NCBI GenBank assembly: GCA_949287425.1
Contig: CASEGJ010000003.1
Span: forward strand, 196,993 to 260,992
Source: an uncultured Caryophanales bacterium
GTDB lineage: Bacteria > Bacillota_I > Bacilli_A > RFN20 > CAG-288
DNA length: 64,000 nt
Direction: 5' to 3'
Under the pieces are notes generated by a model. The model saw only the letters and a program-made list of their open reading frames with translations, was not told where the DNA came from and made no database searches. Below, in pieces: positions 1 to 64,000 of this stretch (position 1 is the first letter of the stretch; the number at the start of each line of letters is the position of its first letter). A program made the position numbers and the translations under genes.

Positions 1-1
1 G

Positions 2-979
2 TATTATTTTTTGACATATGGTTCAAACAATTCTTTAGCTGCTTCTTTAGAAATATTAGCTTTTTTGAAAAAATACAATTTAGATGGTGAGATATTACAT
101 GGGAATAGTTCTTATTTAAAATCTAGAATTAATGAATTAGTTAATAAAGAAAATTACACTGTTAAATCTAATAATAGATTAGGTGTAATTGGTTTACCTT
201 CAGATTGGTTAATTTCATCTAATGTTGACTATAAGCTAGTTCAAGAAAAGTTCGATATATCTTTAATCGATATTTCTATTGCAGAAGTTGAAGAAGAGTA
301 TTTTAAAATAGGTGACGATTTTAAAATAGAAGAAAAATTTAAATCTAGCTTTGATAATATCGAATTAAGAAAAGCATATAGATTTTATCTAGCGTTATCT
401 AATATTATTTCTAAATATAAGTTATACGGATTTACTATTAGATGTTTTGATTTGTTAAATAAATTAAAAACTACGGCCTGTTTAGGTTTAAGTTTATTTA
501 ATTCAAAGAAAATTGTCGCTACATGTGAAGGAGATATACCTAGTTTAATTTCAATGTATATCGCTAGAAAATTGTTAAATTTAGAAAGTTTTCAAGCTAA
601 TCCAAGTCAGATTGATTTGTCAAATAATCAAATTTTACTCGCGCATTGTACTTTGCCTTTAAATATGTGTAAGACATATAAATTTGATACTCATTTTGAA
701 TCTCAAATTGGCTTAGGCATTCACGGGGAATTAGATTTAGATGATGTTACAATTTTTAGAATAAATTCCAATCTTTCTAAATATTTTGTAACTGAAGGTA
801 AGATTGTTAAAAACCTTTATAAATCTAATTTATGCCGAACTCAAATTTTAGTTGATGCTACTAATTTAAATAAGTTACTAACTTATCCACTTGGCAACCA
901 TTTAATAGTTATTTATAAAAAGCACAAAGATGAATTGGAAAAATATTTTGCTAGCAAAAATATGACAGCAGTTATTTAA
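2..979 (+). CDS. L-fucose/L-arabinose isomerase-like protein, 5' truncated by window edge
   Basis: C-terminal part of a protein of the L-fucose isomerase-like superfamily. The visible pattern matches that family: an N-terminal NNSLAASLEIL block, then TACLGLSLFNS, the conserved CEGDIPSLISM stretch, NPSQID, AHCTLPLN, THFESQIG, CRTQ and LGNHL near the end. The family interconverts aldoses and ketoses, but many members have no known substrate, so the sugar is not assigned. The reading frame stays open to the window edge. The TTG at position 11 is only the first possible start inside the window, so the gene most likely begins upstream. It ends 71 bp before pyrH. Confidence 0.75.
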   Translation, partial: YYFLTYGSNNSLAASLEILAFLKKYNLDGEILHGNSSYLKSRINELVNKENYTVKSNNRLGVIGLPSDWLISSNVDYKLVQEKFDISLIDISIAEVEEEYFKIGDDFKIEEKFKSSFDNIELRKAYRFYLALSNIISKYKLYGFTIRCFDLLNKLKTTACLGLSLFNSKKIVATCEGDIPSLISMYIARKLLNLESFQANPSQIDLSNNQILLAHCTLPLNMCKTYKFDTHFESQIGLGIHGELDLDDVTIFRINSNLSKYFVTEGKIVKNLYKSNLCRTQILVDATNLNKLLTYPLGNHLIVIYKKHKDELEKYFASKNMTAVI

Positions 980-992
980 CTTAACAAATCAG

Positions 993-1034
993 TTGTATAT
1001 TTATATTTTCTTATAAATAATATAAAATATACAA
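993..1034 (+). promoter_or_regulatory. Inverted repeat in the pyrH 5' region
   Basis: TTGTATATTT (993-1002) is perfectly repeated in inverted form as AAATATACAA (1025-1034), 22 nt apart and directly before the pyrH SD (AAGGAG, 1037-1042). A possible promoter overlaps it: TTAACA (981-986), 17 bp, TATTTT (1004-1009). This could be an operator or an mRNA hairpin. AT-rich sequence makes chance pairing easier, so the function is inferred. Confidence 0.35.
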
Positions 1035-1050
1035 GACAAGGAGAAATCTT

Positions 1051-1761
1051 ATGAAATATAAAAGAGTCTTAATTAAGCTTTCAGGAGAAGCTTTGAAAGA
1101 TGTAAAAGACGATCAGATTCTCGATAGTAAATTGTTAAATACTATCTCTTTGGCTATAAAAGAAATTTCTGATTTGGGTGTTCAAGTTTGTATTGTTTGT
1201 GGAGCTGGTAATATCTGGAGAGGAAGATTAGCTGATAAAATCGGTATCGAACATGCTACTGCTGATTATATGGGGATGTTAGGAACTATTATTAACGCTT
1301 TAGCTATTGGAAGTTCTTTAGAAAAAGTCGGCTTACAAACTAGAGTTATGTCTTCTTTAGAAATAGTTAGAGTAGCTGAACCTTACATTCAAAAAAGAGC
1401 GATTAGACATCTTGAAAAAGGAAGAGTGGTAATTTTCGCTGGTGGAATTGGTAATCCTTATTTTACCACCGATACCACTGCGGCATTAAGAGCTAAAGAA
1501 GTTCATTGTGATGCTATCTTAATGGCCAAAAATGGTGTTGAAGGTGTCTATGATTCTGATCCTAGAACTAATAAAAACGCTAAATTAATCAAAGATATTT
1601 CCTATGATGAAGTTTTAAAAAGAAATTTACAAGTAATTGATTCAACTGCTACTTCCTTACTTAGAGATTCTAACATTGTTACTAGAGTCTTCGATATGGG
1701 AGATAAGGAAAACTTTGTTAAAATATGTAAAGATGAACCAATAGGAACTACAATTAAATAG
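1051..1761 (+). CDS. pyrH: UMP kinase
   Basis: Phosphorylates UMP to UDP with ATP in pyrimidine nucleotide synthesis; the bacterial enzyme is hexameric and cytosolic and belongs to the amino-acid kinase fold. Seen here: the N-terminal KLSGEAL phosphate loop, GAGNIWRG, the MGMLGTIINALA helix, FAGGIGNPYFTTDT and the AILMAKNGVEGVY stretch. The length of 236 residues is normal. The ATG lies 8 nt after AAGGAG. It is the first gene of the block pyrH-frr-uppS-cdsA-dxr-rseP-polC, the same order as in Bacillus. Family identity is not in doubt. Confidence 0.97.
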   Translation: MKYKRVLIKLSGEALKDVKDDQILDSKLLNTISLAIKEISDLGVQVCIVCGAGNIWRGRLADKIGIEHATADYMGMLGTIINALAIGSSLEKVGLQTRVMSSLEIVRVAEPYIQKRAIRHLEKGRVVIFAGGIGNPYFTTDTTAALRAKEVHCDAILMAKNGVEGVYDSDPRTNKNAKLIKDISYDEVLKRNLQVIDSTATSLLRDSNIVTRVFDMGDKENFVKICKDEPIGTTIK

Positions 1762-1775
1762 AAAGGATAGATAAA

Positions 1776-2321
1776 ATGGAAGAGATTGTTAAACAATGTG
1801 ACCAAGCTATGGTCAAAGTTATTGAAAATTTGAAAAATGGATTAAAAACAATTCGTTCTGGAGTTGTTTCAGCTTCAGTTTTAGATAAGATTTATATTGA
1901 TTATTATGGAGAAAAGACTCAGTTAAAAGTCGTAGCTGGAATTTCTGCTCCTCTACCTACTCAATTAGTAATTAAACCTTATGATCCAAGTTGCGTTAAA
2001 GCTATTGTCGCTAGTATCGGTTCATCTGATTTAGGAATTAATCCAGTAGTTAACGCTCCTAATATCATTTTAAATTTCCCACCTTTAACTGGTGAAAGAA
2101 GAAAAGGATTTGTTAAACAAGCTAAAAGTTTAACTGATCAAGCTAAAGTCGGAATTAGATCTGTTAGAACTGATTATATGAATAAGATTAAAAAAGATGC
2201 TAGTTTATCAAAAGATATGGTCTTTAATTTACAAGACGATATTCAAAAAGTTACAGATAAATACAATAAAAACATCGACGAAATCTTTGCTAGCAAAGAA
2301 AAAGAATTAATGACTTTATAA
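1776..2321 (+). CDS. frr: Ribosome recycling factor
   Basis: Splits post-termination ribosomes together with EF-G. The 181 residues show the two-domain RRF pattern: a helical start, the TIRSGVVSASVLDKIYIDYYG stretch near residues 24-44, the P-rich hinge and beta domain, and the C-terminal helices with TGERRKGFVKQAK at about 107-119. The start is preceded by GAAAGGA (1762-1768) and lies 14 bp after the pyrH stop, so the two are co-transcribed. Length and order match other Firmicutes. Confidence 0.97.
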   Translation: MEEIVKQCDQAMVKVIENLKNGLKTIRSGVVSASVLDKIYIDYYGEKTQLKVVAGISAPLPTQLVIKPYDPSCVKAIVASIGSSDLGINPVVNAPNIILNFPPLTGERRKGFVKQAKSLTDQAKVGIRSVRTDYMNKIKKDASLSKDMVFNLQDDIQKVTDKYNKNIDEIFASKEKELMTL

Positions 2322-2326
2322 TTTAC

Positions 2327-3067
2327 ATGAAAAAAGATTCTTTTCAATTAACTAAAAAATTAGATCACATCGCTTTTATAATGGATGGGAATGGTCGCTG
2401 GGCTAAGAAAAGAGGGTTAAGTAGATCTTCTGGACATAAAGCAGGTGTCAATCGTATCTCAGAAATTATTGATCAGTGTTTTTTTACCTACAATATTAAA
2501 ACAGTTTCTTTATATTGTTTTTCTACTGAAAATTGGAATAGACCTGAAAAAGAGATATCTTATTTATTTAGTCTTTTGAAAAAGTTTTTTGAAAATAATC
2601 TTGAAGATTTTAAATCTAAACAGGTTAGAATTGCTGTTTCAGGTGATTTATTAGATAGTAGAATTCCTCAAGATATTTTAGATGTTATATATAAATGCAT
2701 AGAAGAAACTAAGTCATATAGTTTACATACTTTTAATGTTTTGTTTAATTATGGTGGAAGAAGAGAATTAGTTTTCGCTTGTAAAAACATAGTTAAAAAT
2801 GTTCAAAGTGGTGTACTTGATTTAAATGATATCGATGAAGCAGTTTTGCAAGATAGCCTTTATCAAAAAGATATTGGAGATGTCGATTTATTAATTAGAA
2901 CTTCTGGAGAGGAGAGAATTTCTAATTGTTTATTATATGAATTAGCTTATGCTGAATTTATTTTTACTCAGACTTATTGGCCTGATTTTAACAAGAAAAA
3001 ACTTAAAGAATGCTTGGAAATTTATCAAAATAGAAACAGGAGATTTGGAGGCTTAAAAAATGAATAA
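2327..3067 (+). CDS. uppS: Isoprenyl transferase (undecaprenyl diphosphate synthase type)
   Basis: Cis-prenyltransferase that adds isopentenyl diphosphate units to farnesyl diphosphate, making the C55 lipid carrier for wall polymers. Hallmarks are IMDGNGRWA near residues 18-26 with the catalytic Asp, the following Arg-rich GHKAG, the FSTENW motif, and the C-terminal RTSGEERISN with SNCLLYELAYAE. The ATG is 5 nt after the frr stop and has no clear Shine-Dalgarno, so translation may depend on coupling to frr. It overlaps the start of cdsA by 8 bp. The dxr two genes downstream feeds the same pathway. Confidence 0.96.
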   Translation: MKKDSFQLTKKLDHIAFIMDGNGRWAKKRGLSRSSGHKAGVNRISEIIDQCFFTYNIKTVSLYCFSTENWNRPEKEISYLFSLLKKFFENNLEDFKSKQVRIAVSGDLLDSRIPQDILDVIYKCIEETKSYSLHTFNVLFNYGGRRELVFACKNIVKNVQSGVLDLNDIDEAVLQDSLYQKDIGDVDLLIRTSGEERISNCLLYELAYAEFIFTQTYWPDFNKKKLKECLEIYQNRNRRFGGLKNE

Positions 3068-4016
3068 GTTAACTTCATTTAGCAAGCATTCTATGCTTAC
3101 TAGGATTATTACTGCACTTGTTTTAGTTTGTATCTGTGTACCTTGTTTGTTTTTAGGCGGTTGGTTTTTCCTTGTTTTAGTCGGTATTTTAACTGTTGTA
3201 TCTATCTATGAAATCGTTCATGCTGCTAAAATTGGCAATTATACAATTTTAATATATTTAATTTGTCTAGCCATCGCTTTTTTAATTGCTTTTTGCGATT
3301 TCCTTTTTGATGCTAATACCATACATAATGTAATTAACTACAATGAATTTTATTTAAGAAGGTTAATTTTACCTATTCCAATAGTTATTTTAGGTATTGT
3401 GGCTATATTTATTTTGCCACTATGTATTCAAAAGTTTTCTATCCCACAAGCTTGTTATGTTTTTGCTTTTTCTTTGTATTTAGGACTAGCTTTCCAAGGA
3501 ATTTTATATTTGAGATATTTGCCAAATGGATATGAATTTTACAATCACGATGTTATAAAATCTTCGCTTTTATTAGTCTATATTGTTTGTGGTTCTGTTT
3601 TTAATGATGTCGGGGCTTATTTTGTTGGTGTTTTATTTGGAAAACATCCGATGTGCGAAAGACTATCTCCAAAAAAGACATGGGAAGGATTTATTGGAGG
3701 AGTTAGTTTCTCTATGTTAACTAGTTTAACTTTAGCGGGTATTTTACATTCGTGTAACCTTGCTATTTTACCTGGAGTTTTAGATTTTAATTTTTATTCA
3801 GGTTCTTTTATTGTTTTAATAAGTATCGTTGTTCCTATAGCTTCTGTTATAGGTGATTTGTTATTTTCGGCTGTTAAAAGATATTATGGCATTAAAGATT
3901 TTTCCAACATTTTACCTGGGCATGGTGGTTTTTTAGATAGGCTTGATTCACTATCATTTACTTGTTTAGTTGTATCTTGTATTATTTTTATCATTGTTAA
4001 AGGATTAGGAATTTAA
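3060..4016 (+). CDS. cdsA: Phosphatidate cytidylyltransferase (CDP-diglyceride synthase)
   Basis: Integral membrane enzyme that makes CDP-diacylglycerol from phosphatidate and CTP, the entry to phosphatidylglycerol and cardiolipin synthesis. Several hydrophobic segments are visible, and the C-terminal family signature is present (VKRYYGIKDFSN followed by LPGHGGFLDRLDS, about residues 272-297). Also seen are FNDVGAYFVG and LSPKKTWEGFIGG, both typical of CdsA. Length is 318 residues. It overlaps uppS by 8 bp, and its stop overlaps the start of dxr at position 4016, so the operon is tightly coupled. Confidence 0.95.
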   Translation: MNKLTSFSKHSMLTRIITALVLVCICVPCLFLGGWFFLVLVGILTVVSIYEIVHAAKIGNYTILIYLICLAIAFLIAFCDFLFDANTIHNVINYNEFYLRRLILPIPIVILGIVAIFILPLCIQKFSIPQACYVFAFSLYLGLAFQGILYLRYLPNGYEFYNHDVIKSSLLLVYIVCGSVFNDVGAYFVGVLFGKHPMCERLSPKKTWEGFIGGVSFSMLTSLTLAGILHSCNLAILPGVLDFNFYSGSFIVLISIVVPIASVIGDLLFSAVKRYYGIKDFSNILPGHGGFLDRLDSLSFTCLVVSCIIFIIVKGLGI

Positions 4017-5164
4017 TGATAGAAGATATTGTTGTTTTAGGTGGGACTGGTTCGATAGGTTTACAAACTATCGATGTCTGCTGTTATGAAAAAAGATTTC
4101 ACATTGTCGGAATTAGTTTAAAATCTAACATCGATATTTTGATTGATAATTTATCTAAATTACCTTTTTTAAAAGATGTTAGTATTGTCGATGAAATTAA
4201 AGCAGAGCAGTTTAAAAAAAATTATCCTCAATATCGAGTTTTTACAGGTAAAAATGCCGATATCGAATTAATTAAAAACACCTCTGCTATGAAAGTTGTT
4301 AATTCTATTGTTGGCTTTGAAGGTTTATTACCTTCTCTAGAGTGTTTAAAATTAAATAAGACTTTATGTTTAGCTAATAAAGAAAGTTTAGTTATCGGTG
4401 GGGAATTAATCAAAAGAGAATTGGAAAAAGGCTTTGGAAAATTATACGCTATTGATTCTGAACACGTCGCTTTAGCTAAATTGCTTAATAACGTCGATGT
4501 TTCTAAAGTTAAAAAGATGATTATTACCGCTTCAGGTGGTTCGTTAAGAGATGTTGATTATGAGAAATTGAAAGATGTCAGTATTGAACAAGTTTTAAAT
4601 CATCCAACTTGGAAGATGGGGAAAAGAATTACTATTGATTCTACTACTATGGTTAATAAAGGTTTTGAATTTATCGAAGCTAGTTATTTGTTTTCTTGGG
4701 ATATAAATAATATAGATGTTTTAATTAACGATGAATCCATAGTTCATTCGGCTTTAGAATTTATCGATAATTCTTATTTATTTGAAGTAGGCCCTTCAGA
4801 TATGAAAATACCGATTTCTTATGCTTTAAATGAATATCAAAGAGTTGAAGCTAATTATAAATCTATCGATTTTGATAGGAAAACCTCTATTAATTTTAGA
4901 AAGTTTGATTTTAGACGTTATCCTTTATTTGAGTTGGTTTTATCTACTTTTAAATTGGGTGGAACATCTATGACGTTTTTTAATAGAGTTGATGAACTAG
5001 CTATTTCGTATTTTTTAAAAGGGAAATTAAGTTTTCAACAGATGATTGAATTTATTATAGATACTGTTAAAAACGATATGATATTAATTTCTAATCCTAA
5101 TATCGAAGATATTGTAAAGGTTGATAAATTAGCTAGTGAATTGGTTTGTAAAAAAATGAATTAA
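4016..5164 (+). CDS. dxr: 1-deoxy-D-xylulose 5-phosphate reductoisomerase
   Basis: Second step of the MEP isoprenoid pathway: rearranges and reduces DXP to methylerythritol phosphate with NADPH. Seen: the N-terminal nucleotide-binding GGTGSIGLQTIDV, ANKESLVIGGE, the metal and substrate segment DSEHVAL, ITASGGSLRD, HPTWKMGKRITIDSTTMVNK and the C-terminal helical domain. Length is 382 residues. An AGGA lies just before the ATG inside the end of cdsA. Its presence shows that this organism uses the MEP rather than the mevalonate route, at least in part. Confidence 0.96.
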   Translation: MIEDIVVLGGTGSIGLQTIDVCCYEKRFHIVGISLKSNIDILIDNLSKLPFLKDVSIVDEIKAEQFKKNYPQYRVFTGKNADIELIKNTSAMKVVNSIVGFEGLLPSLECLKLNKTLCLANKESLVIGGELIKRELEKGFGKLYAIDSEHVALAKLLNNVDVSKVKKMIITASGGSLRDVDYEKLKDVSIEQVLNHPTWKMGKRITIDSTTMVNKGFEFIEASYLFSWDINNIDVLINDESIVHSALEFIDNSYLFEVGPSDMKIPISYALNEYQRVEANYKSIDFDRKTSINFRKFDFRRYPLFELVLSTFKLGGTSMTFFNRVDELAISYFLKGKLSFQQMIEFIIDTVKNDMILISNPNIEDIVKVDKLASELVCKKMN

Positions 5165-5195
5165 CCAATATAATATTAAACATTAGGAGTAATTT

Positions 5196-6641
5196 ATGCA
5201 GTTTTGGACTTTTATCTTAGATTTAGTTGTCTTTTTACTATCTTTATCAGTCTTAGTTTGTTTACATGAATTAGGTCATTTTAGCATGGCTAAGTTATTT
5301 AAAGTATATTGTTATGAGTTTTCAATAGGAATGGGACCAGCTATCTATCAGAGAAAACCTAAAAAAGAAAAAAATCAAGAAACGATTTTTTCAGTTAGAT
5401 GTTTACCTGTCGGTGGATATGTTTCAATGGCTGGTGAAGATGCAGAAGAAGCAGAAGGTGTTGATCCTAATTTAGTTGTTCCAAAAGATAGAACTTTAGA
5501 AGGAAAATCGCGCTGGAAACAAGTTATTATAATGTCAGCTGGGGTATTAGTTAATTTTATTCTCGGTTATATTTTATTAGTTATATCTTTTTCCTGTTGT
5601 ACTCAGCAAGTTCAAAGAACTGATTGGACTAAAATTTCTGTTCAAGAAAATTCTATTTTAGCTAACGATCAAGAATCTATTGCTAGTAATGTCAAATTAA
5701 ATAGTGTAGATTTACATATAGATGATTTATATCCTGATGCTGTAGAAAATGACGATCCGATTATTTATTTAGAAAACGGCGATCAAATAACTTACTTAGA
5801 AATTATCTATCAACATAGAGACGCTAATAATAACGTCATTGAAACTTATGGTCAAAGTTATTCAAATATTTCTAATTACCTAGATTATTCAGCTAGTGGA
5901 GAAACTCAAAATCAATCTTTATCATACCTACTTTCTAATAAGTTTTATAATGATTCAAAAGAAGTGGATTTTAATAGTCAAATTAGACCTAACGATGCTA
6001 GAATTATCATTATTGGTTTTAATAAATCCGATGATTTAAACGATAGAAGTGTTACTTATTCAACTTGTATAACTAGTAAAGCTAACGAAGAAGGTGTTTT
6101 TTCTACTATTGGTTTATCTCCAGCTTATTATCAATTTAAATATTCGTTTGGTGAATCATTTAAAATAGCTTGGGATCAATGGTGCTATGATTGTTCGGCC
6201 TTGTTTGTTAGTGTTGGTATGTTATTTGATCCAGCTAACTGGTCACAAGTCGGAGGAATTATTTCTATTTTTAAAGTTTCAAGTCAGGCTGTTAGTTTAG
6301 GTATGGGTTCATTTTTGAATCTTTGGGCTTTAATTTCAGTTAACTTAGCAGTTATGAATCTATTGCCTTTCCCAGCTTTAGATGGTTGGCAGATATTAAT
6401 TACCATTTTAGAAGGTATATATTTTAACTGTCGAAATTTAGTTTTAAAAATTAAATATAAATATTCAAAAGTTTCTAGTGAAGAACTAGAAAAGATTAAA
6501 TTGCAAGATGAATCTAGATCTTTAAAAAACAATAAAACTTACAAGAAAATTAAAAATATCATGTCTTTAATAGGTATGGGATTGCTTATTGTGCTTATGG
6601 TTGTTTTAATTGTTAAAGACATTGTAGCTCCTGCTATTTAA
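5196..6641 (+). CDS. rseP: RIP metalloprotease RseP/RasP (site-2 protease)
   Basis: Membrane-embedded zinc protease that cuts anti-sigma factors and leftover signal peptides within the membrane. The HELGH zinc motif is at residues 24-28 in the first membrane helix, and the second motif NLLPFPALDG is at about 388-397. Between them, residues about 150-320 form a hydrophilic segment much more acidic than, and poorly matching, a standard PDZ domain. A charged stretch and a final hydrophobic helix end the protein. At 481 residues it is longer than the roughly 420 usual in Bacillus. SD TTAGGAG precedes the ATG. It sits between dxr and polC; proS, found here in Bacillus, is missing. Confidence 0.93.
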   Translation: MQFWTFILDLVVFLLSLSVLVCLHELGHFSMAKLFKVYCYEFSIGMGPAIYQRKPKKEKNQETIFSVRCLPVGGYVSMAGEDAEEAEGVDPNLVVPKDRTLEGKSRWKQVIIMSAGVLVNFILGYILLVISFSCCTQQVQRTDWTKISVQENSILANDQESIASNVKLNSVDLHIDDLYPDAVENDDPIIYLENGDQITYLEIIYQHRDANNNVIETYGQSYSNISNYLDYSASGETQNQSLSYLLSNKFYNDSKEVDFNSQIRPNDARIIIIGFNKSDDLNDRSVTYSTCITSKANEEGVFSTIGLSPAYYQFKYSFGESFKIAWDQWCYDCSALFVSVGMLFDPANWSQVGGIISIFKVSSQAVSLGMGSFLNLWALISVNLAVMNLLPFPALDGWQILITILEGIYFNCRNLVLKIKYKYSKVSSEELEKIKLQDESRSLKNNKTYKKIKNIMSLIGMGLLIVLMVVLIVKDIVAPAI

Positions 6642-6742
6642 TATTTAAAAAGCAATAATTTATCACTAGTAAAAAATTATAAAAATCAAGTCTTGATATA
6701 TATAAATCTTCTAGTAAGATATTATTTAGGTGAAAGATATTT

Positions 6743-9700
6743 ATGGATAGAAAATTTGAAAGATACTTAGATATAATCGGCGTTTCTAACAAGACTAAAC
6801 AAGCCTTAGCAGAAGGCTTTTTTCAAGATTTTGGTTTAACTGACGCTCAGGTTGTCTTTAAAGCGAAAATAGCTTTGCCACATTTAGTTAGCTATGAAGC
6901 TTTAAATGAATTATATGAAGATATCGATAAGTTTAAAGATTTGCCTAACGGCTTTTTTTCTGAATTGTCATTTAAATTTATATATCCTATAACTACTGAA
7001 GAATTAAAAGCTTTTATTGAATCTTATATTCAATTTTATAAATATCAAGAACTTGCTAATTTTAGAATCAATCTAGTAAATAAGGAAATTGTCTTTGAAT
7101 ATAAAATGGCTATTTCAGCTAATAGTCTACTTAATAAAGCTCAAAAATTAGTCAATATGTTTCAATTTTTAGGCTTACCTTATAAAGTTAGCTTAGGTTT
7201 AGTCGATACTAATTTAAATCAAACAGATATAAATCAAGATAACGATATTGATGTTTTATTTAAAAAGGAAACTAAGCAACAAACTAAAATAGAACAAATT
7301 AGGAAACAAGAATATGAAAAGCAGCAAGAATTAGATAGAACTTACGTTCCTTGTAAAATTAAAGATGCTGTTACTTGTTCGCTAAAAAGAGTTGAAGTTT
7401 GTGGAGATATATATAATTTAGAAATTAGAGAAATTAAAGATCACACTAAAAAGCTTGCGATTATTTACTATACAGATAACACTTATGGAGTAGTATCTAA
7501 TCTTTTTGAATCTAAAAAATACGACGCTAATTTTATCGATCAACTATCAGTTGGAAAAAGAATAAAAGTTAAAGGTAGTCCTACTTATGATGATTATTCT
7601 AAACAGGTCGTAATTAAAATTGATAGCATTTCAATAATTGATAATTTACCATTAAGAATGGATAATTACGAAGGTAAAAAAAGAATAGAACTTCATCTTC
7701 ATTCTCAAATGTCGACTATGGATGGGGTTGGTTCTATTCAAGATTATATTGATACCGCTACTAGATTTAATATGCCTGCTATTGGATTAACTGATCATGG
7801 TGGGGTTCAATCTTTTCCTAAGTTACAAGATCTTTCTAAAGGCAAAATTAAGCCTTTATATGGATGTGAATTATATGTTGTTGATTCAGATTTAAACATT
7901 TCTATTAATCCGCAAGATAGATTAATTCGAAGTGAAGAATATGTTATTTTCGATTTAGAAACGACAGGATTATCATCTAGATACGATAGGATAATTGAAT
8001 TTGGCGCTATCAAAGTTAGAAATGGCACTATTGTCGATGAAGTGGACTTTTTTATTAATCCTGATATGAAATTACCAGAAGTTACTGTCAATTTAACTCA
8101 TATTAGCGATGACATGGTTCAAGCTGGTAAATCGATTAAACAAGCTTTAAAAGATATCGTTAGTTTTATTGGTGATGCTTGTTTAGTAGCTCATAATGCC
8201 GTGTTTGATTTTGGCTTTTTAAATGAAGCGTTAAAAAATAACAATCAACCAATTTTAACTAATCCCGTAATTGATACTTTGCCATTATCGAGATTTTTAT
8301 TTCAAGATTTAAAATCTCACACTTTAGGTAGAATTTGTAAGAAACTGAAGGTAATTTACGATGAAGATAGCGCTCATAGAGCTGTTTATGATGCTAAAGT
8401 TTTAAAAGAATGCTGGGATGCTATGGAAAATATTTTGTTAAATATGAATCAAAATATTAAGCATAGCGATTTAAATAATCTGTTTAGTTTTATTAAAGAT
8501 TCTAAGCAGAGAGATGAAATTGAAAAGAACATAATTTTAACTTATCCAAGACCATATCATGTTGTAGCATATGCTAAATCAAGTAAAGGTTTAAAAGATC
8601 TTTTTGAAATTATTTCTCAAGCTCACATCAATTATTTTAACGAAGTACCTAGAGTACCTAAAAAGATATTAACTATGTATCGTCAAGATCTTTTACTAGG
8701 TTCAGCTTGTTGTAATGGTGAAGTTTTTCAAACAGCTATGAATCGTTCTAAAGAAAAGTTAGAAGAAGTTATGCAATATTATGATTACATCGAAGTTCAA
8801 CCTTTGGCTAATTATTCGTTTTTAGTTGATTCAGGTAAATTAAGTAAACAAGCTGTGCAAAAACTCGTTCTCGATATTATTGAATCAGCTAGAAATATCA
8901 ATAAAATAGTAGTGGCTACTAGCGATTGTCATTACGTTGATCCTGAAGATAAGATTTTTAGAGATGTATATATTTTTGCTAAAGGTTTAAATAAAACTAG
9001 ACATCCTTTAAATCCGTGGGAAAGAGATAAGAGTAAATTTTATGAAAATCCTGACCAGCATTTTAGATCAACTGAAGAAATGCTAGAAGAATTTAGCTTT
9101 TTAAATGATGAAAATCTAATTAAAGAGATAGTAATTGACAATACATATAAAATAGCTGATCAAATTAGTGAAGATATCCATCCTATTCATTCTGGTCTAT
9201 CTGCTCCAACGATTGATAATTGCGATGTCATGTTAAAAGAATTAGTTTATAAGACTGCTAAGGAAATGTATGGCGATCCCCTTCCTACTATTGTCGCTTC
9301 TAGATTAGAAGCTGAAATGTCAGGTATTTCAGCTAATCACTATGAAGTTATTTATTGGATAGCTTCTAAGTTAGTTAGACAAGCTAATCAAGATGGTTAT
9401 ATTGTTGGTTCACGTGGTTCTGTTGGATCTTCTTTAGTGGCTACTATGGCTAAAATTACTGAAGTTAATCCTCTTCAACCGCATTATCGTTGTCCAAAAT
9501 GCAAGCATTCTGAATGGATTGAACCTAATGAAAAAATTAGATCTGGTTTTGATTTAGATGAAAAAGATTGCCCGATATGTGGAACGAGGATGATTCACGA
9601 TGGTCAAAATATTCCTTTTGCTACTTTTATTGGTTTCCACGCAGAAAAAACACCAGATATCGATTTGAATTTCCCGCCTGATTATCAAGGCCACGCTCAT

Positions 9701-11164
9701 GAGTTAACTAAGACTTTATTGACTAAAGAATCGGGAAATGCTGTTTATAAAGCTGGTACAGTTGGAGCTGTTAAAGCTGAAATTGCTTATGGTTATGCTA
9801 AAGGTTATTATGAGAATTTAGAAATGCATCCAGAAATGCATATCGATGCTAATAGTATTTCTCGTGCGGAAATATTAAGACTTGCTAATGGTTGTATTGG
9901 AGTAAAAAGAACAACAGGTCAACATCCTGGAGGTATTATTGTTATTCCAAGAGGAATGGATGTAACTGATTTTACGCCTATTCAATATCCTGCTGATGAT
10001 TCTCAAGCTGCTTGGCAAACTTCACATTTCGACTTTAATAGTATGCACGATACTATTTTAAAGTTAGATTTATTAGGTCATGTTGATCCTAAAGCACTTT
10101 TAATGATGTCTAAACTTTCTAATAAAAATCTCTATGAGATTCCTTTTAATGATGCTGAAGTTATGTCGTTATTTAATAGTGTCGAAGCTTTAAAATTGAA
10201 AGACAACTATTTGAATTTAAAAGTCGGTACTTTAGGTTTACCTGAGTTTGGAACTGATTTTTCTATGAATATGTTATTAGAAACTAAGCCAAAATGCTTT
10301 GCAGATATAGTTATTATTTCTGGTTTAGCTCATGGTACTAACGTTTATGCTGGTAACCAACAGGAATTAATTAGAAATGGCACTACTAATTTACAAGGCT
10401 TAATTGGATGTAGAGATGATATCATGATGAATTTGCATAATTATTATGATATTCCTTATGAAGATTCTTTCCAAATAATGGAAATTGTTAGACATGGTAG
10501 ATTTAATCCTAATTACAAAAAATCATACGATAAATATGTTAAATATACTAATATGATGCAAGAACATAAAGTTCCTGATTATTTTATCGATGCTTGTAAT
10601 AAGATAGCTTATTTATTCCCAAAAGGGCATGCTGTCGCTTATTGTATGATGGCTTTTAGAGTCGGCTGGTTTAAAGTCCATGATCCGTTAAGTTTTTATG
10701 CGACATATTTTTCAGTTAGAGCTGATCATTTTGATTTAGATAGTATGATTAAAGGAGAGCAAGCTGTTATTAATAAGTTAAAAGAACTAGATCAAATTAA
10801 GCAAAAAAACAAAACGCTCTCTGTAACTGAAGAAGATTTAGAATTAGTTTTGCATGTCGCTTTAGAAATGCTTGAAAGAGGATATAAATTTGCTAATTTA
10901 TCAATTTATGAATCTGATTCTATCAATTTTAAAATAGATAGAGAACATAATTGCCTAATCCCACCTTTTGTCGCCTTATCTGGAGTAGGAGCTTCAGTTG
11001 CTGAATCAGTAATAGAAGCTAGAAAAGATGGTCCATTTATTTCTATTGAAGATTTTGTTAAAAGGACGCGTTTACCTGCACAAAAAATTGAGATATTAAA
11101 ACAAATGGGGTGCTTTGAAGGTTTACCTGAATCAAATCAAATCTCGCTGTTTGATTTTGATTAG
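6743..11164 (+). CDS. polC: DNA polymerase III subunit alpha, Gram-positive PolC type
   Basis: Main replicative polymerase with built-in proofreading. Domains in order: N-terminal region to about residue 200, OB-fold (about 210-310), PHP domain starting with ELHLHSQMSTMDG near 316, a DEDDh exonuclease inserted in the PHP domain (FDLETTG at about 403, HNAVFDFGFL, HRAVYDAKV), the rest of PHP, a zinc-binding cluster with two CxxC pairs at about 917-945, and the polymerase core with TPDIDLNFPPD near 970. Length is 1473 residues, near the Bacillus enzyme. The start is preceded by AGGTGAAAG. The 100-bp upstream gap contains the palindrome ATCAAG-T-CTTGAT (6685-6697). Confidence 0.97.
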   Translation: MDRKFERYLDIIGVSNKTKQALAEGFFQDFGLTDAQVVFKAKIALPHLVSYEALNELYEDIDKFKDLPNGFFSELSFKFIYPITTEELKAFIESYIQFYKYQELANFRINLVNKEIVFEYKMAISANSLLNKAQKLVNMFQFLGLPYKVSLGLVDTNLNQTDINQDNDIDVLFKKETKQQTKIEQIRKQEYEKQQELDRTYVPCKIKDAVTCSLKRVEVCGDIYNLEIREIKDHTKKLAIIYYTDNTYGVVSNLFESKKYDANFIDQLSVGKRIKVKGSPTYDDYSKQVVIKIDSISIIDNLPLRMDNYEGKKRIELHLHSQMSTMDGVGSIQDYIDTATRFNMPAIGLTDHGGVQSFPKLQDLSKGKIKPLYGCELYVVDSDLNISINPQDRLIRSEEYVIFDLETTGLSSRYDRIIEFGAIKVRNGTIVDEVDFFINPDMKLPEVTVNLTHISDDMVQAGKSIKQALKDIVSFIGDACLVAHNAVFDFGFLNEALKNNNQPILTNPVIDTLPLSRFLFQDLKSHTLGRICKKLKVIYDEDSAHRAVYDAKVLKECWDAMENILLNMNQNIKHSDLNNLFSFIKDSKQRDEIEKNIILTYPRPYHVVAYAKSSKGLKDLFEIISQAHINYFNEVPRVPKKILTMYRQDLLLGSACCNGEVFQTAMNRSKEKLEEVMQYYDYIEVQPLANYSFLVDSGKLSKQAVQKLVLDIIESARNINKIVVATSDCHYVDPEDKIFRDVYIFAKGLNKTRHPLNPWERDKSKFYENPDQHFRSTEEMLEEFSFLNDENLIKEIVIDNTYKIADQISEDIHPIHSGLSAPTIDNCDVMLKELVYKTAKEMYGDPLPTIVASRLEAEMSGISANHYEVIYWIASKLVRQANQDGYIVGSRGSVGSSLVATMAKITEVNPLQPHYRCPKCKHSEWIEPNEKIRSGFDLDEKDCPICGTRMIHDGQNIPFATFIGFHAEKTPDIDLNFPPDYQGHAHELTKTLLTKESGNAVYKAGTVGAVKAEIAYGYAKGYYENLEMHPEMHIDANSISRAEILRLANGCIGVKRTTGQHPGGIIVIPRGMDVTDFTPIQYPADDSQAAWQTSHFDFNSMHDTILKLDLLGHVDPKALLMMSKLSNKNLYEIPFNDAEVMSLFNSVEALKLKDNYLNLKVGTLGLPEFGTDFSMNMLLETKPKCFADIVIISGLAHGTNVYAGNQQELIRNGTTNLQGLIGCRDDIMMNLHNYYDIPYEDSFQIMEIVRHGRFNPNYKKSYDKYVKYTNMMQEHKVPDYFIDACNKIAYLFPKGHAVAYCMMAFRVGWFKVHDPLSFYATYFSVRADHFDLDSMIKGEQAVINKLKELDQIKQKNKTLSVTEEDLELVLHVALEMLERGYKFANLSIYESDSINFKIDREHNCLIPPFVALSGVGASVAESVIEARKDGPFISIEDFVKRTRLPAQKIEILKQMGCFEGLPESNQISLFDFD

Positions 11165-11184
11165 ATAAGATATAATTTAAGTGT

Positions 11185-11745
11185 ATGGATATAGTTAGTT
11201 TAATATTGTTGATAGTCGGATTAATTATAGGGCTTATATTGCTTATAGTTTTTTTATATTATCTTTTAGGAAATGTTTATTCAGGGTTAATTAAAAGGAA
11301 GAAAAGAGTTGAACATTCATATTTAGAATTATGTAAATCTGCTGAAAAGCTTTTTGAATTCATTCCTTCAATTATTCAAAATGTCGATTTAAATGAAGAA
11401 GAAATTCAAATGTTACAAGAAATTTATAAAGGTTTTAAAATAAAACCTATAGAGAGATATTCGCCTAGTGAATTATGTTTAATGAACGGGAATTATATGT
11501 ATATTTTCAATAAACTTTTGAAGAAATTTCCAAATGATGATACTTTAAATTTTATTCAAGAATCACGCCGATTAATGAAATTTTCTATCCCTTTATACAA
11601 TTCAAATGTCAAAGATTTCAATTCGTTTAAGCATATGTTAATTAACAATTTTATCGCTAAAGCTTTGCATTTAGAAGATGCGGAAGAATTTGTTAATCCT
11701 AAAGTTCATGGAGATACTACTATAATTTTTGAAATTGACAAATGA
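11185..11745 (+). CDS. LemA-like membrane-anchored protein
   Basis: One long N-terminal hydrophobic segment (about residues 4-28) followed by a basic KRKKRVE and a helical domain. The C-terminal part has the LemA pattern: YNSNVKDFNSFKHMLINNF and a final acidic ALHLEDAEEF. LemA proteins form a helical bundle outside or under the membrane; their role is unknown. Length is 186 residues. There is no Shine-Dalgarno. A perfect TATAAT (11171-11176) ends only 8 nt before the ATG, so the gene may be expressed from a leaderless transcript or by read-through from polC, 20 bp upstream. Confidence 0.65.
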   Translation: MDIVSLILLIVGLIIGLILLIVFLYYLLGNVYSGLIKRKKRVEHSYLELCKSAEKLFEFIPSIIQNVDLNEEEIQMLQEIYKGFKIKPIERYSPSELCLMNGNYMYIFNKLLKKFPNDDTLNFIQESRRLMKFSIPLYNSNVKDFNSFKHMLINNFIAKALHLEDAEEFVNPKVHGDTTIIFEIDK

Positions 11746-11910
11746 TATTTGTTTTGAAAATCATCTTTTACAATTAAAATTTATTAGATTATCGGTGTAT
11801 TTTGCAAAAAACAAATTAAAATCATTGTGTTTTCAGCATAAATTTCAATGTATTCATAAAATAATATTTTACTTTTGCTTAAAAATGACTTGTAGAATAA
11901 CGTTAAATTG

Positions 11911-11938
11911 AAAAAGCTGCTATTTATAGGCGTTTTTT
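11911..11938 (+). terminator. Weak terminator-like hairpin
   Basis: AAAAAGC...CTA-TTTA-TAG...GC followed by TTTTTT. The stem is short and interrupted. It is the only terminator candidate between the LemA-like gene and the next gene. The rest of the 383-bp gap (11746-12128) is AT-rich; I see no gene in it apart from the promoter listed next. Confidence 0.3.
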
Positions 11939-12049
11939 AATATTTTTTATATCTTTATTTGATTAATAAAAACATTAAAATTTATCAAAAAAGAATTATT
12001 TTTATCATGTTTTTGCTCAAAACCCCTAGAAAAATGGGACTTTTTTGTA

Positions 12050-12078
12050 TTTACAAAACATTTGTAAAGATTTATATT
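12050..12078 (+). promoter_or_regulatory. Promoter with overlapping inverted repeat
   Basis: TTTACA (12050-12055), a 17-bp spacer and TATATT (12073-12078) make a good sigma-A promoter for the gene at 12129. The -35 lies inside an inverted repeat TTTACAAA-ACA-TTTGTAAA (12050-12068, 8-bp arms), placed where a repressor would block RNA polymerase. SD AAGGAAAGG is at 12111-12119. The regulator is unknown. Confidence 0.5.
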
Positions 12079-12128
12079 AATTATAAGACATATGGTTTTT
12101 TCAATATGTTAAGGAAAGGAAAAAGTTT

Positions 12129-13373
12129 ATGAAGAAAAAGCTTATTATTACGTCGGTTGTTTCCTATGTATTATTAGCTGTTGGTATCATCATGTTTGTT
12201 TTACTTGGCTTGCATGATACATTAGCTAATACTCCTATCAAAGTTGGGCCAAACACAATGTTAAATTCATTCAATTTCCCATACTTATTGATGTTGTTAG
12301 TTACTGGTGGAATGTTTGATTACGCTTCTGTTGTCGCTACCTTTGGTTGGATTGTTTTAGTCGTTTGTGTTTTAGCTGTCCTTTTATTAATCATTTTAAA
12401 GAAAGGATATAATAGAAGAGCCTGGTTAGTTGAATATATTCAAATTGCCGTTGGTGCTTATGTTGTATTATCTAACATTTTTGTTTTCTACTATATCAAT
12501 TTAAATACTTTCTTAAAAGACGGTTTAAATTCTGATAGTGCCTTATTTATCATTTGGATAATTTGTATTCTAGCTTACGGCATCGTTCAAGTTATCAATT
12601 ACTTCTTATTAGTATTCGGCTATAGAAAAGAAGCTGATAAGGTTGAAGAAACTCCTGCCCCTGTTATCGATTCAAGCGTTGTTAATCAACCTGTTGAAGA
12701 AGAAGTTAAAGAAGAAGTAGTTGAAGAAAAAGTAGAAGAAACTCCTGAAGCTGAGAAAGTCGAAGAAGTTGAAGAAGCTCCTGAAGAAAAAGTAGAAGAA
12801 ACTCCTGAAGCTGAGAAAGTTGAAGAAGCTGAAGAAGCTCCTGAAGAAAAAGTAGAAGAAACTCCTGAAGCTGAGAAAGTTGAAGAAGTTGAAGAAGCTG
12901 AAGAAGAAACTGAAGCTGAGGAAGAAAAAGATGATACTATTGCAGTTGTCGCTCCTACTAGTAGTGATGCTAGTAAGAGAGTAAAAATCACTTTCGAAGA
13001 AAGATTAGCTAAAGCGGATCCTAGCTTAATTGATAAATATCATGAGATTAGAGATGAAATTATGTCTTATGGTATAAAATCTAGAGTCTCTTCTACTGGC
13101 GATACATTTAGATTACACACTGTAAAATATATGAAGATTGTTGTTGCTGGTAAGAAATTGAAGCTTTACATGAAGCTTAATCCTAGAGATTATGATGGAA
13201 CCACAATTCCTCATGGTGATGCTTCTAATAAATCTTTATATGTCGATATTCCTATGGTCTTTAAAGTTAGCTCTGATTTATCAGTTAAACGTGCCAAGGG
13301 TTTAATTGCTGATATGATGGAAAAAGCTAATATTGCTAAGAAAAAGCCTAGAAAGAAAAAAGAAGATAAATAA
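12129..13373 (+). CDS. Four-helix membrane protein with Glu-rich repeat linker and basic C-terminal domain
   Basis: Not a named gene. Residues 1-165 hold about four membrane segments (an N-terminal MKKKLIITSVV helix, then helices near 58-90, 100-123 and 137-160). Residues about 170-275 are a highly acidic Val/Glu/Pro linker built from a 20-residue repeat. Residues about 280-402 form a folded domain (FEERLAKADPSLIDKYHEIR, then a GKKLKLYMKLNP strand pair and VKRAKGLIADMM helix), followed by a Lys-rich tail. The C-terminal domain looks like one seen in many uncharacterised gut Firmicute proteins; its function is unknown. The charge contrast suggests an extended cytoplasmic arm that may bind nucleic acid or an acidic partner. 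Confidence 0.7.
   Translation: MKKKLIITSVVSYVLLAVGIIMFVLLGLHDTLANTPIKVGPNTMLNSFNFPYLLMLLVTGGMFDYASVVATFGWIVLVVCVLAVLLLIILKKGYNRRAWLVEYIQIAVGAYVVLSNIFVFYYINLNTFLKDGLNSDSALFIIWIICILAYGIVQVINYFLLVFGYRKEADKVEETPAPVIDSSVVNQPVEEEVKEEVVEEKVEETPEAEKVEEVEEAPEEKVEETPEAEKVEEAEEAPEEKVEETPEAEKVEEVEEAEEETEAEEEKDDTIAVVAPTSSDASKRVKITFEERLAKADPSLIDKYHEIRDEIMSYGIKSRVSSTGDTFRLHTVKYMKIVVAGKKLKLYMKLNPRDYDGTTIPHGDASNKSLYVDIPMVFKVSSDLSVKRAKGLIADMMEKANIAKKKPRKKKEDK
12723..12902 (+). repeat. Three 60-bp tandem repeats inside a coding region
   Basis: Exactly 60-bp period, in frame, with three nearly identical copies encoding the acidic 20-residue unit EEKVEETPEAEKVEEVEEAP. Copies differ at only a few bases, which indicates recent duplication or homogenisation by slippage or recombination. 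The number of copies could vary between strains. Confidence 0.9.
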
Positions 13374-13406
13374 AAATCTTAAACATTGAAAAACCATATC
13401 AAATAA

Positions 13407-13434
13407 GGGGCTATCAATTTCGATAGTCTCTTTT
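13407..13434 (+). terminator. Rho-independent terminator, probably bidirectional
   Basis: GGGGCTATC (13407-13415), a 6-nt loop, then GATAGTCTC (13422-13430) and TTTTATTTT. The 9-bp stem contains two G-U pairs on this strand. It lies between the convergent membrane-protein gene and tadA and may serve both. Confidence 0.65.
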
Positions 13435-13867
13435 ATTTTCTCAGTGTTTTAAAAAAGTTTGTCAAAAGCTCTTTAGTTTCTTTATTTTCAATATAGTGAA
13501 TTTCTAAATTGTCTATGCTAGGTTGAATATTATAGTAGCTAAAAGCTCCTTTTTTATTATCTAAACAAAGGAAATATATCTTTTTTATATGAGAATTAAT
13601 AATTGCGCCTAAGCACATTAAACAAGGTTCTAAACTAATATATATTTCACAGTCATTTAAATTTTTAGTGTTTAATTTCTCATATGCTTTTTTTAAGGCA
13701 ATAATTTCAGCATGTTCAAAACACGAATTGTGTTTTTCTATTTGATTGTAACTTGTAGCGATTATTTTATTTTGATAGGTGATTAAACATGAGATTGGAA
13801 CTTCGTTTTGAGAATATGCTAGTTTTGAAAGCTCTAGTAATTTATCTATTTTTTCTTGTTGATTCAT
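13433..13867 (-). CDS. tadA: tRNA-specific adenosine deaminase
   Basis: Converts A34 to inosine in tRNA-Arg(ACG), and possibly in other A34 tRNAs. The cytidine/adenosine deaminase zinc site is complete: H52-A-E54 (HAEI, with the catalytic Glu) and P81-C82-L-M-C85. Length from the chosen ATG is 144 residues, normal for TadA. An upstream ATG at 13948 is in frame, but its extension would be read straight through the SRP RNA gene and matches nothing in the family, so it was rejected. No Shine-Dalgarno is visible. The ATG lies only about 12 nt beyond the 3' end of the SRP RNA, so tadA is probably expressed from that transcript. Confidence 0.88.
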   Translation of the reverse strand: MNQQEKIDKLLELSKLAYSQNEVPISCLITYQNKIIATSYNQIEKHNSCFEHAEIIALKKAYEKLNTKNLNDCEIYISLEPCLMCLGAIINSHIKKIYFLCLDNKKGAFSYYNIQPSIDNLEIHYIENKETKELLTNFFKTLRK

Positions 13868-13879
13868 ATTAATTAAAAA

Positions 13880-13958
13880 CCAGCGCACATGAGATCTTAT
13901 CTTAAGGCTGCTAGGTTCCCCTCCTGACCTGGTTCGAAAAAAAATCATCGCACTGGCC
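13880..13958 (-). ncRNA. ffs: Small signal recognition particle RNA (4.5S/scRNA-type)
   Basis: Read on the minus strand it contains the SRP domain IV core: AACCAGGTCAGG, then AGG-GGAA-CCT, then AGCAGCC. Compared with the usual TCC-GGAA-GGA the apical stem has changed on both sides, so the pairing is kept and the GGAA tetraloop is intact. The ends pair as CCAGTGCG with TGCGCTGG (8 bp, one G-U pair). A T-run (13875-13879) follows the 3' end. Size is about 79 nt, the short form without an Alu domain. It acts with Ffh to target membrane proteins. Confidence 0.92.
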
Positions 13959-13963
13959 TTATT

Positions 13964-13992
13964 ATTATAAGTAAATCATTTTAATATTTCAA
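13964..13992 (-). promoter_or_regulatory. Promoter of SRP RNA and tadA
   Basis: On the minus strand, TTGAAA (13992-13987), a 17-bp spacer and TATAAT (13969-13964). The predicted start, about 6-7 nt downstream, coincides with the 5' end of the folded SRP RNA at 13958. Confidence 0.75.
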
Positions 13993-14015
13993 TATAGGAT
14001 TAAACCTGAAATAAG

Positions 14016-14045
14016 TTAATAATGTTATTATATTAATGATATAAT
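14016..14045 (+). promoter_or_regulatory. Promoter giving a leaderless transcript
   Basis: TTAATA (14016-14021), an 18-bp spacer and a perfect TATAAT (14040-14045) that ends 6 nt before the ATG at 14052. No Shine-Dalgarno fits between them, so transcription would begin at or next to the start codon. Confidence 0.5.
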
Positions 14046-14051
14046 TTTAAT

Positions 14052-15566
14052 ATGTCTAGTCAAATAACGTTAATAGTTTGGATAATTATCTTAATACTAA
14101 TAGTGATAGGTTTTTTAACTTTGGTTTATTTTGCGCATAGAGATTATTCTAAAAGACAAATTGCATGTTTGTTCTTAGATGGTAAAAAATATAAAAAGAT
14201 TGTTAGATATTATAAAATAGGTAGTCTTATTCAAACTAAAGATTTGTTTTTATTAGCTAATAAGAAGTTTTCTAAATATCAAATTAGTCAAATTGTTTCA
14301 GATGGTGAAATTAAAGGTAATATAGGTAGTTTTATTGTTCCTAATAACGATGTGACTATCTATTTTGAACCAGCTGTTACAGTTAAAAAGGAAGGTTTTG
14401 ATTTACCTAAATATGAAATTGAAGTTTCTGCTTCAATTAAGGAATTAGAAAGTAAAAATGTCAAGCAAGTTAATTTAATTGATATTGAAGATTTAAAAAG
14501 GCATATTACTATTTCAAATTCTAAAATAGATTCACATCCTATTTTAAATTCATATTTAGTTAGACAAATTAATCAAAATGAAACTAATTTAGTTTTAAAA
14601 GCTGGGGAAGTTATTTACGGAATTGTCTTTTATAAAGATGAGGTATTAAAAATATATTTAAGATTAAATAATTTCTATGTAAAAAGCAATTTATCTAATT
14701 TAATTTCTTTAACTTATCATTTTGACGATATATATTCTTTTATTTTAACTAACGAAAATATATCTATTGAGGAATTTTACAAGATAATCGATGTTTCTTA
14801 TTCATATATAATTGCCAATAGTTATAATAAAACAAAGCAAGATGAATATATTTTAACTATTTCTAATGCTGAACTAGATAAATATAATTCTAATTTACTC
14901 TCCATAGATTATCGTTTAGCTAAAAATCTCGATCCATTATTTGATGAAGCTATTAAATCAGCTGAACTTTATTTAGAAAACGAAAGAAAAATATTAGATA
15001 TGTTTGATAAATTAGATACTTCTTCTAGTTTAAATCAAAAAGAGAAAGTAATTAAAGAATTAGAAAATATTCAAGATGGTCCATTAGAAGATAAGTATTA
15101 TTTTAAGCCTTATAAATATACTTTAAAATCTAAATTAGCTAGTAATATGCAGGAATTATACGAAGAATTTGATGATGTTAATAAACTAGAACCATCTTTA
15201 TTAAAATTAGATAAATTGATAGAATTTGTTTCTTCTAAAAAAGATATTTATATGTTGGATATTGTATATTCAAAAGATAAAGTAAATCCACAGGCTATTT
15301 TTTCATATAAAGATTATCCTTTCTTGCTTATCAATTATAAACAAGATAGTCAAATTTACAGATTAAATATAAAATTAGATTACAGTTATGTTCACACTAA
15401 TTTAATTAAAAAGCACACAAATATTTTAAAATTAGCTAATAAGCAAAACGATTGGTATTGTATATATCTAGATGATAGTTTTACTTCATATAGCGAAGTT
15501 TATCAGTTAATTTTAGATGCATATAATTATATTAAATCTATATATTATGAGGAAAAAAATGGATAA
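14052..15566 (+). CDS. Membrane-anchored protein of unknown function
   Basis: I do not recognise this protein. It has an N-terminal hydrophobic anchor (about residues 5-28) and a large charged soluble part. Two internal segments resemble each other: a GEVIYGIVFY strand followed by YLRLNNFYVKS and a helix ending ISIEEFYKIIDVSYSYI, and near the end PQAIFSYKDYPFLLI followed by NIKLDYSYVHT and a final SYSEVYQLILDAYNYI. This strand-strand-helix pattern resembles MmcQ/YjbR-like domains, though only weakly. It overlaps the next gene by 8 bp, so the two are coupled, and it starts with a probable leaderless promoter. Confidence 0.65.
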   Translation: MSSQITLIVWIIILILIVIGFLTLVYFAHRDYSKRQIACLFLDGKKYKKIVRYYKIGSLIQTKDLFLLANKKFSKYQISQIVSDGEIKGNIGSFIVPNNDVTIYFEPAVTVKKEGFDLPKYEIEVSASIKELESKNVKQVNLIDIEDLKRHITISNSKIDSHPILNSYLVRQINQNETNLVLKAGEVIYGIVFYKDEVLKIYLRLNNFYVKSNLSNLISLTYHFDDIYSFILTNENISIEEFYKIIDVSYSYIIANSYNKTKQDEYILTISNAELDKYNSNLLSIDYRLAKNLDPLFDEAIKSAELYLENERKILDMFDKLDTSSSLNQKEKVIKELENIQDGPLEDKYYFKPYKYTLKSKLASNMQELYEEFDDVNKLEPSLLKLDKLIEFVSSKKDIYMLDIVYSKDKVNPQAIFSYKDYPFLLINYKQDSQIYRLNIKLDYSYVHTNLIKKHTNILKLANKQNDWYCIYLDDSFTSYSEVYQLILDAYNYIKSIYYEEKNG

Positions 15567-16518
15567 AACTCAAATAAAACAGTTAAAGCGTGAAAAAATA
15601 AATTCTCGAATTTGGGAATTGGATTTTTTGCGTGGATTATGTGTTTTATTGATGTTTGTCGATCATTTTGCTTATGATATGACTATTTTGTTTCCTGATG
15701 TTTTCCCTAATTATATTAATACGCCATTAGCAATAATGCCTGAAATTGGTGATTGGTATTACGCTTCTAATTTAAGGTTAGTTGTTAGAACTATTGTTTT
15801 GTTGCTGTTTTTTATTATTAGCGGGATTTGCACGCATTTTTCTCGCTCTAATATTAAAAGGGGAAGTATATTGATTGAACTTGGCTTAGCCATTGGTATC
15901 CTTTCTATCTTTGCTTCTAATTTATTGATTAATGTTGAGCCATTTAACGAATTAAATGTCGGTGGAGTGTTTTTCGTTTTTAATGTTTTTATTGTTTATG
16001 GTCTATCTTTATTTTTATATGGGGTATTTGATCTAATTAGAAAGAAATTTAATTTAAAAGATAAATATTATAAATATGTGGTTTTGATCTTGGCATTATT
16101 TGGAATTTTTATTTGCGTATATGTTTATTATTTAGCTAGTATCGAAACCAATAAAGATATTTCTAGTTTTCCTAAATTTATTGAAGTTTGCTGGGATAAT
16201 TTTGTTAATCCTAAAGTTACTAATTTTTCTAATCAGCCTTTTTATAAATTCTTTTTTGGCTTATATGCTCCAGCTGGGCATATGGATTATTGGCCGATTA
16301 TCCCTTGGGTTGGTTTAATTTTCCTAGGGGGTTTTTTAGGAATGACTATTTATAAAAATAGAAAGTCTCTTATAATCAAAAAAGGGAACTTATTTACTAG
16401 AACAATTTCGCGTCCAATTTTATTTTTAGGTAGATATGCTGCGATATTTTATATTATCCAGCAGGTATTTTTAATTATAATTTCTGGACTAATTTATATA
16501 ATTTTTTGCTATGCTTAA
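15559..16518 (+). CDS. Heparan-alpha-glucosaminide N-acetyltransferase-like membrane protein (DUF1624 type)
   Basis: Multi-pass membrane protein of about 319 residues with the family start RIWELDFLRGLCVLLM followed by VDHFAYDM, the region with the conserved His. About seven hydrophobic segments follow. Members are thought to carry acetyl or acyl groups across the membrane to sugars or lipids, but bacterial substrates are mostly unknown. The ATG at 15559 was chosen because GAGGA lies 7 nt upstream and the family begins near here. A further start at 15517 would lie deep inside the previous gene. It sits directly before an acyl-adenylating enzyme. Confidence 0.75.
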   Translation: MDKTQIKQLKREKINSRIWELDFLRGLCVLLMFVDHFAYDMTILFPDVFPNYINTPLAIMPEIGDWYYASNLRLVVRTIVLLLFFIISGICTHFSRSNIKRGSILIELGLAIGILSIFASNLLINVEPFNELNVGGVFFVFNVFIVYGLSLFLYGVFDLIRKKFNLKDKYYKYVVLILALFGIFICVYVYYLASIETNKDISSFPKFIEVCWDNFVNPKVTNFSNQPFYKFFFGLYAPAGHMDYWPIIPWVGLIFLGGFLGMTIYKNRKSLIIKKGNLFTRTISRPILFLGRYAAIFYIIQQVFLIIISGLIYIIFCYA

Positions 16519-16521
16519 TAT

Positions 16522-18165
16522 ATGGTTATGAAATTAGATATCAATTCGAGTATTTATAAAATTTATCTTCAACAAGCTAGTAGTTATCCTAACAACAATT
16601 CTTTGTATTTTATGGGGAAGTATTTTTCCTATAGACACGTTTTAAAGCGTATCAATCAAGTCGCTTATTCTTTAAAAAAAATCGGCGTTACTAAAGATAG
16701 TGTTGTAACTATCTGTTTACCTAATATTCCAGAAGCTATCTATTCTTTATACGGGGTTAATCAGCTAGGATGTAAAGCTAATTTAGTTCATCCTCTTATG
16801 AAAAAAGACATGCTTTATGAAAATATGAAAAAGGTTAATTCTAAAGTGTTGATTTGTCTTGATATAAACTATTTGAATTTTAAAGATTTTGAAAGTGATG
16901 GAATTCAAATAATTTTAGCTCAGCCGACTGATGAATTGAATTTTATCAAAAAGTTAGCATACAAATATGTAAATAGAGATAAATTAAAAAAATCTAACAA
17001 GACTATTTTATTTTCATCTTTTTATAAAAATCCAAGTTTAAATGATTATGATAACGATTGTGAAGAAGATAGATTTTTTCTACATTCAGGTGGAACAACT
17101 GGTGAACCAAAGACAATCGCTTTATCTAATAGGGAATTAAACGCCATCTGTGTAGATAATTACTATTTGATGGATACTGATAATTTATCTAACAAACACA
17201 TGTTAGCAGTTTTACCTATTTTCCACGGCTTTGGTTTAGTTATGGGAATTCACATTGTTCAATATTCAGGGGCTTGTTCTACTTTAATGCCAAAGTTTTC
17301 GTCTTCTCAAGCATGTAAATATTTAAAAAAGGGAAAAATCAATTGTATTATTGGAATTCCTATTTTATATGAAGCGTTATTAAAAAATCCTAAATTTAAA
17401 TCGGATAAGTTAAAAAACTTAATAGTTTGTTTTGTCGGTGGCGATAATGTTACAGATGATTTGTTAGATAGATTTAATTTGTGTTTACAACAAGTAGGTG
17501 CAAAGGCTAGGCTATATCAAGGTTATGGGTTAACCGAATTTGTTTCTGTAACTAATGTCAATACTAGTAAAGCTAATAAAAGAGGAAGTGTTGGTAAACC
17601 ACTTACAGGTTTAAAAGAAAAAATAATCGATTCATCTACTTTAGAAGATTTAGGAACAAATAAAGAGGGTGAAATTTGTATTAGCGGATCAACTATGATG
17701 AATGGGTATAGATTTCCTGATAATTCAGATTGTTATATTTATTCTAAAGATGGGACTAAATGGATAAGAACAGGTGATTATGGTTACATTGATGAAGATG
17801 GCTTTTTGTTTTTTAAACAGAGATTAAAAAGAATAGTTATCGTTAGTGGTGTAAATGTTTTTCCTAGTGAAGTAGAAAATGTCGTTTCTAATATCGATGG
17901 TGTTTTTTTAAGTTGCGCTATAGGTAAAACGAATATTAAACACGGGCATATTTTAGATTTATATATAGTAAAAGATAGAAATTATAAAGGTGAAATTTCC
18001 ATTTCTAACATCAAAGAGACAATAAAAAATAAATGCGGTGTATATGCTATGCCTGATAAGGTTATCTTTGTTAAAAAGCTACCAAAAACTCTCATTGGTA
18101 AAGTTGACGCTAATAAACTTGAACAGCTTATAAAAGATAACAAGGTCGATAGCTTAAATTCTTAA
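16522..18165 (+). CDS. AMP-dependent acyl-CoA synthetase/ligase
   Basis: Class I adenylate-forming enzyme: activates a carboxylic acid with ATP and transfers it to CoA or a carrier. Seen: the phosphate-binding LHSGGTTGEPKTIAL at about residues 191-205, the YQGYGLTEF motif, the hinge TGDYGYIDEDGF, and the C-terminal VSGVNVFPSEVEN and LPKTLIGKVD with the catalytic Lys. Length is 547 residues. The N-terminal half is poorly conserved, so the acid cannot be named. It starts 3 bp after the membrane acyltransferase gene without a clear SD. The pairing suggests that activated acyl groups are made for envelope acylation. This role is inferred. Confidence 0.85.
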   Translation: MVMKLDINSSIYKIYLQQASSYPNNNSLYFMGKYFSYRHVLKRINQVAYSLKKIGVTKDSVVTICLPNIPEAIYSLYGVNQLGCKANLVHPLMKKDMLYENMKKVNSKVLICLDINYLNFKDFESDGIQIILAQPTDELNFIKKLAYKYVNRDKLKKSNKTILFSSFYKNPSLNDYDNDCEEDRFFLHSGGTTGEPKTIALSNRELNAICVDNYYLMDTDNLSNKHMLAVLPIFHGFGLVMGIHIVQYSGACSTLMPKFSSSQACKYLKKGKINCIIGIPILYEALLKNPKFKSDKLKNLIVCFVGGDNVTDDLLDRFNLCLQQVGAKARLYQGYGLTEFVSVTNVNTSKANKRGSVGKPLTGLKEKIIDSSTLEDLGTNKEGEICISGSTMMNGYRFPDNSDCYIYSKDGTKWIRTGDYGYIDEDGFLFFKQRLKRIVIVSGVNVFPSEVENVVSNIDGVFLSCAIGKTNIKHGHILDLYIVKDRNYKGEISISNIKETIKNKCGVYAMPDKVIFVKKLPKTLIGKVDANKLEQLIKDNKVDSLNS

Positions 18166-18603
18166 ACCTTTTAATCCGTAATAAAAAATTATTTTGTTGA
18201 TACCTATTCCAATAGAGATTGAAAGAATAATCATACCGAAAACTAGCGTTGAATTAGTTAATGTCGCATATAGAAAACCAGTAACAGCAAAAAAGAAAGT
18301 CGCTATCCCCCAAGTATATGAAGCGGCATTATTAGCGTTATTTTGCTTAAATTCAGTAAGTAGACAACTTATTGAAATTATTGAACAAATTAAAGGGATA
18401 AATAACAAAGTAAGCATAAGTATATCTTGAATACTCATATTTAATTGAAAATAGCCAAATAAAGCGTAATAATATGAGACTAATTCATTTGAGCCATTTT
18501 TAAAATTGCTAAAAGGAAGGCAAATAGGGAAAAAACCCACAATTAAAAACAGAAAGTAAATAATTAAATAGATAAGTCTTTCGTATTTTCCTAATTTAGT
18601 CAT
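18154..18603 (-). CDS. Small four-helix membrane protein
   Basis: 149 residues with about four hydrophobic segments (residues 10-30, 48-75, 88-112 and 118-140). No family is recognised. It overlaps the end of the flavodiiron gene by 8 bp and so belongs to the tetR-flavodiiron operon; its 3' end overlaps the convergent acyl ligase gene by 12 bp. A function linked to oxygen or nitric oxide stress is possible only by context. Confidence 0.6.
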   Translation of the reverse strand: MTKLGKYERLIYLIIYFLFLIVGFFPICLPFSNFKNGSNELVSYYYALFGYFQLNMSIQDILMLTLLFIPLICSIISISCLLTEFKQNNANNAASYTWGIATFFFAVTGFLYATLTNSTLVFGMIILSISIGIGINKIIFYYGLKGLRI

Positions 18604-19804
18604 TTTTTATGTTTGTTAGTATGCTTTCTATAAATTTATTGAAGTCTTCTTTTTTAGTTTGATAATCAAAGCTACCTAAAAAAGAAAGTTTAGTTGGGCT
18701 AATTGTGCTATTTTTTAAGTTAGAGAGTAATTTTTGCATACAATTTCCGCTAGTAACTGCCCATGAACCGGATTCAACAAGATAGAAGTTTCTATTTTGA
18801 AGATTTAAATTAACTAGGTGGGTTAAGAAATTTTCCATTAATGGGAAGATATTAGAATTGTAAGTAGGGCTAGCTAAAATTATATGTTTAACTCTAAAAG
18901 CTTCGCTAACTAGATAGGAAACTTCATAATTAGAAATGTCAAATAAATTGCATTTAACACCTAATTTAGTAAGCTCTTGTTGAATTTTGATGCAGCAAGA
19001 AAGAGTGTTTGAATACATTGAGCCAACAAAGATGCTAACTTCAGAATCTACTTCAGGTAAATATTTAGCCCATTTTGAATATAAATCTAAATATTTATCA
19101 AAATTATCGTCTATAATTTGACCATGTAGTGGACAAATAAGTTTAATTTCTAATTTGCTAGCTAAATCGAGAACTCTATTAACATAACTCCCATATTTGC
19201 CGACGATATTTGAATAATATCTTCTCATTTCAGAATAATAGAAATCGTCTTTTTTCATTTGGGAAGAAAATAAAATTCCTCCATTTGCTCCAAAATTTCC
19301 AAAAGCATCGGCTGAAAAAAGGATCTTTTTAGTTTCATCATAGGTAAAATAGACTTCAGGCCAATGAATAAAAGCAGCATTAATAAATGAAAATGTGTGA
19401 TTTTTTGTCATCAATTTTAAATTTGGAGTCAGATTGACAATTTGCTTTTTTATTTCTGGATTGTGCAAATTGTTGATAATCATATTGCTAGCTATATTAG
19501 AAGTATAGATTTTTACATCAGGATAGATTGATAAGATGTTACTAATAGCTTGAGCGTGATCTAGCTCCATATGTTGGATAATTAAAATATCCAAGTTTCT
19601 ACCATTTAAAGCTTCTTTTAAATGGGAAAGGAATTTGTCGATAATTGAGTTATCGACAGTGTCAAAAAGAATTGTTTTATCTTCATCGACTAATAGATAT
19701 GAATTGTATGACATTCCATTTGGAATCTCAAACATTCTTTCAAATAGATTTTCTGTGTAAGAACTATCACCTAAATAGTATAAGTCTTCAGTAATTTTAA
19801 TCAT
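18596..19804 (-). CDS. fprA: Flavodiiron protein (A-type: metallo-beta-lactamase plus flavodoxin domain)
   Basis: Cytosolic di-iron enzyme that reduces O2 to water and/or NO to N2O, protecting anaerobes. All diiron ligands are visible: H78, E80, D82 and H83 in HMELDHAQ, H147 (FIHWPE), D166 (SADAFGN) and H227 (PLHGQ). From about residue 254 a flavodoxin domain begins (VSIFVGSMYSNT binding FMN phosphate), to residue 402. No rubredoxin or flavin reductase domain is fused, so electrons must come from a separate donor. The gene directly follows tetR (TAAATG junction). The symbol is used in the general sense of an A-type flavodiiron gene. Confidence 0.92.
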   Translation of the reverse strand: MIKITEDLYYLGDSSYTENLFERMFEIPNGMSYNSYLLVDEDKTILFDTVDNSIIDKFLSHLKEALNGRNLDILIIQHMELDHAQAISNILSIYPDVKIYTSNIASNMIINNLHNPEIKKQIVNLTPNLKLMTKNHTFSFINAAFIHWPEVYFTYDETKKILFSADAFGNFGANGGILFSSQMKKDDFYYSEMRRYYSNIVGKYGSYVNRVLDLASKLEIKLICPLHGQIIDDNFDKYLDLYSKWAKYLPEVDSEVSIFVGSMYSNTLSCCIKIQQELTKLGVKCNLFDISNYEVSYLVSEAFRVKHIILASPTYNSNIFPLMENFLTHLVNLNLQNRNFYLVESGSWAVTSGNCMQKLLSNLKNSTISPTKLSFLGSFDYQTKKEDFNKFIESILTNIKND

Positions 19805-20383
19805 TTATTCTTCTCCTTTAATAATATTGGACATATGTATTATATTAGATTCTAATGCGAAAGTTATTAGATTTGCTATAGTTTCCATTTTGTTTTCGGC
19901 TAGAGAGTCTTGACCGGATTTAAACCAATCTAAAAGTTGGTAGTTGATATAACAAGTTAACATAGTAACTAATTCTTTTAAATAATTAGGTTCTAGTGGT
20001 TTATTTAGCTGACTAGCTTTGGTTTTGATTGCGAAAGTCACTAAAGTAGACACGATTTTTGACATGTAAGTATTTACTATTTGATAGTCTAGCTTAGAAA
20101 TCGCATTGAGAAAGAGATTTCTATTTTCAATAGCAAAGTGAAAAACTTTATAGATAATGTCGTTAAAGTTAGTGCTGGAACTATAAGTGTGAATTAAATT
20201 GGAAATTTTCCCTTTAAACATATATAAAGCTAAATCGTAGATATCGGAAAAATGATAATAGAAAGTCTGTCTATTTATTCCTACACTATCAGCAAGTTCT
20301 TTGATTGTTATTTTATAAATAGGATGGTCAATTAGAAGCTCAGCTAGTTTATTAGCAAGTCTATCTTTTACATTTTCAATCAT
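19805..20383 (-). CDS. TetR/AcrR family transcriptional regulator
   Basis: N-terminal helix-turn-helix at about residues 23-45 (ITIKELADSVGINRQTFYYHF), then a helical ligand-binding domain of the type seen in DhaS-like and other Firmicute TetR proteins. Length is 192 residues. SD GAGGT precedes the start. It is the first gene of an operon with a flavodiiron protein and a membrane protein and is divergent from the giant secreted-protein gene. It probably controls one or both through the palindrome at 20520-20531. The ligand is unknown. Confidence 0.85.
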   Translation of the reverse strand: MIENVKDRLANKLAELLIDHPIYKITIKELADSVGINRQTFYYHFSDIYDLALYMFKGKISNLIHTYSSSTNFNDIIYKVFHFAIENRNLFLNAISKLDYQIVNTYMSKIVSTLVTFAIKTKASQLNKPLEPNYLKELVTMLTCYINYQLLDWFKSGQDSLAENKMETIANLITFALESNIIHMSNIIKGEE

Positions 20384-20473
20384 AATAATTACCTCATTAA
20401 TTATATTATAGCTTTTATTAATTTATATGACACTTAAAAATTTTTTTCTTATATATGTAAGCACATACATTAT

Positions 20474-20499
20474 AAAAAGCCTATATTTAGGCATTTTTT
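20474..20499. terminator. Hairpin between divergent genes
   Basis: AAAAAGCCTA-TATT-TAGGC followed by ATTTTTT. It has the form of an intrinsic terminator on both strands, yet both neighbours are transcribed away from it. It could end stray transcripts or act as part of a tetR leader or attenuator. Confidence 0.5.
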
Positions 20500-20519
20500 A
20501 TACGACACGTCATTGTAAA

Positions 20520-20531
20520 TGTCATATGACA
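20520..20531. promoter_or_regulatory. Perfect 12-bp palindrome, candidate TetR operator
   Basis: TGTCATATGACA reads the same on both strands. It overlaps the likely -35 of the giant-protein gene. Related half-sites (TGACAC at 20428-20433 near the tetR start, and GACACGTCAT at about 20503-20512) also occur in this 202-bp gap, as expected for a divergent autoregulated locus. Confidence 0.5.
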
Positions 20532-20555
20532 AATAAGTTTTTAGTATAGTAAAAT
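20526..20555 (+). promoter_or_regulatory. Promoter of the giant secreted-protein gene
   Basis: ATGACA (20526-20531), an 18-bp spacer and TAAAAT (20550-20555). The -35 is half of the palindrome. SD AAGAAGGA lies 8 nt before the ATG at 20586. Confidence 0.45.
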
Positions 20556-20585
20556 ATTTTTGTTTCGTTAAGAAGGATTTTATAT

Positions 20586-23500
20586 ATGAAAAAAAGATAT
20601 ATAGTGTTATATAGTATAGTCGTTTTGGGATTATGCGGCTCATCTGGATTTATATATTCTATGTTACATGGTTCAGGTGGAACTAGTTCTGCTGGTGAAT
20701 ATGGCGATCCTAAATTGGAAAATAAATATATTGATATCCCTAGTGAAAAAGTCGACGCTTTAATTGAAAAAGAAGATTATCAAACTATTTTATATGCTGC
20801 GAGTTCTCAGTTTAAAAATTCAAAGCACGTTTCATCTAAATCTTCTAATTTAGTTGAAGCTGATGTTATGGGAATTCCTTATAATCAAGAAGTTTCTTCA
20901 AGAAGAGTCATTAATGATAAAGACATCTTTTTTGAAACAAATACTATTTCAGCTTTTGTTAAAAAATCTGAGCAGAGATATGTTAATCCGAATTCTTATT
21001 TAGTAAGAATAGGTGAAAATCCCACTATTGATGGAGCTAATTATTCTTCAAGTCAAGTTCAAGCTTTGACTAAACAAGCCTATTATGAAAGATACGGACA
21101 TGATAATAGCGATTTATTTAATTACGTAATTAACGATTATTCTTATAAAAGCGGTAAATATGTCGGTTTTGAAGATGGTTTGTACACTTTTGAATATGTT
21201 TTAGATCCTGATTATGCTACTGCTATGTATAAAAGAGAAGTGGCATATATGGGTGGGTCAAAATCTTATCCAGTTTATTCTAATGTTGGAGTTAGTATTT
21301 CTATCGATGAAAATTACGTTGTTAAAAGCATAACTACTAACGATAATTATACGATGCCAATTATGGGCGGATTAAATTGTAGCGGTACTTCTAGCGAATT
21401 TTTTACATATTCTCAAACTGAAATAGATGTTCCAGAAAAAAAGGATTTTGAACCGTATTTTGGAACTAGCGGAGAAGTAAGTGAAGAAGAAAAAACCGGT
21501 TTTGATTATCTTCAAGATGCTTTTAGTAATTTGCTTGCTAGTAATCCGATAAATTTAGATATAGATTTAAATATCGATAATCAACTTATTAAAGCCTATG
21601 CTCAAATTGATTTAGTAAATATGTCTGTTAAATTAGATATCGCTGATTTAATAGATATCTATTATCTAGATAACAATGTTTATGTTTTAACTTCTTCTTC
21701 TAGTTTTTTAGTTCCCAAAGATGAATTAGATGGTTTATTAAAAGAAGTTTTAAATATCGATAGTTTCGATGTTAATGATGTTTTGTCTAATTTATTAACT
21801 AATCCTAGTTTAGGAAGTATGTTAGAAGATATGGAAGTTAGTAAAAATGAAAATTACATTGATTTATCATTAAAATTAGGTCAAGATAATCAAATTAACA
21901 TTCATTTAACTGATCCTGAACAAGTTAAATTAACTAGTATCGATGCAGATTTTAAATATCAAGATCACACTATTAATTTAATAGCTAATTTAACTTCAAC
22001 TCCTCATACTTATTTACCTATTCCTAATAAAATGGAAGAAGTGAATAATTTAGCTAGTTTAGCTAATAAAGTTAAAAATTTAACAACTTCTAATTCTATT
22101 GTTGGTAAGCTTAATTTTGAAACTAGTATAAATGTCAATTCTAAAAATATACCAGTTAGTTTAACTGGGGAATATATAGTAGATATTTCAAATATAGATT
22201 CAGTTAAATATCAAATTGATTTAATTTGTAAGATTAATAACGACGTCTTAAATTTTGTTATTTTTGGTGATGATACTAGTATATATTTTTATTATAATGA
22301 ACAAATTAAGTTACATGGTTCATATCAAGAAATTTACGATTTAATTAATCGCTATATCGATTTATCTAGTTTAGATATTGAACAGATTAACATTACTAAT
22401 ATTTTAAATCTTTTAGTGAATTTAATCGATAATTTGCATTTTTATCAAGATAGTATCCAATTAGGCTTATCTAGTTTAGCTATACCATATTTAGATGGTC
22501 AACTTTCTATTTCTTATAAAGATGATTTAACTTTGTCTTATGATAATTTAAATGTAAGTTTAATTCCTTCTGATTCTACATTAGATATTGTAAAGTTTAA
22601 CGATGGGATTAATATTGATGATATAGGAGAATATATCAATCTTTTAAACGAGTATTCTAAAGGTAAAATCAGCGCTAATATCGATAATTTAGTTATCGAT
22701 AATCTCGCTTTATCTGGAAATGTAAATTTGGATTTTTCTAATAAAGAAGATATTTTAGCTAGTGGCAATCTTTCTATAATTTATAAAAATCTCCAAGTTA
22801 ATCTTAATTTTTATTATTTAGGGAAAAAGATTTATTTAGAATTTAACGATAATTTTAAAATATATATGTCTATTGAGGATTTAAATACTTTAATAGCTAA
22901 AATTGATCCTAATTTAGATTTAGATGATATATTTGCTAATTTACTTAATCAATTTTCTTTAGATGATATTTCAATTAAAAAGATATTGGATAGTATTTCT
23001 ATTAGTTCAGATAGCATATCTTTACCTTTAGCTAGTATTAATAGCGATTTAAATTATATTGTAAGTATAAATAAAAACAATCAAATTTATCTTAAAGATA
23101 GCTTGAGAAATATTGTTACTATTAAAACTAATCCTACTTTAGATATATCTAACTTTGATAGTAGCAAATATATTAATTTTAGTAGCGTTACTAATTCTAT
23201 TCTCGATTTAACTAGTTATTTAGTTAATAAAGATCTTTCCTTAGATTTTACAACTAGTTTAAAAGCTGGACTTTTACCTTTAAAAATAACTGCTAATTTA
23301 ACTTATAAACAGATTGATGTTTCTAATTATGTCTTTTCACTTAGAGCTAAAATGTTAACTTTAGTTGATTTTGTTCTAGATTATGATGGTAGTTATTACT
23401 ATTTGAGTTTAAATAAATCTTATTTAAAACTCACTAAACCAGCTTTATTAAATTTAATTAGTCAATTAGAAGCTGGTTTAGGTATTCAAGGTGATTTTAT

Positions 23501-26500
23501 AAACATTTTAAAAGGTTTAATTAATTCCGGTTTAAATAGCTTATCTAATATTGGTCTAGATTCTTTATTTAACAGCAACACTATTATTGATTTAAATGAG
23601 ATTTTAAGTTCTATTTCAAGTAAGAACGATAAGACCAGTTTAGAATTAGATATATCTAATTTCAATTTGCCGTTTGAAAAAATTAGCGTTGAGGTTGACA
23701 ATTTAAAATCTAAGGTAAATTCTATAAGTTTATCTAATATTAAATTAAATGACGAGCTTAGTTTAACTAATACCAGCGTTTCTAATTTTGCTAGTTATTA
23801 TTCAATCGATTTAGATAAATCTCTTTATAGTTTAGATCTTTCTAGTTTGGAAAATTTAACTAGCCTTCCAAGTGTAATTAACATGGTTGAAAACGGTTGT
23901 TTCAACATTAATTTTAGACAAGATTTATGCATTCAAGATTTTATAATTAAACAAGGCTCTAATTTGTATATAGATCTTTCTAATTTAGAATTATCTTCTT
24001 TAATGGGAAGTAAAATTGAAGATGTTATTTCTAAAATTAGCTTAAATGGTTTAATAAAACTTGAATATTTAGGAATAGATCTTTCTTTTAATGTTTCTAT
24101 TGTTAATTCTCAAATTCAAATTAAATTAGTTAACAATGACAATTTAATTTTTGGTGGAACCTATCAAGAATTAACTTCGTTTATTAACAGCATATTAACT
24201 TTATTAAATAAGCCTACTATTGAATTTCCTAGTGAAATTCCTGAACTTGATATAGCATCTATTATTAAGTTATTACCTTATTTAAATACTTTCTCTTTAA
24301 ATGATTATGTTGAATATTTCAATATTGATTCTAATTCTATTATCAATATTAAATTAAATATCGATGGTGAAAAAATTTCTATTAATATCGATACTAACAA
24401 TATTAAAGTCGTAACTTCTAGCTATGGTAGTTATTATTTGGAATCTACTGCTAAAATTGAAGATTCCAGCAATTTGTTATTAGGTGAAACTAATTCACAT
24501 TTTAGCGCATTAGAAGCGAATTTAGATAGTATAGAAAAATTAATTAACGAAAGAAAGTTTAATGGTACTATCAATTTAACTAATTTAGATATCAATATTG
24601 TTAATTTGTTAAATCAGTTAGGTATTCAAATTAATTTAGATGATGACGTTTCTAATCTTTTACTAGATTTAAGTTTAATTTATAACATCGATTTGGAAAA
24701 TAAGTTTGACTTTGATTTTACTATTAAAATTAATTTACATACTAAAGATGGAAATATCAAAGTGTACGCTAATGATATTAGATTAGTTAAAATTGATACA
24801 GATATTTATTTTAAGCTTTCTAATATTGTTTCTAAATTGACTTATGAAGAATGGATAGATACTATAATTTATTTATCTAATTCATTAAATTTAAATCTAA
24901 ATGTCAATAAGTCTGAGGTAATGGATTATTTATCCAATTTAGATTTAGGTTTAGATAACTTTATCGATTTTATTAATAACAAAGATTTAGATATAAATGT
25001 CGATTTGTCCAATTTGTTATCTAGTTTAGATATCAACTCTATAATTTCTAATTTAAGTTATGATGAACAATTAGGTGTTATTTCTACAAGTGTTAATTTA
25101 AATAAGCTAGTTAATAATCCTTACATCGGCTTTTCTTCAACTAATATCAATCTTATTTATAATTTAAATGACGATAGAATTAGCTCAACCGGTTTATTAG
25201 ATTTGGTTTTTGAATATGGTAATGAAATTGAAATTAAGCCTATAAATTCTAACGAGTATGTTACTAAATCTGATTTATATTCATTTGTTGATAAAATTAA
25301 GTCAATTATTAACTTTGTTTCTAGTAAACAAATTTCAATTAATTTAGATAATTCTACTAACTTAAATAGCGTTTCTAAAGATGGTAATCTTCTTTATGAT
25401 TTTAGCGGTGGAATTTATCTTGATAGAAGTGAAGGCTTAAAATTACACGCTAAAAACATTCAAGTTAATCAATATGAGGAAAATCAAGTTATTAATTCTC
25501 ACAATATCGATTTGATGTTAACGCCATCTTATATTTATAACGGAAATAAATATGAAGAAAACACAATATCTGTTATTTATAATTCTTCTTTAAAAGGATA
25601 TATTTCTCAAAACAATTTATTAACTAGCGCTAATTATCTATTAGATTTATTAGGCATCAATAATCCTATAGTTAGTAAATTGTTAGAATATCTCGGCTCA
25701 CAAGGTAGTATAGATGCTTCGATTTTCGATCAAGTTTTTGATGAAATTAGCTTACCTAAAATCGATATTAATCTAGATACTTTAATTAATAAAGTCAAAG
25801 CTGATAGTCAAAATAATTTAAGGATTAATCTCGATGCTTCTAGTATTTATAAAGCTTTGTATGGAGATAGTTTCTTATTAGATGACAAGTCATATTTAAT
25901 AGATTTAGTTTTAGAAGATGATTCTAATAGCTTAACTAAATTAACTTTACAAAATATGTATTCATCATCAAATGAAGTCTTCAACATCTCTTTGGATCTT
26001 TCTAATCAGATTGAAGAAGAGAATTTAATTGAATCTAGTCCAGATTTATCTAATTATTTCGATTTAAATAACCTACCGACTTTATTAGAAGGATTTATTA
26101 ATGACGCTAATTTAAGGAATTATCATGTTAAAGGAAAGATAAACGCTAACTTTATTTCTATAGTTAATATCGATATTAATTTCGATATGTATGTTACTTT
26201 AGATACTTATAATAGACCTTCATTTGCGGTTAAATTTACCGTCTCACCTAATTGGATCGCTAGTGGGTTTTTATCAGGTGGTACAACATATATGTCATAT
26301 ACGCCAAGCGATAATTTACTTTACTTTAATAGGAATAATTCGACATATAAAACTTATTCGTTAGATTCAAGTGATCCAACTTATGCTGGAAAAGGTGAAA
26401 ATTTAGCTGATATTATTAATTTAATACTAAATTCTAAATCATTAATTGCTGGTATTGTTAATAGTAATGTTACTAATCCATCTACTAGCAATATAAATAT

Positions 26501-26816
26501 CGCTACTATTTTAAAATCTTATTCATATTCTTTAAATGAAAATAGATTATCTAATAACATTGTTGTTGATGGTTCACAACTAATGTCATCATTAGGAGAT
26601 GCTAATTTAACTATTAATATGGATAAGTTAAATCTCGTTCAAGATAAACAAGATTACTATATTACTAATTTAACATTATCAACTAAATTAGCTAGTGTTT
26701 TAAATGTTTCTGTCAATGCTGATTTTGCTGATATCGGTTCGATATTTGATAAAGTAAGTCCAGCTTCAATTAGTGTTAGTCAAGGAGATTGGTCTAATTT
26801 AATTAGCTTATTCTAG
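20586..26816 (+). CDS. Giant exported modular beta-rich protein, 2076 residues, unknown function
   Basis: Not recognised. Residues 1-32 form a basic start and hydrophobic segment (a signal peptide or membrane anchor; the Cys at 17 lacks a proper lipobox). Residues about 33-300 form a distinct N-terminal region. From about 310 to the end I see roughly eight divergent modules of about 190-260 residues. Each has alternating hydrophobic strands (INLDIDLNI type), a strand pair such as SIYFYYNEQIKLHGS or KIYLEFNDNFKIYMS, a helix ELxxLI, an Ile/Leu/Asp-rich stretch (DLDDIFANLLNQ), and more strands. There is no LPXTG, wall-binding repeat or C-terminal anchor. The fold is reminiscent of LolA/LppX-like lipid carriers or AsmA-like strand arrays; this is inference. 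Ile, Leu, Ser, Asn and Asp dominate. Confidence 0.8.
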   Translation: MKKRYIVLYSIVVLGLCGSSGFIYSMLHGSGGTSSAGEYGDPKLENKYIDIPSEKVDALIEKEDYQTILYAASSQFKNSKHVSSKSSNLVEADVMGIPYNQEVSSRRVINDKDIFFETNTISAFVKKSEQRYVNPNSYLVRIGENPTIDGANYSSSQVQALTKQAYYERYGHDNSDLFNYVINDYSYKSGKYVGFEDGLYTFEYVLDPDYATAMYKREVAYMGGSKSYPVYSNVGVSISIDENYVVKSITTNDNYTMPIMGGLNCSGTSSEFFTYSQTEIDVPEKKDFEPYFGTSGEVSEEEKTGFDYLQDAFSNLLASNPINLDIDLNIDNQLIKAYAQIDLVNMSVKLDIADLIDIYYLDNNVYVLTSSSSFLVPKDELDGLLKEVLNIDSFDVNDVLSNLLTNPSLGSMLEDMEVSKNENYIDLSLKLGQDNQINIHLTDPEQVKLTSIDADFKYQDHTINLIANLTSTPHTYLPIPNKMEEVNNLASLANKVKNLTTSNSIVGKLNFETSINVNSKNIPVSLTGEYIVDISNIDSVKYQIDLICKINNDVLNFVIFGDDTSIYFYYNEQIKLHGSYQEIYDLINRYIDLSSLDIEQINITNILNLLVNLIDNLHFYQDSIQLGLSSLAIPYLDGQLSISYKDDLTLSYDNLNVSLIPSDSTLDIVKFNDGINIDDIGEYINLLNEYSKGKISANIDNLVIDNLALSGNVNLDFSNKEDILASGNLSIIYKNLQVNLNFYYLGKKIYLEFNDNFKIYMSIEDLNTLIAKIDPNLDLDDIFANLLNQFSLDDISIKKILDSISISSDSISLPLASINSDLNYIVSINKNNQIYLKDSLRNIVTIKTNPTLDISNFDSSKYINFSSVTNSILDLTSYLVNKDLSLDFTTSLKAGLLPLKITANLTYKQIDVSNYVFSLRAKMLTLVDFVLDYDGSYYYLSLNKSYLKLTKPALLNLISQLEAGLGIQGDFINILKGLINSGLNSLSNIGLDSLFNSNTIIDLNEILSSISSKNDKTSLELDISNFNLPFEKISVEVDNLKSKVNSISLSNIKLNDELSLTNTSVSNFASYYSIDLDKSLYSLDLSSLENLTSLPSVINMVENGCFNINFRQDLCIQDFIIKQGSNLYIDLSNLELSSLMGSKIEDVISKISLNGLIKLEYLGIDLSFNVSIVNSQIQIKLVNNDNLIFGGTYQELTSFINSILTLLNKPTIEFPSEIPELDIASIIKLLPYLNTFSLNDYVEYFNIDSNSIINIKLNIDGEKISINIDTNNIKVVTSSYGSYYLESTAKIEDSSNLLLGETNSHFSALEANLDSIEKLINERKFNGTINLTNLDINIVNLLNQLGIQINLDDDVSNLLLDLSLIYNIDLENKFDFDFTIKINLHTKDGNIKVYANDIRLVKIDTDIYFKLSNIVSKLTYEEWIDTIIYLSNSLNLNLNVNKSEVMDYLSNLDLGLDNFIDFINNKDLDINVDLSNLLSSLDINSIISNLSYDEQLGVISTSVNLNKLVNNPYIGFSSTNINLIYNLNDDRISSTGLLDLVFEYGNEIEIKPINSNEYVTKSDLYSFVDKIKSIINFVSSKQISINLDNSTNLNSVSKDGNLLYDFSGGIYLDRSEGLKLHAKNIQVNQYEENQVINSHNIDLMLTPSYIYNGNKYEENTISVIYNSSLKGYISQNNLLTSANYLLDLLGINNPIVSKLLEYLGSQGSIDASIFDQVFDEISLPKIDINLDTLINKVKADSQNNLRINLDASSIYKALYGDSFLLDDKSYLIDLVLEDDSNSLTKLTLQNMYSSSNEVFNISLDLSNQIEEENLIESSPDLSNYFDLNNLPTLLEGFINDANLRNYHVKGKINANFISIVNIDINFDMYVTLDTYNRPSFAVKFTVSPNWIASGFLSGGTTYMSYTPSDNLLYFNRNNSTYKTYSLDSSDPTYAGKGENLADIINLILNSKSLIAGIVNSNVTNPSTSNINIATILKSYSYSLNENRLSNNIVVDGSQLMSSLGDANLTINMDKLNLVQDKQDYYITNLTLSTKLASVLNVSVNADFADIGSIFDKVSPASISVSQGDWSNLISLF

Positions 26817-26822
26817 AAAAAG

Positions 26823-26857
26823 AAAACCTCGTGACAAATTAAAATCGCGAGGTTTTT
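26823..26857. terminator. Bidirectional rho-independent terminator
   Basis: AAAACCTCG (26823-26831) pairs with CGAGGTTTT (26848-26856), with a T-run on both strands. It lies between the convergent giant gene and ferritin gene and can end both. Confidence 0.85.
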
Positions 26858-26889
26858 AAAATGAAATTTAGTTTTTAAATTATTTAAAG

Positions 26890-27378
26890 TTATTTTCTAT
26901 TAGCTAATTGGGCGTTAAGTTTATATAAACCTTCAATAGAAGAACCAAACAATTTATATTCTTCAACTAAGCTATTAGCGTTATCTTCTTCTTCGACTTG
27001 TTCTTTAACAAACCAATTTAAGAATTCTACAGTCTTATATTCTTTAACTTCTAAACTAGCTGAATAGATGTTGTTAATTAAACTAGAAACATATTCTTCG
27101 TGCTCTAAAGCTTGTTTTAAAATTTCTAAATTATCTTCTGATTTTACTTGTGGCTTATTTATGGCTTCTAAACTAACTTTTTCTCCGTTAGAAAGGACAT
27201 AATCTCTCATTTTTTCAGCGTGTTCTAATTCTTCTTTTGCTTGAAGATTATAGTAATGAGCAAAGCCTTTTAATCCTTTACTAGCGAAAATATTTGCAAA
27301 ATCTAAATATAGATATGCAGAATAGATTTCAGCGTTAATTTGTGAATTTAACAATTCGTGAACTTTTTTGTTTAACAT
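26890..27378 (-). CDS. ftnA: Ferritin
   Basis: Iron-storage four-helix protein that forms a 24-subunit shell. Ferroxidase residues sit in the expected places: E17 (INAEIYSAYLYLDF), E50 and H53 (AKEELEHAEKM), E94 and E130 (KEQVEEED). Length is 162 residues. A strong SD AGGAGG lies 9 nt before the ATG, and TATAAT (minus strand, 27403-27398) is a likely -10. It stands alone. Together with the flavodiiron gene it suggests that the cell meets oxidative stress. Confidence 0.93.
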   Translation of the reverse strand: MLNKKVHELLNSQINAEIYSAYLYLDFANIFASKGLKGFAHYYNLQAKEELEHAEKMRDYVLSNGEKVSLEAINKPQVKSEDNLEILKQALEHEEYVSSLINNIYSASLEVKEYKTVEFLNWFVKEQVEEEDNANSLVEEYKLFGSSIEGLYKLNAQLANRK

Positions 27379-27444
27379 TTTTTTACCTCCTAAAACAATT
27401 ATACTAGAGGATATTTTTTATTACCTTAATAGTGCTTAGTAAAA

Positions 27445-28481
27445 TTATATTCTCATTTTTAAAAATTCATAAAAGCGAGGTAAACTAAATTCAAGCATGC
27501 CATAACTTGGGGAAAATAAGATTCCTTTTTTATTAAACGATCTCTATAGACGCTAAAGGCTTTTTCGCTTATATCTGTGTTTTTTCTTATATCGATATTT
27601 TTGCTAGCATTATTAGATTGAAAAGTAGCTAAAATTTTTTGTTCGTTTTTGGATAATTTATTATATATTTTGTCATAGACATAACTTTTTAAATAATTGT
27701 CAAATTCATTTAAAGTTTCTTTTGATCTGTGTTTTTCTTGCTTTGAAAATAATAGATAGCCTAGTACTTGATAAGCATAGGCGTATCCTTTAGTGATTTT
27801 GGCGAGTTTTAAAGCTTCATTTTCATCTACTAAAAGGTATTTTTCATAATTTAGACTAATTGATGATATAGGAAGAGGAGTCAAATTGATTTTTGGACAA
27901 CGATAGAAAAAAGTTAAAGATTTATTATCTTGTAATTTACTGACATTTTGATAAAGTCCAGTCATCAGTAATTTAATATCGTAATTATCAGTTAATAAAG
28001 AACTATAAAATTCAGTAAAAGTTTTCATTTCACGGCTGTTATCAATTTCATCGATATAGATAAGGACTTGTTTATTTTGCTTTTTTAAAATATCCAGCAT
28101 ATTTCTAATTAAGGTATAAATATTAGAAATTTCTTTATGTCCTTTTAAAGATAAACTAATTCCATGAAAGTTGAAGCTAAACTATTTTTGAAGAAAAGCC
28201 CATTTTAATTTACCTTTTTCGTATATAGAAGAAGCGATATTTTCCAATATGTTTGTTTTTGGATTACCATTTACTACAATCCAATTATCTTGTTTATCAA
28301 AATAGCTTTTAATATTTGACATTAAAACAGTTTTCACACTTCCACGCATACCGACAATTAAATACGACATTGTTGGAGAAGGATTAGAAATAAAATCGCT
28401 GATGATTTGATTTTGTTCTTTAACTCTTTCTATATAATTTATTGGTTCTTTTCCAAAAATAATAGAGAATGGATTGGCCAT
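27445..28481 (-). pseudogene. Broken AAA-type ATPase (archaeal-ATPase-like, ATP-binding)
   Basis: The first 99 residues hold a Walker A region reading GMRGSVKT, where the essential Gly before Lys is Val. An in-frame TAG at 28184-28182 follows. The same frame continues with no start codon through FHGISLSLKGHKEIS to a Walker B-like VLIYIDEIDN and a winged-helix-like end. A second lesion is a homopolymer shift: ATAAAAAAGGAATC near 27530 puts the last about 23 codons out of frame. Adding one A restores GILFSPSYGMLEFSLPRFYEF and a stop at 27445. Three independent defects show a decaying gene, probably from a mobile or stand-alone ATPase family. Confidence 0.8.
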
Positions 28482-28602
28482 ATTTAATTCCTCCTTAATA
28501 ATATTTTAGAGGTTGTTAGAGGTTTAGTGTGATTTGACTTATCTTTAATAATTGATTTTTTAAATTTTTATGTTGAGAGAAGACAAATTCTTTTTGCCAA
28601 AG

Positions 28603-28625
28603 AAAAAAGTCCGATTGCTCGAACT
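28603..28625 (-). terminator. Terminator of the tRNA-Pro pair
   Basis: On the minus strand AGTTCGA-GCAA-TCGGACT followed by TTTTTT: a 7-bp stem with one G-U pair, capped by a GCAA tetraloop. It lies about 30 nt after the second tRNA. Confidence 0.75.
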
Positions 28626-28653
28626 CATATAGTTATATTTAATATGAATAGAC

Positions 28654-28729
28654 TGGTCGGAACAGTGAGAATCGAACTCACGACCTCTTGGTCCCGAACC
28701 AAGCGCACTACCAACTGTGCTATGTCCCG
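28654..28729 (-). tRNA. tRNA-Pro (anticodon CGG)
   Basis: 76 nt including an encoded CCA. Acceptor CGGGACA pairs fully with TGTTCCG. The anticodon stem CTTGG/CCAAG encloses TTCGGGA, giving anticodon CGG with G37 as in tRNA-Pro. T-arm GTGAG-TTCGATT-CTCAC. It reads CCG codons. Confidence 0.9.
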
Positions 28730-28746
28730 GAAACCTATTTTTAACA

Positions 28747-28824
28747 TGGTCGGAGTGATGAGATTCGAACTCATGATCTCTCGGTCCCTAACCGAGCGCA
28801 CTAACCAAGCTATGCTACACCCCG
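28747..28824 (-). tRNA. tRNA-Pro (anticodon AGG)
   Basis: 78 nt including CCA. Acceptor CGGGGTG pairs with CACTCCG. Anticodon stem CTCGG/CCGAG encloses TTAGGGA, giving anticodon AGG with G37. T-loop TTCGAAT. An A34 proline tRNA is uncommon in bacteria, most of which use TGG. If A34 became inosine, it could read CCU, CCC and CCA. Confidence 0.88.
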
Positions 28825-28834
28825 CGCATTGTTT

Positions 28835-28864
28835 ATTTTAGTATATAATAGGCTAAAAATGCAA
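28835..28864 (-). promoter_or_regulatory. Promoter of the tRNA-Pro pair
   Basis: On the minus strand TTGCAT (28864-28859), an 18-bp spacer and TAAAAT (28840-28835), ending 10 nt before the tRNA 5' end. Confidence 0.4.
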
Positions 28865-28871
28865 GATTTTT

Positions 28872-29501
28872 TTAATCTGTACCAAATATGCGATCTCCAG
28901 CATCACCTAATCCTGGAAGGATGTAACCATGTTCATTAAGTTTTTCATCTAAGCTCGCTAAATATATATGGACATCAGGGTGATGTTTTTCAACTAGTTC
29001 AACTCCTTGAGGTGCACCAACTAGATTTATCATTATTATTTTTTTATAGCCTCTATTTTTAATGGCTTGAATAGCACTTATAGCAGAGCCACCTGTCGCT
29101 AACATAGGATCGATAATAACTACTAATGGATTATCTAATTTTGGAAGTTTTACATAATATTCATGAGGTTGTAAAGTTTTTTCATCTCTATACATACCAA
29201 TATGACCGACTTTAGCTTCAGGTATCATTTCTAAAATACCATCTAACATACCTAATCCTGCTCTTAAAACCGGGACAAGTAAAACGTCTTCTTTTAATTT
29301 ATATGGATTTACTATACAGTTAGTTGGAGTGGTAATAGGATTTTTACTATCTTGATATAATTCAAGATCTTTAAAAGCCTCGTATGAAACTAAACTAGCT
29401 ATTTTTTTAAGATTAGTTCTAAATAGTTCATTTGATGTGTTTTTATCTCTTAAAATGTCGACTTTTGTTTTTACTAAAGGATTATTGATGACTGTTAACA
29501 T
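28872..29501 (-). CDS. upp: Uracil phosphoribosyltransferase
   Basis: Pyrimidine salvage: makes UMP from uracil and PRPP. The 209 residues show the family pattern: VPVLRAGLGMLDG, the PRPP-binding VVIIDPMLATGGSA at about residues 124-137, and the uracil-binding YILPGLGDAGDRIFGT at the C-terminus. SD GGGAGA precedes the start, and TATAAT (minus strand, 29528-29523) is a likely -10. Single gene. Confidence 0.96.
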   Translation of the reverse strand: MLTVINNPLVKTKVDILRDKNTSNELFRTNLKKIASLVSYEAFKDLELYQDSKNPITTPTNCIVNPYKLKEDVLLVPVLRAGLGMLDGILEMIPEAKVGHIGMYRDEKTLQPHEYYVKLPKLDNPLVVIIDPMLATGGSAISAIQAIKNRGYKKIIMINLVGAPQGVELVEKHHPDVHIYLASLDEKLNEHGYILPGLGDAGDRIFGTD

Positions 29502-29649
29502 AATTTATCTCCCATCTTTTAAATTATATCGTGTTTTGGTTTTGTTTAATATTTAAATTTATAAATTATTAACGTACAAAATAAAGTACTTTGTTGTATT
29601 TTAGAAGGGTAAATTACAGCTAAGTTATGGTATACTTTTTAAGGTTATT

Positions 29650-34008
<4,359 letters not shown>

Positions 34009-34009
<1 letters not shown>

Positions 34010-34305
34010 TGATAAAAATTACTAAGGAAGTAATTGAAGAATGCGCTAATAACATGATGTTTAAAATTACAGATGAAGAATTAGAAAATACCTTAGAAGA
34101 ATTTGATTCTATAGTTAAACAAATGTCTTTTATTTCTTCAATTAAAGATATTGAAAAACAAGAACCTATGACATTTCCTATCAATGAAATACATTCTTAT
34201 TTACGTGAAGATGTCCCTAGTGAAACTATTGATGTTGAAACTGAATTAAAAATGGTTCCTTCTAGATTAGGTAACCAAGTTAAATTACCAAAGGTGGTTG
34301 GATAA
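34009..34305 (+). CDS. gatC: Asp-tRNA(Asn)/Glu-tRNA(Gln) amidotransferase subunit C
   Basis: Small helical subunit (98 residues) that holds GatA and GatB together in the transamidosome. It has the family form: an N-terminal helix with short hydrophobic pattern (LENTLEEFDSIVKQMSFI), then MTFPINEIHSYLREDVPSE and a C-terminal VPSRLGNQVKLPKVVG, which matches the GatC end. SD AAGGAGG precedes the ATG. Overlap with ligA is 1 bp. Confidence 0.92.
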
Positions 34306-34306
34306 T

Positions 34307-35773
34307 ATGAATTATTTAAATTTGACGATAAAAGAAATGCACCAAGCGTTAGTTGATAAAAAAATTAGCGCTAGTCAATTAGTGGAACTCGCCATTGAAA
34401 AAGTTCAATCTAATCCATGTAACGCATATGAAGCTACTAATTTTGAACAAGCTAGAAAACAAGCTAGTTTAATTACTGAAGTTAAGCAAGATGAGCTTTT
34501 TAAAGGTATTCCATATGTTTGTAAGGATAATTTTTCTACTAAAGATATTGAAACAACCGCTTCAAGTAAAGTTTTAGAAGGTTATATTCCTACTTTTGAT
34601 GCTCAAGTAGTTTCTTTATTAAATAATGCTGGCGCTATTTTAATTGCTAAAACTAGTTTAGATGAATTGGCTATGGGTGGAACTGGAACAACCTCTCATA
34701 AAGGAGTAACTACTAACCCATATGACCATACTAGAATTGCAGGAGGATCTTCATGTGGTTCTTTAGCTAGTGTCGCTAGTGGCGATGTTCCTTTTGCTTT
34801 AGGTTCAGATACAGGTGATTCAGTTAGAAAGCCAGCTTCTCATGGTGGGGTTTATGGAATGAAACCGACTTGGGGAAGAATTTCAAGATTTGGTTTATTT
34901 CCTTTTGCTCCTTCTTTAGATGCAGTTGGTTATTTTGCTAGATCTACTTACGATATTGCCGCTTTAACTAATTTGTTATCTGGATATGATAGTAAAGATA
35001 TGTCATCATCAACAAAAGAAGTTGAAGATTATACATCTTATTTAACAAAAGATATCAAAGCTAAAAGGATAGGATATATTCCCGCAATTATAAAAGCTAT
35101 TACTAATAATAAAATTGTTGAATCTTTTAATAAATTGATTGAAAAATTGAAACAAGAAGGTTATCAAGTTGATACATATGAATTTCCTCAAGATTTATTA
35201 GATGCTTTATATCCAACATATATGGTAATTTCCTGTTCAGAAGCTACTTCTAATGACGCTAATTTAGATGGAGTTAAGTTTGGAATAAAACCTGATGGAA
35301 GTGCTAAAACATGGGAAGAATATATGATTTCTGCTCGTACTAGAGGTTTTTCATCTTTAATTAAAAGAAGATTTATTATCGGTTCATTTTCATTACTTGC
35401 AGAAAATCAAGATGAACTATTTAGAAACGCTCAAAGAGCAAGAAGATTAATTGCTAATCAAATGAAAGATTTCTTTACTAAATTTGATTATTTGCTTTTA
35501 CCTTGTGGAAGAGATGTCGCATGTAAGATTGAAGAAGCTAGCGATAAATGGTCAAGTAAACCTAATTTTGTTGATAACCATTTAGGTATTGCTAATTTAG
35601 CTGGTTTACCTTCATTAACTTTGCCGCTAGGTTATGATTCTAACCTTCCATATGGAGTTAATATTACTGCTAATCATTTCCAAGAAGGTTTAATTTTTAA
35701 TTTAGGTCAACATATTGAAGATATAGTAGGACTAGCTAATTCTACTATCGAAAGTCACAAGGAGGGAATATAA
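34307..35773 (+). CDS. gatA: Asp-tRNA(Asn)/Glu-tRNA(Gln) amidotransferase subunit A
   Basis: Amidase that releases ammonia from Gln for GatB. The Ser-cisSer-Lys triad region is present: CKDNF (Lys), GGSSCGSLASVASG (cis-Ser) and GSDTGDSVRKPASHGG (nucleophile Ser). Two usually invariant Gly positions differ (SSCGS instead of SSGGS, TGDS instead of TGGS), a feature of this lineage rather than a loss of catalytic residues. I chose ATG 34307, placed 10 nt after AAAGGTGG and one base after the gatC stop, over an upstream TTG at 34298. Confidence 0.94.
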   Translation: MNYLNLTIKEMHQALVDKKISASQLVELAIEKVQSNPCNAYEATNFEQARKQASLITEVKQDELFKGIPYVCKDNFSTKDIETTASSKVLEGYIPTFDAQVVSLLNNAGAILIAKTSLDELAMGGTGTTSHKGVTTNPYDHTRIAGGSSCGSLASVASGDVPFALGSDTGDSVRKPASHGGVYGMKPTWGRISRFGLFPFAPSLDAVGYFARSTYDIAALTNLLSGYDSKDMSSSTKEVEDYTSYLTKDIKAKRIGYIPAIIKAITNNKIVESFNKLIEKLKQEGYQVDTYEFPQDLLDALYPTYMVISCSEATSNDANLDGVKFGIKPDGSAKTWEEYMISARTRGFSSLIKRRFIIGSFSLLAENQDELFRNAQRARRLIANQMKDFFTKFDYLLLPCGRDVACKIEEASDKWSSKPNFVDNHLGIANLAGLPSLTLPLGYDSNLPYGVNITANHFQEGLIFNLGQHIEDIVGLANSTIESHKEGI

Positions 35774-37204
35774 ATGAATTTTGAACCAACAATAGGTATT
35801 GAAATACATATCGAATTAAAGACAAAATCTAAAATGTTTTCTTCGGCTCCTTGTCAATTTGGTAAGTCTCCTAACTCTGAGACAGTTCAATATGATTTAG
35901 GCTGTCCAGGCACTATGCCTGTAGTTAATATGCAAGCGGTTAGTTATGCTATTAAATTAGCGACAGCTTTACATATGAAAATAGATACTTTAGTCCAGTT
36001 TGATAGAAAAAATTATTTTTATCCTGATTTACCTAAAGGATATCAAATTACTCAGCAAGAACATCCTATCGGTTCAGAAGGTTATATTGATATCGAAGTT
36101 AATAATCAAATAAAAAGAATTAGAATTCAAAGAGCTCATATGGAAGAAGATACTGCTAAACAACTCCATTTAGCTGATATGTCTTTAATCGATTATAATA
36201 GAGCCGGAACACCATTAGTTGAAGTAGTTACTTATCCAGATATTTCTTCAGGTGAAGAAGCTATGAAATATGTTGAAGCTATTAGAGAAATAGTTACTTA
36301 TCTAGGCGTTTCTGATGGAAAAATGGAAGAAGGAAGCTTGCGTTGTGATGTTAATATTTCTCTTCGTCCATATGGTTCTAAGCAATTTGGAACTAAATGT
36401 GAAATTAAGAATTTAAATTCTATCGCTAATGTTAAATCAGCTTTGGATTATGAAATTAAAAGACAATCAGAAATTTTACTTTCTGGAGGTCAAGTTAGAC
36501 AAGAAACAAGAAGATATGATGAATCTAAAAAGCAAACTTCATTAATGAGAGTTAAAACAAATGCTATAGATTATAAATATTTTAGAGAGCCAAACATTGT
36601 TCCTATTCAACTTTCAGAAGAATTTGTCAATAATTCTATAAATTCAATGCACAAATTGCCAAGTCAATATAAAAAGGAACTTTTAGAAAAAGGCTTGGAT
36701 TCTAAACAGGCTGATATCTTGTTAGCTAGCAAAGAATTAGTCGACTATTTTGATGATGTATCTAGTCTAGGAGTTAAAGATATCAAAGTTTTATATAACT
36801 ATTTAATGGTCGATATCTTAGCTTATTTAAATAAGCAGTTAATAGGTGAACAATCTGTTAGTACTTTGAAATTTTCTAGAGTGGATTTAAAAGATTTTAT
36901 CAACTTGATTTGTGAGGGAAAAATTAACTCTAAACAAGCTAAACAAGTTTTAGAAATTATGTATAAAGAAGGCAAATCTCCTTTAGATATAGTTAAACAA
37001 CTTGGACTTGAGCAGGTTAGTGATGTATCTCAAATTGAAAAGATTGTCGATGAAGTTCTAGCTAACAATCAACAATCCATTTCTGATTATAAAGCTGGTC
37101 ACGATCGCGCTTTAGGCTATATTGTCGGTCAAGTTATGAAAGCTAGTAAAGGAAAAGCCAACCCTTCAATAGCTAAAGAATTGATCTTAAAAAAGCTAGG
37201 ATAA
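35774..37204 (+). CDS. gatB: Asp-tRNA(Asn)/Glu-tRNA(Gln) amidotransferase subunit B
   Basis: Activates and amidates mischarged Glu-tRNA(Gln) or Asp-tRNA(Asn). Seen: the start TIGIEIHIELKTKSKMFS, LGCPGTMPVVN, FDRKNYFYPDLPKGYQITQ, HMEEDTAK, DYNRAGTPLVEVVT, EGSLRCDVNISLRP, and the C-terminal YqeY-like helical tail ending in GKANPSIAKELILKKL. Length is 476 residues. Strong SD AAGGAGGG. It overlaps the next gene by 1 bp. The presence of GatCAB implies that Gln-tRNA and possibly Asn-tRNA are made indirectly. Confidence 0.96.
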   Translation: MNFEPTIGIEIHIELKTKSKMFSSAPCQFGKSPNSETVQYDLGCPGTMPVVNMQAVSYAIKLATALHMKIDTLVQFDRKNYFYPDLPKGYQITQQEHPIGSEGYIDIEVNNQIKRIRIQRAHMEEDTAKQLHLADMSLIDYNRAGTPLVEVVTYPDISSGEEAMKYVEAIREIVTYLGVSDGKMEEGSLRCDVNISLRPYGSKQFGTKCEIKNLNSIANVKSALDYEIKRQSEILLSGGQVRQETRRYDESKKQTSLMRVKTNAIDYKYFREPNIVPIQLSEEFVNNSINSMHKLPSQYKKELLEKGLDSKQADILLASKELVDYFDDVSSLGVKDIKVLYNYLMVDILAYLNKQLIGEQSVSTLKFSRVDLKDFINLICEGKINSKQAKQVLEIMYKEGKSPLDIVKQLGLEQVSDVSQIEKIVDEVLANNQQSISDYKAGHDRALGYIVGQVMKASKGKANPSIAKELILKKLG

Positions 37205-37875
37205 TGGAAAAATTAACTTATTTTGATTTAGATAAAGAATTAGAGAGTTTAAAAGATATTAGACTCTCTAATTTTAGTTCTAAAATTATACATACAAAAC
37301 TCAAAATTTATGGAATTAAAACTCCAACCATTAAAAAATTAGCTAAAAAATACATTGATATAAATTTAGATAATTATGAAATTAACAAGTCATATGAACA
37401 TAATTTTATCTATATTTTAATTAATTTAATAAGGCTAAAATCTTTAAGAAAACAGGTAGATTTTTTATTTAATAATTGTAGATTAATCGATAATTGGGCT
37501 ATAGTAGATACTAGTTATAAATATCTAGAAATTTTAACTTACGATGATGAATTAATTTATATTGATAGATTGTTAAAATCAAACGATGAATTTTTAATTA
37601 GATATGCTTATTTAATGTTTTTTAATTATAAAAAACAAGTTGATAAATTGGATTCAATTTTATCTAGAATAAAAGATAGTGAATATTTTTATGTTTTTAT
37701 GGCACAAGCTTGGTTAATTTCTGAACTGTATATTTTTCATCCAAAAGAAATTTTTGATTTTTTAAATAGCGATAAAATTTCTATAAAATTGAAAAGAAAA
37801 GCTATATCTAAAATTTGTGATTCTTATAGAGTTAGTTTGCTAGCTAAACAAAATTTACGTGAAATCCTTGATTAA
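37204..37875 (+). CDS. DNA alkylation repair protein (AlkD-like HEAT repeats)
   Basis: All-helical 223-residue protein with the AlkD/ALK-like pattern: an early YGIKTPTIKKLAKKY helix, a NWAIVDTSYKYLE segment (the DNA-binding W/D region), FLIRYAYLMFFNY, and FYVFMAQAWLISELYIFHP near the end. The family removes bulky alkyl adducts without base flipping, but several related HEAT proteins have no proven repair activity. It starts at the last base of the gatB stop, so it is translationally coupled. Confidence 0.8.
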   Translation: MEKLTYFDLDKELESLKDIRLSNFSSKIIHTKLKIYGIKTPTIKKLAKKYIDINLDNYEINKSYEHNFIYILINLIRLKSLRKQVDFLFNNCRLIDNWAIVDTSYKYLEILTYDDELIYIDRLLKSNDEFLIRYAYLMFFNYKKQVDKLDSILSRIKDSEYFYVFMAQAWLISELYIFHPKEIFDFLNSDKISIKLKRKAISKICDSYRVSLLAKQNLREILD

Positions 37876-37879
37876 AAAA

Positions 37880-37926
37880 TAAAAGCGCTTACTTTTCAAC
37901 AAAATGAGTTTTTTAAAGAGTATAAT
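37880..37926 (+). promoter_or_regulatory. Putative cre-like site and -10 of the MATE gene
   Basis: TAAAAGCGCTTACT (37880-37893) matches the Firmicute catabolite-responsive element TGWAARCGYTWNCW at all but one position and contains the perfect core AAGCGCTT. A TATAAT (37921-37926) lies 27 bp downstream, without a good -35. SD AGGAGGG precedes the ATG at 37958. CcpA itself is not in the window. Confidence 0.4.
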
Positions 37927-37957
37927 CTAGTGTTGTTAAGAATAGGAGGGCTAAAAG

Positions 37958-39337
37958 ATGAATAAAGCGATTGATTTAGTTAATGGTAATATTAAAACAA
38001 ACATCGTAAAGTTTGCTATTCCAATTGCTTTATCTGGTATTTTGCAGCTTTTATTCTCTCAGGCCGATATTATTGTTTGTCGTTATTTTGGTTCTGAATT
38101 TTCTGTCCCTGCTATTTCAGGTACTAACTCTTTTGTAAACTTCATGTTGAATTTTGTCGTTGGTTTTTCAGTAGGCGCTAACGTATGCATTTCTAATGCG
38201 GTCGGTGCTAAAGATAAAGAAAAAGGCGAAAGAGTCATTGGCACTAGCATGATTTTTGGATTAGTTAGTTCTATTTTTATTGCGATTTTAAGCATATTAA
38301 TTACTAAGCCTGCATTAAAATTGTTAAATGCTGATGCGCAATATTTCGATTTATCTGTTCAATATTTACAGATTTATTTTGCCGGTGTTCCTTTTATTGT
38401 TTTATATGATTTTGCTTCAGCTTTGCTTAGAGGAATGGGAGATTCAAAAAGGCCATTTTACTTTTTAACAGCAGCTGGTGTTTTAAATGTTGGTTTAAAT
38501 TTGTTGTTTGTTATTGCTTTTAACATGGATGTTGCTGGTGTTGCTTGGGCGACAACTATTTCTCAAGGTGTCGCCGCTATTTTGTGTTGTATAGTTTTAA
38601 TAAAAAGTAATTTATTTGCTAATTTCCATTGGAAAAATTGTATTTTTAGAAAAGTTGAATTAGTAGAAGTTATTAAAGTTGGTGTTCCTGCTAGTATTCA
38701 ATCCTCTTTCTTTTCTATTTCTAATTTGATTATTCAATCTTCAATTAATGGTTTTGGTACTGATGTTACTACCGGTTCAGGTGCAGGAGCTTCTATAGAA
38801 TCTTATTTAAATACTGCTCAAAACGCTTTTGGACAAGCTTGTATTGCTTTCGTTGCCGCTAATTATGGTGCTCATAATATTAAAAATATTAAATCTTCGT
38901 TTAGATGGTGCTTAATTTACGCGGTTGGAATTTCTGCTATTTTATCTGTTGTATCTTGTTTACTACGTTATCCATTACTATCTTTATTTGCTAATACTCC
39001 AGAAAGTATGGAAGTAGGATCAATAAGAGTTTTAATTAACTGTGGTAGCTATGTTTTATATGCGTTAACTGATTGTCCACCTTATGCTGAAAGAGGTATG
39101 AAATATTCATTTATTCCTATGCTTATTTCTTTAATTGGTATTTGTGGTTCTCGTTTGTTGTTTATATTTACTTTATTCCAATTACCTCAGTTCCATACAC
39201 CAATGTGGTTATTCTTAACTTATCCAATTTCGTGGGTTTTAACAGGTGTCGCTCATTTAATAGCTTGGTATATAATATCTAAAAAGACTTTTGCTAAAAT
39301 TGAAGCCGATGCTAAATTAGCTGTTGAAAATAATTAA
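37958..39337 (+). CDS. MATE family efflux transporter
   Basis: 459-residue multi-pass membrane protein with two repeated six-helix halves. Typical features are the start DLVNGNIKTNIVKFAIPIALSG, SQADIIVCRYFG, SVGANVCISNAVGAKDKE, ASALLRGMGDSKRPF in the first half and VPASIQSSFFSISN and FVAANYGAHN in the second. It uses a Na+ or H+ gradient to expel cationic compounds; the substrate is unknown. Its own terminator is now displaced by the downstream IS insertion. Confidence 0.92.
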   Translation: MNKAIDLVNGNIKTNIVKFAIPIALSGILQLLFSQADIIVCRYFGSEFSVPAISGTNSFVNFMLNFVVGFSVGANVCISNAVGAKDKEKGERVIGTSMIFGLVSSIFIAILSILITKPALKLLNADAQYFDLSVQYLQIYFAGVPFIVLYDFASALLRGMGDSKRPFYFLTAAGVLNVGLNLLFVIAFNMDVAGVAWATTISQGVAAILCCIVLIKSNLFANFHWKNCIFRKVELVEVIKVGVPASIQSSFFSISNLIIQSSINGFGTDVTTGSGAGASIESYLNTAQNAFGQACIAFVAANYGAHNIKNIKSSFRWCLIYAVGISAILSVVSCLLRYPLLSLFANTPESMEVGSIRVLINCGSYVLYALTDCPPYAERGMKYSFIPMLISLIGICGSRLLFIFTLFQLPQFHTPMWLFLTYPISWVLTGVAHLIAWYIISKKTFAKIEADAKLAVENN

Positions 39338-39343
39338 AATTAA

Positions 39344-39351
39344 AAAATAAT
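39344..39351. repeat. 8-bp target-site duplication, left copy
   Basis: AAAATAAT directly outside the left inverted repeat, identical to 40375-40382. An 8-bp duplication is typical of IS1595-type elements. Confidence 0.85.
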
Positions 39352-39396
39352 TAGAAGTATTTACAAAATGGTTGCTGATTAGTAACTGAATTATTG

Positions 39397-39402
39397 TACA
39401 AT
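39397..39402 (+). promoter_or_regulatory. Possible -10 of the transposase transcript
   Basis: TACAAT, with TTGCTG (39372-39377, partly in the terminal repeat) 19 bp upstream as a weak -35. The predicted start falls at the first arm of the structured leader. Confidence 0.35.
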
Positions 39403-39407
39403 TAGAT

Positions 39408-39506
39408 TGCTAGTAAGTGAATGTAGGAAGCTACTAGGTTTGAACTTACTAGCATTTGTTCCTTTCTCTAGTGGCTTCCTACACTTAGAAAGGAACTTTT
39501 TATTTT
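39408..39506 (+). promoter_or_regulatory. Structured transposase leader with interlocking arms, terminator and hidden SD
   Basis: Three pairs of complementary arms interlock. Arms 1:3 are TGCTAGTAAGT (39408-39418) and ACTTACTAGCA (39444-39454). Arms 2:5 are 39422-39438 with 39467-39483 (core GTAGGAAGC/GCTTCCTAC, about 17 bp with two G-U). Arms 4:6 are GTTCCTTTCT (39458-39467) and AGAAAGGAAC (39487-39496). Pair 4:6 includes the SD AAAGGA and is followed by TTTTTATTTT, so it forms a terminator and masks the SD. Pair 2:5 excludes it. This is the arrangement of an attenuator or riboswitch; pairing was done by eye. Confidence 0.65.
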
Positions 39507-40338
39507 GCTTTCTAATTTAAAATGTTGCCCGTATTGTGGCTCTATATCTATTAAAAAGAATGGATATTATAAAAGCATCCAAAAATATCGTTGTCAAACA
39601 TATGGTTCTATTTTTAATGAACGTACTAATACTATATTTTCTAGTTCAAAATTGAATAATAAAACGATACACAACTTATTTCTTCTATTATTAGACGATT
39701 CTCGACTTAAAGTAATTCAAGACTTGTTGAATGTTTCCTCTAGAACAGCTTATTTTTGGAGAATGAAAATTTACAAATTGGCTGGCCAATTAATTTCTAA
39801 AGAAAAGTTACGATGATGTGTTTATATTGATGAATTATTAGTGCCTGTTAATAAAAAGTATATCGAGACAAAAAACAACAAATTGTTTAGAGGACAAAGT
39901 AGAAACCAAATAGTTATAGCTTGTGCGATTGATAAAGAAAATCGTAAATATGCTCAAATAGTAGGAAAAGGACATATTACATCAAAGGAATGTATTGAAT
40001 CATATGGAAAAGCAATTGAAAAAGGATCTTATATTATTCACGATGGTATATTTTCTCACGATGCATTAATTCGTTATTTAGAATCACAAGACGAGGTATG
40101 GAAATCAACAAGTAAAGAATCCAAAAAGCATTTACAACCAATCAATTCTTTCAGTGCAGAAATTAAAAGATGTTTAACTGTTCATATAGGACTTAGAAGC
40201 GAAAATTTACAAGATTATTTAAATTGGATAGTTTTTCGTTCTACTTTAAATAGTCAAAATATTGAAGAAAAATTAGAAGAATTGGAAGCATTATGCTTCA
40301 AATTTCACTATACATATCGTTTAAAAGATAGATATTAA
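39505..40338 (+). pseudogene. IS transposase interrupted by an in-frame TGA
   Basis: A single frame from TTG 39505 to 40338 holds a zinc ribbon (CPYCGS and a later CQTYG in which the last Cys is Tyr), a helix-turn-helix-like KVIQDLLNVSSRTAYFW, then TGA at 39814-39816, then the catalytic domain: YIDELLV (first Asp), YIIHDGIFSH (second Asp), and an IS1595-type C-terminus INSFSAEIKRC followed by LQDYLNWIVF. Without the TGA it would be 277 residues. The frame does not shift at the TGA, so one point mutation would restore it. TGG is used for Trp elsewhere in it. Confidence 0.82.
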
Positions 40339-40374
40339 GCTGATTATTTAGCAACCATTTTGTAAACACTTCTA

Positions 40375-40382
40375 AAAATAAT
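40375..40382. repeat. 8-bp target-site duplication, right copy
   Basis: AAAATAAT directly after the right terminal repeat, identical to 39344-39351. Confidence 0.85.
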
Positions 40383-40389
40383 TAAAATT

Positions 40390-40436
40390 AAAAGAGGGTA
40401 ATTAAATAAATTTTGAATTTAGTTAGCCCTCTTTTT
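40390..40436. terminator. Bidirectional terminator (originally of the MATE gene)
   Basis: AAAAGAGGG (40390-40398) pairs with CCCTCTTTT (40427-40435), with T-runs on both strands. It lies between the IS and the minus-strand lipoprotein genes. Before the insertion it would have stood about 40 bp from the MATE stop. Confidence 0.75.
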
Positions 40437-40455
40437 AATTTGGTAAGTCTGAAAT

Positions 40456-40836
40456 TTAATCATCAAACACATTTAATCCAATATGGTAATATAGTTGAAC
40501 ATCTTTATCTATAGTATCGTTAATTTTAATTTCATTAGTAAAATTTATATCGTAAAATATACCGGAACTAACATAGTAATAATTTGTTGACTCAGTTATA
40601 TTATCTGGATGTTTTAATGGGGTTTTGTTAAATAAAATTTTACTTAAATTTACGATATCTTCACTAGTTAATATTTTAACTCTAGGTATATTTAATTCAA
40701 ATGAATATGTTATAGTTCTTTCTTTAGTTTTGGTATCTATTGTAACATGATTAGCAGTTACTACAATATTGTCACAAGAAGTAAGATTTAAACAGCTTAG
40801 AAATAATATAGGAATAAATTTAATAAACTTTTTCAT
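40456..40836 (-). CDS. Small lipoprotein, paralogue of its neighbour
   Basis: 126 residues. It has a lipoprotein signal peptide with lipobox LTSC at about residues 18-21 (MKKFIKFIPILFLSCLN start). The mature part is a small beta-rich domain. Its second half aligns with the upstream neighbour: an ILT-EDIVNLSKILFNKTP segment, a Tyr-rich YYYVSSG strand and a DTIDKDVQLYYHIG end, mirroring VITKNTILEIQNTMFNSTP and DVINKDITAYYSI. It overlaps that gene by 4 bp. Not recognised beyond this; probably a surface partner of the protease upstream. Confidence 0.7.
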   Translation of the reverse strand: MKKFIKFIPILFLSCLNLTSCDNIVVTANHVTIDTKTKERTITYSFELNIPRVKILTSEDIVNLSKILFNKTPLKHPDNITESTNYYYVSSGIFYDINFTNEIKINDTIDKDVQLYYHIGLNVFDD

Positions 40837-41282
40837 TTTCCACCTCCGGTGATTGAATAATATGCAGTGATATCTTTGTTTATGACATCGCCTTCTTTAA
40901 CTTCTTTTATATTTGAATATGGGATATTATCTAGTGAATCTAATTTCGATTCATCTACAATATAATATGGTCCTCCAATCATAAAATATCCAGAAACATA
41001 ATGATCTGGTGAAATTAAGACATATAAATCACTAGGAGTTGAATTAAACATAGTATTTTGAATTTCTAAAATTGTGTTTTTTGTAATAACATAACCTTTT
41101 TCGAATGCAAATGTTATATAAAAGAAATAATCTGAATTTACTAGGTAATTATTTCTGTTTTCATCCATTTTAGTATTTCTAAATATAGCAGTAATTTTAA
41201 CTGTTTCTACTTTATCTGAACAGGCAGTTAGATTGATGCTTGATAAGAGAATTAGCGGTAATAATAAAATTTTTCTTTTCAT
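40833..41282 (-). CDS. Small lipoprotein, paralogue of its neighbour
   Basis: 149 residues with lipobox LTAC at about residues 18-21. The mature domain is of the same type as the next gene, with an insertion (VLISPDHYVSGYFMIGGP). The two probably arose by tandem duplication. It lies 15 bp after the secreted protease-like gene and shares its promoter. No known family is recognised. Confidence 0.7.
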   Translation of the reverse strand: MKRKILLLPLILLSSINLTACSDKVETVKITAIFRNTKMDENRNNYLVNSDYFFYITFAFEKGYVITKNTILEIQNTMFNSTPSDLYVLISPDHYVSGYFMIGGPYYIVDESKLDSLDNIPYSNIKEVKEGDVINKDITAYYSITGGGK

Positions 41283-41297
41283 AATTATCTATCTCCT

Positions 41298-42581
41298 TTA
41301 TTGAGTTATTGGAATAGGGGTTTCACTTGCATCTTTTGCATATCCGCAACCTCCGCATACTGCGTATTCTTTAATTCCAACTCTTTTCGTGTGAGTAAAG
41401 AAATGACTTGCAGTTTCGATAGAAGAACATATACATTTTCTATAGTGAGTATCTAAGTCATTTAATTTATATACATAATTATGCTGGTGAGAACTTAGCA
41501 TACAAGAACAAAGATATTCTTGAGTTGAAAGATCATAATAGCTGTATGAATGTTTATGAGTAAATGAAGATTCAAATTTATAGTAATAATAATCAGCAAT
41601 ACCGACAGTAAAAAATTCATCTAAATTTCTATGTGAGTTTACTGAACTTTTGCTCCAACCTAAATTACCATAGATAATATCATTCGCTTCATCATATTCA
41701 TAAGCTATGCAAACATGACCGCCTTCATCTAGTGTTCCTCCAATAATAACAGGCTCATTTTGCTTTAAAATTTCAATAATTTCATTTCGCATTGCTGTTT
41801 TTTCTTGACTACTAGCATTTTCAGCATTAATGCCTCTTGTAATTAATTTGGCGTTAGATTTTAGAACAGAATTATTGTTTAGATAATCATTAAGAATATC
41901 GCAAACAATTTTGTAATTTATACCAATATTGTCAAGTTCAATTTTTTTACCTGTTTGTTCATCATATTCTTTATAGTGATTATGTCCATTAACTGCATAA
42001 TCTAAAAGTAACCCAAATAGAGATGTGCCTTTTTTAGAAATTTGATCATTCATAAAATTCCTAATATCGGTATCTAAAGTATAATTGTTATTTCTAATAA
42101 AGATAGCATTGTTATTCACACCAGGAGAGTTATAAGAAGTTAAACAATCATTAGATGTAGAAATAGTAGTTGTAGCGTTATATTGGTTAGGAATAATATC
42201 ATCATTCCAATATGCATCATAATAATTTAACAACATCGAAATTGCAGTATAACCACAATTACCAATTGAGTTTTCAATTATGTTTTTTCCTTGATTATAG
42301 AAAAAGTAATGATTGAAAGTTTCGTTTGTATAATAAGAAATATTAGGCATTATAACTAATTGAGGACCATCTTCAGGAGGTTTATGTGGATCAATTGGAG
42401 TAATAGTTAATCCATCACCAGTTGGAATAGTAATATTTGAAGAATCTTCAGTCTCGTTTTTAGTTTCTTCATTTTTAGCAAAATAAATTAGTTTGTCTAT
42501 ATTAGTTATGGAATTAGTATTATTTACGTTAGGTAGAATAAAAGCTAATCCTATAACTAAATAGTATCTAGCCTTTTTCAT
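41298..42581 (-). CDS. Exported papain-like/C39-like cysteine protease with zinc-ribbon-like repeats
   Basis: A signal peptide (MKKARYYLVIGLAFILP) is followed by a low-complexity linker. The central domain has the protease pattern GNCGYTAISMLLNYYD (candidate catalytic Cys), GGTLDEGGHVCIAYEYD (candidate His) and IIYGNLGWSK (Asn and Trp). The end carries three short His/Cys modules (HKHSYSYY with CSC, HQHNYVYK with CIC, and HFFTHTK with CGGCG), like the small metal-binding repeats on gut Firmicute surface proteins. ATG 42581 is chosen because AGAAAGGAGCC lies just upstream and a signal peptide starts there. Proteolytic activity is inferred. Confidence 0.7.
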   Translation of the reverse strand: MKKARYYLVIGLAFILPNVNNTNSITNIDKLIYFAKNEETKNETEDSSNITIPTGDGLTITPIDPHKPPEDGPQLVIMPNISYYTNETFNHYFFYNQGKNIIENSIGNCGYTAISMLLNYYDAYWNDDIIPNQYNATTTISTSNDCLTSYNSPGVNNNAIFIRNNNYTLDTDIRNFMNDQISKKGTSLFGLLLDYAVNGHNHYKEYDEQTGKKIELDNIGINYKIVCDILNDYLNNNSVLKSNAKLITRGINAENASSQEKTAMRNEIIEILKQNEPVIIGGTLDEGGHVCIAYEYDEANDIIYGNLGWSKSSVNSHRNLDEFFTVGIADYYYYKFESSFTHKHSYSYYDLSTQEYLCSCMLSSHQHNYVYKLNDLDTHYRKCICSSIETASHFFTHTKRVGIKEYAVCGGCGYAKDASETPIPITQ

Positions 42582-42652
42582 ACTAGGCTCCTTTCTATTT
42601 AGATATAACAAAAGATAATATATGGCCAAATTTATGTCTTTTATTGATATAT

Positions 42653-42680
42653 TTTATAACATGACAAAAAACGTTGTCAA
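42653..42680 (-). promoter_or_regulatory. Promoter of the protease-lipoprotein operon with inverted repeat
   Basis: On the minus strand TTGACA (42680-42675), a 16-bp spacer and TATAAA (42658-42653). The -35 lies within an inverted repeat TGACAA-AAAACG-TTGTCA (42662-42679), a likely operator. Confidence 0.65.
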
Positions 42681-42694
42681 ATTTAATTAACATT

Positions 42695-42713
42695 TTTGTG
42701 TCGCCAACACAAA
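42695..42713. promoter_or_regulatory. Inverted repeat upstream of the protease operon
   Basis: TTTGTGT-CGCCA-ACACAAA, 7-bp arms, 15 bp upstream of the -35. A second candidate operator or activator site. Confidence 0.4.
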
Positions 42714-42753
42714 TCGATATAATTTAAAATGTTATCTAAATAGAACCGATAAA

Positions 42754-43110
42754 TTAGTCTTTATTACTAGATATTCTTTCTTTATTTTGTTTTTCTAAAT
42801 TTAATTTATATAAGCCTATTTGATAGTCATCTTTTTTAATAAGAGGGAATTGAAATTTAAAAAAGATATATATAGACATAATGACTTGAATAGCTATAAC
42901 GATTATTAAAATATAAAAAATTAGATTTGAATAAAAATTATCTTCATCGTTATTTAATTTTAAGATTTCCATTTTAAGTAGAATTATAAAAACAATTTCT
43001 ATAATTATTGTTATCAAATTGGAACCTAACGATTTAATAACTCTTTTTTTAGTTTCTTTTTTATAGATATTTCCAATATCTTTAATTTCTTGTTCAGTTT
43101 TATTTTCCAT
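42754..43110 (-). CDS. Small two-helix membrane protein
   Basis: 118 residues with an acidic and basic N-terminus, two hydrophobic segments (about residues 28-47 and 63-85) and a charged tail. Not recognised. Its start overlaps the queF stop by 1 bp, so it is the last gene of the queuosine operon, but no link to queuosine is evident. Confidence 0.6.
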   Translation of the reverse strand: MENKTEQEIKDIGNIYKKETKKRVIKSLGSNLITIIIEIVFIILLKMEILKLNNDEDNFYSNLIFYILIIVIAIQVIMSIYIFFKFQFPLIKKDDYQIGLYKLNLEKQNKERISSNKD

Positions 43111-43595
43111 TATCTATTATCTACTTTCTCTGGATTTAAATCATGCCACAACAATCTTTGTTCAGCCATTTTTTCAAACTTAGTACCTTTTTTACCATAG
43201 TTACAATATGGATCGATAGAAATTCCACCTCTAGGAGTAAATTTTCCCCAAACCTCAATATATCTAGGATCTAATAATTTAATTAGATCTTTCATGATGA
43301 TATTGACGACATCTTCATGGAAATCACCGTGATTTCTAAATGAAAACATATATAGTTTTAAAGATTTTGATTCGACCATTAATTTATCGGGAATATAAGA
43401 AATATAAATGGTTGCGAAATCAGGTTGACTAGTAATAGGGCATAACGAGGTAAATTCAGGAATGTTAAATTTGACAAAATAGTCGTTTTCAACATGTTTA
43501 TTATGAAATGTTTCTAATACTTCTGGAGCATAATCCATCTTGTATTTAGTTTTTTGGTTTCCTAATTGAGTTAATCCTTCTTTACTTCTATCCAT
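43110..43595 (-). CDS. queF: NADPH-dependent 7-cyano-7-deazaguanine reductase
   Basis: Reduces preQ0 to preQ1, a nitrile-to-amine reaction. It is the short single-domain (YkvM) type: C52 ([12 protein letters not shown]) forms the thioimide and D59 is the acid, followed by [21 protein letters not shown], which binds NADPH and substrate. Length is 161 residues. It lies 13 bp after the transporter gene, behind an AGAAAGGA SD. Confidence 0.95.
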
Positions 43596-43608
43596 ATTGT
43601 TATCCTTT

Positions 43609-44409
43609 CTAAAATTTATTATAGCGTAAATTGATTTTTTCTATCTCATCTTTATTTTGAATTTGTTTTAAAAAGATGGCAAAATGCGAGACAAATACAA
43701 TATCAAAAAGAGCTTCTATTCCACATTCTAATAATGTTGTCATACCTATACAGGTAAAAAGTTCTCCAAATGGTTTTTCACCTAATGTTAAATTTATAGG
43801 AGCAAAAGTTATTAACATAAATATTCCATTATCTATAAGTTGACCTATAATTGTAGAAACTATACATCTAATGGTAAAAGAAACTTTGCTAGTTTGATTT
43901 TTAGCTTTAGATTTCATTATATCCATGATTTTGGTATTGATATATGAACCTAGTAAAAAAGCGATAATTGAACCTACAGCCATCCTTACAGTTAGCCCAC
44001 CACCATAGCCAATAACTAAGTTAATAGCGCCAACTAGATCGATATTTCCATCGAAAATAGTTTGATTAGGTGGAATAAAAGCTACTAACCAACCTATTAA
44101 AGAAAAAATGACATTGCATATTCCTAAACTGACAAAAACTTTAATAGATGTTTTTTTACCCCAGATTTCGGTAATTAAATCCATACAAGCGAAGACTAAC
44201 CAAGAAATTATTGTTCCGCCAGTTGTAATTGGAAACATTGTTTTAGTTGTCCAATTCCATTCGCTTGGAATAATATTACCAACTCCAAAAGTTTTCCCAG
44301 CCCAAATGTTCATTAAGATAGTTCCACTAGCGTAAATTACTAGTAAAATTATGAAATATGTCTCTAATTTAACTTGTTTTAATTTATGCAAAAGTTTATT
44401 TTCCTTCAT
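43609..44409 (-). CDS. Queuosine precursor transporter (VUT_1/YhhQ family)
   Basis: 266-residue membrane protein with about six helices and the family features [10 protein letters not shown] (acidic substrate region in the first third), [20 protein letters not shown], and [15 protein letters not shown]. YhhQ-type proteins import preQ0, preQ1 or queuine. It overlaps queC by 14 bp and precedes queF in a preQ1-controlled operon, which supports the assignment. The exact substrate is not known. Confidence 0.88.
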
Positions 44410-45094
44410 CGATTCTTACCTCGTATTCTATAGGGTCTTTTATTCCGTTTTTTAAGAAGGCTTTTTGTCTATCTATGCAGGTGGCGCATTTTCCACACGC
44501 TTTATTTTTTCCTTGATAACACGACCAAGTTAATTGGTAAGGTACTTTTAATTCAAGGCCTTTTTTTACTATTTGATCTTTAGTTTGTGAAACAAATGGA
44601 GCGATAACTTCAACTTGTTTACCACTACCTAGATAGATAGCTTTACTTATTGCTTGATTGAATTCTTTAGAGGTATCTGGATAGGCGGAAGATGTTTCAT
44701 CTTGATGAGCTCCATAGTAGATATAACTAGCGTTATATGAAAGAGCGATTGAAGTGGCTACTGATAAAAATAAACCATTTCTATAAGGGACATAAGTAGA
44801 AAGAGGGGAAGTTGTTTTTTCTAGTTGCTGCTTATATGAACCAATGGGAATTTCTAAATTAGAATCTTTTAATAAAGAACATGAAGAACCCTCAAAAATT
44901 TCCTTCAAATCTAGGATTTTATGTTCGATATTATAATAATTAGCTATAGCTTTACTAGCTTGTAATTCTTTGTCGTGTTTTTGGCCGTAATATAAAGATA
45001 AAGCTAAAACTTCTTTATTAGTAAATCTATCAACTGCTAAAGCTAAGCAAGTAGTAGAATCAACACCTCCAGAAAATAAGACGATAGCTTTCAT
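44396..45094 (-). CDS. queC: 7-cyano-7-deazaguanine synthase
   Basis: ATP-dependent conversion of 7-carboxy-7-deazaguanine to preQ0. PP-loop FSGGVDSTT at residues 7-15 and a C-terminal zinc site with Cys residues in SCYQGKNKACGKCATC at about 190-205. Length is 232 residues. First gene of queC-transporter-queF. SD AAAGGAG is 9 nt before the ATG but can be paired in a hairpin (45104-45136). No queD or queE is in this window. Confidence 0.95.
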   Translation of the reverse strand: MKAIVLFSGGVDSTTCLALAVDRFTNKEVLALSLYYGQKHDKELQASKAIANYYNIEHKILDLKEIFEGSSCSLLKDSNLEIPIGSYKQQLEKTTSPLSTYVPYRNGLFLSVATSIALSYNASYIYYGAHQDETSSAYPDTSKEFNQAISKAIYLGSGKQVEVIAPFVSQTKDQIVKKGLELKVPYQLTWSCYQGKNKACGKCATCIDRQKAFLKNGIKDPIEYEVRIDEGK

Positions 45095-45103
45095 AATAAT
45101 TAA

Positions 45104-45160
45104 CTCCTTTTTACATAAAAACTAAGTAAAAAGAAGTCAAACCACTAAAAAGACTTCTTT
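45104..45160 (-). terminator. Riboswitch expression platform: terminator and SD-masking hairpin
   Basis: On the minus strand AAAGAAGTC (45160-45152) pairs with GACTTCTTT (45138-45130), followed by TTTTTACTT: an intrinsic terminator. The same 3' arm, read as CTTCTTTTTAC (45136-45126), can instead pair over 11 bp with GTAAAAAGGAG (45114-45104), which covers the queC SD. The two hairpins cannot form together. Confidence 0.7.
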
Positions 45161-45202
45161 CGTCCTAGTTTTGTTTAAAGACAGGATGGTTTCGAACTGT
45201 CT
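45161..45202 (-). promoter_or_regulatory. preQ1-I riboswitch aptamer
   Basis: On the minus strand: P1 AGACAG/CTGTCT closes a loop starting TTCGAAACCATC, followed by the A-rich tail TTAAACAAAACTAGGA. Loop, stem and tail match the preQ1-I consensus, and the tail closely resembles that of the Thermoanaerobacter aptamer. The location before queC-transporter-queF fits. It senses preQ1 and presumably lowers expression. Confidence 0.88.
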
Positions 45203-45216
45203 ATGATACGCTAGAT

Positions 45217-45245
45217 ATAATAGCATTAAAGTTTTAGCTAGTAAA
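45217..45245 (-). promoter_or_regulatory. Promoter of the queuosine operon
   Basis: On the minus strand TTTACT (45245-45240), a 17-bp spacer and TATTAT (45222-45217) with an upstream TG (extended -10). The predicted start lies a few bases before the aptamer. It overlaps the end of rarA. Confidence 0.6.
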
Positions 45246-45247
45246 GA

Positions 45248-46513
45248 TTAACTTGTTTTCTTTAAAGTGGCGATATCAGTTGATCTTTTTATATTTTCTA
45301 ATCTAGTATAGTTGATATTTAAAGATTTTTCATAATTTCCTGTTAATTTAGGAATATAAAATTTATATGTCTCAAATCCTTCTGGCATATATTGAATATG
45401 TTCCCATAGATCTGGTCTATCATAAGGATATTTTGCTTGTTTAGATATATTAACAGGGCTTAATTTTAAATAATCTCTAACTTGACTTGGGTATTTTTCA
45501 ATTAAATCCATAGCGGAATGAATAGCTAGGCAGGCTGATTTTGATTTAGGTGATAAAGCTAAATCGACTACGCTAAATGCTAATGGAATTTCAGCTTCAG
45601 GTAAACCTACTTCTCTTGCGACTTGACAAGCGTTATAACATCTATCGACCGCTTGAGGATTACCTAAGCCAACATCTTCATAAGCAGTTACTAATAATCT
45701 TCTAATTAAGCCTTCTAAATCTCCTGAGGCACATAGTTTTCCTAAATAATAAATAGCGGCATCAACTTGAGAACCTCTAATAGATTTTTGAAAAGCTGAA
45801 ACTGTATCGTAATGTTCGTTTTCATCTTTGTCAGAAAAGTAATTAGGAGCAGCTTTTAATTTGAGAATATCTTCTTTAGTAATAGTATTTTCACTAGAAA
45901 AAGTAAGAGAACTAGCTTCTAAAATATTATAAGCGTAACGCAAATCTCCTCCAGAGAGCTTAGCGATAACTTCTAAACCATCTCGATCAAATTTTCTCGA
46001 GTTATTTAGTCCGTTTTCATCTTTAATAGCTCTATTTAAGCCTAAGATTATTTCATCTACTTTTAATGGCTTTACTTCTAAAAGGTGACATCTTGATCTA
46101 ATAGCAGGATTAATAGCAAGAAGAGGATTAGCAGTAGTACAACCTATTAAATAGATAGAACCATCTTCTAATCTAGGTAAAAGTAAATCTTGTTTATCTT
46201 TATTTAAGCGGTGAATTTCATCGAGGATTAAAATATAATCTTTTTTAGTTTCAGCATCGTAAAAAGCTTTTAATAAATCAGCTTTAGAGCAAGTAGTGGC
46301 ATTTAATAAAGTGTAATTTACGTTTATAGAATTGCAAAAAGCTTGAGCGATGGTGGTTTTTCCAGTTCCAGGTGGACCATATAAAATACAAGAAATTACA
46401 GTGTTTGCTTTAATTAAGTTAGTAAAAAAGCCATTATTACCTACAAGGTGATCTTGACCTATAACTTGGTCTAATTTAGATGGTCTCATTCTAAAAGCTA
46501 ACGGTTTAATCAT
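45248..46513 (-). CDS. rarA: Replication-associated recombination protein A (AAA+ ATPase)
   Basis: Clamp-loader-like ATPase acting at stalled forks. Walker A YGPPGTGKTTIAQAF at about residues 45-59, Walker B LILDEIHRLNK, sensor 1 GCTTANPLLAINPAIRSRC, sensor 2 GGDLRYAYNILE, and the C-terminal tetramerisation region (AFQKSIRGSQVDAAIYYLGK, AYEDVGLGNPQAVD, AYPYDRPD-like). Length is 421 residues. The opening RPSKLDQVIGQDHL is typical. Confidence 0.95.
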   Translation of the reverse strand: MIKPLAFRMRPSKLDQVIGQDHLVGNNGFFTNLIKANTVISCILYGPPGTGKTTIAQAFCNSINVNYTLLNATTCSKADLLKAFYDAETKKDYILILDEIHRLNKDKQDLLLPRLEDGSIYLIGCTTANPLLAINPAIRSRCHLLEVKPLKVDEIILGLNRAIKDENGLNNSRKFDRDGLEVIAKLSGGDLRYAYNILEASSLTFSSENTITKEDILKLKAAPNYFSDKDENEHYDTVSAFQKSIRGSQVDAAIYYLGKLCASGDLEGLIRRLLVTAYEDVGLGNPQAVDRCYNACQVAREVGLPEAEIPLAFSVVDLALSPKSKSACLAIHSAMDLIEKYPSQVRDYLKLSPVNISKQAKYPYDRPDLWEHIQYMPEGFETYKFYIPKLTGNYEKSLNINYTRLENIKRSTDIATLKKTS

Positions 46514-46622
46514 ATAAAAAGTATAGCATTAATTTATAAAATTAAATAGTTGTATCAAACTAGTCAAACGAAGTTAATTTAGTTTATTAAATAGGTTAAA
46601 TTAGGCTTTAATATTTTGAAAT

Positions 46623-46640
46623 TTACCACTATAGTGATAA
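46623..46640. promoter_or_regulatory. Palindrome before dtd
   Basis: TTACCACTATAGTGATAA: a perfect CACTATAGTG core (46627-46636) with one mismatched pair further out. It lies 12 bp before the dtd start in the rarA-dtd divergent gap and may be an operator. The rest of the 138-bp gap shows nothing further that I can name. Confidence 0.4.
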
Positions 46641-46651
46641 GATAAATTAGT

Positions 46652-47110
46652 ATGAAATTATTTGTTCAAAGAGTGCTTTCTAGCAATGTAAAAGTATCTT
46701 CTAATTTGGTAGCTTCAATTTCTAAAGGGGAGCTAGTTTTAGTTAGTTTTACTATATCAGATACTAAACAAATTATCGATAAAATGATAGATAAACTTTT
46801 AAAAATTAGAATTTTTGAAGATGAAAATGGCTTAACCAATTTAAATATCGCTAGCGTCAATGGCGAAATTTTAGCTGTTAGCCAATTTAGTTTATATGCT
46901 AGTTTAGTTCAAGGAAACCGCCCTTCTTTTATCAACTGCTTAAATAAAGAACAAGCGGAGGAATTTTTTAATTACTTTAAAGAAAAATTATCTGAAAAAT
47001 ATGAAAAAGTTCAATTCGGTATCTTTCATGCTGATATGAAAGTTGAACTTATTAACGATGGGCCATTTTCTATCGAATTAGATTCAAAGGAGTTAGGTTA
47101 TGAAAGATAA
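46652..47110 (+). CDS. dtd: D-aminoacyl-tRNA deacylase
   Basis: Removes D-amino acids wrongly attached to tRNA. Signature segments SQFSLYAS (about residues 76-83) and GPFSIELDS near the C-terminus (the Gly-cisPro site in most Dtd is NGPVT-like; here NDGPFSIEL). Start KLFVQRVLSSNVKV as in the family. Length is 152 residues. No SD is seen before the ATG. It overlaps mnmA by 11 bp. Confidence 0.95.
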   Translation: MKLFVQRVLSSNVKVSSNLVASISKGELVLVSFTISDTKQIIDKMIDKLLKIRIFEDENGLTNLNIASVNGEILAVSQFSLYASLVQGNRPSFINCLNKEQAEEFFNYFKEKLSEKYEKVQFGIFHADMKVELINDGPFSIELDSKELGYER

Positions 47111-48242
47111 GATTCTCCTTGGCTTTTCTGGTGGAGTCGATTCTGCTATATCAGCTTATCTTTTAAAAAAGGACGGTTATGATGTAACTGGATGTTTTAT
47201 GCGCAATTGGGATTCAATCACTAATAATGATATTTATGGTAATCCAAGCTTAACAGGTTCTAAATGTTCTCAAGAATTAGATTATGACGATGCTAAATTA
47301 GCTGCTAGTCAATTAGGTATAAATCTATTGAGAGTTGATTTTATCGAAGATTATTGGGAAAAGGTGTTTATGTATTTTTTAGATGAATACAAACAAGGAA
47401 GAACACCTAATCCAGATGTATTTTGCAATAGATATATAAAATTTGATTCTTTTAGAAAATACGCTCATGAACACGGTTTTAATCATATCGCTATGGGACA
47501 TTACGCTAAAAAAATAGTGTCTAACGATGGTGAAGCTATGTTATATAAAGCGAAAGACTTAAATAAAGATCAATCGTATTTTCTTTCTGAAATTACCTAT
47601 GAACAACTTAATGATACTTATTTTCCATTAGGAGATATTACTAAAATAGAAGTGAGAAAACTCGCTAGTGAACTAGGCCTATCTATCGCCAATAAGAAAG
47701 ATTCAACAGGAGTTTGTTTTATTGGAGAAAGAAGATTCAAAGAGTTTTTAGCAAATTATTTACCTGCTAAAAAAGGCGATATTGTCGATATTGTTTCAAA
47801 TAGAGTGATTGGAAGTCACACTGGGGTGTTGTATTATACTGTCGGTCAACATCGCGGATTAAATATCGGTGGAATAATTGGATATAAAAACGAACCTTTC
47901 TTTGTTGTTGGTAAAGATGTTTCTAGAAACATTTTATATGTCGCTCAAGAAGATAATAAATATATGTATTCATATAAATGCCGTTTAAATAGATTTAATT
48001 GGTTGTTAAATAAATTGCCAAATCAGAAGTTTAAATGCTTAGCAAAATTTAGATATAGAGGCTTGGATATGCCAGTTGAAGTAGAATATGTTAATCCAGA
48101 TGAAGTCTATATTATTTATGACAAGTATAAATATATCGCTAAAGGCCAAGTCTGTGTTTTATATAACGAAGATGGAAGATGCTTAGGTGGAGGAACTATT
48201 ATAGATACTTATAATCAAGATGGTTCTAAAATTGAATATTAG
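47100..48242 (+). CDS. mnmA: tRNA-specific 2-thiouridylase
   Basis: Adds sulfur to U34 of Glu, Gln and Lys tRNAs. PP-loop GFSGGVDSAIS at residues 8-18, then CFMRNWDS, the first catalytic Cys in PNPDVFCNRYIKF (about C102), the second in STGVCFIGERRF (about C201), and the barrel domains (HTGVLYYTVGQHRGLNIGG). SD AAGGAG lies within the end of dtd. Length is 380 residues. Confidence 0.96.
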   Translation: MKDKILLGFSGGVDSAISAYLLKKDGYDVTGCFMRNWDSITNNDIYGNPSLTGSKCSQELDYDDAKLAASQLGINLLRVDFIEDYWEKVFMYFLDEYKQGRTPNPDVFCNRYIKFDSFRKYAHEHGFNHIAMGHYAKKIVSNDGEAMLYKAKDLNKDQSYFLSEITYEQLNDTYFPLGDITKIEVRKLASELGLSIANKKDSTGVCFIGERRFKEFLANYLPAKKGDIVDIVSNRVIGSHTGVLYYTVGQHRGLNIGGIIGYKNEPFFVVGKDVSRNILYVAQEDNKYMYSYKCRLNRFNWLLNKLPNQKFKCLAKFRYRGLDMPVEVEYVNPDEVYIIYDKYKYIAKGQVCVLYNEDGRCLGGGTIIDTYNQDGSKIEY

Positions 48243-48250
48243 GAGGGAAG

Positions 48251-49552
48251 ATGAAAGTAGGTTTAATTTCATTAGGATGCGCTAAAAACAAAATTGATTC
48301 TGAAGAGGTTCTTTCCTATTTTGTAAGAAATGGTTTTGTTATTGTAAATGATCCTAATTTAGCTGATGTTATTGTAATTAATACATGTGGGTTTATTCAA
48401 GATGCTAAACAAGAAGCTTTAGATACTATATTCGATACTTTAAAATATAAGAAAATTACCATTGTTATTGGCTGTTTAGTTGAAAGATATTACTCTGATT
48501 TAGTAAAAGAAATTCCAGAAGTCGATCTTTTTGTTAGGATTAAAGATTATCCTAAATTTGGAGAAAAACTAAATGAGGTTTTTAAAAAGAAGGGTTATAT
48601 ATTTGAAGGGGGACTTTCTAAATCTGAAAGAATAATTTCTACCCCTTCTTATCAAGCGTATCTACAAATTTCTGATGGGTGTACAAACGCTTGTGCTTTT
48701 TGCGCTATACCTTTAATTAGGGGAAGCTTTCACTCTTTTCCTTTTGAATTTGTCAAAGCTGAAATCGCTAAATTTGCTAGTCAAAACGTCAAGGAATTAA
48801 TAATTATTTCGCAAGATACTTCTGCATATGGCAAAGATTTTAAGGATAGAAAAATTACTATCTGCGACGTTTTAAAAGAAGCTTTAAAATATCCAGAATT
48901 TAAATTTATCCGCCTTTTATATCTTTATCCAGATGAAATTACAGATGAATTTATCCAGTTATATAAAGATAATCCGCGCTTAACCCCTTATTTTGATGTT
49001 CCTATTCAACATTCTTCAGATAAGATATTAAAACTTATGAATAGAAAAGGAGATTCCAAATTGTTAAACGACCTTTTTTATAAATTAAGAGAGGTTCCAA
49101 ATTCTATTATTAGAACGACATTGATAGTTGGTTTTCCTAATGAAACTGAAGAAGATATTCAGGATTTATCTGAATTTATCTCTAGACATAAGTTTGATCA
49201 TTTAGGTGTGTTTACTTATTCAAAGGAAGAAGGAACAAAAGGCTATTATATGGATAATCAAGTCCCAGCTAGAATAAAAAAAGCTAGATATAACAAGATT
49301 ATGAAACTTCAAGCTGGAATCTCTTTTAAATTAAATCAAGATAGAATCAATCAAGTTATAGATGTTTTAGTTACTTCCTATAATGAAAAGCAGTTTTGTT
49401 ATGAAGGAATATGTTATATTTATGCTCCTGATGATATTGATGGAAAGTTATACTTATATTCTGATGAGCCTCTTGAAATAGGTCAAATAGTTAAAGCTAA
49501 AATTATTAACGCTGGCATTTATGATTTAGATGCTCAAGTAATTAAAGAATAA
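48251..49552 (+). CDS. rimO: Ribosomal protein S12 methylthiotransferase
   Basis: Radical-SAM enzyme that methylthiolates an Asp of ribosomal protein S12. N-terminal MTTase cluster Cys (LGCAKNKIDSE, INTCGFI, IGCLVERY), radical-SAM CTNACAFCAIPLIRG at about residues 141-155, and a C-terminal TRAM domain. Separate from MiaB by the LGCAKNxxDSE start. Length is 433 residues. SD AGGAGGG. Confidence 0.95.
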   Translation: MKVGLISLGCAKNKIDSEEVLSYFVRNGFVIVNDPNLADVIVINTCGFIQDAKQEALDTIFDTLKYKKITIVIGCLVERYYSDLVKEIPEVDLFVRIKDYPKFGEKLNEVFKKKGYIFEGGLSKSERIISTPSYQAYLQISDGCTNACAFCAIPLIRGSFHSFPFEFVKAEIAKFASQNVKELIIISQDTSAYGKDFKDRKITICDVLKEALKYPEFKFIRLLYLYPDEITDEFIQLYKDNPRLTPYFDVPIQHSSDKILKLMNRKGDSKLLNDLFYKLREVPNSIIRTTLIVGFPNETEEDIQDLSEFISRHKFDHLGVFTYSKEEGTKGYYMDNQVPARIKKARYNKIMKLQAGISFKLNQDRINQVIDVLVTSYNEKQFCYEGICYIYAPDDIDGKLYLYSDEPLEIGQIVKAKIINAGIYDLDAQVIKE

Positions 49553-49573
49553 TTAATATAGGAAAAGCTAAAG

Positions 49574-51355
49574 ATGATTTTTGGAAAATATGTCAATGTA
49601 TTTTATAAAAAATATGCTTATTTAATATTTATCGGTTTAGCTTGTTTAATTTTGGTAGATGTCATTCAAATTTTAATGCCTAATTTGATTGGAAATGTCG
49701 TTAACTTTTTTGCTGAACATAAAGATATTAATATTGCTTTTGATATTTTTTATTCTGCTCCAATAACTTCTTCAAATTCTTTTGCTTTTTTATTAACTGG
49801 TTTGCTTTTAATAGCCTTTGGTATGTTAATTGGCAGAATGGGGTGGCGTTATGCTTTGTTTAAATTAGGGGCTAGTGTAGATTTTGATTTGCGCCAAAAT
49901 ATGTTTTCACATGGGCTTAATCTATCAGTTTCCTATTATAAAAATAGAAAAATTGGTGCATTAATGTCTTTATATAACAACGATTTATTCGCTATTAGAA
50001 ACTGTTTTATCGATGGAATTATTATGACAATTGACGGATTTATTATGGCTCCATTAGTTGTGGTTTCGATGTTTTTGAACAATTGGCTTTTAGCTTTAAT
50101 TAGTTTAGTGCCTTTAATTATATTGATGGTTATTTGCTTTGTTTTAGATAAGGGTATGACATTAAGATACGAAGGTCAACTTAACGCTTTTGAAAGATTA
50201 TCTGATTATACTCAGGAATCGTTTGGTGGAATTAGTATAGTTAAAGCCTTTGTTAAAGAAGCTAAATTTATGATGGATTTTGCTAAGAAAAACAAGGATA
50301 ATAAACAAGCTAATATAGCTTATTTAAAATATTCGGTTGTTTTAAATGCTCTTATTGAATTTTTAATTAATTCTATATTTGTCATTATTATTTTTATCGG
50401 TGTTACTTCTGTCAATTTAAATAGCGAATATAAAGTTGGAGATTTAATTAAGTTTATCGGTTATTTATCTGCCGCTATTTGGCCATTTATGGCTATTGCT
50501 CAAGTTATTATGATTCGTTCTAGAGGAAAAGCCTCTTTAAAAATCATTACTGAATATTTAGACACAACTTCCGAATTAAAAGATAATAAACAAGCTAAGG
50601 AAATAAGTTTTAAAGGTGAAGTTGATTTTAAAAATTTCAATTTTCATTATCCTGATTCTACTGATTTAGTTTTAAAAGATATAAATATCCATATTTCAGC
50701 TGGGGAAAAAATCGGCATTGTTGGAAGAACTGGTTCGGGTAAATCAACTTTAGTTAAAGTTCTTTTAAAAATTTATAATATCGATGATGGCAAATTGTTT
50801 TTTGATAAGATTGATATTAATGACCTTTCTAGCAAAAATATTAGAGATAATATAGGTTATGTCGCACAAAACGCCTATCTTTTTTCCGATTTAATTAGAA
50901 ATAACATCGCGTTTTATAACGATGATGTCGATGACGAAAAAATTATACAAGCGGCTAAGTTTGCTTGTATCGATGGTTCTATTAAAGCGTTTAAAGATGG
51001 CTATAAAACTCTTATTGGTGAAAAAGGCGCTTCTTTATCTGGCGGTCAAAAACAACGTATTGCAATTTCGCGTGCTGTAATTAAAGATCCTAGCATCCTA
51101 ATTTTGGATGATTCAGTTTCCGCTGTCGATTCAGATACTGAAAAAGATATATTGGGAAACATTTCAAAAATTAGAGAAAATAAAACCACTTTTATAGTAT
51201 CTTCAAGAGTTTCAGTTGTAGAAAATCTCGATGCTATTATCGTAATGGATAAAGGGAGAATAATCGGCTTTGGAAAACATGAAGATCTAATTAATAATTG
51301 TCGAGAATATGCTGAATTAGTTAAGCTTCAGCAGTTAGCTAGTGGAGGTGAATAG
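49574..51355 (+). CDS. ABC exporter, half-transporter 1 (degenerate ATPase site)
   Basis: N-terminal six-helix exporter domain, then an ATPase domain: Walker A GRTGSGKSTL at about 384-393, Q-loop YVAQNAYLFSD, normal signature LSGGQKQR, and Walker B ILILDDSVSAVD, where the catalytic Glu is Asp. The final H-loop His is replaced in IVSSRVSV. This is the degenerate partner of a heterodimer such as BmrC/BmrD or TM287/288. Length is 593 residues. It is joined directly to the partner gene. Substrate unknown (drug or lipid). Confidence 0.92.
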   Translation: MIFGKYVNVFYKKYAYLIFIGLACLILVDVIQILMPNLIGNVVNFFAEHKDINIAFDIFYSAPITSSNSFAFLLTGLLLIAFGMLIGRMGWRYALFKLGASVDFDLRQNMFSHGLNLSVSYYKNRKIGALMSLYNNDLFAIRNCFIDGIIMTIDGFIMAPLVVVSMFLNNWLLALISLVPLIILMVICFVLDKGMTLRYEGQLNAFERLSDYTQESFGGISIVKAFVKEAKFMMDFAKKNKDNKQANIAYLKYSVVLNALIEFLINSIFVIIIFIGVTSVNLNSEYKVGDLIKFIGYLSAAIWPFMAIAQVIMIRSRGKASLKIITEYLDTTSELKDNKQAKEISFKGEVDFKNFNFHYPDSTDLVLKDINIHISAGEKIGIVGRTGSGKSTLVKVLLKIYNIDDGKLFFDKIDINDLSSKNIRDNIGYVAQNAYLFSDLIRNNIAFYNDDVDDEKIIQAAKFACIDGSIKAFKDGYKTLIGEKGASLSGGQKQRIAISRAVIKDPSILILDDSVSAVDSDTEKDILGNISKIRENKTTFIVSSRVSVVENLDAIIVMDKGRIIGFGKHEDLINNCREYAELVKLQQLASGGE

Positions 51356-53164
51356 ATGGATGAAATGTATTTAGACCAGCAATCTGATAAAGCTAGCTTA
51401 GCTAACTTAGTTATTATTAAAAGAATAATGAAATATTTAAAAGGCCATGTAAAGAAGTTTTGTTTTGCCTTATTTTTATGTTTTGTTATGGCTATTTGTT
51501 CGTGTTTGGAAGTTTTTATCAACATTGAAATAGTTAACGAGTTACAACAAGAGACAATTGATATTGCTAAAACTTATCTATTAGGAGTTGGATATGCTAT
51601 TTCTTTAATATTACAAGTTGTATGTTCATTTTTTTCTAGTTTTATAATTCAAATGTTCGCAAATGATATTATTTATGATTTAAGAAACGATGTTTATAAA
51701 CATATTTTGTATTTATCAATCAATCAATTGCAATCTAAACCAGTTGGTAAATGGGTTACAAGAGCCACTAACGATGTCAATACAATTATGACTTTCTTTT
51801 CTGATGTTTTATCTTCAATGATAGTGAATTGTTTATATATAGTTTTCTATTTTGTTTCCATATTTATTTTAGAATGGCATTTAGCTTTATTAGTAACAGC
51901 GTTTATGATTGTAATTTTTGTTCTTTCTGTCGTGTTTTCTTCTATTTCTAAAAAACGCAACCGTCTATATAGAATATCTATTTCACAGATGAATTCATTT
52001 CTTTCTGAAAACCTCTCTTTGATGGATACTATTCAAATCTTTAATCAAGAAGAAAGAAAATATGAAGAATTTAGCAAGATATCTAAGACTTTGAAAGAAA
52101 GGGATTTATCGAGTTTAAGAGTCTTTTGTCTATTTAGACCTATGATTTATTTTGTCTATATTATTACTATTTTATCTAGTTTTGTTTTAGGCTTTTATTT
52201 GATGCAAAACGATTTAATGGTATATACGATGGGATTAACTGGAATTTCTGCGTTGTTTGGTTTTTATCAGTTTATCGGTTATTTATTTAATCCGATTCAA
52301 AATATTGCCAATCAATTTAACACTATTCAACAAGCTTTAACAGGTGCTGAAAGAGTTTTATTAGTAATGGATATTGTTTCAGAAATTCAAAATGAAGAAG
52401 ATGCAGTTAGTTTAAATAATTTAAAAGGAAAAGTTGAATTTAGACACGTTTATTTTAAATATAACGATAAGCAAGATTGGATATTAAAAGATATTTCATT
52501 TGTAATTAATCCTGGGGAAACTGTGGCTTTTGTCGGCGAAACTGGCGCTGGAAAATCTACTATTATCAATTTGATAGTAAGAAATTACGATATTCAAAAA
52601 GGTGAGATTTTAATTGATGATATTCCAATTAAAAAGATAAAGCTAGAATCACTAAGGAAGTTAATTGGTGAAATGTTACAAGATGTTTTTATTTTTTCTG
52701 GAAATATTATCGATAATATTTCTTTGGAAGATAAGCCAAACATTGAGAAAGTTAAACAGGCTTGTCAATTTGTTGGCGCAGATGAGTTTATTGAAAAACT
52801 TCCCAACAAATATTATCAAGAAGTAAAAGAAAGCGGGAATAATTTCTCATCAGGCCAAAGGCAATTAATTTCTTTTGCTAGAGTAGTTTATTCTCGCCCT
52901 AAGATGATTATTTTAGACGAAGCAACTAGTAATATTGATACTTATACTGAATCGATAATTCAAAATTCTCTCGAAAAGATTAAATCTATCGGTACTATGG
53001 TTATGATTGCACATAGGTTATCGACAATTAAAAAAGCGAGTAGAATATATGTTATAGATAAAGGAATAATAGCTGAACAAGGAAGTCATGCTAGTTTGAT
53101 TAGAAAAAAAGGAATATATTATAATTTATATAAGGTGCAATCTTTAAAAGATCACTTTGAATAA
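51356..53164 (+). CDS. ABC exporter, half-transporter 2 (catalytic ATPase site)
   Basis: Starts at the base after the previous stop, with SD AGTGGAGG in the end of that gene. Exporter domain followed by an ATPase domain: Walker A GETGAGKSTI at about 395-404, Walker B MIILDEATSNID with the catalytic Glu, H-loop IAHRLSTI, but a degenerate signature FSSGQRQ in place of LSGGQ. This complements half 1: one composite ATP site is normal and the other is not. Length is 602 residues. Confidence 0.92.
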   Translation: MDEMYLDQQSDKASLANLVIIKRIMKYLKGHVKKFCFALFLCFVMAICSCLEVFINIEIVNELQQETIDIAKTYLLGVGYAISLILQVVCSFFSSFIIQMFANDIIYDLRNDVYKHILYLSINQLQSKPVGKWVTRATNDVNTIMTFFSDVLSSMIVNCLYIVFYFVSIFILEWHLALLVTAFMIVIFVLSVVFSSISKKRNRLYRISISQMNSFLSENLSLMDTIQIFNQEERKYEEFSKISKTLKERDLSSLRVFCLFRPMIYFVYIITILSSFVLGFYLMQNDLMVYTMGLTGISALFGFYQFIGYLFNPIQNIANQFNTIQQALTGAERVLLVMDIVSEIQNEEDAVSLNNLKGKVEFRHVYFKYNDKQDWILKDISFVINPGETVAFVGETGAGKSTIINLIVRNYDIQKGEILIDDIPIKKIKLESLRKLIGEMLQDVFIFSGNIIDNISLEDKPNIEKVKQACQFVGADEFIEKLPNKYYQEVKESGNNFSSGQRQLISFARVVYSRPKMIILDEATSNIDTYTESIIQNSLEKIKSIGTMVMIAHRLSTIKKASRIYVIDKGIIAEQGSHASLIRKKGIYYNLYKVQSLKDHFE

Positions 53165-53185
53165 ATTTGTAGAAAGAAGCAAATT

Positions 53186-54541
53186 ATGGAATTAAAAAAA
53201 GTTAAATTGTACGATACTTATCAAGGTAAAGTAGTAGAATTAAATCCGATTAAATTAGGAGAGGTAAGCATATATTATTGTGGACCAACAGTATATAATT
53301 ACGTTCATATTGGCAATATGCGTCCTGTTGTTACTTTTGATTTATTAAATAGAGTTTTACAAGCCTGTAATTATAAAGTTAATATGATATCTAACTATAC
53401 AGATATCGATGATAAAATAATTAAAAAAGCTCTTGAAGAAAATAAAAGTGAAAAGCAAGTCAGTGATTTTTATATTGAAAAATATGAAGAATTGCTCGAT
53501 AAATTAAATATTTTACCTTTAAAATATCACCCGAGAGTTTCTAATTATATTCCTGAAATAGTCGATTTTATTAAAACCTTATTAGACAAAGGTTTCGCTT
53601 ATAAAGCAGATAATGGAGATATTTATTTTGATGTTAGTAAAGATCCACATTACGGTGAACTTTCAAAAATGAAAATCGATGATTTGCAAGCGGGAAATAG
53701 AATTCAAGTAAGTGATGCTAAGAAAAATCCATATGATTTTGCCTTGTGGAAGCTTACTGATGATAAAGGTGTTAAATTTGATACGATCTTAGGTAAAGGT
53801 CGACCAGGTTGGCATACTGAATGTGTTGTTATGATTAATTCTTATTTTAAAATGCCGACGATAGATATTCACGGCGGTGGTTTTGATTTAAAATTCCCAC
53901 ATCATGAAAATGAATGTGCTCAAGAATATGGTTATTCTAATTCTAAATTAGCTAATTTATGGATGCATGTTGGATTTATTAATTTTGATAATCAAAAGAT
54001 GTCCAAATCTTTAGGTAATGTTGTTTTAGCTAAAGACGCTATTGAAAAATATGGTGGTAACGTAATTAGGCATTTCTTTTTTACCAGTTATTATCGTTCA
54101 CCAATTAACTATACTTTAGAGGCAATAGAGACTTCTAAGCAAGAAGTTGAAAAATATCAAGCTATAGTTAACAAAATAAACGGCAAAATTAAATTAAATA
54201 AAATGGAATTTAGCGGTGATTTTGATAATGATAGCTATGAAGAGTTTTTAAATTATTTAGCCGATGATTTAAATGTCGCTAACGCATTGATGGTTGTCGA
54301 TAGATTAGCTAAAAAAGCTAATCAGTTATTAAGAACTAATCAAATTAATTTAACCGAAATATCATCAACTTATAATACATATATGAAAATGATGGATGTC
54401 TTAGGCTTAAAATTTGAAGTTCCAAATATTAACCAAGAAGATATTTATAATTACGAACAATATCAGCAATTTAGATTACAAAAAGACTACGCTAATTCTG
54501 ATATTTATAGAATTAAATTAATTGAAAAAGGACTTATTTAA
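53186..54541 (+). CDS. cysS: Cysteinyl-tRNA synthetase
   Basis: Class I synthetase. HIGH-type motif YVHIGNMRP at about residues 39-47, zinc ligands in CGPT, WHTECVVM and HHENECAQ, and KMSKSLGN near 270. Length is 451 residues. I see no T-box leader in the short 21-bp gap after the ABC gene. In Bacilli cysS is followed by mrnC-rlmB-yacP-sigH; here an MgtC-like gene occupies the mrnC position. Confidence 0.96.
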   Translation: MELKKVKLYDTYQGKVVELNPIKLGEVSIYYCGPTVYNYVHIGNMRPVVTFDLLNRVLQACNYKVNMISNYTDIDDKIIKKALEENKSEKQVSDFYIEKYEELLDKLNILPLKYHPRVSNYIPEIVDFIKTLLDKGFAYKADNGDIYFDVSKDPHYGELSKMKIDDLQAGNRIQVSDAKKNPYDFALWKLTDDKGVKFDTILGKGRPGWHTECVVMINSYFKMPTIDIHGGGFDLKFPHHENECAQEYGYSNSKLANLWMHVGFINFDNQKMSKSLGNVVLAKDAIEKYGGNVIRHFFFTSYYRSPINYTLEAIETSKQEVEKYQAIVNKINGKIKLNKMEFSGDFDNDSYEEFLNYLADDLNVANALMVVDRLAKKANQLLRTNQINLTEISSTYNTYMKMMDVLGLKFEVPNINQEDIYNYEQYQQFRLQKDYANSDIYRIKLIEKGLI

Positions 54542-54542
54542 T

Positions 54543-55244
54543 ATGAATCAGGCTATTGTTGATTTATCTAGTAATGTTAGTTTTTCTGTCTATGCTATAG
54601 TTGTTATTTTAATAGCGGCTGTTTTAGGATTTATTATTGGATTAGAAAGAGAATTAAATGGTTTTCAAGCTGGATTAAGAACACATATTATTGTTTCTTT
54701 AATTGGATGTTTAGTTGGTGTTACTGGTTTTTATTTTAAAGATACAAGTGATTCGTTAGTTATTTTTGCTGCTTCGATTATCGCTTTTGGAATTTTGGCA
54801 GCTTTTTCTATAGTTCAGTTAGGTAAAGATATTAAAGGGATGACGACTTCTACAACTACATTACTAGTTGGTGTTACTGGATTATGTTGTGGATATGGTT
54901 TAATTTTAGAAGCAATAGTTGTTACTATCATCGCTTTGTTAGTATTAAGTATATTAGTAATTTTTGAAAATAAAACAACTAAAGCTGATCCATATGTGGT
55001 TTTATATATAGATCCTAATCTTTCATTAGGAGATACCATTATAAAAGTTGCATCTACTTATGGCCTAAAAGTTACCAATATTTTATCAAAAATTGTCGAG
55101 TATAAAAATGAACAATATTTGAAAGTTACAATTATGTTTGCTAAGTCACCTAAAAGTGTGGTTTCTTCGTTTGCTAAGGCTTTATCTAGTCAAATTAATA
55201 TTAAAAAGATTGAAGTTAAACCATCTAAATTTTTCTCTAAATAA
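54543..55244 (+). CDS. MgtC/SapB family membrane protein
   Basis: About 233 residues with four to five membrane helices in the first two-thirds and the family pattern: AAVLGFIIGLERELNGFQAGLRTH, SLIGCLVGVTGFYF, IVQLGKDIKGMTTSTTTLLVGVTGLCCG. A C-terminal soluble ACT-like domain follows. MgtC-type proteins help growth at low Mg2+, partly by restraining the F1Fo ATP synthase. ATG 54543 is chosen (one base after the cysS stop, with AAAAGGA upstream) rather than the in-frame ATG inside cysS. Confidence 0.88.
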   Translation: MNQAIVDLSSNVSFSVYAIVVILIAAVLGFIIGLERELNGFQAGLRTHIIVSLIGCLVGVTGFYFKDTSDSLVIFAASIIAFGILAAFSIVQLGKDIKGMTTSTTTLLVGVTGLCCGYGLILEAIVVTIIALLVLSILVIFENKTTKADPYVVLYIDPNLSLGDTIIKVASTYGLKVTNILSKIVEYKNEQYLKVTIMFAKSPKSVVSSFAKALSSQINIKKIEVKPSKFFSK

Positions 55245-55321
55245 ACTATATACTTCAATTAAATGGTAATGAATTTATCAAAAATACAAATGTATTGAAC
55301 AAAAAATGGCATTATAGATAG

Positions 55322-55350
55322 TTGTATGATATTAATAAGTGTCTTATTAT
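55322..55350 (+). promoter_or_regulatory. Promoter of rlmB
   Basis: TTGTAT (55322-55327), a 17-bp spacer and TATTAT (55345-55350). SD GAAAGGAG follows. A palindrome AATACA-AA-TGTATT (55283-55296) lies 26 bp upstream. Confidence 0.6.
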
Positions 55351-55367
55351 ATGAAAGGAGTTAAAAC

Positions 55368-56090
55368 GTGTCGGATTTGATATATGGTAGAAATTCCGTT
55401 CTTAATTGTATAAATGGTACTAGAAAGATTGAGAAAGTACTAATTTCTAAATCAGTTTCAGATTCCAAATTTATAACTCTATGTTCTAAAAAGGGTATCT
55501 ATTATAAAATTACTACTAATGAAGAACTCAATCGTTTAACTAACAATTCTAATCATCAAGGCATTGCTTGCTTTGTAAATAGTTTTAGTTACAAAGAATT
55601 ACCTTATTTGTTAAACAAAGTCAAAGATAAAACGAATTCTATTATAGTTATGTTAGATGGAATTGAAGATCCTGTTAATTTTGGTTCAATAATTAGAACG
55701 GCATCTTGTTTTAATGTCGATGGAATTATTATTGGAAAGAATAGACAGGTGCAAGTAACTCCTACTGTTTCTAAAGTAGCGACTGGAGCTGAGGAATTTA
55801 TCGATATTATTAAAGTTACTAATTTAAATCGCACTATTGATGAATTAAAAAAGAATAATTATTGGATAGTTAGTAGCGATGGTTATGGCGATAAAATTTA
55901 TACTGATGTTGATTATAAAGGAAAAATATGTTTAATAGTTGGTTCAGAAGGAAGAGGAATATCTAAACTTGTATTACAACATTCGGATTTTGTTTGTAAG
56001 ATTCCTATTTCTGGTCCTATAACTTCTTTAAACGCATCTATTTCGTGTGCGATATTTTTAGCTCAGATTAGTAATAGCCAATCAAAGTAG
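55368..56090 (+). CDS. rlmB: 23S rRNA (guanosine-2'-O-)-methyltransferase RlmB/TrmH family
   Basis: SPOUT methyltransferase that modifies 23S rRNA. N-terminal substrate-binding LIYGRNSVLNCI and KGIYYKITTNEELN, then the knotted SAM site: DGIEDPVNFGSIIRTA, VGSEGRGISKLV and ISGPITSLNASISCAIFLA. Starts at GTG 55368, 8 nt after GAAAGGAG. Length is 240 residues. It lies in the conserved cysS-rlmB-sigma neighbourhood. Confidence 0.93.
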   Translation: MSDLIYGRNSVLNCINGTRKIEKVLISKSVSDSKFITLCSKKGIYYKITTNEELNRLTNNSNHQGIACFVNSFSYKELPYLLNKVKDKTNSIIVMLDGIEDPVNFGSIIRTASCFNVDGIIIGKNRQVQVTPTVSKVATGAEEFIDIIKVTNLNRTIDELKKNNYWIVSSDGYGDKIYTDVDYKGKICLIVGSEGRGISKLVLQHSDFVCKIPISGPITSLNASISCAIFLAQISNSQSK

Positions 56091-56128
56091 TAATTTATTT
56101 TCATTAGATACTTAAAAAAGGGTGAAGT

Positions 56129-56770
56129 ATGAATGAAAATAAAAAACAATCAAAAGCAAAAATCAATTTAGAAGAAGAAATAATTAAATATCAAAATGGT
56201 TCTAATGAATCTTTGGATTTGATATTTAATAGCTTAATGCCTGAAATTAAAAAGGTCGCTAGGATATATAAGAAAAAGTATTCATATATATGTGCAGATA
56301 TTGATGAATATGAGTATTTTATATATTTAGCCACAACTAACGCTATAAAATCATTTTCTTTAAATAGAGGTGAATTTATAAAATACTGGCGCTTTTGTAT
56401 TATGAATCAAAAATCTAAATTTATTAAAAAGCAATATAATTTACGCAGTAGAGATATAAATTGCATATCTATTAGTGAAGGTTTTGATGATGTGGGTAAT
56501 TATGTAATAGTAAATGATAGTGGAACTAATTTGGATATGAACGCTATCAAGAAAAGAGAATATTTAAAAGACTTAAAAGAACAGGCTATTCAAATTGCAG
56601 AATCATATTCAAAACAAGATGGACTGATAATTAGTCTTTATATAGATTCTTATTCTTTTGAAGATATTTCTAAAATATTAAAAATGCCTAAAAATAGCGT
56701 TATATCAAGGTTTTATTATTTGATGAAAATAATTCGCTCTAAGTTAAAAATAGATGATTTTGTCCTATAA
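56129..56770 (+). CDS. Sigma-70 family RNA polymerase sigma factor
   Basis: 213 residues with a region-2-like part (ADIDEYEYFIYLATTNAIKSF and FIKYWRFCIMNQKSKFIKK) and a region-4-like helix-turn-helix at the end (YSFEDISKILKMPKNSVISRFYYLM). The place after cysS and rlmB is that of sigH in Bacillus, so it may be a diverged SigH-type factor for stress or competence. Sequence match to SigH is weak. The comEA-comEC genes 2 kb away would be natural targets, which is inference. It overlaps the convergent carboxypeptidase gene by 6 bp. Confidence 0.75.
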   Translation: MNENKKQSKAKINLEEEIIKYQNGSNESLDLIFNSLMPEIKKVARIYKKKYSYICADIDEYEYFIYLATTNAIKSFSLNRGEFIKYWRFCIMNQKSKFIKKQYNLRSRDINCISISEGFDDVGNYVIVNDSGTNLDMNAIKKREYLKDLKEQAIQIAESYSKQDGLIISLYIDSYSFEDISKILKMPKNSVISRFYYLMKIIRSKLKIDDFVL

Positions 56771-58261
56771 ATCGTATATTTTTGAATATTTTTCTTCAAG
56801 ATAATTTAAAAAATCATCACTAGTAAACTCTTTTGAAGTTATTTGTTTTATCCACTGTTTTGAATTGTAGATATTAGCGGTTTTAAACACGTTTTCTTTC
56901 ATCCATTGTTTAATTGGTGAAAGGTCTTTAGATTGGATAATGCTAGAAATATCCAATTCAGTTTTCATTTTGTTAAAATACATAGCATTAAAAGCGTTTC
57001 CTAAAGCGTAAGTCGGAAAATATCCAAAACCAGTCGACCAGTGAATATCTTGTAAAATTCCTTCAGAATAATTAGATGGAGTAACATTGAGATATTCTTT
57101 ATATTTTTGATTCCATATTTCAGGTAGTTTATTTATATCGATATTTTTATTTACTAAATCTTTTTCAATTTCGTATCTAATGATAATATGCAAAGTATAA
57201 GTTAGTTCATCAGCCTCTGTTCTAATCAGACTTGGCGAAACTTTGTTGATAGCAAGGTAGAGATCGTTACTAGAAATATCATCGAAAGTATTAGGAAAGA
57301 ATTTATCTAAGGCAGGTTTAACTATATATTTAATGAATTCATAGCTTCTTGCGATTCTATTTTCGTAAAATCTTGAAACAGATTCATGCATGCCAAATGA
57401 CATGTTGCCAGAGATGAAGTTTTTAAAGTCTTCTTCATCTTGATTTTGTTCAAAAATAGCGTGTCCACCTTCATGAACGATAGTATATAAATTGGAAATA
57501 AAGTTGTTTTCATCATAAGAAGTGGTGATTCTAGCATCGTGAGTATAAATTCCGCTAGTAAAAGGATGAACAGATGTAGATATTGCTCCTGAATCTAAGT
57601 CAAAACCTATGATATTTAATAAATATTTTGAAAAAGCTTCTTGTTGATAAATAGGTACTTTTCTATTTAAAAAGTCGCTGTTAATTTTCTTTTTTGAATT
57701 TTGAATTTTATGTAATAGTGGTATTATTCTATTTTTGCATTCCAAGAAGAATTTATCTAAATCTTCTTCTTTCATGCCATCTTCATAATCTGATAACAAC
57801 TCCTCATAATTAGTTAATTTAGTTTGTCTAAGTTGGCAGATCTTTTTATTTATTTGAATAACTTTGTCTAAATATGGTTTAAAAATTTCATAGTTATTTT
57901 GTTTTTTACTTCTTTCATAATTTATTTGTGAATTTATAAAAGTTTGGTTGGTATATTCGTTAAATTTTTCATCGATATTTTTAATCTTTTGATATTTTTT
58001 ATGTAAGATAGTCAATAAAGCTCGTTTTTTAATATCGAACTTTTCTTTTTCTAGATATAGTTTTTCAAAAGCATCTATAAATTTCTCATCGTTTTGAAGT
58101 TTAAAAATTTGATTGGAAAGATCTACAAGAAGATTACCTTCATCTTCCTTTCCGTTATTTGGACATATAGTTTCTAAATCGTAACTTATTATTTTTGACA
58201 TGTGCGATAATCTATCGATTTTAGATAGTTGTTGATATAGATAGTTAAATTCTTCTTGCAT
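56765..58261 (-). CDS. Carboxypeptidase M32 (Taq/thermostable carboxypeptidase 1 type)
   Basis: Cytosolic zinc metallopeptidase that removes C-terminal residues. HExxH motif as VHEGGHAIFEQN, then HESVSRFYENRIARS with the third zinc ligand Glu, the YTHDARITTSYDENNF segment, and IRTEADELTYTLHIIIRYEIE. All are hallmarks of M32. Length is 498 residues, usual. SD AAGGAG-like sequence precedes the start. Single gene, probably used to recycle peptides. Confidence 0.94.
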   Translation of the reverse strand: MQEEFNYLYQQLSKIDRLSHMSKIISYDLETICPNNGKEDEGNLLVDLSNQIFKLQNDEKFIDAFEKLYLEKEKFDIKKRALLTILHKKYQKIKNIDEKFNEYTNQTFINSQINYERSKKQNNYEIFKPYLDKVIQINKKICQLRQTKLTNYEELLSDYEDGMKEEDLDKFFLECKNRIIPLLHKIQNSKKKINSDFLNRKVPIYQQEAFSKYLLNIIGFDLDSGAISTSVHPFTSGIYTHDARITTSYDENNFISNLYTIVHEGGHAIFEQNQDEEDFKNFISGNMSFGMHESVSRFYENRIARSYEFIKYIVKPALDKFFPNTFDDISSNDLYLAINKVSPSLIRTEADELTYTLHIIIRYEIEKDLVNKNIDINKLPEIWNQKYKEYLNVTPSNYSEGILQDIHWSTGFGYFPTYALGNAFNAMYFNKMKTELDISSIIQSKDLSPIKQWMKENVFKTANIYNSKQWIKQITSKEFTSDDFLNYLEEKYSKIYDL

Positions 58262-58398
58262 AGTTTCTCCTTGATGTTTACTTGTTAATTAGTATATAAA
58301 TTTTGGAACTAACAATAAAGATAGAATCTAATTTTAATGTTAATTGTTTCTACTTAAAACTTTTTAAAATCACCTATAAAAGCCAAATTAATAAATAC

Positions 58399-58426
58399 TT
58401 GTATTTAATTTTATATTTGTTATAAT
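58399..58426 (+). promoter_or_regulatory. Promoter of greA
   Basis: TTGTAT (58399-58404), a 16-bp spacer and TATAAT (58421-58426). SD AGAGGA lies 9 nt before the ATG. Confidence 0.7.
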
Positions 58427-58454
58427 TTTATAAGTTGAAAAGAGGAATTTTAAT

Positions 58455-58916
58455 ATGGAAATGACAAAAGAAAGCTTTGAAATATTAAAGCAAAGATTAT
58501 CACAAGCTAGAAAAGACGATGCCGCATTAATTATTGAAATAGAAGAAGCTAGAAAACAGGGAGATCTTTCTGAAAACGCTGACTATTCTGCCGCTATGGA
58601 TAAAAAGAAGAATAACGATGCTTTGATTGCTAGATTGACCGCTCAGATTAATTCAGCTGTTATTGTTGAAGATGTTCCAACTGATACTAGCAAGGTTTCA
58701 ATTAATACTGTTGTTACCATTAAAGTAATGTCAGGTAAAAATGTCAATCAAGAAAGAACCTATAAGATTGGTGATTCAATTAATACTGATCCAGATAATG
58801 GAATTATTTCTGAACAGTCTCCACTTGGTAAAGCGATGAAAGGACATGGAATTGGAGATGTAGTTCTCGTTGAAACTAAGATTCCATATTCAATTAAAAT
58901 CATCTCAATTAAATAG
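58455..58916 (+). CDS. greA: Transcription elongation factor GreA
   Basis: Rescues backtracked RNA polymerase by stimulating RNA cleavage. N-terminal coiled-coil with the acidic tip: LIIEIEEARKQGDLSENADYSAA, where the D and E residues of GDLSENAD are the catalytic pair. C-terminal FKBP-like domain ending LGKAMKGHGIGDVV. Length is 153 residues. Confidence 0.96.
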   Translation: MEMTKESFEILKQRLSQARKDDAALIIEIEEARKQGDLSENADYSAAMDKKKNNDALIARLTAQINSAVIVEDVPTDTSKVSINTVVTIKVMSGKNVNQERTYKIGDSINTDPDNGIISEQSPLGKAMKGHGIGDVVLVETKIPYSIKIISIK

Positions 58917-58924
58917 TTAATTTG

Positions 58925-58981
58925 TCTCCTTTCTAATTTTGATAGAGGAAATTCCTATATTCAAATGAAAGGAGATTTTTT
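58925..58981 (+). terminator. Terminator of greA that also masks the comEA SD
   Basis: TCTCCTTTC (58925-58933) pairs with GAAAGGAGA (58967-58975), followed by TTTTTT (58976-58981) and the comEA ATG at 58982. An inner hairpin ATAG-GGAA/TTCCTAT fills the loop. The 3' arm is the comEA SD, so the same hairpin ends greA transcripts and blocks comEA translation in read-through RNA. Confidence 0.7.
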
Positions 58982-59521
58982 ATGTTTAAAATTATTTTAT
59001 GCAGTTTAGTTGTAACTATAGTAGGAGTTTTTATTTTATCGACTATTGATCCAAATAGCGCTAATAATCCAAACAATCAAAATCAAGAATTAGAATATAC
59101 TGGTGATGATGCAGTAAATGTTTCTATTGATGGTCAAATTCTCCATCCTGGTAAATATACTATGTCTCCTCAAGCCACTTTATCAGATTTAATTTCTAAA
59201 GCGGGAGGAGTATTAGAAGATCACGATCCTAAAGCCTATACTCCTAGTTTAGTAATTGGAACAAGAACGTCGTTTTATATTCCTAAAAAGTCAAAATTAT
59301 CCGAAGTTTGTTATGAAGAAGAAATTCAAAAAGTTAACATTAATAAAGAAGACGCTACTACTATTGACGAAAAAACTGAACTTGGTGAAACTCAAGCTAA
59401 ATCAGTAGTAACTTATAGAGAAGAAAATGGTCCTTTTGAAGCAATAGAAGATATTATGGAAGTTTCAGGAATTGGGGAAGGGACTTTTGCTAAAATTAAA
59501 GATCAAATTTGCTTGGCATGA
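58982..59521 (+). CDS. comEA: ComEA-type competence protein
   Basis: Membrane-anchored DNA receptor for natural transformation. One N-terminal helix (about residues 3-22), a flexible linker, an SLBB domain (NVSIDGQILHPGKYTMSP to about 103), and a C-terminal helix-hairpin-helix DNA-binding domain (VNINKEDATTIDE ... IMEVSGIGEGTFAKIKDQI, about 118-177). Length is 179 residues. Its SD AAAGGAG is inside the upstream hairpin. Stop overlaps the comEC ATG. Confidence 0.92.
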   Translation: MFKIILCSLVVTIVGVFILSTIDPNSANNPNNQNQELEYTGDDAVNVSIDGQILHPGKYTMSPQATLSDLISKAGGVLEDHDPKAYTPSLVIGTRTSFYIPKKSKLSEVCYEEEIQKVNINKEDATTIDEKTELGETQAKSVVTYREENGPFEAIEDIMEVSGIGEGTFAKIKDQICLA

Positions 59522-61518
59522 TTTTCTTAATTGCTTTTTTTAGTATAGTTAGTGGGGTAAGTTTAGCGTATAACTTTTCAATATTTATTTTACTTTTATA
59601 TTTAGGTTTGATATTAATTTCAATTTATTTTTTAAAAAAGAAAACACTGGTGTTTTTGCTGGTGTTTTTTATTAGTTACGCATTTATTTTTATCGTCAAA
59701 TCTTTTTTTAATTCAAAAGACATATCAAGTTTATTTTTAGTTATAAAAAGTGAAGAAAACTATATATTAGTTAGTAATATCGCTTCGATATATTATTTAA
59801 AAGCTTATCAAAATAACTATGAAATAGGAGATATTATATATATTGCTGGTCAAATAAAAGAACTTGGTTTTTCACATTTTCAAGAAGGCTTTGACTTTAA
59901 AACATATTTAAATTCGTTTTCGTGTTTTTATCAAATAGATGAAGACATTTTACAATTGAAGTTTTCTAATTTTATCAAGATTAAATCTTTTGAAGAATTT
60001 CTGTTAGAAGGATATTCATCTAGTAGTAAGCAGATGATTTCCTCATTGTTATTTAAAGAAAGCATGAAAGATTTTTCTAGTTCTTTATATGTTTCAAACA
60101 TTTCTTATTTAGTTAGTGTTAGTGGAATACATATTTATTTTTTAACAAGTTTAATTTCTAAATTATTAGAAGGGAAAATAAAAGATTTTTATATTGATAT
60201 TTTAATAGTTAGTTTAGAATTTATCATTCTTATTTTATCGATGTTTTCCATTTCGATTTTTAGAATCTTTTTAATGAATTTAGTAAATTTGATTTTTAAA
60301 AAGAAAGGAATATATCTAGATTATATTAAAAGATTTAGTTTAGTTGGGATAATTTGTTTACTATTTAGGCCATTATATGTAATTAATATTGGCTTTATGT
60401 ATTCATTTATAATTCCATTGATTTTTTATTTTGCTAGAAGTTTATTATCTAAGCGTTCTAAATATAAGAAGGTTAAAACTAGTTTGTTGTTTTTCAGCTT
60501 AGTCTTTCCATTAAATATGTATGCAAATTACGGGTTTAATTTATTATCTTTTTTATTTAGTTTAGTTTTAGCGCCGATTTTTACTTTCTTGTTTGTTATA
60601 GATTTTTTTATAGTTTTTAAGGATATATCTAGACCTTTTTTAGAAATAGTAAATTCAGGATTTTATAATATTTTAACGTATCTAATTGAATTAAATGTTT
60701 TTATAGTTAGCGGGAAAATAAGTCAATATTTTCTATTTGTATATTATTTAATATATTTGACGATTATTTATTTGAAAAACCTCAATTTTGATAAGTTATA
60801 TAAAAAGTTAGTAATTTTATCCATTTTTCTAAATTTAGTTTGTTTTTTGCCAGATATAAGAAATTACTATGAAGTACATTTTATCGATGTCGGTCAAGGA
60901 GATTCTACTTTGATTAGATATAAAAGATACAACATTTTAATTGATACTGGTGGAAGTAATTATAACGATTTAGCCAAGGAATGTTTAATACCTTACTTTA
61001 ACAAGTTAAAAATATCTAAATTGGATTTAGTTTTAATAACTCACGATGATTTTGATCATATAGGAAGTTTAGATATGTTAAAACAAAACTTTCCTATCGA
61101 TAGAATTGAATTAAATGGATTAAATCAACCTATATATTTTACGGATTTTAAAATAGAAGATTTAAATAAATATAAAGATTCAAATAAAGATAGTAACTAT
61201 AATTCATCTGTCTTTTCTTTTTCAATTAGATTTACTTCTTTTTTAATTATGGGAGATGCTAGTAAACAGGTAGAAGAATTACTAATTGAAGATTCTCCTA
61301 AATTAAATGTAGATGTTATTAAATTAGGTCATCATGGTTCATCGACTTCTTCTTCATATAATTTTTTAGAGAGTATTAATCCAAAGTTAGCAATTATTTC
61401 ATGTGGATATAACAATATCTACAATCATCCATCTAAACAGACATTGGATAGTTTAAATAAGTTAAATATCCCGTATTTTAGAACTGATTTACAAGGGAGT
61501 TTAGTTTATAAATGTTGA
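59518..61518 (+). CDS. comEC: ComEC/Rec2-type DNA uptake channel
   Basis: Inner-membrane channel for incoming single-stranded DNA. Many hydrophobic helices; the competence domain contains VSGIHIYFLTSLI near residue 205. The C-terminus is a metallo-beta-lactamase-like domain: FIDVGQGDSTLIRY, ILIDTGGS, the HxDxDH motif THDDFDHIGS, MGDASKQ and KLGHHGSSTSSS. ATG 59518 is chosen since it overlaps the comEA stop (ATGA). With comEA it suggests that the lineage can take up DNA, though pilus genes are not in the window. Confidence 0.93.
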   Translation: MIFLIAFFSIVSGVSLAYNFSIFILLLYLGLILISIYFLKKKTLVFLLVFFISYAFIFIVKSFFNSKDISSLFLVIKSEENYILVSNIASIYYLKAYQNNYEIGDIIYIAGQIKELGFSHFQEGFDFKTYLNSFSCFYQIDEDILQLKFSNFIKIKSFEEFLLEGYSSSSKQMISSLLFKESMKDFSSSLYVSNISYLVSVSGIHIYFLTSLISKLLEGKIKDFYIDILIVSLEFIILILSMFSISIFRIFLMNLVNLIFKKKGIYLDYIKRFSLVGIICLLFRPLYVINIGFMYSFIIPLIFYFARSLLSKRSKYKKVKTSLLFFSLVFPLNMYANYGFNLLSFLFSLVLAPIFTFLFVIDFFIVFKDISRPFLEIVNSGFYNILTYLIELNVFIVSGKISQYFLFVYYLIYLTIIYLKNLNFDKLYKKLVILSIFLNLVCFLPDIRNYYEVHFIDVGQGDSTLIRYKRYNILIDTGGSNYNDLAKECLIPYFNKLKISKLDLVLITHDDFDHIGSLDMLKQNFPIDRIELNGLNQPIYFTDFKIEDLNKYKDSNKDSNYNSSVFSFSIRFTSFLIMGDASKQVEELLIEDSPKLNVDVIKLGHHGSSTSSSYNFLESINPKLAIISCGYNNIYNHPSKQTLDSLNKLNIPYFRTDLQGSLVYKC

Positions 61519-61587
61519 AATTGATTTACTAAAAATGTTGCACTTACTATTAAAGTTAACCTGCTGAAAAGAAAATCAAAAAAATAC

Positions 61588-61616
61588 TTGCTTTTTAAAA
61601 TATTGTTTGTTACGAT
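61588..61616 (+). promoter_or_regulatory. Promoter of the tRNA-Asn/tRNA-Glu pair
   Basis: TTGCTT (61588-61593), a 17-bp spacer and TACGAT (61611-61616), ending 14 nt before the first tRNA. Confidence 0.4.
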
Positions 61617-61630
61617 AATTAAGCATGAAT

Positions 61631-61705
61631 GCTCAGTTAGCTCAACGGTAGAGCTATCGGCTGTTAACCGATCGGTTGTAGGTTCGAATCCTACACTGAG
61701 CGCCA
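61631..61705 (+). tRNA. tRNA-Asn (anticodon GTT)
   Basis: 75 nt with CCA. Acceptor GCTCAGT pairs with ACTGAGC. Anticodon loop CTGTTAA gives GTT. T-loop TTCGAAT. The G34 here is the base modified by queuosine, the target of the que genes at 43-45 kb. Confidence 0.93.
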
Positions 61706-61712
61706 TTGCACT

Positions 61713-61789
61713 GGCCTATTGGAGAAGTGGCTTAACTCACATGCCTTTCACGCATGCATTCATGGGTTCGAATCCCGTATAGGTCACCA
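61713..61789 (+). tRNA. tRNA-Glu (anticodon TTC)
   Basis: 77 nt with CCA. Acceptor GGCCTAT pairs with ATAGGTC (one G-U). Anticodon stem CATGC/GCATG encloses CTTTCAC, giving TTC. T-loop TTCGAAT. It is a target of MnmA (U34 thiolation) at 47 kb. Confidence 0.92.
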
Positions 61790-61802
61790 AAATTGTCTAT
61801 GC

Positions 61803-61828
61803 CCGATGTGTGATTACATCGGTTTTTT
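61803..61828 (+). terminator. Terminator of the tRNA pair
   Basis: CCGATGT-GTGATT-ACATCGG followed by TTTTTT, a perfect 7-bp stem. Confidence 0.85.
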
Positions 61829-61839
61829 ATTTGAAGGAT

Positions 61840-62106
61840 CTAGATTTTGTTAAAAGAACAGGGTATGGAATATCTCAAATCATGATAAGTATGGGAAGAA
61901 AGTTTTCAATATTACTGATATTTTCATATTGTAACCTTATCATATGATATAGATGTAATTTCCAAACTTAATAAAAATGAGTACCAAGAATTCTATAATA
62001 AAACCCGTGAAAAAATAATCATTGAATTAATTAAAACAAACCTAAATCTTCTGTGTCTTTAGAAGATGTAAAGAGACTTACTTTATTTGAACAAGGTTTG
62101 AAATAG
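61840..62106 (+). pseudogene. Remnant of a Schlafen/AlbA_2-type ATP-binding regulator (C-terminal part)
   Basis: Read across frames, the DNA gives DFVKRTGYGISQI, then KYGKKVFNITDIF, then YFHIVTLSYDIDVISK, then NKTREKIIIELIKTN and KSSVSLEDVKRLTLFEQGLK with a stop at 62104. The RTGYGI-KYG-VFxI-IVTLPY series is the end of AlbA_2 (Schlafen-like) proteins, followed by their winged-helix segment. Several frameshifts and stops break it, and the N-terminal two-thirds is gone. It lies directly after a tRNA terminator, a common landing site for mobile DNA. Confidence 0.6.
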
Positions 62107-62113
62107 CATAATC

Positions 62114-62212
62114 AAATATAAAGTAATTACTTTTGATGCTAATTTAGTCCTTAGGAAAAATAATGGTGAAGGAATTCAAAAATTAATCGATAAACTAGTA
62201 AGAACTAGCTAG
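62114..62212 (+). pseudogene. Short open fragment, unidentified remnant
   Basis: An open stretch of about 32 codons (KYKVITFDANLVLRKNN, then EGIQKLIDKLVRTS and stop) without a start codon or SD. It has gene-like composition and is probably another decayed piece. The rest of 62213-62336 shows nothing I can name. Confidence 0.35.
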
Positions 62213-62336
62213 TGTATTCTTGTTTGTGGTTTGCTTGTATACACCATACTTTATTTTGAATTGGATTAGGAGACAAATTTTAAATAATATATGACTTTTG
62301 TCAAATAGAAAATTTAAATGATAAATTAGATAATTA

Positions 62337-62400
62337 GCTTACTATTAATAGCTAGCTAACTACCACACATAGTTAGTTTACTAATTAAAAATTAGTAAGC
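62337..62400. repeat. Nested inverted repeats
   Basis: Outer arms GCTTACTA (62337-62344) and TAGTAAGC (62393-62400). Within lie CTAACTA-CCACACA-TAGTTAG (62356-62376) and TTACTAATT-AAA-AATTAGTAA (62378-62398). The outer pair and the last hairpin compete for the same bases. Could be a MITE remnant, an attenuator or chance in AT-rich DNA. Confidence 0.5.
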
Positions 62401-62479
62401 GATTACATTTTTAAAAAAATTTTGATTCATAAATTCACGATAAAATCGATAATATTCGTATTTTTTTGATATTTTTATC

Positions 62480-62507
62480 TTGTAAAAAAATATTTTTGTA
62501 GTATTAT
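62480..62507 (+). promoter_or_regulatory. Promoter of the second MATE gene
   Basis: TTGTAA (62480-62485), a 16-bp spacer and TATTAT (62502-62507). SD AGAGGG (62536-62541) lies 10 nt before the ATG. Confidence 0.55.
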
Positions 62508-62551
62508 ATAAACCGATAAATTACACAGCAAAAAAAGAGGGTTAAAAACTG

Positions 62552-64000
62552 ATGAATAATTCTATTAAAAAATCCATCAAAAGAAGAGAGATGATTTTAA
62601 AAGGTGGCTTGTGGAAAACTATTGTTTATGTTTGCTTTCCATTAGCTATATATCAATTTTTTACCGCTTTTTCTACGATTATAGATCAGATGCTTTCAGC
62701 ACATATTTCTACTGTTGCTTCTAATGCTGTTGCTTCTATCGCTCAATTAAAAAACACCATTTCTGCTTTTGGAGCTGGCTTAGCTGCTGGAGGAGCGGTA
62801 TTAGTCGCTAGATATTATGGCGCAGGGGATGTTAAAAATGCTAGAGGAGCAAGTGGAAATTTACTTTTGCTATCAATAATTATGTCAGCGGTAATTATCG
62901 CGATATTTATTCCTATAGCTAGACCAGTTATGCAACTAGCTCAGATTTCAGAAGAATCGATAGAAATTGGATATACGTATTTTGTTTTACAACTATTTGA
63001 ACTAGCCTTAGTTTCAATTAATAGCGTATTTATCGGTTTAGAAAAGGCAAAAGGGAATTCTAAACTAGTAATGATTTTAAATGTTGTCGTTTTAGTATTG
63101 AAGATTTCATTATCTTGTATATTTGTCTATGGCTTTAATGTTGGAGATTTACTTTGGGTTGAAGTTTCTTCAATTATCGCTCAATCACTTTTAACTTGTA
63201 TTGGTTTAACTTTAATGTTTTATAAGAAAAATATCTTACAAATTAAATTTGAGAATTTTAAACTTAAAAAACTTTATATATTGCCAATTATGAAACTTTC
63301 AATTCCTATTTTCTTCGGTAAATTTGTAATGAATTTAGGAAAGACAATAGTTAATGGACTATGTGGCTCATATTACAATGTAGCGACAAATGGTCTAATT
63401 GTTGGAGCTTTAGGTGTTTCTAATAATATCTCTGGATTAACTACTAATATTACTTCGACATTTGAAGATGGTGAATCTTCAATTGTAAGTCAAAACATCG
63501 GAAATAGAAATTTAAAAAGAAGTTTAAGGTTTTTTGGAAGAATATTGTTAACAGCTGCTATTATTGCTTTAATTGGATACGTTCTAACTAGATTTATCAT
63601 ATTAGATCAATTGGTTGCGCTATTTTCTAATGACGGAGATGAAAATGGTCAAATATACATGCAATATATTAAAGAAATATATACTTATGATTCGTTATCT
63701 ATTCCTGCTTTAGCTTTATGCTCGGCTGTTTTAGGTTTGCTTTATGGTTTTGGTAAGACTTTCTTAGCTAGTATTTTAAATTTTTCAAGAATAGGTATTC
63801 GTATTTTGTCTTTAGTTTGTCTTCATTATGGTTTTCCTAATTTAGCTGGAACTACTTGCGCTGGAATTTCTATGGCTATATCTAATGGTTTAATATTCTT
63901 ACTTTCTTTAATATGTCTGTTGGTCTTTTACATTAATTTGAGAAAGAAAGGGTTTAATGGCATGCATCTAGGTGATCCAGAACCTGATGTAAGTGAATTG
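62552..64000 (+). CDS. MATE family efflux transporter, 3' end beyond the window
   Basis: The frame is open from ATG 62552 to the window end (483 codons). MATE features: LWKTIVYVCFPLAIYQFFTA, TIIDQMLSAHIS, GLAAGGAVLVARYYGAGD, MKLSIPIFFGKF, and TFEDGESSIVSQNIGNRN in the second half. A multi-pass membrane protein with a basic N-terminal tail. It is a distant relative of the MATE gene at 38 kb and more like the branch related to NorM/DinF-type exporters. Substrate unknown. It is already near full length, so only a short tail is missing. Confidence 0.88.
   Translation, partial: MNNSIKKSIKRREMILKGGLWKTIVYVCFPLAIYQFFTAFSTIIDQMLSAHISTVASNAVASIAQLKNTISAFGAGLAAGGAVLVARYYGAGDVKNARGASGNLLLLSIIMSAVIIAIFIPIARPVMQLAQISEESIEIGYTYFVLQLFELALVSINSVFIGLEKAKGNSKLVMILNVVVLVLKISLSCIFVYGFNVGDLLWVEVSSIIAQSLLTCIGLTLMFYKKNILQIKFENFKLKKLYILPIMKLSIPIFFGKFVMNLGKTIVNGLCGSYYNVATNGLIVGALGVSNNISGLTTNITSTFEDGESSIVSQNIGNRNLKRSLRFFGRILLTAAIIALIGYVLTRFIILDQLVALFSNDGDENGQIYMQYIKEIYTYDSLSIPALALCSAVLGLLYGFGKTFLASILNFSRIGIRILSLVCLHYGFPNLAGTTCAGISMAISNGLIFLLSLICLLVFYINLRKKGFNGMHLGDPEPDVSEL

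Follow-up and report, generated by a model that had tools for sequence, protein, structure and literature searches.

A probable three-helix RNA switch in the transposase leader of IS1595-like insertion sequences from Bacilli and Mycoplasmatota

What does a leader RNA do when six short arms, packed into about 90 nt ahead of a transposase gene, can form three interlocking helices? The question is raised by an insertion sequence in the window, the whole 64,000-nucleotide stretch of DNA from an uncultured Caryophanales bacterium that was analysed here. The element lies on the forward strand and has the following features.

39343..39352, with a second copy at 40374-40383, no strand: 10-bp direct repeat AAAAATAATT, a possible target-site duplication
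39353..40373, + strand: degenerate IS1595-like insertion sequence of 1021 bp, with terminal inverted repeats and a PF12762 domain
39353..39376, + strand: left terminal inverted repeat AGAAGTATTTACAAAATGGTTGCT, pairing with 40350-40373; similar ends are visible in relatives
39505..39816, + strand: N-terminal part of the transposase, with a TTG start and an in-frame TGA end at 39814-39816; intact in relatives
39817..40338, + strand: remainder of the transposase (ISXO2-like DDE domain), obtained by reading past the TGA
40350..40373, - strand: right terminal inverted repeat of 24 nt, pairing with 39353-39376

The first-pass annotation had called the element IS1595-like, and this is borne out by the terminal inverted repeats and by the match of the transposase to PF12762, the ISXO2-like DDE transposase domain (E 1.8e-6, above the cut-off). 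The same domain was matched in two relatives, L012 and L024, and IS1595 is the annotation of related plasmid copies. The 10-bp repeat flanks the element on both sides within AT-rich repeats, and its length is uncertain because it is itself AT-rich; target duplications are about 8 bp in the IS1595 family and 7-9 bp in IS1016-type elements (PMC12561309). The window element is the sole copy in its 1.34-Mb genome. Its transposase matches a profile built from eight intact transposases over the whole length (E 9e-108) with one internal TGA, which stands at a glycine position of the relatives. The zinc ribbon (about 39590-39605) reads CQTYG where relatives have CxxCG, one cysteine having apparently become tyrosine. 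Since the transposase is broken, the window copy is probably under no further selection; intact copies are present in other genomes.

A MatE gene, also on the forward strand, has its stop codon (39335-39337) 15 bp upstream of the element. A terminator-like hairpin downstream of the element (40384-40398 with 40427-40441) probably once served the MatE gene. As the element now lies between the two, its leader may end the MatE transcript. The leader itself is made up as follows.

39397..39402, + strand: -10 element TACAAT, a consensus match only; the predicted transcription start, at about 39409, is the 5' end of arm 1
39408..39418, + strand: arm 1 TGCTAGTAAGT, pairing with arm 3
39422..39438, + strand: arm 2, pairing with arm 5
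39444..39454, + strand: arm 3 ACTTACTAGCA, with 11 perfect pairs to arm 1
39458..39467, + strand: arm 4, the anti-Shine-Dalgarno, pairing with arm 6
39467..39483, + strand: arm 5, complementary to arm 2 and inside the loop of helix 4:6
39487..39496, + strand: arm 6, containing the Shine-Dalgarno AGGA (39491-39494), with 10 perfect pairs to arm 4
39497..39501, + strand: U-run (TTTTT) between the Shine-Dalgarno and the start codon, a possible terminator tail

The six arms that had been described at 39408-39506, with the pairings 1:3, 2:5 and 4:6, were all found in place. The core of 2:5 is 16 nt long (39422-39437 with 39468-39483) and 94% complementary with one G-U; a further G-U, 39438:39467, lengthens it to 17 pairs with two G-U, in agreement with the length and the two G-U pairs reported at first. 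The TTG start at 39505 follows 10 nt after the Shine-Dalgarno AGGA. The computed energy minimum of the full window leader is 1:3 together with 4:6, at -39.0 kcal/mol against -21.3 +/- 3.1 in shuffles (z -5.8). The leader truncated at 39486, ahead of arm 6, folds as 2:5 instead, at -29.0 kcal/mol (z -4.0).

Do these arms act as RNA? They are inverted repeats near the left end of the element, as would be expected of binding sites for transposition or of cruciforms, with the palindromes working at the level of DNA. The arms are, however, in register with the signals of a transcript. Where a relative has a clear -10, arm 1 opens with a GC 6-7 nt downstream of it, so that the predicted transcript begins with the 1:3 hairpin. 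At the other end the Shine-Dalgarno lies entirely within arm 6 in 32 of the 33 six-arm leaders; the covering of the transposase Shine-Dalgarno by 4:6, noted at first for the window, is thus nearly universal among these sequences. G-U pairs exceed A-C pairs on this strand when the two are scored alike (96 versus 52; binomial p 0.0004, a generous value for sequences that are related), as expected for RNA of this strand. Lastly, the arm sequences turn over between relatives, which a sequence-specific site would not tolerate. The palindrome reading was rejected on the -10 register, the Shine-Dalgarno register and the G-U excess, and is very improbable.

The same turnover explains why a DNA search of relatives with the leader matched almost nothing beyond the element ends. 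A transposase search found relatives in 33 of 196 related genomes, and upstream of these transposases the same arm order recurred in different letters. Within the window's order PF12762 was too insensitive, finding 9 of 279 genomes, and therefore our own transposase profile was used; its members occur in 43 of the 279 genomes of the order and in 53 of 395 genomes of the class. A search of plasmid DNA gave no match, and no relative was found among viral contigs. A leader of the six-arm kind, called type I below, is present on a plasmid from Tenericutes bacterium MO-XQ. Three copies (L173, L168, L164) are internally deleted, with the leader kept and the transposase reduced to its first and last portions.

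The alternating three-pair scheme was to be doubted, according to the first-pass annotation, if homologous leaders showed no compensatory changes or if the pairings were absent elsewhere. A MAFFT alignment of 13 leaders of related elements shows compensatory change in all three helices. Altogether 34 of 43 pairs are altered on both sides: 7 of 13 in 1:3, 19 of 21 in 2:5 and 8 of 9 in 4:6. The covariation score is 0.517 versus 0.241 in shuffles (0 of 500 reach it) and drops to at most 0.177 when the partners are slid by 1-3 columns, the structure line having been voted from the same sequences, which favours the structure somewhat. Four close relatives alone give 16 double-change pairs with 94% of cells paired, none of the 16 being in 4:6. 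As an independent check, a covariance model with 1:3 and 4:6 and without 2:5 was run; it found leaders in the order that had not been seen before, almost all of them with a long 2:5. In the L033 group, which belongs to another transposase clade, 2:5 has double changes in 11 of 22 pairs. The three pairings, their covariation and the masking of the Shine-Dalgarno can be read from the sequences themselves.

Use of the leader by unrelated genes was considered and rejected. Covariance-model matches in the order that have the full arms precede a transposase, its remnants or internally deleted copies, or lie at contig ends. A few covariance-model matches have no recognisable gene, and the weakest of the matches (E above 0.002) are partly noise.

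How widely the scheme is spread was measured with a six-arm detector, run alike on 96 distinct transposase upstream regions and on dinucleotide shuffles. It scored 36 of the 96 above the best of 768 shuffles (34.0; 99th percentile 29.5); the detector was devised after the first examples had been seen, the null uses the identical detector, and the 36 include a few variants of types II and III. The leader types track the transposase tree, with 7 changes in all versus 40 in shuffles. Type I leaders are found in several clades separated by long branches, and the six-arm scheme persists across transposase clades more than 1 change per site apart. In type II, 2:5 crosses a 4:6 with a 3' arm that stops close to the start codon; scores are 20.5-33 in 22 cases versus a maximum of 20.5 in 88 shuffles. 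Type III has 1:3 and a very long 2:5 (22 to over 30 bp), with 4:6 weak or absent. Plain leaders are found in a group to which ISSag10, ISCaje6 and copies from Enterococcus, Niallia and Ligilactobacillus belong.

Several details of individual leaders were also seen. In L111, L023, L067, L107 and other type II leaders 4:6 is TTGGCGG...CCGCCAA, its 3' arm reaching the ATG or coming close to it, and no Shine-Dalgarno is evident in between. A U-run often follows in the type III leaders (L104, L091, L133, L100, L145). One clade (L105, L094, L136, L095, L099, L181) has arms 2 and 5 nearly fixed, with 17 of 25 pairs invariant, in contrast to the fast turnover elsewhere; its leaders have a Shine-Dalgarno-like AAGGAAC in the 1:3 loop.

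What would the helices control? The first-pass annotation had 4:6 both blocking translation and terminating transcription, and the second part would apply to some of the family only. Of the 33 leaders, 23 have a U-run of at least four T downstream of arm 6, every one of them from the window's order, and class members outside that order are without it. Masking of the Shine-Dalgarno, and with it control of translation, would therefore be the common core and termination an addition. A generic terminator scan (loop 3-8) passed over 4:6, whose 19-nt loop is too large for it.

The description of the leader as riboswitch-like stands for the logic only, in that alternative helices that could control the Shine-Dalgarno or a terminator are present in these sequences. 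Rfam, searched with the window and 12 relatives, gave tRNAs and chance matches only. The search for a conserved aptamer core found none; only a short GCRAY-like junction recurs among the arms that turn over, and a ligand-sensing riboswitch was rejected for lack of such a core. A short TGTTTGGCGAY or GCRAY motif recurs in type I leaders across deeply split clades where 1:3 meets 4:6, with arm 3 ending in it (window 39452-39456).

The order in which the helices form was followed by computing minimum-energy folds of growing prefixes. In nearly all leaders these pass from 1:3 to 2:5 and then to the final state. Once arm 5 is out and before arm 6 is, 31 of the 33 leaders are predicted to fold as 2:5. 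In the complete leaders the median energy gap between the two folds is 5.0 kcal/mol, and the favoured state varies: it is 1:3 with 4:6 in 13 of the 33 leaders and 2:5 in about 20. The direct-path barrier between them has a median of about 35 kcal/mol, an estimate made without pseudoknotted intermediates that may be too high. With two computed states close in energy and a high barrier between them, folding kinetics should decide which state a given molecule takes up. Tuning of the two folds to equal energy was considered and dropped, since their closeness is not significant versus random pairing of elements (p 0.08).

A mechanism can be proposed from these computations. The transcript, predicted to start at arm 1, would first fold 1:3. 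As arm 5 emerges it would pair with arm 2 and displace 1:3, giving a state B in which the Shine-Dalgarno is free. When arm 6 emerges it could pair with arm 4, 1:3 would be restored and the Shine-Dalgarno buried (state A); in the window's own clade, state A would place a hairpin before the U-run. Within the cell the two states would exclude each other, and we infer the direction of the switch as a young message ON and a mature message OFF. Translation would then come from only some transcripts, or only from young ones, so the transposase would be kept low, and a purpose suggests itself: the switch probably limits how often the element jumps. We judge it likely that a bistable leader RNA controls the transposase encoded behind it through this co-transcriptional strand-exchange relay, from 1:3 to 2:5 to 4:6.

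A static fold would give a simpler account. The 1:3 and 4:6 hairpins would persist, arms 2 and 5 would kiss loop to loop and lock the leader OFF, and with no switching the transposase would simply be low. It is consistent with the computed minimum of the window leader and with the position of arm 2 in the 1:3 loop and arm 5 in the 4:6 loop, which holds for all six-arm leaders. The geometry argues otherwise. Helix 2:5 is 14-28 bp long, and over 30 bp in some elements, but the joints to the flanking stems are a few nt in most leaders and therefore too short to span a full helix. In the roughly 20 leaders where 2:5 is the more stable, it would undo both hairpins. A static fold is thus unlikely; a partial loop-loop contact between arms 2 and 5 may form while 1:3 and 4:6 stay paired.

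The strand-exchange relay has also to be weighed against two other roles for the leader. It could be a shield, as in IS10 and IS50, that stops or silences messages from neighbouring genes while the alternative fold passes the element's own message. With the MatE gene so close upstream on the same strand, readthrough would enter the window element, and in L041 (2000-2060) a terminator-like hairpin with a T-run follows the left end and precedes the promoter of the element itself. Against a shield stands the predicted own start at arm 1, by which all six arms would be present in own and foreign messages alike, and the leader by itself could not distinguish them; we think this role improbable.

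The other role is copy-number sensing in trans. Terminated leader RNA would accumulate with the number of copies and pair through arms 2 and 5 with the nascent leaders of sister copies. These arms are complementary to those of identical copies and differ among elements, so such pairing would be element-specific, and the U-run in 23 of the 33 leaders could release a short RNA. But leaders without a U-run retain 2:5 equally well, and the one antisense promoter matched in the window does not exceed the expectation from shuffles. Sensing in trans is less probable still than a shield or a static fold.

Control of a transposase by leader RNA is already known; the three-helix switch is apparently new. 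In IS10 and IS50 RNA structure over the ribosome site limits translation of the transposase, the masking stem being present only in outside transcripts. There and in IS200 one masking structure is found, often with an antisense RNA or Hfq. The window family is alike in that leader RNA structure hides the ribosome site of the transposase, but it has three covarying helices and two alternative folds. Unlike in IS10 and IS50, the masking arm is not upstream of the element's own predicted start, and the predicted own transcript contains all the arms.

The pT181 repC-type attenuators and terminator/antiterminator riboswitches also rely on helices that exclude one another, and choose between them as the RNA is transcribed. 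Here no antisense RNA or aptamer was identified, the Shine-Dalgarno is the constant output and the U-run is found only in part of the family. In hok-type mRNAs kinetically trapped alternative folds time translation; the switch described here is contained within a leader of about 90 nt, without a long-range 5'-3' fold-back. ISSag10 and ISCaje6 have transposases of the same IS1595 family, but their leaders are plain and short with an ordinary Shine-Dalgarno, and no interlocking arms were found in them.

The closest published cases, IS200 and ISPpu9, are single masking structures. In IS200, RNA structure masking the ribosome site limits transposase translation (Ellis et al. 2015, as cited in PMC8450116). 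In ISPpu9 a long structured 5'-UTR buries the ribosome-binding site, weakening mutations raised a reporter 26-fold and opening is attributed to the antisense RNA Asr9 (PMC8450116); the parts of that account drawn on here describe no interlocking helices in the 5'-UTR such as those of the window family. A 'Transposase-resistance' motif without an Rfam accession is among those listed by Weinberg et al. 2010 (PMC2864571). In the open-licence papers searched, no description of a leader switch in IS1595 elements was found.

Chances are about even that these leaders make up a widespread and undescribed class of kinetic RNA switch in IS1595-like elements of Bacilli and Mycoplasmatota, one in which a three-helix handover gives a timed or stochastic pulse of transposase and in which evolution has replaced all the arms and kept the logic. 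Masking of a transposase start by a single hairpin is familiar; a covarying three-helix relay without an evident ligand, protein or antisense RNA is not, so far as we have searched. The leaders form a natural set in which dozens of unrelated sequences meet the same folding problem, and would be useful for ideas on co-transcriptional folding and bistability. They also suggest how the poorly studied Bacilli and Mycoplasmatota restrain their insertion sequences.
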